NCBI RefSeq assembly: GCF_001598055.1
Contig: NZ_CP014844.1
Coordinates: 3,003,642 to 3,067,641, forward strand
Reading direction: 5' to 3'
From: Cupriavidus nantongensis
GTDB lineage: Bacteria; Pseudomonadota; Gammaproteobacteria; Burkholderiales; Burkholderiaceae
Length of the DNA stretch: 64,000 bases
The notes below the pieces were generated by a model, which was not told where the DNA came from, ran no database searches, and saw only the letters and a program-made list of their open reading frames with translations. Below are positions 1-64,000 of the stretch, piece by piece (position 1 is the first letter of the stretch; every line of letters starts with the position of its first letter). Position numbers and translations under genes: made by a program.

Positions 1-30
1 TTGCACGCCACGGACAAGTCTGCGTAGACT
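1..30 (+). promoter_or_regulatory. Possible sigma70 promoter for the DUF4124 gene
   Basis: TTGCAC at 1-6 and TAGACT at 25-30 are separated by 18 bp, a plausible but weak sigma70 promoter upstream of the secreted DUF4124 protein. The following 190 bases up to the start codon show no other clear element. The match is modest and chance is possible at this length. Confidence 0.3.
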
Positions 31-218
31 AGCGAACCATGGCGCGGGGGTCACACGCGCCGCATAAAAATACCAGGCATTTACCAGGGTCAGACCGGCG
101 CTACGCACTGCCTTGCAGGCGGGGCGCCCGCGCTATCGCCGCGGTGTCCTGCCGCGGCAATCGCCATGCATGCCAGCCGGCGGCCCGTGCTTCCAGAGCC
201 ACTTTGAGACGTCCCGCC

Positions 219-743
219 ATGCAACGATCGTCCGCGCCGTGCCTGCTTGCCGCTGCCCTTGCCGCCGTTCTGGTGTTGCCTGCGCCGGCGGCCCTTGCCT
301 ACTGGCAGTGGCGCGACGCCAACGGCCACATGGTCTACAGCGACGTGCCGCCGTCCACGGCCGCGACCAGGATCTTGCGCGCCCCGGGGCGCCATGCCGG
401 CGAGTTCCAGCCGGTGCAGGCAACCCAGCCTGCCGACGCCGCCACACCCGCGCCGGCTCCGGCCAAGGCATCGGCCAAGCCCACCGCACCGACGCCCGAA
501 GAAGCGTTCCAGAAGCGCCGCGAAGCCAGCCTGAAAGCCGCCGCCGAAGAAGCCCGCAGGGAAACCGAGGCGGCCGAGCGCGCCGTGCGCTGCGCGCAGC
601 TGCGCAACTACGCCACCGGACTGCAGCAGGGCATGCGCGCCGCGGTCGCCGGGCCGGATGGGTCGCTGCAGCACCTGAACAGCGAACAGCGCCAGGCGGA
701 AATTCTCAAGACCAGCGCCAACCTGGAAAAGCACTGCAACTGA
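219..743 (+). CDS. DUF4124 domain-containing secreted protein
   Basis: Predicted exported protein of 174 residues. Residues 1-27 form a signal peptide (basic start, Ala/Leu-rich core, ending near ALA-YW). Directly after it lies a short DUF4124-type segment (YWQWRDANGHMVYSDVPP), typical of many beta-proteobacterial periplasmic proteins of unknown role. An Ala/Pro-rich linker follows, then a charged helical region rich in Glu, Arg and Ala (about residues 90-130) that could form a coiled coil. The ATG at 219 was chosen because it begins a proper signal peptide; the frame stays open upstream to 39 but that extension is Arg-rich and does not look real. It converges with the ratAB genes. Function unknown. 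Confidence 0.8.
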   Translation: MQRSSAPCLLAAALAAVLVLPAPAALAYWQWRDANGHMVYSDVPPSTAATRILRAPGRHAGEFQPVQATQPADAATPAPAPAKASAKPTAPTPEEAFQKRREASLKAAAEEARRETEAAERAVRCAQLRNYATGLQQGMRAAVAGPDGSLQHLNSEQRQAEILKTSANLEKHCN

Positions 744-752
744 AGCCATGCA

Positions 753-777
753 AAACGGGGCCGCCCGGGCCCCGTTT
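753..777. terminator. Bidirectional hairpin between convergent genes
   Basis: A 10-bp inverted repeat (AAACGGGGCC paired with GGCCCCGTTT, loop of five bases) lies in the 55-bp gap between the convergent DUF4124 and ratB genes. The short A run on one side and T run on the other let it serve as a terminator in both directions. Confidence 0.6.
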
Positions 778-798
778 GCGTTGGCGGCAATGCGCAGT

Positions 799-1146
799 TC
801 AGCTGTTGCCGCGCAACCATTTCTGGCCCTCGCGCGTGCCGCTGGCGCGCTGCTTCTGGACCCGCTTGCGGCGCGCCTGCTTCGGATCCGCCGTCAGCGG
901 CCGGTACACCTCGATGCGATCGCCGTCGCGCACCACCGTCTCCGGGGTCTTGAGCTTGCCGAAGATGCCCACGCGCATGGTTGCCGGATCGACCTCCGGG
1001 CAAGCCTGCTGCAGGCCCGAGCCGACGATCGCGGCGGCAATCGTGGTGCCCGCCGGCACGTCGATGTCCCTCAGGAACACGGCATCCGGACGCGCGTAGC
1101 AGACCGCGACATGCACCGTGCCGGCGCTGCGTTCAGCTGGTGCCAT
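799..1146 (-). CDS. ratB: RnfH family ubiquitin-like protein (RatB)
   Basis: Small beta-grasp protein of the RnfH family, 115 residues, usually encoded directly after ratA. The family resembles ubiquitin-fold proteins such as MoaD/ThiS, but its biochemical role is not established. The pattern of the first 85 residues (VHVAVCYARPD, then IDVPAGTTIAAAI, then RVGIFGKL, then DGDRIEVYRPL) is characteristic; the tail is Lys/Arg-rich (DPKQARRKRVQ). The start at 1146 overlaps the end of ratA by 14 bases, so the two are probably translationally coupled. An upstream in-frame ATG at 1182 would add 12 residues within ratA and is less likely. Confidence 0.85.
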   Translation of the reverse strand: MAPAERSAGTVHVAVCYARPDAVFLRDIDVPAGTTIAAAIVGSGLQQACPEVDPATMRVGIFGKLKTPETVVRDGDRIEVYRPLTADPKQARRKRVQKQRASGTREGQKWLRGNS

Positions 1147-1570
1147 ACACCACCTCGGCGCGCTTGACGAAGGCATCGACAAAGGTATTGGCGATCATGC
1201 TGAAGACAGGCCCAATCAGCTTCTCCAGCAGCAGGCTGGAAAACTCGTAGTGCAGGTGGAACTCGATCTTGCAGGCGTCTTCGCGCAGCGGCGTAAAGCG
1301 CCATGACCCGTTGAAGGTCTTGAACGGCCCGTCGGCAAAGGTCATGTCGATACGCGTCGGGCGTTCCTGGGTATTGCGCGTATGGAAGAACTGCTGGATG
1401 CCCTTGAAGTGGATATGGATCTTGGCGTCGAGCGTGGTCTCGGTCTGCTCGAACACCTCCACGCCGCCGCACCATGGCAGGAACTTGGGATAGTCCTCCA
1501 CGCGGGTGACCAGGTCATACATCTGCGCGGCGGAGTAACCGAGCAGGACGGATTTATGGACGTCTGCCAT
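1133..1570 (-). CDS. ratA: RatA/COQ10-type START domain protein
   Basis: 145-residue protein of the polyketide cyclase/START fold family that includes E. coli RatA (reported to bind the 50S subunit and block 70S formation) and mitochondrial Coq10 (ubiquinone binding). The start (ADVHKSVLLGYSAAQMYDLV, then VEDYPKFLPWCGG) is the family hallmark, and the length matches the family. It stands divergent to smpB, an arrangement seen widely in proteobacteria, and is followed by ratB. Whether it acts as a toxin or as a quinone chaperone cannot be read from sequence; the Coq10-like role is favoured by conservation in aerobic beta-proteobacteria. Confidence 0.9.
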   Translation of the reverse strand: MADVHKSVLLGYSAAQMYDLVTRVEDYPKFLPWCGGVEVFEQTETTLDAKIHIHFKGIQQFFHTRNTQERPTRIDMTFADGPFKTFNGSWRFTPLREDACKIEFHLHYEFSSLLLEKLIGPVFSMIANTFVDAFVKRAEVVYGTS

Positions 1571-1644
1571 GTAAGGGGAAATCTGGCTTGCGGCCCTGCC
1601 GCGCGCACGGCGCGGCAGGCATGCGCCTGTGCCGGGGGCTGGTT

Positions 1645-1653
1645 TGCTAGAAT
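1645..1653 (+). promoter_or_regulatory. Extended -10 promoter for smpB
   Basis: TG at 1645-1646, one base, then TAGAAT at 1648-1653 form an extended -10 element about 95 bp upstream of smpB. No strong -35 is visible, which is usual for extended -10 promoters. Placement between the divergent ratA and smpB genes supports it. Confidence 0.45.
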
Positions 1654-1749
1654 CCCGATTTTAGCCGACCCGCGCGCCCCGCGGCATCCCGCCATGCGGC
1701 GCTGCAGCGAACCGGCCAGAATCCACCTACCGCACCCTACCCCGCACGC

Positions 1750-2202
1750 ATGACCATTGCAGATAACAAGAAGGCCTTCTTCGACTATTTCATCGAGGAA
1801 CGATACGAGGCCGGGATCGTGCTGGAAGGCTGGGAGGTCAAGGCGATCCGCGCCGGGCGGGTGCAGATCAAGGAAGGCTACGTGGTCGTGCGCGACGCCG
1901 AGATGTTCCTGATCGGCGCCCATATCAGCCCGCTGCAGAGCGCCTCCACCCACGTCAAGCCCGATCCGGTGCGCACGCGCAAGCTGCTGCTCAAGGCCGA
2001 CGAAATCAAGAAGCTGATCGGCAAGGTCGAGCAGCGCGGCTACACGCTGGTGCCGCTGAACCTGCATTACACGCGCGGCCGCGTCAAATGCGAGATCGGC
2101 CTGGCCAAGGGCAAGAAGCAGTTCGACAAGCGCGAGACCGAAAAGCAGCGCGACTGGCAGCGCGAGAAGGCACGCATCATGAAGGGCGACAACAAGGACT
2201 GA
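1750..2202 (+). CDS. smpB: SsrA-binding protein SmpB
   Basis: 150-residue SmpB, the protein partner of tmRNA in trans-translation: it binds the tRNA-like part of tmRNA and delivers it to stalled ribosomes. The N-terminal [20 protein letters not shown], the central GAHISPL and the Lys/Arg-rich C-terminal tail ([20 protein letters not shown]) are family signatures; the tail occupies the empty mRNA channel. Length is normal. The tmRNA gene itself is not in this window. The gene converges with the SPFH protein gene. Confidence 0.97.
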
Positions 2203-2252
2203 ACCGCCGCGCCGCGCGCCCTTCGTTCAGCCGCCCTTCATTCAGCCCTACT

Positions 2253-3185
2253 TCAAGCGGCCTTCTGCTGGCCCTTCACGATCTGCAGCGCCGTGGCGAT
2301 CATGCTGCTCATGTCGCCCATATTGCCCGGCACGATCAGCGTATTGCCCTGCTTGGCCAGGTTGCCGAACGCGGCCACGTATTCCTCGGCCACCTTCAGG
2401 TTGACCGCGTCCATGCCGCCTTCGGTGCGGATTGCATTGCCGATCTTCTGGATTGCCTGCGCATTGGCCTCGGCCACCGCCAGGATCGCGCTGGCCTCGC
2501 CCTGCGCCTTGTTGATCGCCGCCTGGCGCTCGCCCTCCGACTTCTGGATCGCCGCCTCGCGCGCGCCGGTGGCGAGGTTGATCTGCTCCTGGCGCTTGCC
2601 TTCGGAGGCGGCGATCAGCGCGCGCTTCTCGCGCTCGGCGGTGATCTGCGCCTGCATCGCATGCAGGATCTCCTTGGGCGGAGTCAGGTCCTTGATCTCG
2701 TAGCGCAGCACCTTCACGCCCCAGTTGGAGGCGGCCTCGTCCAGCGCGTTGACCACGCTGTGGTTGATGAACTCGCGTTCCTCGAAGGTCTTGTCCAGTT
2801 CCAGCTTGCCGATCACCGAGCGCAGCGTGGTCTGCGACAGCTGCGTGATCGCGACCACAAAATTGCTCGAGCCGTAGGACGCCTTCATCGGGTCGGTGAC
2901 CTGGAAGTACAGCACGCCGTCGACCTGCAGCTGCGTGTTGTCCTTGGTGATGCAGACCTGGCTGGGCACGTCCAGCGGGATTTCCTTGAGCACGTGCTTG
3001 TAGGCGACGCGGTCGACGAACGGCACCACGATCGACAGCCCCGGCGTCAGGGTCGCGTGATAGCGGCCCAGGCGCTCCAGCACCCAGGCGTGCTGCTGCG
3101 GCACGATCTTGATGCCCTTGGCAATCAGCACAATAACGGCGATAAGGATGATCAGCGGCAGCAAACCGAGCTGAAAAGCAAGCAT
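2253..3185 (-). CDS. SPFH/stomatin-like (paraslipin) membrane protein
   Basis: 310-residue SPFH (band 7) protein of the paraslipin/QmcA type. One N-terminal membrane segment (FQLGLLPLIILIAVIVLIAK) is followed by the SPFH domain (IVPQQHAWVLERLGRYHATL) and a long Ala/Glu/Gln-rich helical stretch (about residues 190-270) that drives oligomer formation. These proteins organise membrane microdomains and often partner with NfeD proteins. The partner gene lies 107 bp upstream in the same direction. The ATG at 3185 was chosen because a GGAGG Shine-Dalgarno sits just before it; the in-frame start at 3209 lacks one. Confidence 0.93.
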   Translation of the reverse strand: MLAFQLGLLPLIILIAVIVLIAKGIKIVPQQHAWVLERLGRYHATLTPGLSIVVPFVDRVAYKHVLKEIPLDVPSQVCITKDNTQLQVDGVLYFQVTDPMKASYGSSNFVVAITQLSQTTLRSVIGKLELDKTFEEREFINHSVVNALDEAASNWGVKVLRYEIKDLTPPKEILHAMQAQITAEREKRALIAASEGKRQEQINLATGAREAAIQKSEGERQAAINKAQGEASAILAVAEANAQAIQKIGNAIRTEGGMDAVNLKVAEEYVAAFGNLAKQGNTLIVPGNMGDMSSMIATALQIVKGQQKAA

Positions 3186-3292
3186 GTAACGACCCTCCAG
3201 GCAGAACACATCGGTACGGCGCCGCCGGTAGGCGGCAGGCGGAACACACCGCGGCCGCGGCCGCGATGCTCAAAGATTCGGAAGACCGGGCT

Positions 3293-3727
3293 TCAGCGCG
3301 GCGACACCACCAGCGTGCTGCCACGCACCGCGACGATGCGGTAGCGCCCCGGCGCCAGCGCGCGATCGGGGGGACAATCGGGCGACAGCTCGACGGTCCA
3401 GTCGGCGCCGCGGTACGGCACGCGCGCGCGCCGGTTGGCGTCCCACGCCGGCACGTCGAGCTCCTGGCCGATATCGAGGTTGACGTTGGGATCGGCCGCG
3501 GCATTGCCGCGCCGCAGCTTGCCGAAGCGGGTGCGGCGCAGCCCGGCGATCAGCACCGCCGCGACCAGCGCCCCGGTCAGGGTCTGCGCCGCGGGCGAGG
3601 CGCCCAGCAAGGCCGCCACCCCGGCGGCGGCCAAGCCCACCGCCACCATCAGCAGATAGAAGGTGCCGGTGTTCAGCTCGACGATCACCAGCAGCACCGC
3701 CGCCACGAACCAGATGTAGTACGCCAT
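3293..3727 (-). CDS. NfeD family membrane protein
   Basis: 144-residue short NfeD: two to three membrane helices (IWFVAAVLLVIVEL, FYLLMVAVGLAAAGVAALLG, LTGALVAAVLIAGL) and a C-terminal beta-rich OB-like domain (DIGQELDVPAWDANRRARVP through YRIVAVRGSTLVV). It lacks the long ClpP-class protease part found in full-length NfeD. NfeD proteins are encoded next to SPFH proteins and are thought to form complexes with them. The ATG at 3727 has a GGGAG ribosome binding site; the upstream extension to 3784 runs into the ppsA terminator and is not expected to be translated. Confidence 0.88.
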   Translation of the reverse strand: MAYYIWFVAAVLLVIVELNTGTFYLLMVAVGLAAAGVAALLGASPAAQTLTGALVAAVLIAGLRRTRFGKLRRGNAAADPNVNLDIGQELDVPAWDANRRARVPYRGADWTVELSPDCPPDRALAPGRYRIVAVRGSTLVVSPR

Positions 3728-3762
3728 CCAAGCTCCCGTTCGACCACGGATTTCCCGAAAAA

Positions 3763-3802
3763 GTAAAAAACCCCGCAGCGCCATACAGCGTCTGCGGGGC
3801 TT
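3763..3802 (-). terminator. Rho-independent terminator of ppsA
   Basis: On the minus strand an 8-bp GC-rich stem (CCCCGCAG with CTGCGGGG, arms at 3771-3778 and 3792-3799) is followed by a run of Ts (complement of the A run at 3765-3770). It ends ppsA transcription before nfeD. Confidence 0.85.
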
Positions 3803-3880
3803 TGCAACACCTGACGCAGGGCCGGTGCCTACGCCGGCTGCCCGAGGGCGCCGGCAATCGTTATTGTGACGTCAAATGCC

Positions 3881-6265
<2,385 letters not shown>

Positions 6266-6569
6266 GAGAGCCTCAAAACAAAGTAGAAAACTGGTTGCGC
6301 ATGCCCGGCATGTTGTGGATGTTCTGTTCCCGGGCGGATCGCTTGGCTAAGCAACCCCGAACTGGCGCTGCGGACCTGGCGCTACGGCTCTCATCGCGTA
6401 GCGCGCATTGTCGACAATTCCGGGCGCGGTTTGTAGCGCGGTTTGTGGCGCGGACATGTTACGGAGCCGGCCACCCTATGGAATTGCTTAGCGAAAAGAT
6501 CGCCGCTATTCTACCGTGCTGCGCCGCACTTTTCTGCGGAAGATTCAATCTATTTATTCCACCCTCCCC
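6266..6569. other. ppsA-ppsR divergent control region
   Basis: This 304-bp spacer separates divergent ppsA and ppsR. It holds a perfect 12-bp palindrome at 6407-6418 and, about 6 bp further on, the sequence GCGCGGTTTGT at 6424-6434 and 6436-6446 with a partial third copy from 6448, so a 12-bp period. I see no strong sigma70 promoter for either gene. A GAGG ribosome binding site precedes ppsA. Confidence 0.5.
6407..6418. promoter_or_regulatory. Palindrome ATTGTCGACAAT, candidate operator
   Basis: A perfect 12-bp palindrome in the spacer between ppsA and ppsR. The TTGT-N2-ACAA layout resembles sites of GntR-family (FadR/PdhR-type) repressors, which often sense pyruvate or related acids; that assignment is inference from shape alone. 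Confidence 0.4.
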
Positions 6570-7487
6570 ATGTCCCAGCCAGAAGCGCCCGGAACGGCGA
6601 CACCCGGGTCCCAGCCTGGAACGCAACCCGAAACCCCTGCGGCGCCGGCGTCCCAGGCGGCCGAGCGCCCCGCGGTGCGCACCGTGTTTATCGTCTCGGA
6701 TGGCACCGGCATCACCGCCGAGACCTTCAGCCACTCCATCCTGGCCCAGTTCGAGATGCGCTTCCGCAAGGTGCGCATGCCCTTCGTCGACACCCCGGAA
6801 AAGGCACATATTGCCGTCGGCAAGATCAACGAGGCGTTCCACAACGAAGGCGTGCCACCGATCGTCTTCACCACGCTGGTCAACCAGGAAGCGAACAAGG
6901 CACTGCGCCGCGCCAAGGCGATGATCCTGGACATGTTCCAGACCTTTATCGAGCCGCTCGAAAAGGAACTGGGCCTGAAGTCCACCCACGCCATCGGCCG
7001 CTTCCACCAGAATGCGGACACCGAGGCCTACAAGAACCGGATCGAGGCAATCAACTTCTCGCTGGCGCATGATGACGGCCAGTCACACAAGAACCTGGAA
7101 GAAGCCGATGTGATCCTGGTGGGCGTGTCGCGCAGCGGCAAGACCCCGACCAGCCTCTACCTGGCAATGCAGTACGGGCTCAAGGCGGCCAACTATCCGT
7201 TGATTCCCGACGACTTCGAGCGCGGCAAGCTGCCGTCGGCGCTGTATGCATTCAAGCCGAAGATCTTCGGCCTGTCGATCGACCCGCAGCGCCTGACCGA
7301 GATCCGCAACGAGCGCCGCCCCGGCAGCAAATACGCCGCGCTGGAAAACTGCCGCTACGAGGTCAACGAAGCCGAGGCGATGATGCGCCGCGAAGGCATC
7401 AAGTGGCTGTCGTCGACGCACAAGTCGATCGAGGAGATCGCAACCACGATCCTGCAGGAGATCAAGGTCGATCGCGACAACTACTGA
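6570..7487 (+). CDS. ppsR: PEP synthase regulatory kinase/pyrophosphorylase (PSRP)
   Basis: 305-residue DUF299 family protein that inactivates PEP synthase by ADP-dependent phosphorylation of a Thr and reactivates it by Pi-dependent dephosphorylation. The P-loop-like motif GVSRSGKTPTSLYLA and the N-terminal FIVSDGTGITAETFSHS are diagnostic. It is divergent from its target ppsA. The start at 6570 gives a Pro/Ala-rich disordered leader of about 30 residues (SQPEAPGTATPGSQPG) before the conserved domain; an in-frame upstream ATG at 6516 would add 18 residues of AT-rich leader and is less likely. Confidence 0.95.
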   Translation: MSQPEAPGTATPGSQPGTQPETPAAPASQAAERPAVRTVFIVSDGTGITAETFSHSILAQFEMRFRKVRMPFVDTPEKAHIAVGKINEAFHNEGVPPIVFTTLVNQEANKALRRAKAMILDMFQTFIEPLEKELGLKSTHAIGRFHQNADTEAYKNRIEAINFSLAHDDGQSHKNLEEADVILVGVSRSGKTPTSLYLAMQYGLKAANYPLIPDDFERGKLPSALYAFKPKIFGLSIDPQRLTEIRNERRPGSKYAALENCRYEVNEAEAMMRREGIKWLSSTHKSIEEIATTILQEIKVDRDNY

Positions 7488-7499
7488 AGCAGGAAAAAG

Positions 7500-7525
7500 A
7501 AAGCGGCCGCCCGGGCCGCTTTTCT
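7500..7525. terminator. Bidirectional terminator between ppsR and trmH
   Basis: Stem AAGCGGCC (7501-7508) with GGCCGCTT (7514-7521), loop GCCCG, flanked by an A run on the left and TTTTCTT on the right. It can stop ppsR on the plus strand and the long bamA-lpx-rnhB-trmH series on the minus strand. Confidence 0.85.
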
Positions 7526-8307
7526 TATTGGCCGCGCCGCTGGCGCACCGCTTCGAACAGGCAGATCGCCGTCGCCGCGGCGACGTTCAGCGATTCCATC
7601 CCGCCCGGTTGCGGAATGCCGACCTTGCGCGTCACATGCGCCATCCATCCCTCGCTGACCCCTGCCCCTTCGTTGCCCACCACCCACGCCACCGGTCCGC
7701 GCAGGTCGGTATCGAACACCGCGGCCTCGGCATGCGACGAGGTCGCCAGCAGCGGGATCGCCAGCCGCGGCGCCAGGGACTCGAGCGTGCAATGCTCGAC
7801 GATATTCAGGTGGAAGTTCGCGCCCATGCCGGCGCGCAGGGTCTTGACCGACCACGCGAAGGCGCAGCCGGTGGCGAGGAAGGCGTCGCGGATGCCCGCC
7901 GCGGCCGCGCTGCGCAGGATCGAGCCAACATTGCCCGCGTCCTGCACCCCGTCCAGGATGATGCAGTCCTGCTCGATGCGCGCCGGCAGGTGGCCCGCCG
8001 GGGTCTCGATCACCAGCATCAGGTCGATGCCGTTGACCACGCCGCTGATCTGCGTGAACAGCGCGTCGGCCAGCACCACCACGCGCTCGCTGTCCACCTG
8101 GGCCAGCAGCGGCGCCACTTCGGCGTGGTCGTAGTGGCGCTCCGACACCAGGCAGGTCACGGGCTGGCCGCGCGCGGCCACGTAGGCCTGCGCCAGGTGC
8201 ACGCCGTCGAGCAGCGACTGGCCGGCCTTGCGGCGCTGGTGCGTGGATCCGGCAAGCGCCTTCAGGTGCTTGAACAGCGCGTTGTCGCGCGAGGTGACGT
8301 GCTTCAC
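7525..8307 (-). CDS. TrmH/SpoU family RNA methyltransferase
   Basis: 260-residue SPOUT 2'-O-ribose methyltransferase acting on rRNA or tRNA. The three SpoU motifs are present: [30 protein letters not shown] and [20 protein letters not shown], which form the deep trefoil knot that binds SAM. The N-terminal part (residues 1-100) is an L30e-like substrate binding domain as in RlmB. The start is GTG at 8307, sharing bases with the rnhB stop codon (GTGA), so it is translationally coupled. The exact target nucleotide cannot be told from sequence. Confidence 0.92.
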
Positions 8308-9083
8308 GATGCTTCGGGTGGCAGGAAGGTGCCGGGCTGGGTGGCGGCCTGGGTCGCGGCACCGGCAAAGGCGTCGGCATCGGCCTCCATCACGGCAATA
8401 TCTCCGATGACCGGCACTGCCGTGCCCAGGGCGGTAAACAGCGGCCGTTGCGCCAGCGCCTCGCGCACGGGCGCGAACGAGCGGCGGTGGTGCGGGGTCG
8501 CGCCGAATTCGGCCAGCGCCGCCATATGCTGCGGCGTGCCGTAGCCGACGTGCGAATCGAAGCCGTACTGCGGATAGGCCGCGTGCAGTTCCATCAGGGC
8601 GCGGTCGCGCGCCACCTTGGCCAGGATCGACGCCGCCGAGATCGCCTTGACCAGCGCATCGCCCTTGACGATGGCTTCGACCGGGTACGCCACCTGCGGG
8701 CAGCGGTTGCCGTCGACCTGCACCAGGTCCGGCACCACGCCGCTGGCGGCCAGGCCTTGCACGGCACGCTGCATCGCCAGCATGCTGGCGTGCAGGATGT
8801 TGATGGTATCGATTTCCTCGACCGTGGCGAAGGCGATATGCCAGCCCAGCGCGCGTTCGCAGATCTTCTCGTACAGCGCCTCGCGCTTGGCGGCGGTCAG
8901 GATCTTGGAGTCGGCCAGGCCGCGGATCGGGCGTTTCGGGTCGAGCACCACCGCGGCGGCATAGACCGGCCCCGCCAGCGGACCGCGGCCCGCCTCGTCG
9001 ACGCCGCACAGGTACTGGATGGCGCGGGCATCCGGCGCCAGGTCCAGCCCCAGCTGAGGCGTGGCAGCATTGCGGCGTGCCAT
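8304..9083 (-). CDS. rnhB: Ribonuclease HII
   Basis: 259-residue RNase HII, which cuts the RNA strand of RNA-DNA hybrids and removes single misincorporated ribonucleotides. The catalytic N-terminal block [20 protein letters not shown] supplies Asp-Glu; a further Asp lies in VQVDGNRCP and another in AKVARDRAL. An extra C-terminal tail of about 40 residues (after [10 protein letters not shown]) is Ala-rich and variable. The start at 9083 shares its A with the lpxB stop (TGATG). Its place after lpxB is the standard proteobacterial order. Confidence 0.96.
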
Positions 9084-10300
9084 CAGACGGTCCCCCGGCT
9101 GCGCATCAGGTCGACCACGACATCGGCGGCCAGTTGCGCGGTGTTGCACTTGAGGGTCTCGTGCATGCGGGTGAAATGCTCGTACAGGAAGGCGGTATTG
9201 CCCTCGTCGTTGAGCTGCAGCAGGGTCTCGCGCGCCAGCGCCTCGGGCGTGGCGTCATCCTGCAGCAGCTCGGGCACGACAAAGCGCCCTGAAAGGATAT
9301 TAGGCAATCCCACGTATGGCAGATAACCCTGGCGCTTCATGATCTGCGCGGTCAGCCAGGGCACCTTGTACGAGATCACCATCGGCTTCTTGTACAGCGC
9401 CGCCTCGAGCGTGGCGGTGCCGCTCGCCAGCAGCACCACGTCGGCGGCTTCCATGGCCTGGTGCGACTTGCCATCGACAATGGTGAGGCACAGTTCCGGA
9501 TGCTGGTGGTGCAGGTCTTCGACGATGGCGCGCAGCGGCGCGCTCGCCGCCGGCAGCACGAACGCCAGCTTCGGGTCCATGCGCTGCATGCGAGCCATCG
9601 CCGCAAAAAAAGTTGCGCCGAGGTTGCGCACCTCGGACTGGCGGCTGCCCGGCAGCACCGCCACCACGCGGTGCCCGGGCGGCAGCTTCAGCGCCGCGCG
9701 CGCACCGGCCACGTCGGGCACCATCGGGATCACGTCGGCGAGCGGATGGCCGACGTAGGTAGCCGGGATGCCGGCCCTGGCGTAGATCTCGGGCTCGAAC
9801 GGGAACAGGCACAGGATGTGGTCGACCGCGCGCGCGATGGTGCGGATGCGTCCGCCGCGCCAGGCCCAGATCGACGGGCTGACGAAATGCACCACCGGGA
9901 TGCCGGCGCGGCGCAGCGGCACTTCCAGGCCGAAATTGAAGTCCGGGGCATCGACCCCGATAAAGCACAGCGGCGGCTCGGCCAGCAGCCATTCGCGCAC
10001 CGCGCGCCGCGTGGCAAGGATCTCGCGCAGCGAGCCCAGCACCTCGACATAGCCGTTGACCGACAGCGTTTCCATCGGCCAGCGCGAGGTGAAGCCCTGC
10101 GCCATCATGCGCTTGCCGCCGATGCCGGCGTAGTCGACCGACTCGCCGGTCTCGGCCAGGCGGGCCTGCAGCCCGCCCATCATCAGCGAAGCCAGCAGGT
10201 CGCCCGAGGCCTCGCCGGCCACCATGGCGATGGTGCCGCGCTTGCCCGCGGCGCTGCCGTTGCCCGCGGGCAGGTCCTTCCGAATCGCGGCGTCAGCCAT
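9083..10300 (-). CDS. lpxB: Lipid-A-disaccharide synthase
   Basis: 405-residue LpxB, a GT19 glycosyltransferase that joins UDP-2,3-diacylglucosamine and lipid X into the lipid A disaccharide at the inner membrane. The [16 protein letters not shown] motif near residue 28 and the [10 protein letters not shown] and LPGSRQSEV segments are diagnostic. It has about 18 more N-terminal residues than E. coli LpxB. It begins 12 bp after lpxA and overlaps rnhB by one base. Confidence 0.97.
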
Positions 10301-10312
10301 GTGGGTCCGGTC

Positions 10313-11116
10313 TCAGCGCACGATGCCGCGCTGGGTGGCGGCAAGGAAGTCGACAAAGGCCTGCAGCGGCGCCGCGGTGCCGGCATCCACCTGCGCCAGC
10401 AATGCGGAAATCTCGTTGCGCGCCTCGTCGAAGCTGAGGTCGGACTTGTAGAGCAGCTTGTAGGCCTGGCGCAGCGCGGCGATCTGGCCGGCGTCGAAGC
10501 CGCGGCGGCGCAGCCCTTCGACATTGATGCCGTGCGGCGTGGCCTTGTTGCCGCTCTTGTCGCTGGCGGCGATCACGAACGGCGGCACGTCCTGCACCAG
10601 CGCCGAGGCGCCGCCCAGCATCGCATGGGCGCCGATGCGCACGAACTGGTGCACGCCGCTCATGCCGCCCAGGATGGCCCAGTCGCCAACCTCGACATGG
10701 CCGGCGATCTGCGCATTGCTGGAAAACACGGTGTGGTTGCCGACCATGCAGTCATGGGCGATATGGACGTAGGCCATGATCCAGTTGTCGTTGCCGATGC
10801 TGGTCAGGCCGCGGTCCTGCACCGTGCCGGTGTGGATCGTGGTGAATTCGCGGATGGTGTTGCGGTCGCCGATCTCGAGCCGGGTCGGCTCGTTGCGGTA
10901 CTTCATGTCCTGCGGCACGCCGCCGACCGACGCATAGGGGCCGATGTTGTTGCCCGCGCCGATCGTGGTATGGCCCTCGACCGTCGTATGCGAGCCGATC
11001 CGGGTGCCGCTGCCGATCCGCACGTTGGGGCCGACGATCGAGAACGGGCCGACGCTCACGTCGGCGGCCAGCTCTGCCTTCGGGTCGACCAGTGCGGTGG
11101 GGTGGATTTGCGTCAT
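10313..11116 (-). CDS. lpxA: Acyl-ACP-UDP-N-acetylglucosamine O-acyltransferase
   Basis: 267-residue LpxA, the first enzyme of lipid A synthesis, a left-handed beta-helix trimer. Hexapeptide repeats cover residues 8-190 ([20 protein letters not shown]), with the catalytic His in the [11 protein letters not shown] to DMKYRNEPT part, and a C-terminal helical domain closes the protein. Length equals the family norm. It lies between fabZ (79 bp upstream) and lpxB. Confidence 0.97.
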
Positions 11117-11195
11117 GCGAACTGTCCTGTGATGGGTCTGGTGAAGGATGGGCCGATGCGCCGGGCAAAGGTTCCCGTGCGGGCCGCGCGCGGCC

Positions 11196-11645
11196 TCACT
11201 CGGCCTGCTTCACGGTGCACATCAGCTCCGCCTCGCAGGCGACCTTGTCGTCGACCGTGGCGAAGGCCTTGAACTTCCAGATGCCGCGGATATAGCGTTC
11301 GACCGTCACGTTCATGTGCAGCTGGTCGCCCGGGTACACCACCTGCTTGAAGCGGGCGCCGTCGATGCCGACGAAGTAGTACAGCGCGCCTTCCTTGCGC
11401 TCCATGTCGGCGCCGAAGGTCAGCAGGCCGGCCGACTGCGCCAGCGCTTCCAGAATCATCACGCCCGGCATCACCGGCTGCTCGGGGAAATGGCCCTGGA
11501 AGTACGGCTCGTTGATGGTGACGTTCTTCAGGGTCTTGATCCGCTTCTGCGCCTCGAACTCCAGCACGCGGTCGACCAGCAAAAACGGGTACCGGTGCGG
11601 CAGCAGCTTGAGGATCTTGCGGATATCGATTTCGGCCGCGCTCAT
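11196..11645 (-). CDS. fabZ: 3-hydroxyacyl-ACP dehydratase FabZ
   Basis: 149-residue hot-dog fold dehydratase of type II fatty acid synthesis. The active-site block [20 protein letters not shown] contains the catalytic His and Glu. The position between lpxD and lpxA is conserved in Gram-negatives and ties 3-hydroxyacyl-ACP use between fatty acids and lipid A. The product starts [20 protein letters not shown], typical of the family. Confidence 0.97.
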
Positions 11646-11657
11646 GATGATTTCTCT

Positions 11658-12749
11658 TTAGTCTTGTGAGGTTTGGGACCCGGCGGCCTGGCCGCGCAGG
11701 CGGCGTTCCAGCGCCACCACGCGTTCGCGCAGCTTGCTCAGGCCGCGCACGATGGCTGCGTTGCGCTCCCACTCGCCGTGCGGCAGGAACGGGAACACGC
11801 TGGTGAAATGGCCGCCGGGCTTGGTAATGGATTTGGTGATCGAGGTGCCGCCCGACACCGTGGTGCGGTCGGCAATGCTCAGGTGGCCGGCAAAGTTGGC
11901 GGCACCGCCGATCACGCAGAAGCGGCCGATGCGCGTGCTGCCCGACACCGCGGCGCAGCCGGCGATGACCGTGTGCGCGCCGACCCGCACGTTGTGCGCG
12001 ATCTGGACCTGGTTGTCGATCTTGCAGCCGTCCTCGATCACGGTGTCGGCCATGGCGCCGCGGTCGATCGCGGTATTGGCCCCGACCTCGACGTCCTGGC
12101 CCAGCACCGCGCGCCCGGTTTGCGGGATCTTCACGTATTCGACGCCGGTGGCGCTGATGTCCGGCGCGAAGCCGAAGCCGTCGGCACCGATCACCACGCC
12201 GCTGTGCAGGATGGCGCGGGCGCCGACCACGCAGTGGTGGTAGACCGAGACATTGGCGTAGAGCAGTGAATCGTCGCCGATCTCGACATGTGCGCCGACA
12301 TAGCCGTTGGCCAGGATGCGCACGCGCTCGCCCAGGCGCGCGCCGGCTTCGATGACCACGTTGGGGCCGATATAGCACGAGGCCGGCACCACCGCGTCGG
12401 GCGCCACGGTGGCGCGCGCGTCGATGCCGGTGCGCGCGTCGGTATTGGCGGCGCGGTCGAAACGCTGCGCCACGCGGGCAAAGCATACGTAGGGATTGCG
12501 CGCCACCAGCCAGTTGCGGCCGTCGGCCTTGCCTTCGGCGCGCACGCGCTCGAGATCGGCGGCCGAGACGATCACGGCGCCGGCCCTGGCGTCCAGCGCC
12601 TGCTGCAGGTAGAGCGGATTGGACAGGAACGAGAGCTCGCCCGGTCCGGCCTGGTCCAGGGGGGCCAGGCCGGTGATCGCCAGGTCGGGGTCACCCACAA
12701 CCTGCGCGCCGTTCTCGGTGGCGAGCTGACCCAGTGTGGGTGTCTGCAT
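11658..12749 (-). CDS. lpxD: UDP-3-O-acylglucosamine N-acyltransferase
   Basis: 363-residue LpxD, adding the N-linked 3-hydroxyacyl chain to UDP-3-O-acylglucosamine. An N-terminal uridine-binding domain (residues 1-105) is followed by hexapeptide repeats (ARATVAPDAVVPASCYIGP onwards) with the catalytic His in the VYHHCVVG area, and a C-terminal helical region (RERVVALERRLRGQ). Length is slightly above E. coli (341). The AGGAAG ribosome site precedes the ATG. Confidence 0.96.
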   Translation of the reverse strand: MQTPTLGQLATENGAQVVGDPDLAITGLAPLDQAGPGELSFLSNPLYLQQALDARAGAVIVSAADLERVRAEGKADGRNWLVARNPYVCFARVAQRFDRAANTDARTGIDARATVAPDAVVPASCYIGPNVVIEAGARLGERVRILANGYVGAHVEIGDDSLLYANVSVYHHCVVGARAILHSGVVIGADGFGFAPDISATGVEYVKIPQTGRAVLGQDVEVGANTAIDRGAMADTVIEDGCKIDNQVQIAHNVRVGAHTVIAGCAAVSGSTRIGRFCVIGGAANFAGHLSIADRTTVSGGTSITKSITKPGGHFTSVFPFLPHGEWERNAAIVRGLSKLRERVVALERRLRGQAAGSQTSQD

Positions 12750-12769
12750 GGCGGTACTTCCTGATGAAA

Positions 12770-12797
12770 GAACGAAGGAACGAACGAAGGAGCGAAG
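12770..12797. repeat. Imperfect GAAC/GAAG tetranucleotide tract
   Basis: Seven tetramers (GAAC, GAAG, GAAC, GAAC, GAAG, GAGC, GAAG) occupy most of the 61-bp gap between skp and lpxD, upstream of the lpxD ribosome binding site. The tract is imperfect, so slippage should be slow. Confidence 0.6.
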
Positions 12798-12810
12798 CAG
12801 CGGCGGCGGC

Positions 12811-13338
12811 TTACTTGCTGCCGGCGTTCAGCACCTTCATCACGTCGTCGGTGATATCGATGCGCGGATTCACGTACACCGCTTCCTGCACGATCAGGTC
12901 GTACTTGCGCTGTTCGGCGAGCTGGCGGATCACGCGGTTGGCGCGCTCCAGCACCTGGGCCAGTTCCTCGTTGCGGCGCTGGTTCAGGTCCTCGCGGAAC
13001 TCGCGCTGCTTGCGCTGGAACTCGCGGTCCAGGTCAGCCACTTCGCGCTGGCGGCGCTGGCGGTCGGAATCGGCCAGCACGGCCGTGTCCTTGTCCAGCT
13101 TGTCGGCCATGCCCTTGATCTTCTGGGCCATGTCCTGCAGCTCGCGGTCGCGCTTGGAGAACTCCTGCTCCAGCTTGACCTGGGCCGCCTTGGCCGGCTG
13201 CGAATCGCGCAGGATGCGCTCGGAATTGACCGCGGCGATGCGCGCTTCCTGGGCCGAGGCCGGCAGCGCGGCACACAGCGCCGCGGTGGCGAGCGCGGCG
13301 GCGCCCAGGGACTTGACCAGTTTGGATGTTGTAGTCAT
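12811..13338 (-). CDS. skp: OmpH/Skp family periplasmic chaperone
   Basis: 175-residue Skp-type holdase that escorts unfolded outer-membrane proteins to BamA. The signal peptide spans residues 1-29 (cleavage near ASAQ-EA). The mature part, from ARIAAVNSERILRDSQPAKA, is mostly long charged helices (residues 60-145), matching the tentacle arms of the Skp trimer. It sits between bamA (22 bp upstream) and lpxD, the usual order. Confidence 0.95.
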   Translation of the reverse strand: MTTTSKLVKSLGAAALATAALCAALPASAQEARIAAVNSERILRDSQPAKAAQVKLEQEFSKRDRELQDMAQKIKGMADKLDKDTAVLADSDRQRRQREVADLDREFQRKQREFREDLNQRRNEELAQVLERANRVIRQLAEQRKYDLIVQEAVYVNPRIDITDDVMKVLNAGSK

Positions 13339-13360
13339 GAAAACAGATCCTTTTTCAGAA

Positions 13361-15694
13361 TCAGAATGCCGTGCCGATCTGGAACTGGAAGCGCTGGACC
13401 TTGTCGTTGGGGTCGCGCCTGAGCGGGAAGCCCATGCTGAGCTTCAGCGGCCCGATCGGCGACAGCCACGACATGCCGAAGCCGGTCGAGTACTTCAGGT
13501 CGCTGAAGCTCAGCGGCTCGCCTTCCTGATAGACGTTACCGAAGTCGAAGAAGGTGAACAGACGCAGCGTGCGGTCCACGCCCGAGCCCGGCAGCGGGAA
13601 GATGAATTCCACGTTGCCGATCATCTTGGAGGCGCCGCCCACCGGGTTGCCGTTCTGGTCCTTCGGACCCAGCGTGCTGGTCTGGTAGCCGCGCACCGAG
13701 CCGATACCGCCGGCGTAGAAGTACTTGAACACCGGGAACGGCGTGTTGCCGTAGCCGTGGCCGTAGGCGACCTCGCCGTTCAGTGCCAGCGTGAAGGCCT
13801 TCGAGATCGGGTAGAAGTACTGCTGCTGCACGCTGGCGCGGTAGTACTGGGTATCGCCGCCCGGCAGGCCGACTTCCAGGTTGGCCTGGGTGTACGGGCC
13901 CTTGGTCGGGACCAGCGCGCTGTCGCGGCGGTCACGCGCCCAGCCGATCGTGAACGGGAAGTTGTTGATGCCGTCGCCGGAGTTCTTGCCGATCTGGTTC
14001 AGCCAGTTCTTGTACTGGGTCGGCGTGTTGACCGAGGTGTACACCTGGGTGCGTTCGTAGCCGATGCCGAAGAACACGGTATCGACTTCCGAGAACGGCA
14101 CGCCGAACTTGAAGCCGCCGCCGGCCGAGACGATCTTGTAGTCCTGGTCGCCGGTGTAGTACAGCGGGCGCGAGGTACGGTAGTAGATATCGGTCGAGCG
14201 GCTGATGCCGTCCACCGTGAAGTACGGGTCGTACTGCGTCAGCGCGATGGTGCGGAACGACTTGGCGGTGTTCACGTCCAGGCCCAGGCTGGTACCCGAG
14301 CCGAACACGTTGTCCTGGCGCAGGCCGGCCTGCAGCACCAGCTTGTCGGTCGACGAGAAGCCCACGCCCAGGCTGATCTGGCCGGTCGGCTTTTCGGTCA
14401 CGTTGACGTTCACATCGACCTGGTCGGGCGCGCCGGGCACGTCCTCGGTGGTGATGTTGGTGTCGGTGAAGTAGCCGGTACGGTTGATGCGCGCCTGCGA
14501 CTGCTGCAGCTTTTCGCTGTCGAACCACGAGCTTTCCATCTGGCGCATCTCGCGCCGCACCACTTCGTCGCGGGTCTTGCTGTTGCCGACGACGTTGACG
14601 CGGCGCACGTAGACGCGGCGGCCCGGATCGACCATCAGGGTCAGCGCGACTTCACGCTTTTCCTTGTCGATCTGCGGCTGCGGGTTGATGGTGGTGAACG
14701 CGTAGCCATAGGTGCCGAGCAGGTCGGTAATGGCCTTGGTGCTCTGCGTCAGCTTCTCGGACGAGAAAATATCGCCCTTCTTCAGCTGCAGCAGCTTTTC
14801 CATTTCCTCCTGCTTGCCCAGCAGCTCGCCGGCCAGGCGCACGTCGGACACCTTGTACTGCTCGCCTTCCTTGATGTTCAGCGTCAGGAAGATGTCTTTC
14901 TTGTCGGGCGTGATCGAGACCTGGGTCGATTCGATGGCGAATTCCAGGTAGCCGCGGTTCAGGTAGTACGAGCGCAGCGCTTCCAGGTCGGCGGTCAGCT
15001 TCTGCTTCGAGTACAGGTCGTTCTTGGTGTACCACGACAGCCAGTTGGGCGTGGACAGCTGCATCTCGTCGCGCAGCGTGCTTTCCTTGAAGGCCTTGTT
15101 GCCGACGATATTGATCTGGCGGATCTTGGCGACCGGGCCTTCGTCGACGTTGAACACCACCGAGACGCGGTTGCGGTCGACCGGCGTGATCGTGGTCTGC
15201 ACGTCGGCGGCATAGTAGCCGCGCGCGACGTACTGGCGCTTGAGCTCCTGCTCGGCCTTGTCGATCAGCGCCTTGTCGTAGTAGCGGGCCTCGGCCACGC
15301 CGACCGCGCGCAGCGAGCGGCGCAGCGTGTCCTTGTCGAATTCCTTGATGCCGACGAACTCGAGCTGCGAGATCGCAGGGCGCTCTTCGACCTGCACCAC
15401 CAGCACGCCTTCCTCGGCGCGGATCTGCACGTCCTTGAAGAAGCCGGTATTGTAGAGGGCACGGATGGCATCGGCACCCTTGTCATCGGTGAAGGTTTCA
15501 CCGACGCGCACCGGCAGGTAGCCAAACACGGTACCCGGTTCGACGCGTTGCAGTCCCTCAACGCGGATGTCCCTGACGACGAACGGATCGGCAGCCCAGC
15601 CCGCCGGGCTCCAGGCTGCAATAACGGCACTCGCCAGCAAGCCCAGCGAAATGCGCTTATGTCTGATCAATGTTGATCCCCTCTTTGATTCCAT
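13361..15694 (-). CDS. bamA: Outer membrane protein assembly factor BamA
   Basis: 777-residue Omp85 protein, core of the BAM complex inserting beta-barrels into the outer membrane. After a signal peptide (cleavage near GWA-ADP, about residue 35) come five POTRA domains (about 36-430; first FVVRDIRVEGLQRVEPGTVF) and a 16-strand barrel ending in Phe (FQFQIGTAF). The VRGY motif of loop 6 is seen in GSVRGYQTSTLGP. Start choice is open: ATG at 15694 has a weak distant GGAG, while TTG at 15670 has a strong AGAGGGG site 7 bases away and gives a cleaner signal peptide (IRHKRISLGLLASAV). The TTG start may be the real one. Confidence 0.95.
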   Translation of the reverse strand: MESKRGSTLIRHKRISLGLLASAVIAAWSPAGWAADPFVVRDIRVEGLQRVEPGTVFGYLPVRVGETFTDDKGADAIRALYNTGFFKDVQIRAEEGVLVVQVEERPAISQLEFVGIKEFDKDTLRRSLRAVGVAEARYYDKALIDKAEQELKRQYVARGYYAADVQTTITPVDRNRVSVVFNVDEGPVAKIRQINIVGNKAFKESTLRDEMQLSTPNWLSWYTKNDLYSKQKLTADLEALRSYYLNRGYLEFAIESTQVSITPDKKDIFLTLNIKEGEQYKVSDVRLAGELLGKQEEMEKLLQLKKGDIFSSEKLTQSTKAITDLLGTYGYAFTTINPQPQIDKEKREVALTLMVDPGRRVYVRRVNVVGNSKTRDEVVRREMRQMESSWFDSEKLQQSQARINRTGYFTDTNITTEDVPGAPDQVDVNVNVTEKPTGQISLGVGFSSTDKLVLQAGLRQDNVFGSGTSLGLDVNTAKSFRTIALTQYDPYFTVDGISRSTDIYYRTSRPLYYTGDQDYKIVSAGGGFKFGVPFSEVDTVFFGIGYERTQVYTSVNTPTQYKNWLNQIGKNSGDGINNFPFTIGWARDRRDSALVPTKGPYTQANLEVGLPGGDTQYYRASVQQQYFYPISKAFTLALNGEVAYGHGYGNTPFPVFKYFYAGGIGSVRGYQTSTLGPKDQNGNPVGGASKMIGNVEFIFPLPGSGVDRTLRLFTFFDFGNVYQEGEPLSFSDLKYSTGFGMSWLSPIGPLKLSMGFPLRRDPNDKVQRFQFQIGTAF

Positions 15695-15794
15695 CCAGGA
15701 TTGCGCTCCGATGCCTCATTGGACTGCGCCTGGCAAATGGCGTCCCCGGCGACGGTGTCCGACGACACCACCACCTCCTTGCCGACACACGTTT

Positions 15795-17198
15795 CTAGCC
15801 GTTCGCCAGAAACATTCGGCTGACGTCATTGAACAAAGCGAGCGAAGTCAGGAGCAAGATGCAGGCGATGCCAACCTTCTGCAGCATTGCCTGCCAGTGG
15901 TCTGGGACGGGCCGGCCAGTCAAAAATTCCACGCAATAATACAGCAAATGCCCCCCATCCAAAACCGGAATGGGTAACAAATTGAGTACGCCAAGACTAA
16001 CGCTGACCAGCGCCAGGAAGCTGACAAAGGCCTGTATGCCGAGGTTCGCGGCACGCCCGGCGTAGTCGGCCACGGTCAGCGGCCCGCTCAGGTTCTGCAG
16101 CGAAGCCTGCCCCACCAGCATCTTGCCCAGCAGCTTGAGCGACAGCACGCTGGTATCCCAGACCTGCCCCGCCGCGCGCGCCAGCGCCTGGTCCGGCCGG
16201 TAGCGCACGGTCTCCATCTGCACCGCCTGGGTCAGCGCCGCGCCCAGCTTGCCAGTGGGCGCCGATGCGCTGGCGCTGCCGTCGGTGGCGCCGTCGCGCG
16301 CCGCGGCGGTGTCGAGCGTGACCGGCACGTCCAGGCGCTGGCCGTCGCGCTCGACGCCCAGCGTCACGGCCTGGCCCGGCTGGCTGCGCACCGCCTTGAT
16401 CAGCGCGCTGGCCTGCGTCAGCGGGCTGCCCTGCCAGGCCACGATGCGGTCGCCCTTGCGCAGCCCGGCGCGTTCGGCGGCCGAATCCGGCAGCACCTCG
16501 GTGATCGTCACCGGCCCGCCCTTCAGGTTCAGGCCGATCGTGGCGAGCGGGTCCTGCTCGGGATTGCCGCCGGTATTGGGCAGGCGCGGCAGCGTGACGT
16601 CGCGCTCGGCACCGTCGGCGCCGCGCACGCGCAGCACCGCGCGCGCATCGCCGAAGCCTTCGGCGAACACCGCCATGCGCAGGTCGTTCCAGGAGCGGAT
16701 CGGCTCGGTATGGCCGTTGGCGGTCAGCGACAGCACCCGGTCGCCTTCGCGCACGCCGGCCTGCGCCGCCATGGTGCCGGCCGCGGGCGCCGCCACCACC
16801 GGCACGGGCTCGCGCATGCCGCCGGCGAACAGCGCGAAATACAGCACGATCGCCAGCGCGAAGTTGGCCAGCGGGCCGGCCGCGACGATGGCGAAGCGCT
16901 TGCCCACCGGCTGGCGATTGAACGCACGCGGCAGGTCGGCCGGGTCGATGGGCGTGTCGCGCGCGGGATCGAGCTCGCGCTCGTCGAGCATCTTGACGTA
17001 GCCGCCCAGCGGGATCGCGGCCACGGTCCATTCGGTGCGGTCGCGGCTTTTCGAGATCCAGCGCAGCAGCGGCCGCCCGAAGCCGATGGAAAAACGCAGC
17101 ACCTTCACGCCGCAGGCGCGCGCGGCCAGGTAGTGGCCCATCTCGTGCACATAGATCAGCACGCACAGGGCAACGATGAAAGCGAGTACGGTTTGCAT
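15795..17198 (-). CDS. rseP: RIP metalloprotease RseP
   Basis: 467-residue site-2 intramembrane zinc protease that cleaves anti-sigma factor RseA to release sigma E and clears signal peptides. The HEMGH zinc motif lies at residues 18-22 in the first membrane helix; the third ligand is in NLLPIPVLDGGHLLYY near the C-terminus. Two periplasmic PDZ domains occupy the middle (one around GVREGDRVLSLTANG, one around AERAGLRKGDRIVAWQGSPL). An Ala/Ser-rich insert (DGATDGSASASAPTG) follows the second PDZ. It lies between dxr and bamA as in most proteobacteria. Confidence 0.96.
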   Translation of the reverse strand: MQTVLAFIVALCVLIYVHEMGHYLAARACGVKVLRFSIGFGRPLLRWISKSRDRTEWTVAAIPLGGYVKMLDERELDPARDTPIDPADLPRAFNRQPVGKRFAIVAAGPLANFALAIVLYFALFAGGMREPVPVVAAPAAGTMAAQAGVREGDRVLSLTANGHTEPIRSWNDLRMAVFAEGFGDARAVLRVRGADGAERDVTLPRLPNTGGNPEQDPLATIGLNLKGGPVTITEVLPDSAAERAGLRKGDRIVAWQGSPLTQASALIKAVRSQPGQAVTLGVERDGQRLDVPVTLDTAAARDGATDGSASASAPTGKLGAALTQAVQMETVRYRPDQALARAAGQVWDTSVLSLKLLGKMLVGQASLQNLSGPLTVADYAGRAANLGIQAFVSFLALVSVSLGVLNLLPIPVLDGGHLLYYCVEFLTGRPVPDHWQAMLQKVGIACILLLTSLALFNDVSRMFLANG

Positions 17199-17312
17199 GG
17201 TGCGGGACGTCGGTAAGGTCGCTGGGCCGGGCTGCGCGGCCCCGTACGGTGACTACGGGGACCGGCCGGCGCAGGCGCTATTGTCGCAGATGCGGCAGGC
17301 CGCCCCGCCGGA

Positions 17313-18494
17313 TCAGCGGGCCGCGGCCCGCGCGGTGACGCCAGCCTTGGCCGCCTCGCGCGCCAGCGCATCGGCGGCGAGCACGGCCTCGAGCGTATCG
17401 GCGGGGCCGCTCGGTGCTTCCTCCAGCACCTGGCGCACGATGCCGGCGATATCGGTAAAGCGCACCTGGCCCGCAAGGAATGCTTCCACCGCCACTTCAT
17501 TGGCAGCATTGAGCACCGCCGGCGCCACCCCCGCCGCGCGCAGCGCGTCGAAGGCCAGTCCCAGGCACGGGAACCGCACCAGGTCCGGCTTCTCGAAGTG
17601 CAGGCCGCCGGCGAGGGTCAGGTCGAGCGGGGTCACGCCCGCGTCGATCCGCTCGGGATAGGCCAGGCCATAGGCGATCGGCGTGCGCATGTCGGGGTTG
17701 CCCAGCTGCGCCAGCACCGAGCCGTCGGTATAGGCCACCATCGAATGCACGATGCTCTGCGGGTGGATCAGCACCTCGATGCGCTCGGCCGGGGCGCCGA
17801 ACAGCCAGTGCGCCTCGATCACCTCGAGGCCCTTGTTCATCATGGTGGCGGAGTCGACCGAGATCTTGCGGCCCATGACCCAGTTGGGATGGGCGCAGGC
17901 CTGGTCGGGCGAGATATCGTGCAGCGTGGCCGGGTCGCGCGTGCGGAACGGCCCGCCCGACGCGGTCAGCAGCACCTTGGCCACGCCGCGGCCGTAGCGC
18001 GGGTCGTCGGCGGGCAGGCACTGGAAGATGGCGTTGTGCTCGCTGTCGATCGGCAGCAGCGTGGCGCCGTGCTCGCGCACCGCGTCCATGAAGATGCGCC
18101 CGGACATCACCAGCGCTTCCTTGTTGGCCAGCAGCACGCGCTTGCCCGCGCGCGCCGCCGCCAGCGTCGGGCGCAGGCCGGCCGCGCCGACGATCGCGGC
18201 CATCACCGCATCGGTTTGCGCATCGGCGGCGATGGATTCGAGCGCGGCTTCGCCGTAGCTGACCTCGGTCGGCACGCCGGCGGCGCGCAGCAGCGCTTCG
18301 AGTTCGCGCGCCGCCTCGGCCGTCCCGACCACGGCGCGCGCCGGGCGGAACTCGATGCACTGGTCGGCCAGCTTGCGCACCTGCCGATGGGCGCTGAGCG
18401 CATGCGCCGCGTAACGGCCGGGATGGCGCCGGATCACGTCGAGCGTGCTTTCGCCGATGGAGCCGGTGGCGCCCAGGATGGTGATGCGATGCAT
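17313..18494 (-). CDS. dxr: 1-deoxy-D-xylulose-5-phosphate reductoisomerase
   Basis: 393-residue Dxr (IspC), the committed step of the MEP isoprenoid pathway: NADPH-dependent conversion of DXP to MEP. The nucleotide-binding [13 protein letters not shown] lies at residues 8-20; metal and substrate motifs are [15 protein letters not shown] and [20 protein letters not shown]. The product feeds UppS through farnesyl-PP, and uppS is in the same series. The ATG at 18494 fits the family start ([10 protein letters not shown]). Confidence 0.97.
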
Positions 18495-18505
18495 AGCAGA
18501 CGGCT

Positions 18506-19327
18506 TCAGAGAAAAATCAGCATCAGCGCGGCCAGCGGGAACACCGGCAGCAAGGCGTCGATGCGGTCCAGCACGCCGCCATGGCCGGGCAGCAGCCGGC
18601 TGCTGTCCTTCTTGCCGACCTGGCGCTTGAGCAGGGATTCGAACAGGTCGCCCACCACGCTGGCCGCGACCAGCAGCGTGGTCAGCGCGGCGACGAAGCC
18701 TAGCCCGCCGCGGTCGCCCATCACCGAGAACCAGGTCGGGGCAAAGGCATGGGTGGCCGCCAGCGCGAGGCCGATCGCCAGCGCCAGCAGCCAGCCGCCG
18801 ATGGCGCCTTCCCACGACTTGCCCGGGCTGATGCCGGGCGCCAGCTTGCGCCGGCCGATGGCCTTGCCGGTGAAATACGCGCCGATATCGGCGGCCCATA
18901 CCAGCACCGCGGCGGTCAGCAGCACGCCGATGCCGGCGCCGCGCAGGACCATGGTGGCATGGGCAAACGCGGGCAGCATCACCAGCCCCAGCACCGCGCC
19001 CAGCGCGGTGAAGGCCGGGGTCGCGGTGCGCACGCCGCGCGCCAGCAGCACCACCGCAACGCCCCAGCACACCACCGCGGCCTCGAGCAGCCAGGTGATG
19101 GCGTGGCGCTGCGGCAGGTCATGCCAGGTCATGGTGGCGATCAGGCAGGCCAGCGCATAGACATAGGGCCACGGCCCGCGCAGTCCGATCAGGCGGCCGA
19201 ATTCCCAGCCGGCCAGCAGCACGATCACGCCGAGCAGTCCCGCCAGGCCCGCCGGCGGCGCCAGGAACAGGATCGGCAGGATCAGCAGCAACAGGCACAG
19301 GGCGGTGATGACGCGGGTGAGGAGCAT
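18506..19327 (-). CDS. cdsA: Phosphatidate cytidylyltransferase (housekeeping)
   Basis: 273-residue polytopic enzyme making CDP-diacylglycerol from phosphatidic acid and CTP. About eight membrane helices; the C-terminal signature is complete: [20 protein letters not shown] followed by GGVLDRID. Placement between uppS and dxr is the classical one, so this is the essential copy. A second, divergent CdsA-like gene lies at 55098-56060. Confidence 0.96.
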
Positions 19328-19363
19328 GCGCTGCGGTCCCGTGAAAAGTTGGAGTGGCCGGGC

Positions 19364-20134
19364 TCAGGCAGTACCCGAAAGACCGGGCGCGACCAGCTGC
19401 GCGCTGGTGCGGCCGAAGCGGCGTTCGCGCTGGCGGTACGAGGCGAAGGCCTTGTCGAGTTCCGCGGCGTCGAAGTCCGGCCAGTAGACGTCGGTAAAGT
19501 ACAGCTCGGAATAGGCGAGCTGCCACAGCAGGAAATTGCTGATGCGCTGTTCGCCGCCGGTGCGGATGAACAGGTCCGGCTCCGGCGCATAGGCCATCGC
19601 CAGGTGCGGGGCCAGCAGCGATTCGTCGATGGTTTCGGGATCGAGCATGGGCGAGCGCGCCAGCATCTTGCGCATGGCCTGCAGCAGGTCCCAGCGCCCG
19701 CCGTAGTTGGCGGCGATGGTGACGGTCAGGCCGGTATTGCCGGCGGTGCGCGCCTCGGCATCCTTGATCAGCCGCTGGATGCGCGGGCTGAAGCGGCTCA
19801 GGTCGCCCACCACCCGCAGCCGGATGTTGTTGGCGTGCATCTTCACCACTTCGCGCCGCAGCGACATCATGAACAGCCGCATCAGGAACGAGACCTCGTC
19901 GGCCGGACGGCGCCAGTTCTCGGAACTGAACGCGAACAGCGTCAGGTACTGCACGCCCCGGGCGGCGCAGGCTTCCACCACCGCGCGCACAGCGTCCAGC
20001 CCGCGGCTGTGCCCCGCCACGCGCGGCAGGTGCCGCTGGGTCGCCCAGCGGCCGTTGCCGTCCATGATGATGGCAACATGCCGGGGCACGTAGGAAGTAT
20101 CGGGTACGGCAAGCGTCGAGCTGATGTGCTGCAT
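19364..20134 (-). CDS. uppS: Undecaprenyl diphosphate synthase
   Basis: 256-residue cis-prenyltransferase adding eight isopentenyl units to farnesyl-PP to make the C55 carrier for peptidoglycan and O-antigen. The catalytic block [20 protein letters not shown] starts near residue 19, and the C-terminal [20 protein letters not shown] is diagnostic. The family length is normal. It lies 36 bp upstream of cdsA and 46 bp after frr. Confidence 0.97.
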
Positions 20135-20180
20135 GGGCGTGAGACGGTCGCTGACAGACCCGGCAAGGCCGGGACGGGCG

Positions 20181-20741
20181 TCAGACCGTCATGATCTCCT
20201 TCTCTTTTTCGGCGACCATCTTGTCGATCTCGGCCACGTACTTGTCGGTCAGTTTCTGCACCTCGTCCTGGCCGCGGCGCTCTTCGTCCTCGGAAATGGC
20301 CTTGTCCTTGACCAGCTTCTTGAACTGCTCGTTGGCATCGCGGCGCAGGTTGCGCACCGCCACCTTGGCACCCTCGGCCTCGCCCTTGACGACCTTGGTC
20401 AGCTCCTTGCGGCGCTCTTCGGTCAGTGCAGGCATCGGCACTCGGATCACGTCGCCCATGGTGGCCGGGTTCAGCCCCAGGTCGCAATCGCGGATGGCCT
20501 TCTCGACCGCGCCCACCATTTTCTTTTCCCACGGCTGCACCGTGATGGTACGGGCATCGGCCAGGCCGATCGCCGCCACCTGGCTGATGGGCACCATCGA
20601 ACCGTAGTAATCCACCTGAACGTGGTCAAGCAGGCCGGTATGGGCACGGCCGGTGCGGATCTTAGCCAGATCGGCCTTGAAGGCTTCGATCGACTTCTGC
20701 ATTTTCTGCTCGACGCTCTTCTTTGTGTCGGCGACGCTCAT
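20181..20741 (-). CDS. frr: Ribosome recycling factor
   Basis: 186-residue RRF that, with EF-G, splits post-termination ribosomes. Two-domain tRNA-mimic fold: the long helices (residues 1-30 and 105-185) and a beta domain with [20 protein letters not shown]. Length 186 is close to the 185 of E. coli. A GGAGG-type site (ACCTCCGG on the plus strand) lies just upstream of the start. It follows pyrH by 141 bp, with a GC-rich gap that could hold a weak attenuator. Confidence 0.97.
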
Positions 20742-20882
20742 TTTTACCTCCGGAAATCAGCCAACCAAGATCCCCTCTGGTGGGGATCGAAAATGAATCA
20801 TTCTACTCTTTGCCCGGCTGGATACCAGCGCCCGGGCGCGGCATCCGTGGCCGGACCCACAGGTGCGGCCCGGCGCCGGGGA

Positions 20883-21593
20883 TCACACATGCACCAGCGT
20901 ACCCTCATCCTCGCCCAGGATGACGCGCTTGAGCGCGCCCGGCTTCACGATCGAGAACACCTTGATCGGCAGCTTCTGGTCGCGGCACAGCGCGAACGCG
21001 GTGGCGTCCATCACCTGCAGGTTGCGCGAGATGGCCTCGTCGAAGCTGATGGTGGTGTAGCGCGTGGCGCTGGGATCCTTCTTCGGGTCGGCGGTGTAGA
21101 CGCCGTCGACCTTGGTCGCCTTCAGCACGATCTCGGCGCCGATCTCGGAGCCGCGCAGCGCGGCCGCGGTGTCGGTGGTGAAGAACGGGTTGCCGGTGCC
21201 GGCGGCGAAGATCACCACCTTGCCCTCTTCCAGCTGGCGGATCGCGCGCGGGCGGATATAGGGCTCGACCACCTGGTCCATGCGCAGCGCCGACTGCACG
21301 CGGCCTTCGATATTGGCGTGGCGCATCGCGTCCTGCAGCGCCAGCGCGTTCATCATGGTGGCCAGCATGCCCATGTAGTCGGCGGTGGCGCGGTCCATGC
21401 CGGCAGCGCCGCCGGCGACGCCGCGGAAGATATTGCCGCCGCCGATCACCACCGCCACCTGCACGCCGAGCTTCACGATCTCGGCAATGTCGTTCACCAT
21501 CGCCTCGATGGTGGAGCGGTTGATGCCGAAGGCATCGTCGCCCATCAGGGCTTCACCGGACAGTTTCAGAAGGACGCGCTTGTAGGCTGGCAT
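20883..21593 (-). CDS. pyrH: UMP kinase
   Basis: 236-residue bacterial UMP kinase of the amino-acid kinase fold, phosphorylating UMP to UDP. Motifs [30 protein letters not shown] and [20 protein letters not shown] are seen. The ATG at 21593 has a GAGGG site six bases upstream and matches the family start; the longer frame to 21689 reads through the tandem-repeat leader. A -10 element about 250 bp upstream suggests its own promoter with a long untranslated leader. Confidence 0.97.
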
Positions 21594-21618
21594 GTTCACC
21601 CTCGGAAGGAGCAGTTCG

Positions 21619-21660
21619 CTCGGTTGAGACGGCTCGGTCGAGACGACTCGGTTGAGACAC
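21619..21660. repeat. Three tandem 14-bp repeats in the pyrH leader
   Basis: Three head-to-tail 14-mers, CTCGGTTGAGACGG, CTCGGTCGAGACGA and CTCGGTTGAGACAC, start at 21619, 21633 and 21647. They lie 26 bp upstream of the pyrH start codon on its template side and would be transcribed in its leader. Role unknown. Confidence 0.75.
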
Positions 21661-21840
21661 TGGGACGTATGTTTTGGCACCGGCGGCACGGGTCATGGTG
21701 CCGCCGGCAGGAGGAAAGCCGGTTTTCGGGGTGCCCCGGCCGGGACCGGACCACCGCGGAAACAGACTGCTGCAATGCAACGCCGGCTGCGCCGTGGTGC
21801 ACTACTTATGCAGAGGGGCACCTTGCGGCGCCCCTGCGGC

Positions 21841-21846
21841 ATTATA
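21841..21846 (-). promoter_or_regulatory. -10 element (TATAAT) of a pyrH promoter
   Basis: A perfect TATAAT on the minus strand within GCGCCTATAATGCC, in the tsf-pyrH gap. No good -35 is found at 16-18 bp. If used, transcription gives a pyrH leader of about 240 nt that includes a GC-rich hairpin (AGGGGC at 21814-21819 with GCCCCT at 21830-21835) and the 14-bp repeats. Confidence 0.5.
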
Positions 21847-21890
21847 GGCGCCCGGGCCGGCCACGATGGCCAGTCCTGGCGCCCCGGACA

Positions 21891-22769
21891 TCAGCCCTTC
21901 TGGGCAGCGGCCACCTGGGCGGCCACTTCAGCGGCGAAGTCGTCCTGCTTCTTCTCGATGCCTTCGCCCACGACGTACAGGGTGAAGCCCTTCACGGTCG
22001 TGTTGGCGGCCTTCAGCATCTGCTCGACGGTCTGCTTGTCGTTCTTCACGAACGGCTGGTTGAACAGCGAGACTTCCTTCAGGTACTTCTGCACCGAACC
22101 CTCGACCATCTTGGCGGCGATCTCGGCCGGCTTGCCCGACTCGGCAGCCTTCTGCTCGGCGATGCTGCGCTCCTTGGCGATCAGGTCGGCGGGGACCTGC
22201 TCGGCCGACAGCGACACCGGCTTCATCGCGGCCACGTGCATGGCGACGTCCTTGGCGGCGGCTTCGTCGCCGTCGAACTCGACCATCACGCCGATACGGG
22301 TGCCGTGCAGGTACGAGACCAGCTTGCCGCCGTTGGCGTAGCGCACGAAGCGGCGGATCGTCATGTTTTCGCCGATCTTGCCGATCAGGGCAGCGCGGGT
22401 GGCTTCGACGCTGACGCCGTCGATTTCCAGCGCCGACAGCGCGGCCACGTCGGCCGGGTTGTGCTTGGCGATCAGTTCAGCCACCTTGGCCGAGAAGGCC
22501 AGGAAGTCGTCGTTCTTGGAGACGAAATCGGTCTCGCAGTTCAGTTCGACCAGCACGCCGGTGGTGCCGTCGATGAACGATGCGACCACGCCTTCGGCGG
22601 TCACGCGCGAGGCGGCCTTGCTGGCCTTGTTGCCCAGCTTGACGCGCAGCAGCTCTTCGGCCTTGTTCAGGTCGCCGTCGGCCTCGGTCAGGGCCTTCTT
22701 GCATTCCATCATCGGCGCGTCGGTCTTCGCGCGCAGTTCTGCAACCATGCTTGCGGTAATTGCCGCCAT
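21891..22769 (-). CDS. tsf: Elongation factor Ts
   Basis: 292-residue guanine nucleotide exchange factor for EF-Tu. The N-terminal UBA-like domain has [20 protein letters not shown]; the core holds the [10 protein letters not shown] motif that touches EF-Tu, and the C-terminal region matches the dimerisation domain. It follows rpsB by 284 bp, with a strong hairpin between, so its dose may be set by read-through from the rpsB promoter. Confidence 0.98.
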
Positions 22770-22889
22770 TTGTCACTCCTTGAATGGTTCGCGCCGGCTG
22801 CCGGCAGTCGCCCGCGGCACCCGGTCGGTGGGTCTTCAGCGCACCCGCGGCAGATCTTGCCTGGCGCGGATGACAACAATTCAAATTCG

Positions 22890-22924
22890 AAAAAAGGGGG
22901 CGCCAGATGTGCCCCCTTTTTTTC
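22890..22924. terminator. Strong hairpin between rpsB and tsf
   Basis: A 12-bp inverted repeat with a 9-base loop (arms 22890-22901 and 22911-22922): five to six G-C pairs extended by six A-T pairs. On the minus strand the right half reads as a T run, making a textbook intrinsic terminator placed inside what is normally one rpsB-tsf operon; it probably reduces tsf transcription relative to rpsB. Confidence 0.85.
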
Positions 22925-23053
22925 CCCGCTGCCGAAGTACCCCGGCTTGCGCCCTGCGCGCTGCCCGGCGTGCCGGGCGGCAGGCGATGCCTGCCTTGTC
23001 GTGTGTTGACGTGCGCGCTATCGGGTTCCTTTCAGCAGCGGGCCGGGCGGCTA

Positions 23054-23797
23054 TCAGCCTTCCTGCACTTCGACGAATTCGTCGTCGCCGCGGGCGGCTT
23101 CAACGACTTCCTGCACGGCATTGGCACGGCCTTCCAGGATGGCGTCGGCCACGCCGCGCACATACAGGGCCACGGCCTTGCTCGAGTCGTCGTTGCCCGG
23201 GATCACGTAATCGATGCCTTCCGGCGAGTGGTTGGTATCGACCACGCCGATCACGGGGATGCCCAGCTTGTTGGCTTCGGTCACGGCAATCTTGTGGTAG
23301 CCGACGTCGACCACGAAGATCGCGTCAGGCACGCCGCCCATTTCCTTGATGCCGCCGATCGACTTTTCCAGCTTGATCATCTCGCGCTCGAACATCAGCG
23401 CTTCCTTCTTGCTCATGGTTTCCAGCGCGCCGGCTTCCTTGGCGGCTTCCATGTCCTTCAGGCGCTTGATCGAGGTCTTGACCGTCTTGAAGTTGGTCAG
23501 CATGCCGCCGAGCCAGCGGGCGTCGACGTAGGGCATGCCGGCACGGCCAGCTTCTTCAGCCAGGATTTCGCGCGACTGGCGCTTGGTGCCCACGAAAAGG
23601 ATGGTGCCGCGATTGGCCGCCAGCTGACGCACGTACTTCATGGCGTCCTGGAACATCGGCAGCGTCTTTTCGAGGTTAATGATGTGGATCTTGTTGCGAT
23701 GGCCGAAGATGAAGGGGGCCATCTTCGGGTTCCAGAAGCGGGTCTGGTGGCCGAAGTGGCAACCGGCTTCCAGCATTTCGCGCATGGTCACGGACAT
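23054..23797 (-). CDS. rpsB: 30S ribosomal protein S2
   Basis: 247-residue S2, a late-assembling protein of the 30S subunit. The start [20 protein letters not shown], the central [20 protein letters not shown] and the C-terminal [20 protein letters not shown] are all standard. The ATG at 23797 has a GGAG site (CTTTGGAGATTTAC before it). It heads the long minus-strand series, with a promoter about 160 bp upstream. Confidence 0.98.
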
Positions 23798-23956
23798 GTA
23801 AATCTCCAAAGGGTTAGGTCTGAAGCCCGCCCCGACATTCCTGAAAAGGAACACCCCGGATAGGCGGGCCAGCGATTTCAAGCGACAGGAAAGGACCCTG
23901 CCAAAATAACCGACCTGGCCGGCGCAATTGCTGCGGCGCAACCAGATCAGCCCGCT

Positions 23957-23986
23957 ATTCTAGCAACAAATCTACATCCCGCTCAA
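23957..23986 (-). promoter_or_regulatory. Sigma70 promoter of rpsB
   Basis: On the minus strand TTGAGC (complement of 23981-23986) and TAGAAT (complement of 23957-23962) are spaced 18 bp apart, a good sigma70 promoter giving a leader of about 155 nt before rpsB. Confidence 0.65.
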
Positions 23987-24040
23987 GCCGCTGCGCTCTG
24001 TTCCGCCTCTGGCGCCCGCTTCCGGGCGGCCCGGAACAGG

Positions 24041-24069
24041 CTGCGATCCGGCCTCGATGGTGCGATAAT
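24041..24069 (+). promoter_or_regulatory. Extended -10 promoter of map
   Basis: TGC then GATAAT at 24064-24069 form an extended -10; CTGCGA at 24041-24046 lies 17 bp upstream as a weak -35. The map start codon is 67 bp downstream. Confidence 0.55.
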
Positions 24070-24135
24070 CCCACTTTGATCCTTCTTTTCCGGCGTGGCC
24101 AGTGGCCCCGCCATCACTTTTTCTGGCGACGCAGC

Positions 24136-24954
24136 ATGAGCATTTACCTGAACACCGCCGAAGACATCGCCCACATGCGCGTGGCTTGCCGCCTTGCCTC
24201 CGAAGTCCTCGACTACATCACGCCCTTCGTGCAGCCCGGCGTCACCACCGGCGAACTGGACCGCCTGTGCCACGCCTACATGCGCGACGTGCAGGGCACC
24301 GTGCCGGCGCCGCTGAATTATGCGCCGCCGGGCTACCCGCCCTTCCCCGGCGCGATCTGCACCTCGGTCAACGACGTGATCTGCCACGGCATCCCCGGCG
24401 AGCGCGTGCTCAAGAGCGGCGACGCCGTCAATCTCGACATCACCGTCATCACCAAGGACGGCTACTACGGCGACACCAGCCGCATGTTCATCGTCGGCGA
24501 GGGCTCGATCCTGGCCAGGCGCCTGGCGCAAGTGACCTACGAGTGCATGTGGAAGGGCATCGCGCAGGTGCGCCATGGCGCGCGCCTCGGCGACATCGGC
24601 CACGCCATCCAGGTGCACGCCGAAGCCGCCGGCTACAGCGTGGTGCGCGAGTACTGCGGCCACGGCATCGGCAAGAACTTCCACGAAGACCCGCAGATCC
24701 TGCACTACGGCCGTCCCGGCACCGGTGCCGAGATCAAGGCCGGCATGATCTTCACGGTGGAGCCGATGATCAACGCCGGCAAGCGCGATATCCGCACCAT
24801 GCCCGACCAGTGGACCGTGAAGACCCGGGACCGCAGCCTGTCGGCGCAGTGGGAGCACACGGTGCTGGTCACCGAGACCGGCTACGAGGTGCTGACGGTG
24901 TCCGCCGGCACTCCGGCGCCGCCGGCCTTCATCACCGATTCCGTGGCGGCCTGA
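24136..24954 (+). CDS. map: Methionine aminopeptidase type I
   Basis: 272-residue metallopeptidase that removes the initiator Met from new proteins. Substrate and metal ligands are recognised in ICHGIPGERVL, DITVITKDGYYGDTSRMF (two Asp), GHGIGKNFHEDPQILHYG, FTVEPMI and SAQWEHTVLVT (His and two Glu). It stands divergent to rpsB, as in many bacteria, coupling N-terminal processing to translation genes. The ATG at 24136 fits the family; a longer frame from 24076 has no support. A terminator follows directly. Confidence 0.97.
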   Translation: MSIYLNTAEDIAHMRVACRLASEVLDYITPFVQPGVTTGELDRLCHAYMRDVQGTVPAPLNYAPPGYPPFPGAICTSVNDVICHGIPGERVLKSGDAVNLDITVITKDGYYGDTSRMFIVGEGSILARRLAQVTYECMWKGIAQVRHGARLGDIGHAIQVHAEAAGYSVVREYCGHGIGKNFHEDPQILHYGRPGTGAEIKAGMIFTVEPMINAGKRDIRTMPDQWTVKTRDRSLSAQWEHTVLVTETGYEVLTVSAGTPAPPAFITDSVAA

Positions 24955-24969
24955 CGCCGCACACAAGCC

Positions 24970-24998
24970 AGGGCGCCTGACCGGGCGCCCTTCTTTTT
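24970..24998 (+). terminator. Terminator after map
   Basis: Stem AGGGCGCC (24970-24977) with GGCGCCCT (24984-24991), a six-base loop, then TCTTTTT: a clear intrinsic terminator just before glnD. Confidence 0.85.
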
Positions 24999-25004
24999 CC
25001 AGCC

Positions 25005-27614
25005 GTGCCGACGAACCCTTCCGCCCTCTCCATGGACACCACGCCGGAACTGCTGCTGGCCGCGCGCGTGCGCGACCAGCTCAAAGCCGACAAGCAGGCG
25101 CTGTTTGCGGACTTCAACGCCAGCGCCAATGCCGCCACGCTGACCACGCGGCTGCGCCGCGCCGTCGATGCCGCACTGGGCGAGGCCTGGCGCGGGCTGG
25201 CCATGCCCGCCGATGCGGCGCTGGTGGCGGTGGGCGGCTACGGCCGCGGCGAACTGTTCCCGTACTCCGACGTCGACGTGCTGCTGTTGCTGCCGGCCGA
25301 GCCCGACCGGGATACCGCCGGCAAGCTGGAACGCTTTATCGGCCTGTGCTGGGACCTGGGGCTCGAGATCGGCTCGGCGGTGCGCACGGTCGACGACTGC
25401 ATCCGCGAATCGCGCCAGGACGTCACCATCCAGACCTCGCTGCTCGAGGCGCGCCTGCTGACCGGCAACCGCAAGCTGTTCGAGGCGCTGCGCAGCCGCT
25501 ACCAGGCCGACCTTGACCCGGCGGCGTTCTTCCAGGCCAAGCTGCTGGAAATGCGCCAGCGCCACGCCAAGTACCAGGACACGCCCTACGCGCTCGAGCC
25601 CAACTGCAAGGAAAGCCCGGGCGGCCTGCGCGACCTGCAGGTGATCCTGTGGATGACCAAGGCCGCGGGCCTGGGCGACAGCTGGAAGGAATTGTTCGAG
25701 AAGGGCCTGCTGACGCAACGCGAAGCGCAGGAGCTGGCCCGCAACGAGCGCCTGCTCAAGACCATCCGCGCGCGCCTGCACCTCGTCGCCGGGCGCCGCC
25801 AGGACGTGCTGGTGTTCGACCTGCAGACCGCGCTGGCCGAGGCCTTCGGCTACCGCCAGAACGCCCACAAGCGCGCCAGCGAGCAGCTGATGCGCCGCTA
25901 CTACTGGGCCGCCAAGGCGGTGACCCAGCTCAACAGCGTGCTGCTGCTCAATATCGAGGCGATGCTGTTCCCGAGCGAGTCGCAGGTGACGCGCGTGCTC
26001 AACGAGCGCTTCGTCGAGCGCCAGGGCATGCTGGAAATCACCAGCGACGACGTCTACGAGCGCGACCCGCACGCCATCCTGGAAACCTTCCTGCTGTACG
26101 AGCGCACGCCCGGCGTGAAGGGGCTGGCACCGCGCACGCTGCGCGGCCTGTACAACGCGCGCACGGTGATGGACGCGCGCTGGCGCAACGACCCAGAGAA
26201 CCGCCGGCTGTTCCTGGCCATCGTGCAGGAACCGCAGGGCATTACCCATGCGCTGCGGCTGATGAACCAGACCAGCGTGCTGGGCCGCTACCTGATCAAC
26301 TTCCGGCGCATCGTCGGGCAGATGCAGCACGACCTGTTCCACGTCTACACCGTGGACCAGCACATCCTGATGGTGGTGCGCAACATGCGCCGCTTCGCCA
26401 TCGTCGAGCACACCCACGAGTTCCCGTTCTGCAGCCAGCTGATGGCCAGCTTCGACAAGCCCTGGGTGCTGTGGGTGGCGGCGCTGTTCCACGATATCGC
26501 CAAGGGCCGCGGCGGCGACCATTCGCGCCTCGGCACCGTCGATGCGCGCCGCTTCTGCCGGCAGCACGGCATTGCGCGCGAGGACGCCGACCTGATCTGC
26601 TGGCTGGTCGAGCACCACCTGACCATGAGCCACGTCGCGCAGAAGCAGGACCTGACCGATCCCGACGTGGTCCATGCCTTCGCCAAGGTGGTCGGCAGCG
26701 AACGCTACCTGACCGCGCTCTACCTGCTGACCGTGGCCGATATCCGCGGCACCAGCCCCAAGGTGTGGAATGCGTGGAAGGGCAAGCTGCTGGAAGACCT
26801 GTACCACATCACGCTGCGCGTGCTGGGCGGCGCGCGGGTCGACTCGCATTCGCTGTGGGCGCAGCGCAAGCAGGACACCATCTCGGAACTGCGCCTGAAG
26901 GCGTTCGACCCGGCGCTGGGCAAGTCGCTGTGGGCGCAGCTGGACGTGGCCTTCTTCCTGCGCCACGATTCGCACGATATCGCCTGGCTGACGCGCCACC
27001 TGTACAACAAGGTCGACAGCCCGGTGCCGGTGGTCAAGGCGCGCGTGTCGCCGGCCGGCGAAGGGCTGCAGGTGGCGGTCTACATCAAGGACCAGCCCGA
27101 CCTGTTCGCGCGCATCTGCGGCTATTTCGAGCGCAAGGCGTTCTCGATCCAGGACGCCAAGATCCACACCACGCGCCACGGCTACGCACTCGATACGTTC
27201 CAGGTCACCGACCCCGGCATGGCCGGCGATGGCGGCAATTACCGCGACATCATCGCGCTGGTCGAGCATGAGCTGTGCGAGCGGCTGCGCCTGCAGGGCG
27301 CGCTGCCCGAGCCGACGCAGGGGCGGCTGTCGCGCCAGTCGCGCAGCTTCCCGATCAAGCCGCGCGTCGACCTGCGCCCGGACGAGCGCGGCCAGTATTA
27401 CCTGCTGTCGCTGTCCGCCAACGACCGCACCGGCCTGCTGTACGCCATCGCCCGCGTACTGGCACGGCATCGCGTGTCCGTGCATACGGCACGCATCAAC
27501 ACCCTGGGCGAACGCGTCGAAGACGTGTTCCTGGTAGACGGCAGCCGCCTGGCCGCCGACAACCGATTGCAGATTCAGCTTGAACAGGACTTGCTCGCCG
27601 CCCTCGCCATCTGA
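25005..27614 (+). CDS. glnD: Bifunctional uridylyltransferase/uridylyl-removing enzyme
   Basis: 869-residue GlnD, the glutamine sensor that uridylylates and de-uridylylates PII proteins to control nitrogen assimilation. Order of domains: nucleotidyltransferase ([20 protein letters not shown], about residues 77-96), a GlnD PII-UTase linker, HD phosphohydrolase ([18 protein letters not shown], about 495), and two C-terminal ACT domains (about 685-760 and 800-869) that bind glutamine. The first codon is GTG at 25005, 5 bp after the map terminator; ATG at 25032 (MDTTPELL) is an equally good candidate and shortens the product by nine residues. Neither has a strong ribosome site. Confidence 0.96.
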
Positions 27615-27636
27615 CGCGGCGGAGAGCATCAACGAT

Positions 27637-29256
27637 ATGACCGACAGCAATTCGCCGAAGCGCAAGACGCTAGGCATCAAGGCCGCCAGCGATACCGGCA
27701 CGCCCGCGCGCAAGGGCGCCACCCGACCGGTGCGAGTGTCCGACCTGAACCGCAAGCGCGTGCAGTCCGTTTCCGAGGGCATCAAGCGCGCCCAGCAGCG
27801 TGCCGGCGGCAAGACCGGTGCCGGTGGGGCTAAGGGCGAAGCGCCGGCCCAGCCGCGCCAGCCGCGCGCGCCCCGCCCCGCCGACGGCGAGCGCCAGGCG
27901 CGTCCGCGCCGTGCGGATGCCGGCGAAGCGCGCCCGCGTCGCTTCGGCGACGACGACAACCGTCCGCGGCGCGCCGGAGGCGATCGCGGCGAAGCGCGCC
28001 CGCGTCGTTTCGAAGGCGGCGAATCGCGTCCGCCGCGACGCTTCGGCGACGACGACAACCGTCCGCGCCGCACCGGCGATGACCGCGGCGAAGCGCGTCC
28101 GCGCCGTTTCGAAGGTGGCGAGTCGCGTCCGCCGCGACGCTTCGGCGACGATGACAACCGTCCGCGGCGCGCCGGAGGCGATCGCGGTGAAGCGCGTCCG
28201 CGCCGCTTCGAAGGCGGCGAATCGCGCCCGCCGCGACGCTTCGGCGATGACGACAACCGCCCGCGCCGCTTCGAAGGCCCCGACTCGCGCCCGCGCCGCC
28301 ATGGCGACGACGACAGGCGCCCGCGCCCCGCGCCGTCCGGCGAGCGCCGCCGCGAAGGCACGGCGCCGGCACGCCGCTTCAGCGATGCGGCCGACCGTAT
28401 CCGCACCGCCGGCCCGGCACGCCCGCACGCACCGGCCGCGCGCCAGGAAAAGCCCGCCCCGGTACGCGACGAGTCCAGCCACGACGACGGCCTGGTTCGC
28501 CTGTCCAAGCGCATGTCCGAGCTCGGCCTGTGCTCGCGCCGCGAGGCGGACGAATGGATCCCGCGCGGCTGGGTGCTGGTCGACGGCAAGCCCGTGACCG
28601 AGCTCGGCAGCCGCATCCGCCCCGACGCCGAGATCGAGATCCTGCAGGAAGCGCGCTCCGAGCAAGGCGAGCGCGTCACCGTGCTGCTGAACAAGCCGGT
28701 CGGCTACGTTTCGGGCCAGGCCGAGGACGGCTACGAGCCCGCCGCGGCGCTGTTCACCCCCGAGAACCAGTGGGAAGGCGACCCCACGCGCAAGCGCTTT
28801 GCGCCGTGGCAGCGCAAGAATCTGGCGCCGGCCGGCCGCCTCGATATCGACTCCACCGGCCTGCTGGTGCTGACGCAGGACGGGCGCGTCGCGCGTGCGC
28901 TGATTGGTGAGGATTCGACCGTCGAGAAGGAATACCTGGTGCGCGTGGTCTGGCATTCGCCGCACGGGCCGGTCGAGCGCAACATCAGCGCCGAATTCCC
29001 GGCCGACGACCTGGAACTGCTGCGCCATGGCCTGTCGCTCGACGGCGTGCCGCTCAAGCCGGCCAAGGTCAGCTGGCAGAACGAAGAGCAGCTGCGCTTC
29101 GTGCTGCGCGAAGGCCGCAAGCGCCAGATCCGCCGCATGTGCGAGCAGGTCGGGCTGCAGGTAGTGGGCCTGAAGCGGGTGCGCATGGGGCGCGTGGTGT
29201 TGGGGGATCTGCCGCCGGGCAAGTGGCGGTTCCTGGGGCAGTTCGAGAAGTTCTGA
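27637..29256 (+). CDS. rluB: 23S rRNA pseudouridine synthase RluB-like with repetitive N-terminal tail
   Basis: 539-residue protein. The C-terminal half is a RsuA/RluB-family pseudouridine synthase: S4 RNA-binding domain ([20 protein letters not shown], about residue 288) and the catalytic block [20 protein letters not shown] with its Asp, plus [16 protein letters not shown] at the end. The first 285 residues are disordered and extremely Arg/Asp/Gly/Glu-rich, built largely of four 33-residue tandem repeats ([12 protein letters not shown], then [16 protein letters not shown]). E. coli RluB is about 290 residues, so nearly half of this protein is an added tail resembling RGG-type RNA-binding or phase-separating tails. 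Start at 27637 has GGAGAG upstream. It begins 22 bp after glnD. Confidence 0.93.
27936..28262 (+). repeat. 99-bp coding tandem repeat in rluB (four copies)
   Basis: The segment GACGACGACAAC and its surroundings recur at 27949, 28048, 28147 and 28246, exactly 99 bp apart, with near-identical flanks. Each unit codes 33 residues, so copy-number change keeps the frame. Confidence 0.9.
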
Positions 29257-29258
29257 TG

Positions 29259-29290
29259 AAAAAAAGCGGCCGGGATGGCCGCTTTTTTTC
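29259..29290. terminator. Bidirectional terminator between rluB and def
   Basis: A 12-bp stem (29260-29271 with 29277-29288: six A-T then GCGGCC) and a five-base loop fit exactly in the 32 bp between the convergent stop codons; A and T runs serve both strands. Confidence 0.9.
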
Positions 29291-29822
29291 AATCGTCGCT
29301 GTTCGCCGGCAGGTCAGGAAAGAGGATTTCGGTAAACCCAAAGTTCGAAAAATCCTTGATCCGCATCGGATAAAGGATCCCCTGCAGGTGGTCGCACTCA
29401 TGCTGCACCACGCGCGCATGGAAGCCTTCGGCCACGCGTTCGATGTGGTTGCCCATCAGGTCGTAGCCGCTGTATTTCAGTCGCACGTGCCGCGGCACCA
29501 CGCCGCGCAGGCCCGGCACCGACAGGCAGCCTTCCCAGCCGTCCTCCATTTCGTCGGACTGCATTTCCAGCACCGGGTTGATCAGCACCGTCTTGGGCAC
29601 GGTGGGCGCGTCCGGGTAGCGCGGATTGCGGTCGAAGCCGAAGATCACCACCTGCAGGTCCACGCCGATCTGCGGCGCGGCCAGGCCCGCGCCGTTGGCG
29701 TGGTCCATGGTGTCGAACATGTCTTCGATCAGCGTGCGCAGTTCCGGCGTGTTGAAGCGCTCCACCGGCCGCGCCACCTGCAGCAGGCGCGGATCGCCCA
29801 TCTTGAGAATCTCGCGGATCAT
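29289..29822 (-). CDS. def: Peptide deformylase
   Basis: 177-residue metalloenzyme removing the N-formyl group from new proteins, upstream of the Map reaction. All three motifs are present: [18 protein letters not shown] (Cys ligand) and QHECDHLQG (two His ligands and catalytic Glu). It starts 14 bp after ligA ends and closes the smc-zipA-ligA-def series. Beta-proteobacteria often have more than one def; this one is not in the usual def-fmt pair, so a second copy elsewhere is likely. Confidence 0.96.
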
Positions 29823-29836
29823 GGTTGTGCTCCCGG

Positions 29837-31978
<2,142 letters not shown>

Positions 31979-33313
31979 CTAGTTGCTGAACAGGCGCAGC
32001 GCCACCGGCGAACCGGCCGGCATGCCGCGCGCTTCCAGCTTCTGGTACAGCGCTTCGAGCTGGTTGAAGATGGCGACGAACGAGGCTTCGGTCAGCGGCC
32101 GCATATTGTCGTCGACCAGCTGCGCGCCCATGCGCTGCGCCAGCGTATGGCCGTACTCGCACACGGTCTTGAACGGTTTGGCGCCCTGGTCTGCCACCGG
32201 CACGTCGAGCAGCAGCGTGATCTGGCGGCCGGCCTTGACGGTCAGGTCGTCTCGCAGGAAGTTGGTGTCGCCGAACTGCAGCGTGAACAGCGGGCGCTGC
32301 ACGCCCTCGGCATTGGCCTGGTAGCGGATAAAGCGGGTGCCGTCGCGCGACAGCACCAGCCCGTCCTGCGTCGCCACGTTCTGCACATAGGCGGCCGACC
32401 ACGGCGCGCCGTCGGAGATCACGTTGACACCCAGCTGCACGTCGCAAGCGGCGGCAAAGGCGTCGAGCTCGCGTGCGTTGGCGACGGTCTCGCCCATGTC
32501 CGGCAGGTCGGCCGAGGCGTCGAGCGACTCGGCCAGCGACTCGACCGCGGTGACGAATTCCGAGAACTCGAGGGCGTTGAGCGGGCCGCCACGGTTGGCC
32601 AGCTGCACGCCGACCTGCAGGTCTTCGTACTGATGGCCGGCGGTGACGGGCTCCCAGGCGTTGGCTTCGGCACGCAGGCCTTCGATATGGACCGGCTTGG
32701 TGCCGGCGCGGCGCAGCCGGCCGGTCAGCGGCAGGATGCGGTCGCCGGACGCCTTGCGCTCCAGGTGCAGCGGCACGATGCAGTCGATCAGCGGATCGAC
32801 GATTGCGGGCGCGGGCTGGCCGTCCGGTACGGCGGCGACGGCAGCCGGTGCGGGCGCCGGCGCAGGCGCCGGTGCAGGTGCGGGAGCAGGTGCCGGTGCC
32901 ACGGCGATGGCGGCATCCGCTTCCTCCTCCGACGCGCGCGCCACTGCGGCCCCGACCGCGACTTCCTCGGCGACGGCTTCGTCGGCGTCGGCGCTGCTGG
33001 CTGCAGCGGCCGCGGCGGCAGCGGCGTGGTTGTTGTCAGCCACGGCGGCGCCGGCGCTGGCCGGTGCCTGCGACAAGGTGGGCTCGCGCCGCGGCGGCTG
33101 CTCGGCAGCGGCTTCGTGCAGGCGTGCGGCGGTTTCCGGCGCGGTGCTCTGGCCGACCACCGGCTCGCGCATCGGCGGCAGGTCGTCTTCAGGGCGCAGC
33201 TCGCGCGGGCGGCGTGCCTTGCGGATCTGCCACTGGTTGTAGCCGAACACCAGCACCACGAAAGCCAGGCCCGCGACGATCAGCGCGGTCTGCAGGTCCA
33301 TGTTGAGCTTCAT
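31979..33313 (-). CDS. zipA: Cell division protein ZipA (FtsZ anchor)
   Basis: 444-residue ZipA-like protein. One N-terminal membrane helix (LQTALIVAGLAFVVLVFGYN) is followed by a basic patch, a long disordered linker rich in Ala and Pro (residues 60-190, including a PAPAPAPA run) and a C-terminal ZipA domain (about 300-440; LTVKAGRQITLLLDVPVADQ) that binds the FtsZ tail. E. coli ZipA is shorter (328), the difference being the linker. The ATG at 33313 overlaps the smc stop as ATGA; a Met at 33301 is an alternative. Placing it between smc and ligA supports the assignment. Confidence 0.88.
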   Translation of the reverse strand: MKLNMDLQTALIVAGLAFVVLVFGYNQWQIRKARRPRELRPEDDLPPMREPVVGQSTAPETAARLHEAAAEQPPRREPTLSQAPASAGAAVADNNHAAAAAAAAASSADADEAVAEEVAVGAAVARASEEEADAAIAVAPAPAPAPAPAPAPAPAPAAVAAVPDGQPAPAIVDPLIDCIVPLHLERKASGDRILPLTGRLRRAGTKPVHIEGLRAEANAWEPVTAGHQYEDLQVGVQLANRGGPLNALEFSEFVTAVESLAESLDASADLPDMGETVANARELDAFAAACDVQLGVNVISDGAPWSAAYVQNVATQDGLVLSRDGTRFIRYQANAEGVQRPLFTLQFGDTNFLRDDLTVKAGRQITLLLDVPVADQGAKPFKTVCEYGHTLAQRMGAQLVDDNMRPLTEASFVAIFNQLEALYQKLEARGMPAGSPVALRLFSN

Positions 33314-36300
33314 GCTGCCTCCGCCATGGAAACCGCAGCGTCCATATCCACCGCCACGATACGGGAAACCCCCTGCTCCTGCATGGTCACGCCAATGAGT
33401 TGATGAGCCATTTCCATGGCGATCTTGTTATGTGAGATGAAAACGAATTGGGTCTTGTCCGACATGCGCGCCACCATATTGGCGTAGCGCTCGGTATTGG
33501 CGTCGTCCAGCGGCGCGTCGACCTCGTCCAGCAGGCAGAACGGTGCCGGGTTCAGCTGGAACATCGCGAACACCAGCGCGATCGCGGTCAGCGCCTTCTC
33601 GCCGCCCGACAGCAGGTGGATGGTCGAGTTCTTCTTGCCCGGCGGCTGCGCCATCACCTGCACGCCGGCATCGAGGATTTCCTCGCCGGTCATGATCAGG
33701 CGCGCCTGGCCGCCGCCGAACAGCGACGGGAACAGCTCGCCGAAATGGTGGTTGACCTGGTCGAAGGTGCCCTGCAGCAGCGCGCGGGTTTCCTGGTCGA
33801 TCTTGGCGATCGCGTCCTCGAGCGTGCCGATGGCGTCGTTCAGGTCGGCCGACTGCGCGTCGAGGAAGGTCTTGCGCTCGCGCGCCGCGGCCAGTTCGTC
33901 GAGCGCGGCCATGTTGACCGGGCCGAGCGCGTTGATGGCGTTGTTGATGCGCGTGACTTCGCCCTGCAGGTACGACGGCTTCAGGTCGCCGGTCAGCTTG
34001 TCGGCCAGCGCGGCCTCGTCCACCTCGGCGGCGCTCAGCTGCTCGCTGAACTGCTCCTGGTTCAGGCGCGCGGCCTGTTCCTTGAGCTGCAGCTCGGTGA
34101 TGCGGTCGCGCAGCGGCTGCAGGCTGCGTTCGGCGGCCAGGCGCTGCTCGTCGTGCTGGCGCAGCTGCGCCGACAGCGCATCGAGCTCGGTGCGCGCGAT
34201 GGTCAGCTTCTCTTCCTTCTCGGCGCGGCGCTCCAGCGCTTCCTGCAGGCCGGTATGCGCGGTCTGCTCGTTGATGGTCTCGAGTTCGGCGCGGGCGTTC
34301 TCGAGCGATTCGGCGATGCGCTCGGCCTGGTCCGCCGCCACCTGGATATTGCGGCGCAGCTCGTCGATGCGGCTGGCCAGGTTGCGCTCGGCAAACAATG
34401 CCTCCTGCGCGGCGCGCTCGAGGTCGCGCAGCTGGTGGCGCGCGCCGGAGAGCTTGCTGTCCAGCGCCTCGAAGGCCATCTGCTGGTCTTCATGGGTGGC
34501 CTGCATCTCGGCCAGCGCGGCGTCGTGCTGCTCGAAGCTGGCTTCGGATTCGGCGCGGATCGCGCGCTGCTCTTCGATCTGCGCGTGGATCTCTTCGAGT
34601 TCTTCGCGGATCTGGCCGCTGCGCGCGGCATAGCGCTCCATCGCCTGCGACAGCTTGAGCACGTCCATCTGCAGCGCATGCACGCGGCGCGTGGCCTGCT
34701 CGGCGCGGGCACGGGCGTCGCCCAGCGCCTGGCTGGCCTGGGTGTAGGCCGCTTCGGCGCGCACAGCCTCGGTCCTGGCTTCGTCGGACAGCAGCAACTG
34801 CGCGCGCGCCTGCTTCTGCAGGTTCTCGATTTCCTGCTCGCGCGCGAGCATGCCGGCCTGCTCGGAATCGGCGGCGTAGATCTGGATCGCGTTGCGGCCC
34901 ACCAGGTGGCCTTCGGCAACCACGAACGAGGCGCCTTCGGGCAGCGTGTTGCGCGCGGCCAGCGCCTGCGCCATGTCGGTGGCGACATAGACGTCCGCGA
35001 GCCAGTCCTGCATCACCGCGCGGATGCCCGGCTCGGTGATCTGCACCAGCGCCATCAGCGGGCGCAGCCCGGCGGGCGTTTCCAGCGGACGCGCCGCGGC
35101 CGGCGGCGAGTAGAACGCCAGCTTGGCCGGCGGCGCATCGGACAGGAAGGCCTTGACCCAGTCCAGGTTCGACACTTCCAGCGCGGCCAGCTTCTCGCGC
35201 AGCACGGATTCGAGCGCGTTTTCCCAGCCCGGCTCGATATGGACCTTCTTCCACAGCCGCGGCAGCTCGGCCAGCTCATGCTTCGCCAGCCACGGCTGCA
35301 CCTTGCCGTCGGTCTGCACGTTTTCCTGCAGCTGGCGCAGCGCCGACAGGCGCGCCTCGAGCGTGGCGATGGCGGCGGCTTCGCTGTGCACGCGCGCCTG
35401 CGCGGCGCGGCGCGCCTCGTCCAGGCGCGGCACGTTCTCTTCGGCGTCGGCGAGCACGGCCTGGGCTTCCTCGACCAGCGCCTCCTGCTCGGCCAGCTCG
35501 GCGCGGGCCTGCTCCAGGCGGGTCTCGTCGGGGCGGTCCAGGCCCTTGTCTTCGGCCGACAGACGCTCGCGGCGCTGTTCCAGCTGCTGCAGCATCTGGT
35601 CGGCGCTGCGCTGCTGCGCGGCCTCCAGCTTCAGCGCCTGCTCGGCCTGCATGATGCCGGCGCGCTGCTCGTTGAGCAGCTGCTGGGCGTCGCGCCACTG
35701 CGCTTCCAGCGTCGGCAGCTCGTCGTTCTGCTGCGCCACGGCCTCCTGCGCCTCGACCGTGCGGCCTTCGGCCACGGCCAGGTTTTCCTCGGCCTGCGCC
35801 AGTTCGTCGGTGGCCTGTTCGGCCTTGGCCTGCCACTGTTCACGCTGCGCGGTCAGCGCGGCGATCTGTGCCTGCACGCGGTTGCGCGATTCCACCACGT
35901 AGCGGATCTCGGCTTCGAGCTTGCTGACCTCGGCATTGGCCTCGTACAGCGCGCCCTGGGCCGCGTGCATGCCATCCGACGCGGCATAGTGCGCGGCGCG
36001 CATGGTTTCCAGCTCGGCCTCGACATGGCGCAGCTGCGCGGTCTGCGCTTCCAGGTCGATCTGGGCCTGCTCGATCGCGCGCTGATGGCGCTCCTGCTCC
36101 TGCTGGGCCTCGCGCTTGCGCAGCAGCCACAGCAGGTGCTGCTTCTCTTCGCCGTCGGCCTGCAGCGTCTTGAAGCGCTGCGCCACCTCGGCCTGGCCTT
36201 CGAGCTTTTCGAGGTTGCTGCCGAGCTCGCGCAGGATGTCTTCGACCCGGGTCAGGTTCTCGCGGGTATCGGACAGCCGGTTCTCGGTCTCGCGGCGGCG

Positions 36301-36825
36301 CTCCTTGTACTTGGACACGCCCGCCGCCTCTTCCAGGAAGATGCGCATGTCATCGGGCTTGGCCTCGATGATGCGCGAGATCATGCCCTGGCCGATGATG
36401 GCGTAGGCGCGCGGGCCCAGGCCCGTGCCCAGGAAGATGTCCTGGATGTCGCGCCGGCGCACCGGCTGATTGTTGATGTAGTAGGACGAGGTGCCGTCGC
36501 GGGTCAGCACGCGCTTGACCGCGATTTCGGCGTACTGGCTCCACTGGCCCGCCGCGCGGCCTTCGGCGTTGTCGAACACCAGTTCGACGCTGGCGCGGCC
36601 GGCCTGCTTGCGCGCGGTCGAGCCGTTGAAGATGACGTCCTGCATGGACTCGCCGCGCAGTTCGGACGCGCGTGACTCACCCAGCACCCAGCGCACGGCA
36701 TCGATGATGTTGGACTTGCCGCAGCCGTTGGGACCGACGATGCCGACCAGTTGGCCCGGCACCTGGAAATTGGTGGGATCGACGAATGACTTGAAGCCCG
36801 CCAGTTTGATCGAGGATAGTCGCAC
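33310..36825 (-). CDS. smc: Chromosome segregation protein SMC
   Basis: 1171-residue SMC ATPase that compacts and segregates chromosomes with ScpA and ScpB. Walker A GPNGCGKSN at residues 31-39; two long coiled-coil arms (about 170-500 and 660-1000) around a hinge (about 510-650); C-terminal signature HLLSGGEKALTAIALVFAMF and Walker B FCLLDEVDAPLDD. The start is GTG at 36825; no ATG is available near. A beta-proteobacterium with SMC rather than MukB is expected. It ends in an ATGA overlap with zipA, so chromosome compaction and division-anchor proteins are translationally linked. Confidence 0.97.
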   Translation of the reverse strand: MRLSSIKLAGFKSFVDPTNFQVPGQLVGIVGPNGCGKSNIIDAVRWVLGESRASELRGESMQDVIFNGSTARKQAGRASVELVFDNAEGRAAGQWSQYAEIAVKRVLTRDGTSSYYINNQPVRRRDIQDIFLGTGLGPRAYAIIGQGMISRIIEAKPDDMRIFLEEAAGVSKYKERRRETENRLSDTRENLTRVEDILRELGSNLEKLEGQAEVAQRFKTLQADGEEKQHLLWLLRKREAQQEQERHQRAIEQAQIDLEAQTAQLRHVEAELETMRAAHYAASDGMHAAQGALYEANAEVSKLEAEIRYVVESRNRVQAQIAALTAQREQWQAKAEQATDELAQAEENLAVAEGRTVEAQEAVAQQNDELPTLEAQWRDAQQLLNEQRAGIMQAEQALKLEAAQQRSADQMLQQLEQRRERLSAEDKGLDRPDETRLEQARAELAEQEALVEEAQAVLADAEENVPRLDEARRAAQARVHSEAAAIATLEARLSALRQLQENVQTDGKVQPWLAKHELAELPRLWKKVHIEPGWENALESVLREKLAALEVSNLDWVKAFLSDAPPAKLAFYSPPAAARPLETPAGLRPLMALVQITEPGIRAVMQDWLADVYVATDMAQALAARNTLPEGASFVVAEGHLVGRNAIQIYAADSEQAGMLAREQEIENLQKQARAQLLLSDEARTEAVRAEAAYTQASQALGDARARAEQATRRVHALQMDVLKLSQAMERYAARSGQIREELEEIHAQIEEQRAIRAESEASFEQHDAALAEMQATHEDQQMAFEALDSKLSGARHQLRDLERAAQEALFAERNLASRIDELRRNIQVAADQAERIAESLENARAELETINEQTAHTGLQEALERRAEKEEKLTIARTELDALSAQLRQHDEQRLAAERSLQPLRDRITELQLKEQAARLNQEQFSEQLSAAEVDEAALADKLTGDLKPSYLQGEVTRINNAINALGPVNMAALDELAAARERKTFLDAQSADLNDAIGTLEDAIAKIDQETRALLQGTFDQVNHHFGELFPSLFGGGQARLIMTGEEILDAGVQVMAQPPGKKNSTIHLLSGGEKALTAIALVFAMFQLNPAPFCLLDEVDAPLDDANTERYANMVARMSDKTQFVFISHNKIAMEMAHQLIGVTMQEQGVSRIVAVDMDAAVSMAEAA

Positions 36826-37285
36826 GGTTTTCTCGTGTGGTATCGGCCACTCCGGCAGCAAAGCGGGGGCGGCCTGGTATCGGGTATCGGGGCTATTGCA
36901 CGGTTCGGAAAAGCCGGGCTGCGCGGGGACCGGCGCGGCGTGACGCCAGCACCTCAAAACACCCCTCCAGCCCGAGAATTGGGGCTAATCATACCATCGC
37001 AGATGCCTTCGCCGGCCCGTTTGGGACCCTTCCGCGGCAGGTGACGGTGGCCGGAATTCCTTTGCCTTTCCGACCCTTACAAGCGGTTTCGCAAGCACTT
37101 TGGCAAGCCGGTCGCAGGCCGCCAGCCGCGCTTGCCGCGTGACGCACCGGAAACTAATCAGGGTAAATGCTAGTCTCTGCTCTGTCGGCGATGCCGGATG
37201 CGCCTCCGGCCCCACGCACCATGAACGCCCCCAGCAGCCTTTTCGCAGCGTTTCGCCCGCCTTGGGCAAACCAGGAGGACAGAGC
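36826..37285. other. 460-bp spacer between smc and ferritin-like gene
   Basis: No open frame here looks like a gene. On the minus strand an extended -10 for smc is visible at 36988-36996. On the plus strand TGC-TAGTCT at 37168-37176 is a weak extended -10 for the ferritin-like gene. AGGAGG precedes its start codon. The rest shows nothing recognisable. Confidence 0.5.
36988..36996 (-). promoter_or_regulatory. Extended -10 promoter of smc
   Basis: On the minus strand TGG-TATGAT (complement of 36988-36996) is an extended -10 about 160 bp upstream of the smc GTG. No -35 is evident. Confidence 0.45.
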
Positions 37286-38113
37286 ATGAGTGAACTGTCA
37301 GCGGCCGCCCGGCCGTGGTCTGTCAGCGACATCCGATACGAGGCGATCGACGTCGCGCGCGTGCGCGGCGACCGTGACCTGTTCTACCTGCTGGTGTCGG
37401 CTTCGTTTATCGAAAGCGGCTCCGACACCTATGCCGGCAACCTCGCCACCTATTACGCCCGCGTGCCCGAAGCCGCCGGCTGGCTGTCCGAGCACTGGGA
37501 GGCCGAGGAGCTGCAGCACGGCCTGGCGCTGCGGCGCTATGTCGAGCATGTCTGGCCGGAATTCGACTGGGAGCGCGGCTATGCGCGCTTCTTCGACGAA
37601 TACAGCCAGACCTGCTCGATCGACCAGTTCGAGCCCACCGAGGCGCTCGAGATGGCGGCCCGCTGCGTGGTCGAGACCGGCACCGCGGCCTACTACCGGG
37701 CGCTCGAGCAGGCCAGCGACGAACCGGTGCTGCGCGACCTGACGCGGCGCATCTCCAATGACGAAGTGCGGCACTACAAGCACTTCTTCCACTTCTTCAA
37801 CCGCTTCGCCGAAGCCGAAGGGCTGGGCCGGCTGCGCGTATTGCGGGCGCTGGCGCGCCGGCTGCTGGAGATCAAGAACGAGGACGCGGCGATCGCGCTG
37901 CGCAACGTGCTGCGCATGGAACGCGGGGTCGAGTCGGTGCCGGAGGCGGAGGTGCGCGCGCTCAATACGCGCGTGTCAGGCGTGATCCGCCGCAACATCC
38001 CGATCGAGATGACGGTCAAGATGCTGCTGCGGCCGCTGCACCTGCACCGCGGCGTCGAGCGCGCGGTGCGCGCGCCGCTGGTGGCGATGGTGTCGCGGGT
38101 GATCCTGCACTGA
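37286..38113 (+). CDS. Ferritin-like domain protein
   Basis: 275-residue, all-helical, cytoplasmic protein with a ferritin-like (acyl-ACP desaturase type) layout. Candidate diiron ligands are in [10 protein letters not shown] (E-E-x-x-H) near residue 75 and in [18 protein letters not shown] near residue 157; an ESGSD and a further Glu-rich helix precede them. No signal peptide. The C-terminal 90 residues are basic helices. The substrate is unknown; oxygen- or iron-related chemistry is likely from the fold. Strong AGGAGG ribosome site. Its neighbours (smc, DMT exporter) give no functional hint. Confidence 0.75.
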
Positions 38114-38125
38114 ACTGCGCCAGAG

Positions 38126-39094
38126 CTAGTGGCAGGCCGCGGCCTCGGCGCCCGCGGCCGGCACGGGCGTGGCGCGGCTGCGGTGCACCAGCCCCGACAA
38201 GGCGCCGGCGGCGATGATGCACAGCCCGCCAGCGGCCTCCTTCCAGCTCAGCACCTCGGTCGCCAGCCACCACGACGACACCGCGGCGATGACGATCTCG
38301 AACAGCATCAGCAGCGACACGCGGTTGGCCGGCAGCCGCTGCAGCCCGTACTGCACCACCGAGTTGCTGACCACCAGCACCGCCGCCAGCCCCAGTACCA
38401 GCATCGCCGCGCTGACCTGCGCGCCCGGCACGACCGCCACCGCCGGACCTTCGAGCAGCAGCGCGGCCGGCACGCCGACCACGGTGCAGCCCAGGTAGAC
38501 CACCACCGTGCGCACGCGTGCGTCGGTGTCCGGAAAGCGTTGCCCGGCGCGGCGCGACAGCACGTTGTTGACGGCAAAGCCCATGCCGCCGATCAGGCCC
38601 GACCATTCCGCGGCGGAGCGCGGCAGCGGCACGCCGACCGCGGGCGTCCACAGCATCAGCCCGGCACCGAACAGCGCCAGCCCCACCAGTGCCAGCCCGG
38701 CCGCCGACAGCCGCTCGCCCAGAAACAGCCGCGCGAACAGCGCGGTCCAGACCGGCGTCAGGTAGAACAGCAGCAGCACGCGCATCACGTGCCCGTTGAC
38801 GCTGCCCCAGACGAAGCCGGCATTGGTCACGCCCGCCGCCAGGCCGATCGCCAGGAACAGCCAGTGCGGCCGCAGCCCGCCCAGGTGGCGGCGGAAGGCC
38901 AGCAGCGACAGCACCGCCGCGACCGCGCTGACCAGCGCCGCGGCATGCATGCCGCCCAGCCCCCAGCCGGCCAGCACGCGGTACGGGAACCACGCGATGC
39001 CCCATACCGAGGCGCCGATCAGGATGGAAAGCGATGCCTTGACCGCATGGCGGTCGGCCGGCGCCAGCGGCGCCGCAACTGGATTTGTGCTCAT
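38126..39094 (-). CDS. EamA/DMT family transporter
   Basis: 322-residue membrane protein with ten predicted helices in two five-helix EamA halves (first starts ASLSILIGASVWGIAWFPYR, second near SGLIGGMGFAVNNVLSRRAG). DMT proteins of this kind export amino acids, nucleosides or other small metabolites; the substrate is not predictable. Convergent with the ferritin-like gene and divergent from dapC. The ATG at 39094 was preferred to the one at 39142, which would add a soluble tail before the first helix. Confidence 0.88.
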   Translation of the reverse strand: MSTNPVAAPLAPADRHAVKASLSILIGASVWGIAWFPYRVLAGWGLGGMHAAALVSAVAAVLSLLAFRRHLGGLRPHWLFLAIGLAAGVTNAGFVWGSVNGHVMRVLLLFYLTPVWTALFARLFLGERLSAAGLALVGLALFGAGLMLWTPAVGVPLPRSAAEWSGLIGGMGFAVNNVLSRRAGQRFPDTDARVRTVVVYLGCTVVGVPAALLLEGPAVAVVPGAQVSAAMLVLGLAAVLVVSNSVVQYGLQRLPANRVSLLMLFEIVIAAVSSWWLATEVLSWKEAAGGLCIIAAGALSGLVHRSRATPVPAAGAEAAACH

Positions 39095-39266
39095 AAAGGG
39101 AATCGGTGCGAGGCGAGCCGGAGCGCCCGCCATGCGCGGCATGGCTGCGTCCGGACGGCGCCGGCGGCATCACCGTGGCGTGATACCCGCCATCCGCGGC
39201 GGCCCGACCCCCGCCAAAGACCGCCTGGCGGGCCGGGCCGGCGCACGGAAACCCGCGCCGTTCCTC

Positions 39267-39272
39267 TATAAT
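39267..39272 (+). promoter_or_regulatory. -10 element (TATAAT) of dapC
   Basis: A perfect TATAAT lies 30 bp upstream of the dapC GTG start, giving a short leader. No clear -35 at the right distance (the region is CACGGA). Confidence 0.55.
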
Positions 39273-39302
39273 GCGTCGTTTTAACCGGCCCCGACTGACA
39301 CT

Positions 39303-40532
39303 GTGAATCCGCGCCTCGACCTGCTCCAGCCCTACCCGTTCGAGAAACTGCGGGTGCTCTTTGCGCAAGTAAAGGTTGCCGACAATAAGGCTGCCGACAA
39401 GCCGGCCATCAGCTTCGGCATCGGTGAACCCAAGCATCCGACGCCTGCGTTCATCAAGCAAGCGCTGGCAGAGTCGCTTGCGGGGCTGGCGAATTATCCC
39501 ACAACGGCCGGTTCCGATGCACTACGCCAGTGCATCGCGGGATGGCTGGAGCGCCGCTACGGCCTGCCCAAGGTCAACGCCGCCACCGAAGTGCTGCCCG
39601 TGACCGGCTCGCGCGAGGCGCTGTTCGCCTTTGCCCAGACCGTGGTCGACGGCACCCGGCCAGGCGCGCTGGTGCTGTGCCCCAACCCGTTCTACCAGAT
39701 CTACGAAGGCGCGGCGCTGCTGGCCGGCGCCACCCCGGTATTCGCCAACAGCGACCCGTCGCGCAATTTCGCCCCGGCCTTCGACCGCATCGGCGACGAG
39801 GTCTGGCAGCAGGTGCAGCTGCTCTTTGTCTGCACCCCCGGCAACCCGACCGGCGCGGTGCTGTCGCTGGAAGACTGGAAGCAACTGTTCGCGCTGTCCG
39901 ACCGCTACGGCTTCGTGATCGCCTCGGACGAGTGCTATTCCGAGATCTATTTCGACGAGGGCCGCGCGCCGCTGGGCGCGCTCGAGGCCGCCCACAAACT
40001 TGGCCGTGCAGATGGGGCCAACCCCTTCGAGCGCCTCGTGGTGTTCTCGAGCCTGTCCAAGCGCTCCAACGTGCCGGGCCTGCGCTCGGGCTTCGTCGCC
40101 GGCGACGCCGCGCTGCTGAAGCGGTTCCTGCTCTACCGCACCTACCACGGCGGCGCCATGAACCCGGCGGTGCAGAGCGCCAGCATCGCCGCGTGGAACG
40201 ACGAATCGCATGTGCGCGAGAACCGCGCTGCCTACGTACGCAAGTTCAGCGAAGTCACGCCGATGCTGGCGGAAGTCCTCGACGTGGCGCTGCCCGATGC
40301 CGGCTTCTACCTGTGGGCCGACGTCTCGCGCACCGGCCTGTCGGATACCGAATTCGCCGCGCGGCTGCTGGCCGAGCAGAACGTCACCGTGCTGCCCGGC
40401 AGCTACCTGGCGCGCGAGGCCGACGGCATCAACCCCGGCGCCAACCGCGTGCGCATGGCGCTGGTGGCAACGCCGGAGGAATGCGTCGAGGGGGCACGGC
40501 GGATCGTGGAATTCTGCAAATCGCTGGGCTGA
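39303..40532 (+). CDS. dapC: N-succinyldiaminopimelate aminotransferase
   Basis: 409-residue class I/II PLP aminotransferase of the succinylase branch of lysine/meso-DAP synthesis. The PLP Lys is in VVFSSLSKRSNVPGLRSGF; NPTGAVLSLEDW and ASDECYSEIYFDEG are the Asn and Asp/Tyr cofactor motifs. The neighbours dapD and dapE confirm the pathway. Translation starts at GTG 39303. Length fits DapC of beta-proteobacteria. Confidence 0.94.
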   Translation: MNPRLDLLQPYPFEKLRVLFAQVKVADNKAADKPAISFGIGEPKHPTPAFIKQALAESLAGLANYPTTAGSDALRQCIAGWLERRYGLPKVNAATEVLPVTGSREALFAFAQTVVDGTRPGALVLCPNPFYQIYEGAALLAGATPVFANSDPSRNFAPAFDRIGDEVWQQVQLLFVCTPGNPTGAVLSLEDWKQLFALSDRYGFVIASDECYSEIYFDEGRAPLGALEAAHKLGRADGANPFERLVVFSSLSKRSNVPGLRSGFVAGDAALLKRFLLYRTYHGGAMNPAVQSASIAAWNDESHVRENRAAYVRKFSEVTPMLAEVLDVALPDAGFYLWADVSRTGLSDTEFAARLLAEQNVTVLPGSYLAREADGINPGANRVRMALVATPEECVEGARRIVEFCKSLG

Positions 40533-40550
40533 GGCCTGATTGTCCCTTTG

Positions 40551-40677
40551 TGTTCTCCCTCTCCCCTCAAGGGGAGAGGGTCGGGGTGAGGGGTGGTTTG
40601 GCAAGGCACCACGCCCGTAGAACCGCCCACCCTCACCCCCGGCCCCTCTCCCGCACGCGGGAGAGGGGAGCAAACCA
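40551..40677. repeat. REPIN-like twin palindrome between dapC and dapD
   Basis: Two oppositely oriented REP-like palindromes: left stem CCCTCTCCCC with GGGGAGAGGG (40557-40580), right stem of 12 bp around CCCGC-AC-GCGGG (40643-40668), each flanked by GGGGTGAGG or its complement CCTCACCCC. The same arrangement recurs at 44536-44663, so this is a dispersed family. In mRNA it would fold as a long hairpin between the two genes. Confidence 0.8.
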
Positions 40678-40744
40678 GCGGTCGAGGCTGACACACCTGA
40701 GGCTCGACTCCCGAACATCAACATTCACCACCTGAGAACCTAAC

Positions 40745-41572
<828 letters not shown>

Positions 41573-41633
41573 TCGCGCCCCGTCGCGGCCCGCACGGGCC
41601 GCGACCGTCGTCATCCGCCTGGCCAGGCTGAAC

Positions 41634-42017
41634 ATGCCCTCCCTCCGCAAGCGACTCATGGCCCTGGATCCCACCACCGTCAGTACCGTGCTTTCCCTGC
41701 TGCCGACCATTCTCGAGCAGGCCAACAAGACCCTCGAGAAACTGAAGAAGAACAAGCGCAAGGACGGCTCGCCCGAAGCCGCGGTGGCCGACGCGCGCGA
41801 TCCCGCGGCGCGCATCGCCGAGCTCGAGGCCGCGGTGGTGCAGCAGGCCGAGGCGGTCAAGCTGCTGGCCGAGCAGCACGCCATCACCATCGACGCGCTG
41901 CGCAAGGAAGCCGCCCGGCTGGACCGGCGCCTGCGGCTGATGACGGCGGTGGCGATGGGCGGCGTGGCGCTGGGCCTGGGCGGCCTGGTGATCGCGCTGA
42001 ATTTGCTGTTCCGCTGA
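41634..42017 (+). CDS. Small coiled-coil, tail-anchored membrane protein of unknown function
   Basis: 127-residue protein not matched to a named family. A Lys-rich N-terminal part (LEKLKKNKRKDGS) is followed by a heptad-like helix (residues 60-100; ARIAELEAAVVQQAEAVKLL) and a single C-terminal membrane helix (AVAMGGVALGLGGLVIALNL), so it should be tail-anchored with most of it in the cytoplasm. The start may also be Met at 41658. It sits inside the dap gene cluster, 61 bp after dapD; whether it helps that pathway is unknown. Confidence 0.75.
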   Translation: MPSLRKRLMALDPTTVSTVLSLLPTILEQANKTLEKLKKNKRKDGSPEAAVADARDPAARIAELEAAVVQQAEAVKLLAEQHAITIDALRKEAARLDRRLRLMTAVAMGGVALGLGGLVIALNLLFR

Positions 42018-42023
42018 ACGCCC

Positions 42024-42049
42024 GTCGTTCCCGCGCAGGCGGGAATGAC
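42024..42049. repeat. Single REP-like palindrome
   Basis: An 11-bp stem with one mismatch (GTCGTTCCCGC with GCGGGAATGAC, loop GCAG) just after the small membrane protein gene. The GTCATTCCCGC type is widespread in proteobacterial genomes as dispersed palindromes. Confidence 0.6.
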
Positions 42050-42075
42050 AATCAACATAACGAGATCTGCAAGCC

Positions 42076-43594
<1,519 letters not shown>

Positions 43595-43618
43595 TTTTTT
43601 TGCATAGACAACCCATCC

Positions 43619-44512
43619 ATGGCAACGCCCTCTCCCCTGCGCACCGTGCGCGACCTGCTGCGCCTGGCCGTGTCGCGCTTTACCGCCGCGCGCCTGTCCT
43701 TCGGCCACGGCAGCGCCAACGCCTATGACGAGGCGGCCTACCTGGTGCTGCATACGCTCAACCTGCCGCTCGATACGCTCGATCCCTTCCTCGATGCGCG
43801 GCTGCTGCCCGAGGAAGTCGAGGCGGTGCTGAAGGTAATCGACCGCCGCGTCAACGAGCGCGTGCCGGCCGCCTACATCACGCACGAGGCCTTTATGCAT
43901 GGCCTGCGCTTCTACGTCGATTCACGTGTGATCGTGCCGCGCAGCTTTATCGGCGAACTGCTGCAGGAAGGGCTGGAACCCTGGGTCGGCGAGAGCGACA
44001 GCATCGGCCCGGTGCTCGAACTGTGCACCGGCTCCGGCTGCCTGCCGATCGTGGCCGCGCATGTGTGGCCGAACGCGAAGATCGACGCGGTCGACATCTC
44101 GCCCGACGCGCTCGCGGTGGCGCATCGCAATGTGGCCGACTACAAGATGGAAGACCGCATCCGGCTGTACCAGGGCGACCTGTACGCGCCGCTGCCGCAC
44201 GGCGCCACCTACGACGTGATCCTGACCAACCCGCCCTACGTCAACGAAAGCTCGATGCAGGCGCTGCCGGCCGAATACCTGGCCGAGCCGCGCATCGCGC
44301 TGGCCGGCGGCGACGACGGCATGGACGTGGTGCGGCGGATCATCGCCGGCGCCAAGGCGCGTCTGAACCCGGGCGGCGTGCTGGTGGTGGAGATCGGCAA
44401 CGAGCATGCCAATGTGGAAGCGGCCTTCCCGGAACTGGAGATCGTGTGGCTGCCGGTCAGCGCGGGGGACGAGCAGGTGTTCCTGCTGACGTACGACGCG
44501 CTGCCGGGCTGA
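43619..44512 (+). CDS. prmB: 50S ribosomal protein L3 N5-glutamine methyltransferase
   Basis: 297-residue HemK-type SAM methyltransferase. SAM motif VLELCTGSGCLPIVAAHVWP near residue 136 and the Gln-binding DVILTNPPYVNE near residue 199 are clear. The N-terminal helical region of about 120 residues (AAYITHEAFMHGLRFYVDSR) is that of PrmB rather than PrmC, so methylation of Gln in L3 is the likely job. It is 24 bp after dapE and likely co-transcribed. Confidence 0.93.
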   Translation: MATPSPLRTVRDLLRLAVSRFTAARLSFGHGSANAYDEAAYLVLHTLNLPLDTLDPFLDARLLPEEVEAVLKVIDRRVNERVPAAYITHEAFMHGLRFYVDSRVIVPRSFIGELLQEGLEPWVGESDSIGPVLELCTGSGCLPIVAAHVWPNAKIDAVDISPDALAVAHRNVADYKMEDRIRLYQGDLYAPLPHGATYDVILTNPPYVNESSMQALPAEYLAEPRIALAGGDDGMDVVRRIIAGAKARLNPGGVLVVEIGNEHANVEAAFPELEIVWLPVSAGDEQVFLLTYDALPG

Positions 44513-44535
44513 TACGGACCAGCGAACCGGTTGTT

Positions 44536-44663
44536 TGCTCCCCTCGCCCGCCTGCGGGAGAGGGGCCGGGGGTGAGGGCAGGCACAGGCATACCGACGCA
44601 CTGTACTTCGTCGAAGCTCCCCGCCCTCACCCCGACCCTCTCCCGCAAGCGGGAGAGGGAGTA
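44536..44663. repeat. REPIN-like twin palindrome after prmB
   Basis: Second copy of the twin palindrome: left stem at 44540-44565 (one mismatch), right stem CCCTCTCCCGC with GCGGGAGAGGG at 44636-44659, in opposite orientation, each next to GGGGTGAGGG or its complement. About 55 bp between the two halves is not conserved with the first copy. Confidence 0.8.
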
Positions 44664-44777
44664 CACAATCGGCAGCGCAACTCCCTGCCCGCGCAATCTG
44701 GGCGAACACCGGCCAACCGTTGATCCGGCAACGCGCGCAGGCCGTACACTCGCTGCAGAGACAGCGCCACTGACGCC

Positions 44778-46049
44778 GTGACCCCCAGCAATATCCCTCC
44801 TTCCGGATCGCCTCCCGGCGTGCGCGCCCTGCCCGCGCGCAACCCGGCCGCGTATGCCGTGCGCGGCATCGCCATCCTGACCTTTGCCTTTGCGCTCAGC
44901 CAGTTCTTCCGCTCGTGCCTGGCGGTGATGGCGCCCGAGCTGCAGCACGATTTCGGCCTGTCGCCGGCGGGCTTCGGCGCGCTGTCGTCTTCGTTCTTCC
45001 TGGCCTTTGCCGTGGCGCAGATCCCGGTGGGCATCGCCTTCGACCGCTATGGCGTGGGCCGTCCGACCGCGCTGCTGCTGGCGGTGGGCGCGCTGTCGTC
45101 GATCCTGTTCGTGGTGGCGCCCAACGGCGCCGCCGCCACGCTGGCGCAGGTAGGGCTGGGGCTGGCGTGCGCGCCGGTGTTCATGGGGCTGCTGCATTTC
45201 GCCTCGGAGCAGCTGTCCGAGCGCGACTACACCCGCGTGGTCAGCCGCTCCAACGCCACCGGCATGGTCGGCTCGCTGTGCGCGACCGCGCCGCTGGGCT
45301 GGGCCATTTCGCTGGTGGGCTGGCGGCCATCGATGGCGGTGTCGGCGCTGGGCATGGTGGCGGCCTGCTATGGCGTGTGGCGCTGCGTGCGCGACCAGGG
45401 CCATGCCGAGGCCCGCAGCGCGTCGTGGCCGGCGATGCTGTCGGAAAGTCTGCAGCTGCTCAAGCTGGCGCCGCTGTGGACGCTGATCCCGCTGTGCGTG
45501 GCGATGGCCGCCGGCACCGCCTTCCGCAATGCCTGGAGCGGGCCCTACCTGGCAGACGTGTTCAGCCTGGGCTCGGCGCCGCGCGGCGTGGCGCTGACGC
45601 TGCTGAGCCTGGCCGGATTCCTGACCGCCTTCGTGCTGCCGGTGCTGGTGCGGCGCGGCACGCTCAAGACGACCATCGCCGGCTGGTCGTGCCTGGCCAT
45701 GGCCGGGGGCGTGCTGCTGTCGCTGTGGCCGGACCGCGGCATCGGTTACGGGGTGGCGATGATGGCGCTGCTGTCGACCATCGGCATGCTGCATCCGCTG
45801 GTGATGGCGCAGGGCCGCGGGCTGATCCCGCCGTCGCAGCGCGGGCGCGGGCTGGGGCTGCTCAATACCTTCGTGTTCCTGGGCTCGGCCCTGACCTCAT
45901 GGGGCTTCGGCCTGATCGCCAATGCCGGCCATGTGCGCGGCTGGCCGCTGCCGTCCACCTATGCGGCGATCTTCCTGTCGGCAGCGGTGCTGATCGCCGC
46001 CGCGCTGGTGCCGTACTGGTTCAGCCCGGCACATCCGGCCAGCCAGTAG
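44778..46049 (+). CDS. Major facilitator superfamily transporter
   Basis: 423-residue MFS permease with twelve predicted helices. The first helix starts GIAILTFAFALSQFFRSCLA; the motif-A-like loop is GIAFDRYGVGRPTALLLAVG between helices 2 and 3. A central loop follows helix 6. Start is GTG at 44778; no good ATG is near. Substrate unknown; the overall pattern is that of nitrate/oxalate-like or metabolite carriers without specific residues I can name. Convergent with hipA. Confidence 0.88.
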   Translation: MTPSNIPPSGSPPGVRALPARNPAAYAVRGIAILTFAFALSQFFRSCLAVMAPELQHDFGLSPAGFGALSSSFFLAFAVAQIPVGIAFDRYGVGRPTALLLAVGALSSILFVVAPNGAAATLAQVGLGLACAPVFMGLLHFASEQLSERDYTRVVSRSNATGMVGSLCATAPLGWAISLVGWRPSMAVSALGMVAACYGVWRCVRDQGHAEARSASWPAMLSESLQLLKLAPLWTLIPLCVAMAAGTAFRNAWSGPYLADVFSLGSAPRGVALTLLSLAGFLTAFVLPVLVRRGTLKTTIAGWSCLAMAGGVLLSLWPDRGIGYGVAMMALLSTIGMLHPLVMAQGRGLIPPSQRGRGLGLLNTFVFLGSALTSWGFGLIANAGHVRGWPLPSTYAAIFLSAAVLIAAALVPYWFSPAHPASQ

Positions 46050-46055
46050 GCGGAA

Positions 46056-47378
46056 TCAGCCGCGGGACAGCGCGCGCACCATGTCGGCAATGATGGTGGA
46101 GCGAATCACGCGCAGGCAAGCCAGTTCCCCGGCAAACCCGCCCGCCTGCGCCGGCCGCTCGCGCGCCAGCGCGCCGTTCTGCTGCGCCGCCAGTTCATAC
46201 AACGCCTGTGCCGCCGGCACGATGCCGCGCAGCATGGCATCCAGCCGGCGTTCGGCGGTGGCGCGGTTCAGGCCTAGCACGCGCCCCGCTTCCAATACCA
46301 GCGCACGCGAGAAATCGCTGTAGAACTCGACGCCGAGCACCGGCCACGCAAAGCGGTGCGCCTGCGGCCAGCCGGTCTTGTCATAGGTACGGGTGGCGTA
46401 GGCCGCCTCGCTGACAAGGTCATAGAAAGGCGCCAGCGCGATGCCGGCATCGGATACCAGGAAGCTCAGGTTCTTCAGGTGCGCGTCGGAATTGCCGACC
46501 AGGATATTGAACACCAGCCAGTCGAACAGCCGCGCCCGTGCCACCGCGTGCGCGCGGCACAGCGTAGCCAGTTCGGCCAGCCGGCCGACGCTGCCCTGGT
46601 CGTACTTGAAGGTGCGCGGCAGGTTCAGCAACTGGCAGGCGTCGATCGCATGCAACCGCTGCCACTGGCCTGGCGACGCCAGGCGGCGGTCGAAGCGGTC
46701 GACCAGGTACACCGGCGCCGGCACATAGCGCCGATGTACCTGCGGCACGTCAAGCTTCAGCCGCGCGGCGAGCGACATCACGAACCACTCGTTGATGACC
46801 GAATGCGGATAGGTCTCTTGGACCTGATGGTTCGGTTTCAGGATATGCGTCGACGGCGTGTCCGCGCCGGGCTCGAACAGCGCGCCGTCCTGCAGCACCA
46901 CCGCCAGCTTGTGCTGCGCGCCGGCCAGCGACATGCGCTTGACCGCGCCATGCGTGAGCGGAACGCCGGGCAAGCTGCGAATGCGGGCGTCGAGCGCGGC
47001 ATCGCTCAACGGCCGCAGGGCTGGCGCGCCGGCCGGCAGGCGTCCGCGAGGCAGCAGCGTCAGCGAGCCGGCTGATTCTGCCCCGTAGTGCTCCAGCAAG
47101 GCAAAGGCATCGGCTTCGTCGCGGATGCTGGCATCGCGCGCCATCAGCGCGCGCTGGCCGTCTTCGGGCAGCAGGTTGTCGAAATACCATTGCACCGGCC
47201 GCAGCGTGCTGCCATCGGCCAGGGTCTCAGGCTGCAGTGGCAGCGCCGGGCTCAGCGCGAAGGCGTGCGGATTGGCGAGCCAGGCCGCGTCATAGCGGAA
47301 TGACCAGAGGTCGGCGGCTTCCTGCAACTCGCCCACGGGGGTGCCGTTGATGCTCGCCACCAGCACGCGCTCAGCCAT
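46056..47378 (-). CDS. hipA: HipA-type serine/threonine kinase toxin
   Basis: 440-residue HipA family kinase. In E. coli HipA phosphorylates glutamyl-tRNA synthetase and causes persistence. The N-terminal subdomain (1-110) includes PVQWYFDNLLPEDGQRALMA. The P-loop-like KRMSLAGAQHKLAV contains Ser150, at the same number as the autophosphorylated Ser of E. coli HipA. STHILKPNH, NEWFVMSLAARLKLDVP and the catalytic NILVGNSDAHLKNLSFL with LAPFYDLVSEA follow. All key kinase residues look intact. It overlaps hipB by 8 bp. The Met at 47378 matches the family start; one at 47399 lies deeper in hipB. Confidence 0.94.
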   Translation of the reverse strand: MAERVLVASINGTPVGELQEAADLWSFRYDAAWLANPHAFALSPALPLQPETLADGSTLRPVQWYFDNLLPEDGQRALMARDASIRDEADAFALLEHYGAESAGSLTLLPRGRLPAGAPALRPLSDAALDARIRSLPGVPLTHGAVKRMSLAGAQHKLAVVLQDGALFEPGADTPSTHILKPNHQVQETYPHSVINEWFVMSLAARLKLDVPQVHRRYVPAPVYLVDRFDRRLASPGQWQRLHAIDACQLLNLPRTFKYDQGSVGRLAELATLCRAHAVARARLFDWLVFNILVGNSDAHLKNLSFLVSDAGIALAPFYDLVSEAAYATRTYDKTGWPQAHRFAWPVLGVEFYSDFSRALVLEAGRVLGLNRATAERRLDAMLRGIVPAAQALYELAAQQNGALARERPAQAGGFAGELACLRVIRSTIIADMVRALSRG

Positions 47379-47682
47379 GCTGGTCGGCATCCCTGGCATT
47401 GCGCCGATTGCGGCTGCGGGCCTGGCGCTGCCTGAGCTTGGCGAGTTCGGCTTCCACCCGCGGCGCCGCCGCCTCCGGCAGGTCGACGGTCACCCGCAGG
47501 CCAAGGCCCTGCAGCACCTGGAACAGCTTGCCCCACTGGATGCCTTCGGCACCGTTCTCGACCCGCACCATAAAGTTTTCGCTGACACCGATGGCCCCGG
47601 CAGCGTCGTCCTGGCGCATGCCGCCTGCCTTGCGCGCCGCGCGCACGGCCGCGCCGATATCGCCGGGTTGGGTAAGAATCAT
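47371..47682 (-). CDS. hipB: HipB-type antitoxin, Xre family regulator
   Basis: 103-residue antitoxin and repressor. The helix-turn-helix (AAVRAARKAGGMRQDDAAGA, then VSENFMVRVENGAEGIQW) covers residues 10-60, then LFQVLQGLGLRVTVDLPEAA and a basic tail (LRQRQARSRNRRNARD). It should neutralise HipA by complex formation and repress its own promoter. The AAGGAGA ribosome site is part of the first operator repeat. The start at 47682 fits the family; an in-frame start at 47733 would lie within the promoter. Confidence 0.93.
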   Translation of the reverse strand: MILTQPGDIGAAVRAARKAGGMRQDDAAGAIGVSENFMVRVENGAEGIQWGKLFQVLQGLGLRVTVDLPEAAAPRVEAELAKLRQRQARSRNRRNARDADQHG

Positions 47683-47685
47683 GAA

Positions 47686-47809
47686 AATCTCCTTGATTGC
47701 GAAGACTTTAGCCGTCAAGCCCGTGAAAATCAAGGAATCTCCTCAATCGCAAAGATTTTGAATCAGTAATGCCACCCGGCAACGAAATATCCCCGAACGC
47801 AAAGATTTT
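47686..47809 (-). promoter_or_regulatory. hipBA operator array: three 24-bp repeats spaced 50 bp
   Basis: Three similar 24-bp elements start at 47686, 47736 and 47786, exactly 50 bp apart. Each has the form AATCT-N12-AGATT (first AATCT/AGACT, third AATAT/AGATT), an imperfect dyad, with GCAAAGA or GCGAAGA in the right half. The first covers the hipB -10 and ribosome site, the second sits just upstream of the -35, the third lies further up. This is the expected layout for cooperative repression by HipB dimers. Confidence 0.75.
47705..47733 (-). promoter_or_regulatory. Sigma70 promoter of hipBA
   Basis: On the minus strand TTGATT (complement of 47728-47733) and TAAAGT (complement of 47705-47710) are spaced 17 bp apart, 23 bp upstream of the hipB start. 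It lies between operator repeats 1 and 2. Confidence 0.6.
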
Positions 47810-47975
47810 TGAAAAGCGCCCCGCTATCGCTTCGCGGCCAAAAAGCCTGACTTATCGATTTAAGAATTCCGCTGCCGGGTTCGCGCCTTTACCGTTTGTG
47901 ACACTCGCGTCCCAGCCACGTCCGGCTGAATGGACCCCGGCCGCACCCGCTGCCGCAAAAACCAGGAGACACCCG

Positions 47976-48974
47976 ATGGCACCCACTCCGCGCCCCGCCC
48001 GGGGCCGCCGCGCATGGCTGGCCGCCCTGCTGGCCACCGCAGCCGCAGCCGCCCTGCCCGCCAGCGCCGCCGCCGAGACCTGGCCGGCGCGCCCGATCCA
48101 GTTGCTGATCCCTTATCCGCCCGGCGGCAGCGCCGACCTGCTGGCGCGCCCGGTCGCCGCAAAGCTGCAGGAGCGGCTGGGCCAGCCGGTGGTGCTGGAG
48201 TACCGGCCGGGCGCCGGCGGCACCATCGCCAGCCAGGCGCTGGCGCGCGCCAAGCCCGACGGCTACACACTGATCATGGTGCTGGCCGCGCATGCCATCA
48301 ACACCAGCCTGTATCCGCGGCTGCCCTACGACACGCGCAAGGATTTCGCGCCGGTTTCGCTGGTGGCCAACCTGCCGATGATCCTGGCGGGCAGCCCGTC
48401 GCTGCAGGCCACCAACGTGAAGGAGCTGATCGCCGAGGCCAAGGCCGCACCCGGCAAGCTGACCTTTGCCTCGGCGGGCAACGGCAATACCGGCCACCTG
48501 GCGGGCGAGCTGTTCGATTCGGTGGCGGGCATCAAGATGACCCATGTGCCGTACAAGGGCAGCGCCCAGGTGGTGACGGCGATGCTGTCGGGCGAAGTCC
48601 AGCTGACCTTCGACAGCATCTCGACCACGCTGCCGCATGTGAAGAGCGGCAAGCTGCGCGCGCTCGCGGTCACCGGCAGCCAGCGCGCCGCCGTCGCCCC
48701 CGAAGTGCCGACGCTGGCCGAGGCCGGCGTGCCCGGCATCAGCATTACCGGCTGGTACGCGATGCTGGCACCGGCCGGCACGCCGCAGCCCGTGATCGAC
48801 CGGCTCAGCACCGAGATTGCCACCGTGCTGCGCCAGCCGGACCTGAAGGCCACGCTGGCGGCCAACGGCTATGAGCCGGTGGGCTCGACGCCCGCCGCGC
48901 TGCGCACCCATATCGACGCCGAGATCAACCGCTGGAGCAAGGTGGTGAAGGACTCCGGCGCGCAGATCCAGTAA
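47976..48974 (+). CDS. Bug family (TctC) periplasmic substrate-binding protein
   Basis: 332-residue Bug receptor, greatly expanded in Cupriavidus and Bordetella, binding carboxylates for tripartite tricarboxylate transport or signalling. Signal peptide 1-34 (ASAAAETWPARP). Characteristic first motif PIQLLIPYPPGGSADLLARP and second VVLEYRPGAGGTIASQALAR. Its membrane partners TctA/TctB are absent here. AGGAG ribosome site at the chosen ATG (47976); the frame upstream extends into the hipB operators and is not used. It precedes an acyl-CoA synthetase, hinting at a carboxylic acid ligand. Confidence 0.92.
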   Translation: MAPTPRPARGRRAWLAALLATAAAAALPASAAAETWPARPIQLLIPYPPGGSADLLARPVAAKLQERLGQPVVLEYRPGAGGTIASQALARAKPDGYTLIMVLAAHAINTSLYPRLPYDTRKDFAPVSLVANLPMILAGSPSLQATNVKELIAEAKAAPGKLTFASAGNGNTGHLAGELFDSVAGIKMTHVPYKGSAQVVTAMLSGEVQLTFDSISTTLPHVKSGKLRALAVTGSQRAAVAPEVPTLAEAGVPGISITGWYAMLAPAGTPQPVIDRLSTEIATVLRQPDLKATLAANGYEPVGSTPAALRTHIDAEINRWSKVVKDSGAQIQ

Positions 48975-49006
48975 GGCTTGCCGCATCCACCAACACTGCC
49001 CGAGAC

Positions 49007-50557
<1,551 letters not shown>

Positions 50558-50620
50558 CGCGACCTGACGCGACCTGAGGCGCCCTGCCAGGCACCCGCGC
50601 AAAAAGTCGCGCGGGGGTGC

Positions 50621-50649
50621 TTGCGCAATCGCAAAGGGCTCTCTATAAT
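50621..50649 (+). promoter_or_regulatory. Promoter of tRNA-Val
   Basis: TTGCGC (50621-50626) and a perfect TATAAT (50644-50649) are 17 bp apart, 13 bp upstream of the tRNA. Confidence 0.85.
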
Positions 50650-50662
50650 TCGCGCCTTCGCT

Positions 50663-50739
50663 AGGCTCGTAGCTCAGCTGGTTAGAGCACCACCTTGACA
50701 TGGTGGGGGTCGTTGGTTCGAGTCCAATCGAGCCTACCA
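50663..50739 (+). tRNA. tRNA-Val (GAC)
   Basis: 77-nt tRNA with encoded CCA. Acceptor stem AGGCTCG with CGAGCCT; D-loop TAGCTCAGCTGGTTAGAGC; anticodon stem CCACC/GGTGG with loop TTGACAT, anticodon GAC reading GUC/GUU; TPsiC arm GTTGG-TTCGAGT-CCAAT. A strong promoter precedes it and an intrinsic terminator follows. tRNA genes are common integration sites for islands, and the genes around it are accessory in type. Confidence 0.97.
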
Positions 50740-50753
50740 ACGCACAACGGAAC

Positions 50754-50792
50754 ACGGACGGTACGCAATTGCACACCGTCCGTTTTTCTTTT
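50754..50792 (+). terminator. Terminator of tRNA-Val
   Basis: Stem ACGGACGGT (50754-50762) with ACCGTCCGT (50775-50783), loop of 12, then TTTTCTTTT. It also faces the end of the CoA-transferase gene on the other strand. Confidence 0.85.
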
Positions 50793-50803
50793 GCGGGTCC
50801 GCT

Positions 50804-51955
50804 TCAGGTGCGGATGCCGAACTCCGCCAGCACCGCCTCGGTATGCTGGCCAAGCAACGGCGCAGTCCCTGCCGGCCCCTCTCGTCCAGCCATGCCCGGC
50901 AAGTTGGCCCACGGCACCTCGCCCACCCCTGCCAGCGGCAACCGGCCGAACACGCCCGCCTGCGCGCACTGCGCGCTCTGCAGCAGCTCGCGCGCATGGC
51001 CGACGCGCGCGAACAGCACATCGTGCTCGGTCAGCAGCGCCTCCCAGTGCGCCAGCGGCTGCGCGGCCAGCGCCTGCGCCACGCGCCGGCAGAGTTCCGC
51101 CGCGCGCGGCAGCCGGCCGGCGCTGCTGTGCAGCGAGGCATCGGCAAGCCAGTCATCGAATCCCAGCAGCGCGGCCAGCCGCAGGAACATCGCGTCGTTG
51201 AGCATGCTCAGGTACAGCGCGCCATCGGCCGCCTCGAACAGCCCGGTCGGCGCGTTGGCCGCCGCCAGCTCGGCGTCGGGGAACATGGCGTCGTCGATCA
51301 TCAGGTAGGACTGCAGCGCGGCGCTGGTTTCGAGCAGCGACAGCCGCACATGCCGGCCGCGGCCGCTGCGCGCGGCCTGGTACAACGCCGCCGAGGCCTG
51401 CTGCGACGCGTACAGCCCGGTGGCCAGGTCGACCATGAAGAAGGCGATGCGGCGCGGCTGGCCGGCGGCGTCGCGGTTCAGGTGCATCAGTCCGCTGTAG
51501 GCCTGCATGGTGGTATCGACCGCGGGCCGGCTCGCCAGCGGGCCCGCATGGCCGTAGCCCGAGACCGAGACATAGACCAGCGCCGGATTGTGCGCGGCCA
51601 GGGCCTCGTAGCCGACGCCCATGCGCTCGGCCACGCCCGGGCGGTAGTTCTGGATCACCACGTCGGCGCGCTGCGCCAGCCGGCCGATGGCGGCGCGGCC
51701 GCCGGCGCTGCGCGCGTCCAGCACCACGCTTTCCTTGCCCGCGTTGCAGGCGACTGCGATCGCGGTCTGGCCGGCGCGGATGCGCCCCATCTGCCGTGAC
51801 CAGTCGCCGCCCGGCGGCTCGACCTTGATCACGCGCGCGCCCTGCTGGCGCAGGATCAGCCCGCAGTACGGCCCGGCGATGCCCTGGCTCAGGTCGAGCA
51901 CGGTCAGGCCGTCGAACACGGCATCGTCCGCGCTCGCAGCGGTTGCATGGTGCAT
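50804..51955 (-). CDS. CaiB/BaiF family (class III) CoA-transferase
   Basis: 383-residue formyl-CoA-transferase-like enzyme moving CoA between carboxylates. The start GLTVLDLSQGIAGPYCGLIL and VIKVEPPGGDWSRQMG are typical, as is YRPGVAERMGVGYEALAAHN. The position normally held by the catalytic Asp (in SLLD) reads SLLETSAALQ here, so Glu takes its place, as in some annotated relatives. Start at 51955 is preferred; a Met at 52000 adds 15 residues. It runs 13 bp after the MDR gene, so it belongs to the Bug-MDR-CoA-transferase group. Confidence 0.9.
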   Translation of the reverse strand: MHHATAASADDAVFDGLTVLDLSQGIAGPYCGLILRQQGARVIKVEPPGGDWSRQMGRIRAGQTAIAVACNAGKESVVLDARSAGGRAAIGRLAQRADVVIQNYRPGVAERMGVGYEALAAHNPALVYVSVSGYGHAGPLASRPAVDTTMQAYSGLMHLNRDAAGQPRRIAFFMVDLATGLYASQQASAALYQAARSGRGRHVRLSLLETSAALQSYLMIDDAMFPDAELAAANAPTGLFEAADGALYLSMLNDAMFLRLAALLGFDDWLADASLHSSAGRLPRAAELCRRVAQALAAQPLAHWEALLTEHDVLFARVGHARELLQSAQCAQAGVFGRLPLAGVGEVPWANLPGMAGREGPAGTAPLLGQHTEAVLAEFGIRT

Positions 51956-51968
51956 AAGTTGGCTCCGT

Positions 51969-52982
51969 TCAGATATCCAGCATGACCTTGCCGATGGCAC
52001 GGCGCGACATGGTGGTGTCGACCGCGTTCAGCCAGTCGGCCAGCGCAAAGTGCTGCAGCACCGGCGGCGCCAGCCGGCCGCTGGCCGCCGCCTGCATGAT
52101 CTCGCCGACCATGGCCTGCACCCGCGGCGCAAAGCGCCGGCGCTCGTCGGTCAGGCCCCAGCCGATGTAGTAGCCATAGTTGAAGCCGACCAGCGTCAGG
52201 TTCTTCACCAGCAGCAGGTTGGCCGGCACCGACGGGATGCGGCCGCTGGCATAGCCGATCGACAGCAGCCGCGCGCCCGGCGCCGCGCAGCGCAGCGAGG
52301 CATCGAACAGGTCGCCGCCGACCGGGTCGAACACCACGTCGGCGCCGCCGGCCGGGCACAGCGCCTTGACCGATGCCGCCAGCGTCTCGGCATCGGCAGG
52401 CAGCGCATGCGCAGCGCCGTTGGCCAGTGCGGCTTCGCGCTTGGCCGCGGTGCTGGCGGTGGCGATCACGCGCGCGCCCATCAGCTTGCCCACCTGCACC
52501 GCCGCCGTGCCCAGCGCGCCGCTGGCGCCGTGGACCAGCATGGTGTCGCCCGGCTGCAGCACCGCGCGCCACGCCAGCGCGGCCCACACCGTGCCGCAGG
52601 TGATCGGCAGCGCGGCGGCGTGCGCGAGGGCGAGCCCGTCCGGCACGGGATAAACCGTGTCCGCGGTGGTCACGACTTCTTCGGCAAAGCCGCCCCAGTC
52701 CAGCGCCGCCGCCACGCGCTGCCCCACATGCAGCCGCGTCACGTCCGGCGCGACCTCAAGGATCTCGCCGGCCGCTTCGGTGCCAGGCGTGAACGGCAAC
52801 GGCGGCTTGCGCTGGTACTTGCCCGACACGAACAGGCTCAGCGCAAAGCCGACGCCAGCATGGCGCACGCGGATGCGCACCTGCCCCGGCCCGAGCGGCT
52901 GGCGCGACAGGCGCTGCAGTTCCAGCTCGCTCCAGTGGCACCAGCGCGAGCAGACCAGTCCCAGATAGTCATTGGCTTGCAT
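51969..52982 (-). CDS. Zinc-independent MDR oxidoreductase (NADPH:quinone reductase type)
   Basis: 337-residue medium-chain dehydrogenase. GroES-like N-terminal part with FTPGTEAAGEILEVAPDV, Rossmann part with LVHGASGALGTAAVQVGKLM near residue 150. No catalytic zinc ligands or structural Cys4 lobe, so it belongs to the quinone oxidoreductase/enoyl reductase group. In this setting an acyl-CoA enoyl reduction is plausible. The ATG at 52982 was chosen; the Met at 53015 would overlap the end of the Bug gene. Confidence 0.9.
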   Translation of the reverse strand: MQANDYLGLVCSRWCHWSELELQRLSRQPLGPGQVRIRVRHAGVGFALSLFVSGKYQRKPPLPFTPGTEAAGEILEVAPDVTRLHVGQRVAAALDWGGFAEEVVTTADTVYPVPDGLALAHAAALPITCGTVWAALAWRAVLQPGDTMLVHGASGALGTAAVQVGKLMGARVIATASTAAKREAALANGAAHALPADAETLAASVKALCPAGGADVVFDPVGGDLFDASLRCAAPGARLLSIGYASGRIPSVPANLLLVKNLTLVGFNYGYYIGWGLTDERRRFAPRVQAMVGEIMQAAASGRLAPPVLQHFALADWLNAVDTTMSRRAIGKVMLDI

Positions 52983-52992
52983 GGTCAACCCC

Positions 52993-54000
52993 TTACTCCA
53001 GCGTGATGCCGACATCGCGGATAATGCGGCTCCATTTGTCGCGGTCGTTCTTCATCACGGTGGCGAAGGCCTCCGGCGTGCTGCCCACTGGCACCAGGTT
53101 CAGGTCCTGCATCTTCTTTGCGATCTCCGGCAGGCGCACGATGCGCGCGACCTCGCGCGACAAGGCATCGACCCGCGCCTTGGGCACGCCGGCCGGGAAC
53201 AGCAGGCCCATCCATGCATCGGGCTCGAAGCCCTGGTAGCCGGCCTCGCGGAAAGTCGGCACCCTGGGCAGCAGGGTCGAGCGCTCCGCCCCGGCAAGCG
53301 CCACCGGCACCAGCTTGCCGCCCTGCAGCAGCGGCATCGCCGTGCCCACGGCAATAAAGCCGAGCTTCACATGCCCCGCCGCCAGGTCGGTGGCGAGCGG
53401 CGCGCCGCCCTTGTACGCCACGTGCTCCATCTGCAGGCCGGCCTCGCGCTTGAAAAGCTCGCCCAGGATATGCCCGGTGGTGCCGGCGCCGTACGAGCCA
53501 TACGGGTACTTGCCGGGATTGGCCTTGAGCAGCGCCACCACCTCCGGCAGCGTGCGCGCGGGAAAGTCCGGCGACACCGCCAGCATGGTGGACGAGATCG
53601 CGACCTCGCTGACCGGCGTGAAATCCTCGATCGGGTCATAGCCGATGCCGCGGTACAGCGACGGGTTCTGCACGTGCGCGGTAAACGTGAGCAGCGCGGT
53701 GTAGCCATCCTTCGCCGCCCTGGCGACATGCTTGGTGCCGGTGGTGGTGCCCGCGCCGGGCTTGTTGTCGACGATCACGGGCTGGCCCCAGCTTTTGGTC
53801 AGCTCCTGCCCGATCAGCCGCGCCACGGCATCGTTGACGTTGCCCGCCACCGACGGCACCACGATGGTCAGCGGCCGCGACGGATAGGGTTCGGCAGAAC
53901 CGGGATCGGCAGCCGCGGCTGCGGCCGGCATCACGCTGGGAACGGCCGCCAGCAACATGGCGGCCACGGCTGTACGCAGCCGCGCGGAACGGTAAGGCAT
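52993..54000 (-). CDS. Bug family (TctC) periplasmic substrate-binding protein
   Basis: 335-residue Bug receptor, signal peptide 1-29 (AAMLLAAVPSVMPAAAAAAD). Binding segments YPSRPLTIVVPSVAGNVNDA and VIVDNKPGAGTTTGTKHVAR match the family though the usual PPGG is changed to SVAGN, suggesting a different ligand from the first Bug in this window. It is divergent from the LysR gene and heads a Bug-MDR-CoA-transferase operon of three genes with gaps of 10 to 13 bp. Confidence 0.92.
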   Translation of the reverse strand: MPYRSARLRTAVAAMLLAAVPSVMPAAAAAADPGSAEPYPSRPLTIVVPSVAGNVNDAVARLIGQELTKSWGQPVIVDNKPGAGTTTGTKHVARAAKDGYTALLTFTAHVQNPSLYRGIGYDPIEDFTPVSEVAISSTMLAVSPDFPARTLPEVVALLKANPGKYPYGSYGAGTTGHILGELFKREAGLQMEHVAYKGGAPLATDLAAGHVKLGFIAVGTAMPLLQGGKLVPVALAGAERSTLLPRVPTFREAGYQGFEPDAWMGLLFPAGVPKARVDALSREVARIVRLPEIAKKMQDLNLVPVGSTPEAFATVMKNDRDKWSRIIRDVGITLE

Positions 54001-54184
54001 CGCTTTGTCTCCTGTCCTTGGCTCCCTTCTGTAGCGCCGCTGCGGTGTCCACTGCGATGCGGTGCGCGAGGGATGCCAGGCAGTCTAGGCCAGCGTCCGG
54101 GCCGGCGCGATTCCCGCGCGGCGCGAGCCGAGTCCTGGCAGGCATGGCGCTACAATGGCCCGCACCCCCAGCGCCTTCCCGCCC

Positions 54185-55084
54185 ATGCGATTCGAGGATC
54201 TAGAAGCCTTCCTGGTCGTGATCGACCAGGGCAACCTGCACCGCGCCGCCGAGACCCTGAGCATGACCCAGTCCGGGCTGTCCAAGACCCTGGCGCGGCT
54301 GGAAGGCGAAGCCGGCATGCCCTTGTTCGAGCGCACACCGCGCGGGCTGGTGCCGACCGGCGCGGGCCGCACCCTGGCCGCGCATGCGCGCCGGATCTCG
54401 CTCGCCGCCGGCGACATGCGCAGCGAACTGGCCGAGCAGCGCGCCGCGCGCGCGGGCACGGTGCGCCTGGGCGCGATCCCCTACCTGCTGCCGTCGCTGC
54501 TGTCGCCATTGCTGGCGCGCTTCTTCCTGAGCCGGCCGCTGGCGACGTTCTCGATCGAGACCCACCTGAGCGCGCGCCTGATGGCGATGCTGCAGAACGG
54601 CGAAGCCGACCTGATCCTCGCGGCACGCCCCGCCAGCGTGCCAACGGAGGTTGCCTGGCTGCCGCTCGGCCCGCTCAGCATGCAGATCGTGTGCCGCAGC
54701 ACCCATCCGCGCCGCGACGGCTTTCGCACGCTGGCCGACCTTGCGGGAGAACGCTGGGTGGTGCCGGCCAGCTCGCTGTACCTGCGCCAGTGGCTGGAAG
54801 AACGGTTTACCGCGGTCGGGTTGCCGCCGCCGCGGGTGGCGGTGGAAAGCACGGCGTCGCCGGTCGCGTTCGGCGAACTGCTGCGGCACTCCGACCTGCT
54901 CGGCATCATGCCGCCGCGCATGCTGCGCCAGGCCGAGGGCCAGGGGCTGGCCGCGATCGAGGCGCCGGGCACCTCGTGGCAGCACGAACTGGCGGTGCTG
55001 TGGCGCGCCGACGGCTACCTGTCGCCGATCTGCCAGGACTTCCGCGATGCCGTGGTGGCGTGGTGCGAAGAGATGGCGTTGTAA
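54185..55084 (+). CDS. LysR family transcriptional regulator
   Basis: 299-residue LysR regulator. Winged helix at residues 1-60 (RFEDLEAFLVVIDQGNLHRA, then TQSGLSKTLARLEGEAGMPL), then a periplasmic-binding-like effector domain. Divergent to the Bug-MDR-CoA-transferase operon, which it probably controls. An in-frame ATG at 54155 would add ten residues, but TACAAT at 54151-54156 looks like a -10 and would leave that codon untranscribed. Confidence 0.92.
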   Translation: MRFEDLEAFLVVIDQGNLHRAAETLSMTQSGLSKTLARLEGEAGMPLFERTPRGLVPTGAGRTLAAHARRISLAAGDMRSELAEQRAARAGTVRLGAIPYLLPSLLSPLLARFFLSRPLATFSIETHLSARLMAMLQNGEADLILAARPASVPTEVAWLPLGPLSMQIVCRSTHPRRDGFRTLADLAGERWVVPASSLYLRQWLEERFTAVGLPPPRVAVESTASPVAFGELLRHSDLLGIMPPRMLRQAEGQGLAAIEAPGTSWQHELAVLWRADGYLSPICQDFRDAVVAWCEEMAL

Positions 55085-55097
55085 GGCCCCGATCGGC

Positions 55098-56060
55098 TCA
55101 GGCCACCCACCAGTAGCGCGTGATGTGGAAGAACACCGGCGCGGCGAACACCACCGAGTCGAGCCGGTCGAGCATGCCGCCGTGGCCCTGGATCATGTGG
55201 CCCCAGTCCTTGATGCCGCGGTCGCGCTTGATCGCCGACATCACCAGTCCGCCGAGGAAGCCCATCAGCGCGATCACCAGCGCGATCGCGCCGGCCTGCC
55301 ACGGCGAGAACGGCGTGATCCACCACAGCGCCGCGCCCAGCGCGGTGGCGCTGGCAACGCCGCCGACAAAGCCTTCGACGGTCTTGGACGGCGACAGCAG
55401 CGGCGCGATCTTGCGCTTGCCGCACAGCTTGCCCCACACATACTGCAGCACGTCGCTGCCCTGCACCACGATCACCAGGAAGGCGATCAGCAGCAGGTTG
55501 CGCCCGTCGAAGCCCGGGATCGGCAGCGTCAGCAGCGCCGGCACGTGCGAAATGCAGAACACGCACACCATCACCGCCCATTGCACCCCGGCGCAGCGCT
55601 CCAGGAAGCGCGTGGTCTCGGACGACAGCGCCGCCAGGATCGGCAGCACCAGGAAGGCATAGACCGGGATCAGGATCGAGAACATGCCATACCAGCCGAT
55701 ATAGACCAGCACGTACTGCAGCGGCAGGAACACGAAGAACGCGGCGACGATGGCGCGATGGTCGCCGCGCCGCGTGGTGGTGATGGTGACGAACTCGCGC
55801 AGCGCGAAGAACGACAGCAGGTAGAACAGCACGATCACCGCGGTGCGCCCCAGCGCAAAGGCCACGCCCATGATGCCGATCATCCACCACCAGGCCGACA
55901 CGCGCTGCCCCAGGTTGTCGATCACCGCGTGCTGGCCGCCGCCCGCGACGCGCCAGCGCAGCAGCGCGGTCACGGTGGAAGCGAGCAGCAGCACGCCGAA
56001 CAGGCCGCCGAACAGCAGCCAGGTTTCGCGGCTCCAATGCAGGGTGGGCATGGCGTTCAT
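55098..56060 (-). CDS. CdsA-like phosphatidate cytidylyltransferase (second copy)
   Basis: 320-residue polytopic enzyme (about eight helices) of the CdsA family, longer than the housekeeping CdsA at 18506-19327. The C-terminal signature is intact: SAIKRDRGIKDWGHMIQGHG then GMLDRLDSV, with SPSKTVEGFVGGV before it. Predicted to convert phosphatidic acid to CDP-diacylglycerol. It is the last gene of the six-gene lipid operon, joined to the acyltransferase by an ATGA overlap (start 56060), so its CDP-DAG is probably meant for the CDP-alcohol phosphatidyltransferase at 60270. Confidence 0.92.
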   Translation of the reverse strand: MNAMPTLHWSRETWLLFGGLFGVLLLASTVTALLRWRVAGGGQHAVIDNLGQRVSAWWWMIGIMGVAFALGRTAVIVLFYLLSFFALREFVTITTTRRGDHRAIVAAFFVFLPLQYVLVYIGWYGMFSILIPVYAFLVLPILAALSSETTRFLERCAGVQWAVMVCVFCISHVPALLTLPIPGFDGRNLLLIAFLVIVVQGSDVLQYVWGKLCGKRKIAPLLSPSKTVEGFVGGVASATALGAALWWITPFSPWQAGAIALVIALMGFLGGLVMSAIKRDRGIKDWGHMIQGHGGMLDRLDSVVFAAPVFFHITRYWWVA

Positions 56061-56683
56061 TCCAGTTCCGGGGCCAGCGCGAGCAGGCCCTCGCGGCAGC
56101 GCGCAAGGAAGGCTTCCTTGCTGTCGTCGGCGGCCAGCCGCAGCGGCTCGCCGAAGGTCACGGTGCACAGCAGCGGCACCGGCACCACTTCGCCCTTGGG
56201 CATCACGCGGTTCAGGTTGTCGATCCACACCGGCACGAACTCGACCGCGGGACAGGCCCGCGCCAGGTGGTAGATGCCGCTCTTGAACGGCAGCAGGCGC
56301 GCGTCGGTGGTGTTGCGCGTGCCTTCGGGAAACAGGATCAGCGAATCGCCCGCCGCCAGCCCGGCCTGCATCAGCGCCACCGGGTCGCTGCCGGGTTCGC
56401 TGCGGGTGCGGTCGATCAGCAGCGCGCGGAACACGTCGCGGCCGATAAAGCGCCGCAGCGGCGATTTCTGCCAGTAATCGGCGCCCGCCACCGGCCGCGT
56501 TACCGTGCGCAGGTCGGGCGGCAGGCAGCCCCAGATCAGCACGAAATCGCCGTGGCTGCTGTGGTTGGCAAAGTAGACGCGCTGCACAGCGGCCGGGATG
56601 CAGCCCTGCCAGTTGGCGCGCATGCCCGTCAGCAGCCGGGCGAAGACGATGATGGCGCGCGCGGTGGCGCGGGCAAGCCACAT
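56057..56683 (-). CDS. 1-acyl-glycerol-3-phosphate acyltransferase (PlsC family)
   Basis: 208-residue membrane acyltransferase. Motif I NHSSHGDF gives HX4D at His41/Asp46; motif III FPEGTRNTTDARLLPFKSGI follows; EFVPVWIDNLNRVMPKGEV is the phosphate-binding region. One N-terminal helix anchors it. It should acylate lysophosphatidic acid or a related lyso-lipid. It lies 6 bp after the small membrane protein gene and overlaps the CdsA-like gene. Confidence 0.9.
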   Translation of the reverse strand: MWLARATARAIIVFARLLTGMRANWQGCIPAAVQRVYFANHSSHGDFVLIWGCLPPDLRTVTRPVAGADYWQKSPLRRFIGRDVFRALLIDRTRSEPGSDPVALMQAGLAAGDSLILFPEGTRNTTDARLLPFKSGIYHLARACPAVEFVPVWIDNLNRVMPKGEVVPVPLLCTVTFGEPLRLAADDSKEAFLARCREGLLALAPELE

Positions 56684-56689
56684 GGTTGG

Positions 56690-57133
56690 TTACCTCAGGA
56701 TCAGCGATAGCAAGGCCAGCAGCAGCTGGCACACGGTCAGTACGGCGCTGGCGCGTACCAGGCGCAGCGCGCCGCGGGCGCGCTCCGGCAACGGGCGCGC
56801 GGCGCGCGCGGCGGGCATCCAGCCCAGTTCGAGCAGTGCGGCATCGAGTCCGCTCAGGTCGGACTGACCTTGCGCGCCAGTGGCGAGCGCACCGAACAGG
56901 CGGCGGTCGATCGCGACGCGCAGCAGCAGCCACAGCTGGGGCAGCGCCAGCAGCAACGCCAGTGCCGCCGGCCAGCGCGACATCGCGGTGCCCGCACCCA
57001 GCCCAGCCGCCAGCATGGCGAACGCCAGTCCGGCCGCGCCGATCCACGCGGCTCCAGCCAGCGCGCCCGTTACCGCGTGCGCGATCCAGGCGTCGGTACG
57101 TTGCACGACACCAGCGTCCCGGTCAGCGGCCAT
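56690..57133 (-). CDS. Small membrane protein of the lipid operon
   Basis: 147-residue protein with no family I recognise. Helices are predicted at about 20-45 (VTGALAGAAWIGAAGLAFAM), 55-75 (WPAALALLLALPQLWLLLRV) and the C-terminus (ASAVLTVCQLLLALLSLILR). A cytoplasmic loop has DAALLELGWMPAARAARPL. The start at 57133 overlaps the end of the phosphatase gene by 11 bp; upstream Mets at 57157 and 57187 are possible. Its constant position suggests a scaffold or accessory for the lipid enzymes around it. Confidence 0.8.
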   Translation of the reverse strand: MAADRDAGVVQRTDAWIAHAVTGALAGAAWIGAAGLAFAMLAAGLGAGTAMSRWPAALALLLALPQLWLLLRVAIDRRLFGALATGAQGQSDLSGLDAALLELGWMPAARAARPLPERARGALRLVRASAVLTVCQLLLALLSLILR

Positions 57134-58499
57134 CGCCAGGCTCCTGGATAGCGGCATGATCCAGCCAACGCTGCAACGCTTCGGCATGTTCGGGCCCGAG
57201 CACCACCGCCGGCCGATGCCGGCGCAGCGCCGCCAGCGCCGCGCCGGCGTCGCGCAGCCCCTGCCGTCCCGCCAGCCACGCCGCCGCGACCAGCGCGCTG
57301 CGCGAATAGCCCAGCGCGCAACTGACCAGCACGCGCTGTCCCTGCCGTTCCCAGGCGTCGAGCTGCGCCACCGCCTGCGCGAGCTGCTGCGGCGTCGGCA
57401 CGGTCAGGTCCAGCACGGGCACGCAGCGATAGGCGAGACCTGGCGCCGTGGCTGCGCGCGGCAGCTCGGCGCTGAGGTCAAGCACGGCATCAGCGCCAAG
57501 CGCGCGCAGCTCGGACGTTGTCGGGAAGCGGCCCACCCAGACACCCGGCGCAATCGGGCTGGCCTGCGGCGCGCGCCGCGTCCACCAACGTGAATTGATG
57601 AACGCGCCCAGCAGGTAAGGCGCCAGCACCCAGCGCGCGGCCGGGGCCATGGTGCCATCGCCATCCTTCTGGAACCACGCCGGCGCCGCCAGTGCGTAGA
57701 TGCGTGCCACGCAGGCCAGCGCCAGCGCGGCCCACAGCAGCAGGAACGCCAGCGTCACCGATGCGCCCACCGCCAGCACCGCGCACAGCAGCGCCACCAG
57801 CGCGCCCAGGCCGTAGCGGCGCGACAGCTGCCGCGTGCGCGCATCGGGCGCGCCGGCGGCGGCCGTGGGCAGCTGCATCGGCAACAGGTAGACGCACAGC
57901 CAGCCCACCAGCGCGCCGGTGGGCACGTCGATCAGGTGATGCTGCCAGGTGGTCAGCACCGACACCCCGATCAGCGCAAACCAGCCGTGCAGCAGCCAGC
58001 GCCAGCCGCCGCGCAGGTGCGCCGCGAAGGCGACCCACAGGATCACCAGCAGGCTGATATGCAGCGACGGCGCCTGGTTGAACGGCAGGTCGAAGCCGCC
58101 CAGCAGCGTGAACAACTGGCCCGGCAGCCCGTCCGCAGCGGGCCGCGCAAAGCTGAAGCGCAACGGGAAGGCGATAAAGCACGCCACCGACACCAGCTGC
58201 GCCAGCACCAGCCGCTTCACGTGCGTCAGCAGCGCCGCGCGGCTGCGCCACAGGAAGAACGAGATGCCATACAGCAGGTCGATCGACCAGTACGGCACGA
58301 TGGTCCAGGGCAGGAACGGAATGCCCCGCTCCCATTCGTAGTAGAACGAGGGCACGTCGGCGCGCTGGCTCGCCAGCCAGTTGGCGAAGCCATAGCTGGA
58401 GAAGAAGAACGCGCCGGCCAGCGCCAGCAGCAGGCACGCCAGGCCCCACGGCCGCCGCGGCTGCAGCCCGGCGCCCGCCTGCGTCGGCACCGTGCTCAT
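57123..58499 (-). CDS. PAP2 (IPC-synthase-like) and dual-specificity phosphatase fusion
   Basis: 458-residue two-domain protein. Residues 20-275 are six or more membrane helices with PAP2_3-type motifs: RFSFARP (114-120), APSLHISL with His147, and TWQHHLIDVPTG with His188 and Asp191, the layout of inositol phosphorylceramide synthases. Residues 318-440 are a cytoplasmic dual-specificity phosphatase: VWVGRFPTTSELRALGADAV, general-acid Asp364 in VLDLTVPTP, and catalytic VSCALGYSRSALVAAAWL with Cys394 and Arg400 (CX5R). PTPMT1-like DSPs dephosphorylate phosphatidylglycerophosphate or phosphoinositides. Start at 58499 overlaps the upstream gene (ATGA). Substrate inferred, not known. Confidence 0.88.
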   Translation of the reverse strand: MSTVPTQAGAGLQPRRPWGLACLLLALAGAFFFSSYGFANWLASQRADVPSFYYEWERGIPFLPWTIVPYWSIDLLYGISFFLWRSRAALLTHVKRLVLAQLVSVACFIAFPLRFSFARPAADGLPGQLFTLLGGFDLPFNQAPSLHISLLVILWVAFAAHLRGGWRWLLHGWFALIGVSVLTTWQHHLIDVPTGALVGWLCVYLLPMQLPTAAAGAPDARTRQLSRRYGLGALVALLCAVLAVGASVTLAFLLLWAALALACVARIYALAAPAWFQKDGDGTMAPAARWVLAPYLLGAFINSRWWTRRAPQASPIAPGVWVGRFPTTSELRALGADAVLDLSAELPRAATAPGLAYRCVPVLDLTVPTPQQLAQAVAQLDAWERQGQRVLVSCALGYSRSALVAAAWLAGRQGLRDAGAALAALRRHRPAVVLGPEHAEALQRWLDHAAIQEPGDGR

Positions 58500-60265
58500 G
58501 CGCCGCGCCTGCGCGCCAGGCTGACGGTGAAGATGCCCCACGGGTCGATGCGCTGCGTGACCTTGTCGAAGCCGGCGGCCCGCACCAGTTCGTCCATCTC
58601 GGCCTGCGAGCGGCGCCGCATCACCCAGGCGGCGCCGGCGCGATGGCTGGTCAGCGCGCGCGCGATGAATTCCAGCTGCGGATGCCAGGGCTGGCCGGTA
58701 TAGACCAGGTAGCCGCCCGGCGGCACCGCGCGCGCCAGCCCGTCGAGCGAGCGCCGCACCATGGCGTTGTCGGGGAACAGTTCGTACAGGCCGGACACCA
58801 CTGCCAGCGTCGGCGCGGGCGCCAGCGCGGCCAGGCTGTCGCCGTCGAAGGCATCGCCCTGCTCGAAGCGGGCCACGCCCTGCAGGCCCTTGGCGGCAAT
58901 CAGCGCGCGGCCCTGCTCCACGTTCAGCGCGCTGTAGTCGCGCAGCAGGATCGACTCGACCGCGCCCGCGCCGCCCTCCAGCGCACCCAGCGCTTCCAGC
59001 ACGTAGCGCCCATGGCCTGCGGCGATATCGACCATGCGCACCGGCATGCCGGCCGCGCGCAAGCGCCGCACCGCGTCGGCGATCAGCGCCTCGGCGTGTG
59101 TCTTGCGCTGGCGGATGCCGCGCCAGCCGATCGCGTCCAGGTATTGCCGGTCGGCCAGCCGGCCCGGCGCGCCGCGGCCGGACGGCGTGTTGCGGTAAAC
59201 GTAGTCAAGCGTCGAGCCCGAGTCGAAGCCGGTCTGATGGCCCAGCCGCACCCCGTCCGACAGCATCCCGCCCAGCTTCAGGTTGGCCCGCGCCGCGCGC
59301 CAGTACCAGGCGGCCAGCGCGCCAGGCGCAGACGCCAGCCGGTCCGCCTCCTCGCGGAACGGGCCGATGTGGTCGGCATCGAGCAGCGAGCGCGGCGCCG
59401 ACGGCGTGTCGAATTCGCGCAGGATAAAGCGGCGCGCGGCATCGACCGCCGGCTTGCGGTGCCGTTCGCCGAGGGTGTCGTGGTAGAAGCCGTCCAGCAC
59501 GATGCGCTCCTTGGTACGCGAGCCCAGGCGCTCGTAGAAGCGGTCCTGCGGCCCGCGGTGCACCACCCAGTCGGCGCCGGAGATCAGCAACTGCGTCGGC
59601 ACCGTGATCGCGGCCGCATCGGCGACGATGCGCTCGGCGGTCTGGTACAGGTCGAGCAGGATATTGACCGCGATCGGGCGCGTGATCAGCGGATCGCTGT
59701 CATAGCTGGCGATGCGCTCGGGATCGTGGGTCAGGAATTTTGCCTTGACGTAGCTGTTGACGAAGAACTTGCCGCGCAGGCGCTGCATCAGCTTCAGCCC
59801 CGGCCGCGCGAACGGCACGTACAGCTTGACCTTGAACGCCGGCGACGCCAGCACCAGCGCGCGGATCGGCGGCGCGTAGTCGTGCACCCAGGTCGCGGCC
59901 AGCACCGCGCCCACGCTCTGCGCAACCACCGCGGTGCGCTCCAGCGGGATGCCATGCACTTCGGCGATATGCGCGGTAAAGGTCTGGATGTCGCGCACCG
60001 AATCGGCCAGGCTGGGGCTGTAGCCGCGCTCGCCGGGCGAATTGCCATGGCCGCGCGCGTCCCAGGCAAAGATGTCGTGGCCGGGCAGGTTGAGCTCGTC
60101 GGCAAGATGCGCAACCCGGCCGGAGTGCTCGTGGCCGCGGTGGAACAGCAGCACGGCGCCGCGCGCCGGCCCCTCTAGCGCGGGCCAGTGGCGATAGAAA
60201 ATCGCCTGGCCGTCGTGGGTCTCGAATTGCCGCTGCAGCGGCTGGCGGGAAGACGGTCGGTCCAT
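58496..60265 (-). CDS. Alpha/beta-hydrolase and SAM-methyltransferase fusion
   Basis: 589-residue bifunctional protein. Residues 1-300 are an alpha/beta hydrolase resembling monoacylglycerol lipases: VLLFHRGHEHSGR (oxyanion region), FAWDARGHGNSPGERG, nucleophile Ser117 in VVAQSVGAV (first Gly of GxSxG replaced), Asp in LLISGADWVVHRG and His in LDGFYHDTLGERH. Residues about 390-589 are a class I methyltransferase: RMVDIAAGHGRYVLEALGAL is the SAM motif, followed by LAVVSGLYELFPDN. It lies 4 bp after the CDP-alcohol phosphatidyltransferase. A lysophospholipase step and methylation of a head group are both possible; neither is shown. Confidence 0.88.
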   Translation of the reverse strand: MDRPSSRQPLQRQFETHDGQAIFYRHWPALEGPARGAVLLFHRGHEHSGRVAHLADELNLPGHDIFAWDARGHGNSPGERGYSPSLADSVRDIQTFTAHIAEVHGIPLERTAVVAQSVGAVLAATWVHDYAPPIRALVLASPAFKVKLYVPFARPGLKLMQRLRGKFFVNSYVKAKFLTHDPERIASYDSDPLITRPIAVNILLDLYQTAERIVADAAAITVPTQLLISGADWVVHRGPQDRFYERLGSRTKERIVLDGFYHDTLGERHRKPAVDAARRFILREFDTPSAPRSLLDADHIGPFREEADRLASAPGALAAWYWRAARANLKLGGMLSDGVRLGHQTGFDSGSTLDYVYRNTPSGRGAPGRLADRQYLDAIGWRGIRQRKTHAEALIADAVRRLRAAGMPVRMVDIAAGHGRYVLEALGALEGGAGAVESILLRDYSALNVEQGRALIAAKGLQGVARFEQGDAFDGDSLAALAPAPTLAVVSGLYELFPDNAMVRRSLDGLARAVPPGGYLVYTGQPWHPQLEFIARALTSHRAGAAWVMRRRSQAEMDELVRAAGFDKVTQRIDPWGIFTVSLARRRGA

Positions 60266-60269
60266 CGCG

Positions 60270-60896
60270 CTACTCCGCAAGGCGCGAGTGGGCCTCGGCA
60301 ATGCCGCGGCGCACCCGGTTGGCCATCGTCAACAGCGACAACAGCGACAGCAGCAGCCACAGCCAGCTGGCGGCCGCGCCGAAGCCCAGCCCCAGGCCGG
60401 CCCACAGCGCGATCGCGCCGATTGCGAAGGCCCGGTCGCTCTTGCCGAGCGGGCCGTCGTAGCGCCGGCTGGCGCCGGCCAGCGGCCCGATCAGCCCGGC
60501 GGCCTCGACCAGCAGCGCCAGCAGCGCGAAGGTACCGACCTGCCCCAGGCTGAAACCGGGCAGCGCGGCCAGCGGCAGGATCAGCGCCAGGTCCGAGACC
60601 ATGTCGCCCAGCTCGTTCAGGTAGGCGCCCAGCACGCTCTGCTGGCCATGCTCGCGCGCCAGCATGCCGTCGATGGCATTGAGCGCCATGCGCCCGAACA
60701 ACCACAGCGGAAACAGCAGGAACAGCGCCGGGGTCTCGGCCACCTGCATGCCCAGCGTGGCCAGCACGCCGACCGCGAGCGAGCCGGCGGCCGCGGCCAG
60801 CGTGACCTGGTTGGCGGTCACGCCGCGCTGCGCCAGGTCTTGCACCATGGGGCGCAGCCAGGCCTGGAACCTGGGTTTCAGTTCATAGAGCGTCAT
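60270..60896 (-). CDS. CDP-alcohol phosphatidyltransferase family protein, variant active site
   Basis: 208-residue membrane enzyme of the PgsA/PIS family. The family motif D-x2-DG-x2-AR-x8-G-x3-D-x3-D appears as NAIDGMLAREHGQQSVLG then AYLNELGD: the first and third Asp are Asn73 and Asn94, while Asp76 and Asp98 remain. Both changed positions normally bind metal or substrate, so the chemistry or acceptor should differ from PgsA. Five or six helices. The ATG at 60896 was chosen over the long upstream frame, which has no membrane or family features. First gene of the six-gene lipid operon. Confidence 0.9.
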   Translation of the reverse strand: MTLYELKPRFQAWLRPMVQDLAQRGVTANQVTLAAAAGSLAVGVLATLGMQVAETPALFLLFPLWLFGRMALNAIDGMLAREHGQQSVLGAYLNELGDMVSDLALILPLAALPGFSLGQVGTFALLALLVEAAGLIGPLAGASRRYDGPLGKSDRAFAIGAIALWAGLGLGFGAAASWLWLLLSLLSLLTMANRVRRGIAEAHSRLAE

Positions 60897-61054
60897 CGCG
60901 CCGGCCTCCCTGCCGAGCTGATGCCGAAAGCGCGCCGCACGGGCCGCTTCCGTCTTGTTCTTGGTGTTGGTATGGCTCGCTCGGCCCGGCGGCGGCACCC
61001 CCCGGCCAGGGCATCGCGGCAGTGCCTGGCCCGGCACTCTGCCGCCAAGCCCGG

Positions 61055-61083
61055 ACAATACCAGATGACGCCTGCGGCCTGAA
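61055..61083 (-). promoter_or_regulatory. Putative promoter of the lipid operon
   Basis: On the minus strand TTCAGG (complement of 61078-61083) and TATTGT (complement of 61055-61060) are 17 bp apart, about 160 bp upstream of the phosphatidyltransferase gene. The -35 element is modest. Confidence 0.4.
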
Positions 61084-61092
61084 CCCCACTCG

Positions 61093-62163
61093 CTAGGCGG
61101 ATGCGATGGTGCTGCGCACGGCGTCGGCCACCTGCGCGACCACGCCGTCGCGCCAGTCGTCGGCATCGCCGTAGAAGGCGCGCCACATCGCCTGGCGCAC
61201 CAGCGCGCGCTGGTTTTCGTCGGCCTCGGGATGCCGGTGCAGCCAGTGGTCGCCGCGCAGCGCGTCGAGCACCTCGCCCACCGGCAGCGTGCCGAACTCG
61301 AGCGCGATGCCGGCGTAGTCCACCGCCGGCAGGGTCTGCGGCACCGCGTGCCAGGCCAGCCCGGTCAGGTTGGCCGAGGTCGACGAGCCATCGTAGATCG
61401 AGGTCACGCGCTCGCCCCAGATCGCGCGCGTGCGCGTGATCGACTCGGTCGTATCCGGGCCCATGTGGATCGGTTCGCCGTAGCCCCACGGGCCCAGGCC
61501 GGTATGGATATCGATCCAGCGCAGCGCCGCGCGGCCGGCGCCGAAGCGCGCCAGGATGCGGCACAGCGTGTAGTTGCTCCAGGTAGCCTTGTCGCCGCCG
61601 TAGAACATGCCGTCCGGATCCTGGTACTGGCCGCTGCTGACCGCGGCCTGGTACCACGCCATGCCGCGCTCGGCCACCGCCTTCATCAGCCGCGCCTGGT
61701 CGGCCTCCGACGGCGGCCATTGCGCCGGCAGCAGCAGCGGCGCGATTTCCGCATAGGCGGCGTTGTGCGGCAGCGGCTGCGAGAAATCCATGAAGTTGCG
61801 GTTCAGGTCGACGTTGTCCTCGTTGACCCGGCGCAGGTGCGAGAAGCCATAGGGATTGACCGCGTGCACCAGCAGCAGGCAGGCATCGGCGGCGGCGCAA
61901 TCGGCAAGCAGCGCGGCGTCATGCAGCAGCGCCGTTTGCGCGCCGGAGCCGGCAAAGCCCTCGGCACCGTGCGTGCCGGAGGTCACCATGATGCAGCGCC
62001 GGGCCTCAGGCGCGCCGGCCAGCGCCACGTCGATCGCCAGGTCTTCGCCGGCGCTGCCGCGCTTGGTGGGATGCGGAAATTGCGCCAACGCGGCGCCCGC
62101 GGCGCGGGCGGCGTCCAGGAAGGCCTGGCGCGCTTCGGCGTAGCTGCGAGAAAAATGGCTCAT
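61093..62163 (-). CDS. DUF2817 (M14-like) protein
   Basis: 356-residue cytoplasmic protein of the DUF2817 family, related to zinc carboxypeptidases. Zinc-ligand candidates are in MVTSGTHGAEGFAGSGAQ (His, Glu) and RWIDIHTGLGPWG (His); HAVNPYGFSHLRRVNEDNVD matches the substrate Arg/Asn region of M14 enzymes; ALEFGTLPV could hold the catalytic Glu. Substrate unknown, probably a peptide or acyl amino acid. The ATG at 62163 is preferred over 62202. It lies upstream of the lipid operon with a 196-bp gap, so it is not clearly co-transcribed. Confidence 0.85.
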   Translation of the reverse strand: MSHFSRSYAEARQAFLDAARAAGAALAQFPHPTKRGSAGEDLAIDVALAGAPEARRCIMVTSGTHGAEGFAGSGAQTALLHDAALLADCAAADACLLLVHAVNPYGFSHLRRVNEDNVDLNRNFMDFSQPLPHNAAYAEIAPLLLPAQWPPSEADQARLMKAVAERGMAWYQAAVSSGQYQDPDGMFYGGDKATWSNYTLCRILARFGAGRAALRWIDIHTGLGPWGYGEPIHMGPDTTESITRTRAIWGERVTSIYDGSSTSANLTGLAWHAVPQTLPAVDYAGIALEFGTLPVGEVLDALRGDHWLHRHPEADENQRALVRQAMWRAFYGDADDWRDGVVAQVADAVRSTIASA

Positions 62164-62226
62164 GGCGTCACCCGCGGATGCGATGCAGGCATTAAACGCC
62201 AATTCGGCGGGTCTCGCCAGTCGCGG

Positions 62227-63003
62227 CTAGAACAGCGAACCAGACTGGGGCCTGCCCGGCGCGGGGGGCGGCTCGGCCTCGGCCCCCCAGATGCCGGCCG
62301 ACGTGAACGCCTGCGGATGCATCGCGATCCCGGCCGCGGCCAGCTGCGCCGCGGTCAGCACCAGGTGCCGCGCCAGCCAGTCATGCAGGCTGCGCAGGAA
62401 GCGGATGTTGTCGACGCTGGTCGACGCCGCAATCAGCCGTTCCAGCTTGACGTGCGCGGTATAGACGTCGAGCAGGTTGGTGGCGCGCAGCCGCGGCGGG
62501 GTCGACGGGCTGCGCTCGATCGCCAGGATGCGGCGCACCTGCGCCGGGGCGATGTCGCCGCTGCGCTGGTATTGCGCGTAGACGTCCTCCAGCGCCGGGA
62601 AGCGCACCGTAGGCTGCACGCGCGGCACCGCGGCCACCTTTTCCATGCGCAGCACCAGGTAGCGGATCGCCGCGGCGCGTTCGGCAGCGTGTTCGACGGC
62701 GCGGCCCTGCGCGGGGTCCCGCCGGCGCGGGCCCGCAGGCAGTTCCGGCAAGGCCGTGCGCGGCACCACGTCGCGCTCGGTGTAGTCGGGCACCTGCCGC
62801 AGCAGCGCCGGCTGCGCCAGCGCGGCGCGCGCGCAGTCCTCGCCGAACGGGTATTCGTGCCCGGCGGCGTCGCGCAGGATATAAGCCTGGCCGTCCGGAA
62901 AGCCGTGATGGCGGCGGCTGGCGCCGCGCGCGTGGCAGCGTGTGGCGGGATCGACGAAATCCTTGCGTACCGGGATCCAGCCGCCGTCGTGTGCCTGGGT
63001 CAT
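62227..63003 (-). CDS. Hypothetical protein
   Basis: 258-residue soluble protein, not recognised. The N-terminal part has His and Cys-rich bits (ATRCHARGASRRHHGFPDGQ, then HEYPFGEDCARAAL) that might bind a metal; the middle is Arg-rich (ELPAGPRRRDPAQGRA), and the C-terminal half is helical (ATNLLDVYTAHVKLERLIAA). No signal peptide or membrane helix. Start at 63003 is the first Met after the upstream spacer; a longer frame up to 63405 is antisense to the D-aminopeptidase gene. The GC pattern equals that of its neighbours, so it is probably a real, lineage-specific gene. Confidence 0.65.
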   Translation of the reverse strand: MTQAHDGGWIPVRKDFVDPATRCHARGASRRHHGFPDGQAYILRDAAGHEYPFGEDCARAALAQPALLRQVPDYTERDVVPRTALPELPAGPRRRDPAQGRAVEHAAERAAAIRYLVLRMEKVAAVPRVQPTVRFPALEDVYAQYQRSGDIAPAQVRRILAIERSPSTPPRLRATNLLDVYTAHVKLERLIAASTSVDNIRFLRSLHDWLARHLVLTAAQLAAAGIAMHPQAFTSAGIWGAEAEPPPAPGRPQSGSLF

Positions 63004-63086
63004 GCGTTGTGTATGGCCTGCCTGTTGCTCGACCCGCCATTGTCGCAAATCTGCGGGACGTGGCCGGTCCGCCACGTCGCACCGTG

Positions 63087-63905
63087 CTACTTCAGCATGA
63101 AGGACATCGCCGACAGGCAGTTCAGCATGCGCACCGCGGCCTGCACCGAATCGGCCTGGAACGACAGCGTCACGCCGTCGCGGCGCTCGAGCGTGGGCCA
63201 CTGGCAGAACAGGTCGGCATGCGCCGGGGTCTGCGTCTGCAGGGTACACGCCACCGGCGCGGCGATGCGCAGGCATTGCGCCTGCGCGCGCTCGCGCACC
63301 GCGGCCGCTGCCGCCGCGGCAATGGCCGCGCGCGCGGCCGCTGGCGACAGCGACGCGCCACTGCCGAAGCCGCCCGCGGTCTTGGTTTCGACATAGCGCA
63401 CCCACGGCATCAGCGCGTGGGTTTCCTGCACGAACACATCGTCGCCGCTGGCCATCAGCACCGGCGCGCCGAATTCGCCGGCGAGCGCGGCGTACAGCCC
63501 GGCCTCGCCAAGCTCCTTGCCGTTGAGCCAGACCCGCGCGAAGGCGCCGCTGTTGATGGTGTGCGCGAGCACGCCGCGGCTCTGCGCGCGGCCGTGGTAG
63601 CCGATCATCAGCACGCCGTCGACGCCGGCCTCGACCCCCGCAATCATGCCCAGGTAGCGCGGCTTGCCCAGCACCACCCGCGCGCGTGGATCGAGCTGGT
63701 CCGGCAACAGGTTGCGGAAGCCGCCGTGCGAATCGTTGACCAGCACTTCGGCCGCGCCGCCGGCAAAGGCGCCTTCGATGGCCGCGTTGGCCTCGCCCGT
63801 CATCCAGGCGCGAGCGCGCTCGTATTCGCCGTTGCCGGCACGGGTCTGCTCGGCGTGGAACACGCCGGCCACGCCTTCGATATCGGTGGAAACTAGGATC
63901 TTCAT
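63087..63905 (-). CDS. M55 family D-aminopeptidase (DppA-like)
   Basis: 272-residue peptidase of family M55, like Bacillus DppA, a zinc D-aminopeptidase acting on D-Ala-containing peptides. The start KILVSTDIEGVAGVFHAEQT (Asp and Glu ligands), VNDSHGGFRNLLPDQLD (His), MIGYHGRAQSRGVLAHTINS (His) and LMASGDDVFVQE (Glu region) are all present. It may help recycle murein peptides. The start codon overlaps the stop of the next gene upstream (TGATG), so it belongs to an operon extending beyond the window. Confidence 0.92.
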   Translation of the reverse strand: MKILVSTDIEGVAGVFHAEQTRAGNGEYERARAWMTGEANAAIEGAFAGGAAEVLVNDSHGGFRNLLPDQLDPRARVVLGKPRYLGMIAGVEAGVDGVLMIGYHGRAQSRGVLAHTINSGAFARVWLNGKELGEAGLYAALAGEFGAPVLMASGDDVFVQETHALMPWVRYVETKTAGGFGSGASLSPAAARAAIAAAAAAAVRERAQAQCLRIAAPVACTLQTQTPAHADLFCQWPTLERRDGVTLSFQADSVQAAVRMLNCLSAMSFMLK

Positions 63906-64000
63906 CAGCAGCTCTGGCGCAGTTCAGGCATCAGGTCGAGCAGCGCGGCGCGGCCGTGGCCGTCGCGGCCCTGCACCGGCACGGCATGCCACAGCGCATG
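63905..64000 (-). CDS. 3' end of an unidentified gene (partial)
   Basis: Reading the minus strand from the window edge, 31 codons stay open and end in TGA at 63905-63907, overlapping the dppA-like start. The visible residues end RAALLDLMPELRQSC. Too short to name; in related operons such genes are peptidases or peptide transporters. The stop-start overlap makes it likely to be a real coding end. Confidence 0.55.
   Translation of the reverse strand, partial: HALWHAVPVQGRDGHGRAALLDLMPELRQSC

Follow-up and report, generated by a model that had tools for sequence, protein, structure and literature searches.

Six tightly coupled genes lie on the minus strand at positions 55098-60896 of the window, the 64,000-nucleotide stretch of the Cupriavidus nantongensis genome (7.1 Mb in 3 contigs) that was analysed here. 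In order of transcription they encode a CDP-alcohol phosphatidyltransferase resembling YnbA and Arc1A (A; 60270..60896, 208 aa), a YnbC-like fusion of an S33-type alpha/beta hydrolase with a methyltransferase of family PF12147 (C; 58496..60265, 589 aa), a YnbD-like fusion of a PAP2-like membrane part with a dual-specificity phosphatase (DSP) (D; 57123..58499, 458 aa), a small membrane protein that belongs to no known family (s; 56690..57133, 147 aa), a PlsC-type acyltransferase (P; 56057..56683, 208 aa) and a YnbB-type CDP-diacylglycerol synthase of the CTP_transf_1 family (B; 55098..56060, 320 aa). The successive spacings from the ynbA-like to the ynbB-like gene are +4, -4, -11, +6 and -4 bp, which together with the Pfam assignments upholds the initial annotation of six coupled genes of these families. 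The ynbA-like product matches CDP-OH_P_transf at 21.5 bits as the annotated protein (cut-off 22) and at 22.4 bits in the genome search, the ynbC-like product matches Hydrolase_4 and Methyltransf_20, and the last two genes match Acyltransferase (PlsC-like) and CTP_transf_1 (CdsA/YnbB-like). For the ynbD-like product DSPc scores over its cut-off and PAP2 under it (19.1 against 27.2 bits), while the PAP2_3 domain originally assigned to this protein was not returned by Pfam at E 0.01. The small protein has no Pfam match, and a scan of 23 of its members gave only two family matches, each in one member and at E >0.06. Nevertheless, R72, D76, D97, R113, R118 and Q136 are invariant across the 23 aligned sequences.

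No RNA element reached the Rfam gathering threshold between positions 54000 and 62500. Terminator-like sites number 8 against a shuffle mean of 1.8 and fall nearly all within genes, and the same scan found no promoter-like site. The DNA upstream of the operon, compared among 11 Cupriavidus sequences, shows little conservation outside the closest ones. Against a library of anti-phage systems YnbC alone was matched, by two weak matches in the methyltransferase region.

Judged by identities of 47.5% (YnbA), 61% (YnbC), 40% (YnbD) and 36% (YnbB), four of the operon genes have their orthologues in E. coli ynbA, ynbC, ynbD and ynbB. Gene order differs, being ynbA-ynbB-ynbC-ynbD in E. coli MG1655 and A-C-D-s-P-B in Cupriavidus, and unlike the Cupriavidus operon the K-12 run has neither PlsC nor the small gene, so both may be dispensable for the core of the system. 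In the annotation of a copy on an E. coli plasmid the order reads A-B-PlsC-C. All six genes, with the same families in the same order, are found in a genome of the Pseudomonas aeruginosa group (G577, assigned through an azurin query, at 98% identity the best of 398 genomes), where identities to Cupriavidus are 57% for A, 68% for C, 54% for D, 38% for s, 57% for P and 69% for B; YnbC-type matches in this genome comprise a single full-length gene and two that are partial and weak. In P. aeruginosa, PA2541-36 have been described as arc1A-F, antagonism resistance cluster 1 (Ting et al. 2022, PMC8926400). The Cupriavidus operon appears to fit arc1A-F, with PA numbers and families matched through the available text of that paper and G577 rather than through PAO1 itself. 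The gene content that marks the arc1/ynb cassette is found in Cupriavidus, namely a YnbC-type fusion beside a CDP-alcohol transferase, a PAP2-DSP fusion and a YnbB-type CdsA. The operon is real and conserved, and adds another copy to a cassette already known and widespread.

That the locus has its own pathway to a special phospholipid, as first suggested, remains a reasonable reading of linked genes, but the idea is not new. The available text of PMC8926400 relates five of the six arc1 genes to phospholipid biosynthesis or metabolism, describes four as homologous to phosphatidylglycerol synthesis enzymes, places the genes of the core enzymes elsewhere, and already infers a specialised phospholipid pathway tied to defence. 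A wholly new pathway is accordingly rejected, the cassette being published as arc1 and annotated as ynbABCD in E. coli. What is new here is the link between ynbABCD and arc1, along with an asparagine pair in YnbA that is combined with a likeness to PIP synthases. Neither PMC8926400 nor PMC12663445 contains the string 'ynb' in its main text, and the comparison joins two lines of research, one on E. coli ynbB and MPIase and the other on arc1 defence in Pseudomonas.

Linkage of these genes was followed through 80 loci, the best 80 of 549 confirmed relatives, the closest named loci being Cupriavidus species with up to 98% identity in YnbC. Of the 80, 75 bring together the A, C, D, PlsC and CdsA genes, in the order ACDsPB in 62, ACDPB in 11, ACDBP in 1 and with a divergent B-P beside ACDs in 1. 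Four of the five incomplete loci (L011, L030, L053 and L069) stop at a contig end after their last gene, and the true exception is a Thiobacillus MAG contig (L057), on which neither PlsC nor CdsA appears in the 1.7 kb beyond C-D-s, and ynbA would fall off the contig. The small gene went undetected by search in 12 loci; in 11 of these a fitting open frame follows D by eye, with L019 the sole one lacking it, and three of the 11 (L051, L084 and L086) show the invariant residues of the small protein when aligned. Across the 75 loci the five genes A, C, D, P and B show correlated pairwise divergence (r 0.91-0.98), a figure that partly reflects shared species history.

Among 36 genomes of the genus, including that of the window, 24 carry C, D and B, each full-length, the other 12 have no full-length copy of any of the three, and scattered, unlinked genes were sought in these close relatives and not encountered. 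The 12 non-carriers include one genome that is only 54% complete (G012), one with a weak PAP2-like match (G006) and one in which fragments of ynbA and ynbB lie adjacent in what looks like a deletion scar (G031), while two carriers are damaged, with D split into two pieces with a stop (G013) or interrupted by one stop (G004). Beyond the genus the pattern has exceptions: of 24 genomes, three (G039, G040 and G051) have C, D and B, but two (G037 and G054) lack C and D while having a B-type gene, which adds to the exception of the Thiobacillus contig, and one (G048) has a partial D. In a class-wide sample, again including the genome of the window, PF12147 was found at E <1e-80 in 10 of 369 genomes and at E 0.001 in 16 of 369, and in each of the 10 strong cases the 3.8-3.9 kb examined contains one or more partner genes. 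These observations support inheritance of the operon genes as a unit, on an all-or-none basis within the genus. A plasmid collection yielded 29 records at E 1e-60, at least 3 of them chromosome-sized among the 25 listed, and the copies examined lie on a 19-kb Burkholderia ambifaria plasmid, a conjugative E. coli plasmid and a Rhizobium plasmid, suggesting that the cassette moves between lineages.

The Cupriavidus genome has two CTP_transf_1 genes. The second lies at window positions 18506-19327, within a run that reads tsf-pyrH-frr-uppS-cdsA-dxr-rseP-bamA when names are inferred from the Pfam families of the neighbours. This gene is the housekeeping cdsA, and the operon copy, which stands outside the uppS-cdsA-dxr-rseP-bamA run, is a YnbB-type paralogue. 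The operon had been placed beside the essential cdsA, which instead lies 36 kb away. In E. coli, YnbB makes CDP-DAG, is non-essential and is without the ability to complement a cdsA knockout (PMC6362211, available text). Its overproduction leads to more MPIase (PMC6362211; review PMC7018664), and a quite unlikely reading is that the operon makes or backs up an MPIase-type glycolipid, with the YnbB-type enzyme joining CDP-DAG to a sugar phosphate to give sugar-PP-DAG and the other genes processing the product. Such a role would agree with the failure of YnbB to substitute for CdsA in bulk lipids, and with the resemblance of YnbA to enzymes that use phosphorylated polyols. However, MPIase was unchanged in a ynbB knockout (PMC6362211), and ynbB, although among five hits of a transposon screen in a strain with only phosphoglyceride-linked ECA, was unneeded for that polymer (PMC8609368, as far as its available part reports). 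It also leaves unexplained the hydrolase-methyltransferase and DSP-PAP2 genes, which are linked with the YnbB-type gene in 75 of the 80 loci.

YnbA departs from its family at the metal site. In structures of CDP-alcohol transferases, four aspartates hold two metals (PMC6506517, PMC4634129, available text), within the class I CDP-alcohol phosphotransferase motif D1xxD2GxxAR...GxxxD3xxxD4. This motif is incomplete in YnbA, where Asn73 (codon at 60678..60680, minus strand) takes the place of Asp1 and Asn94 (codon at 60615..60617, minus strand) that of Asp3, each without exception in the 81 sequences of an alignment of the window, E. coli and 79 loci. Asp2, Asp4, the DG and the AR are invariant in the same alignment, as is Glu95, which adjoins Asn94. 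Solved chains of PIP synthase and cholinephosphotransferase have Asp at the positions aligned with both asparagines, and Asp stands at both places in all 3 other family members of the Cupriavidus genome. When 18 further loci were searched with the motif left open at both places, all 10 readable ones, including the P. aeruginosa-group genome and three plasmids, had N + N, and the remaining 8, mostly short stretches with the gene possibly outside, gave no motif. No earlier mention of the Asn pair was found in the mainly open-access literature searched; the initial annotation had likewise missed the two Asp-to-Asn changes.

Lacking two of the four metal-binding aspartates, YnbA may catalyse a central step that differs from the canonical reaction or does not occur. 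In the extreme case it would be a catalytically dead scaffold or sensor, and the operon would remodel existing lipids without adding a new head group. We regard this as improbable, since despite Asn at Asp1 and Asp3 in every sequence, the retention of Asp2, Asp4 (which serves PIP synthase as its catalytic base), DG and AR in all 81, of R194 in 81 and of R155 in 80, the remaining one being gapped, would be unexpected in a dead enzyme; moreover, P. aeruginosa strains in which arc1A is deleted show increased sensitivity to type VI attack (Tejada-Arranz et al. 2025, PMC12663445, available text). The model of YnbA (pLDDT 91.9) has the fold of a class I CDP-alcohol phosphotransferase. Its Foldseek search against the PDB gave 8 matches at E<=0.001, all PIP synthases, with a PGP synthase appearing only at E 0.07. 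The best PDB profile match is 6h53 (E 5.7e-8), and the best NCBIfam match is archaetidylinositol phosphate synthase, at 65 bits below a cut-off of 180. By fold and profile YnbA thus resembles PIP synthases, despite the Asn pair.

This resemblance bears on the acceptor. Arg155 and Arg195 of the M. tuberculosis PIP synthase bind inositol phosphate through the acceptor phosphate, according to the available part of the source, and they align, as do R155/R195 of 6h53, with R155 and R194 of YnbA. The acceptor of YnbA therefore probably carries a phosphate, as had been ventured for this locus, and a phosphorylated acceptor would also account for the phosphatase domain of YnbD. One known parallel is the bacterial pathway of PIP synthase and PIP phosphatase, with which YnbA shares the fold, the phosphate-binding Arg and a phosphatase gene alongside; the Cupriavidus system differs in that YnbA has two Asn for Asp and the genome has no inositol-1-phosphate synthase family. 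That family (PF01658) is absent from both the Cupriavidus genome and the E. coli control, which makes inositol an unlikely head group, and phosphatidylinositol was rejected as the product even though YnbA is PIP-synthase-like. Phosphatidylcholine was also set aside, an EcoCyc listing of YnbA for this lipid having later been removed (PMC3781023, available text).

The remaining enzymes keep most of their catalytic residues, with some substitutions. In YnbC, S117, D232 and H262 are kept in 82 of 82 sequences, as are the methyltransferase motif residues D413, G417 and G419, while Ala replaces the usual Gly of the nucleophile elbow in 81 of 82. Among solved structures related to the hydrolase part, monoacylglycerol lipases predominate. 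YnbD keeps H147, H187 and D191 in 82 of 82, and C394, R400 and D364 in 80, the other two having gaps; at the place of the PAP2 motif-3 Arg, Val stands in 81 of 82. These residues are read against the general PAP2 motif, and YnbD may resemble Aur1 or sphingomyelin synthase. Membership of YnbD in PAP2 is suggested by weak scores and this motif reading. The 50 matches listed of 591 in its fold search are all DSP-type phosphatases, with no PAP2 fold among them, and PTPMT1 is one of many relatives of the DSP domain. The PlsC-like protein has H41 and D46 in 76 of 76 sequences and an intact FPEGTR bar one F-to-Y change, and ten residues tested in the YnbB-type CdsA are identical in 77 of 77, these motifs being what we take to be signatures of the two families.

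Taken together, the genes offer a candidate enzyme at each step from phosphatidic acid through CDP-DAG and phosphatidyl-X(-P) to phosphatidyl-X, in line with the route first proposed. PlsC would re-acylate lysophosphatidic acid to phosphatidic acid, from which the YnbB-type enzyme would make CDP-DAG, and YnbA would form a phosphatidyl-X-phosphate from this and a phosphorylated sugar or polyol, which is probably something other than inositol phosphate. The DSP domain of YnbD would then remove the phosphate to leave phosphatidyl-X, its PAP2-like membrane domain might move or remove phospho-X, and YnbC could cleave an acyl chain and methylate the product or the head group. The resulting lipid could aid survival of rivals' toxins by making the envelope a poorer lipase substrate or by draining lysolipids. 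The product, the order of the steps and the roles of the hydrolase and methyltransferase are ones that we infer, and the literature searched reports no lipid product for any orthologue. The Cupriavidus operon is orthologous to the ynbABCD/arc1 cassette, a lipid module that is non-essential and also plasmid-borne, and it fairly probably acts on CDP-DAG and a phosphorylated acceptor to make a lipid that helps the cell survive lipase toxins. A more specific version, possible but tentative, holds that YnbA proteins with N-D-N-D form a subfamily with a non-inositol acceptor which, with YnbD and YnbC, yields an undescribed, perhaps methylated, anionic lipid serving as inducible anti-lipase armour on chromosomes and plasmids, E. 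coli ynbABCD likewise. The two-asparagine motif is a sharp clue to this chemistry.

A defensive role has its basis in P. aeruginosa, where arc1 protects against type VI attack (PMC8926400) and arc1A contributes to resistance against the lipase effectors TseL and Tle1 in a role auxiliary to arc3A (PMC12663445). In the available text of PMC8926400, arc1 mutants are normal under detergent, heat, salt and peroxide stress, and no single effector mutation removes the arc1 defect. Another reading is damage repair, with PlsC and the hydrolase recycling the lysolipids left by phospholipase toxins and CdsA, YnbA and YnbD rebuilding ordinary phosphatidylglycerol. Resistance to TseL and Tle1, the homology of four arc1 genes to phosphatidylglycerol synthesis enzymes and the PlsC-type gene in 75 of 80 loci would agree with this, and the route of PgsA and a PTPMT1-type PGP phosphatase has in common with the operon a CDP-alcohol transferase and a DSP-type phosphatase. 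However, YnbA is nearer to PIP synthase than to PGP synthase in fold and profile, the operon adds hydrolase, methyltransferase and PAP2-like domains to the PgsA route, repair gives the methyltransferase no place, and PlsC is missing from E. coli K-12 ynbABCD, so that repair seems unlikely.

For the favoured reading of a special lipid against lipase toxins, a defence role in Cupriavidus is putative, by analogy with P. aeruginosa. There, arc1 is under Gac/Rsm control, although arc clusters are spread more widely than Gac/Rsm (PMC8926400), and a 2025 preprint (PMC11888443), in its available part, names Arc1-3 as Gac/Rsm targets and says no more. CsrA/RsmA (PF02599) and arc3A (PF10101), which belong to regulation and defence in P. 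aeruginosa, were both absent from the Cupriavidus genome, so the Pseudomonas regulation is not transferable to this host. If the cassette works in Cupriavidus, it would do so without the Pseudomonas regulator and partner, and we do not hold Gac/Rsm control to define the arc1/ynb family. Two candidate partners were rejected: arc3A, given its absence here and its presence in 13 of 25 cassette-bearing genomes searched (from 26 loci, with L046 left out), and TamB, which lies directly upstream in G577 but had no match at E 1e-20 in the 80 loci. A lipocone paper (PMC12419801) had, in its available part, no bearing on the operon.

The E. coli version of the cassette is widely kept. The K-12 operon DNA finds a match in 4579 of 5426 complete E. 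coli genomes, and in 4242 of them 80% or more of the operon is covered, which makes K-12 a simple host in which to seek the arc1 lipid.

The operon, which is on the minus strand of the window, is bordered downstream by genes for a regulator of the LysR type and for a TctC-type receptor (52993-55084) and upstream by a DUF2817 gene (61093-62202). Among the best 80 of 549 confirmed relatives by YnbC, 9 to 10 loci have these neighbours too, and the loci that share them belong to Cupriavidus in every case. In a genome of the P. aeruginosa group, a TamB-family gene (L137, 3104-6769) lies directly upstream of the cassette, and its protein has no match at E 1e-20 in the same best 80 of 549.

The cassette is also carried on plasmids, including a 19 kb plasmid of Burkholderia ambifaria (L143) and a conjugative E. 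coli plasmid (L144), the latter with the annotated order ynbA-, ynbB-, plsC- and ynbC-like genes, followed by an IS66 element. Relative to the ynbA-ynbC-ynbD-small protein genes, those for CdsA and PlsC are divergent both on the B. ambifaria plasmid and in a Paraburkholderia locus (L026). On a Thiobacillus MAG contig, unrelated small genes (L057, 3678-5408) follow ynbC, ynbD and the small protein gene in place of those for PlsC and CdsA.

The housekeeping cdsA, distinct from the operon's YnbB-type paralogue, lies on the minus strand at 18506-19327 of the window, within a run read from gene families as tsf-pyrH-frr-uppS-cdsA-dxr-rseP-bamA. The operon's small protein (gene at 56690-57133, minus strand) is a member of a family that no Pfam model covers, in which R72, D76, D97, R113, R118 and Q136 are invariant across 23 aligned sequences.

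Within the same genus, genome G031 retains a remnant (L142, contig C4, 6204-6473) comprising only ynbA residues 11-81 adjoining ynbB residues 294-317. This side-by-side placement of the two fragments resembles what loss of the operon by deletion would leave.
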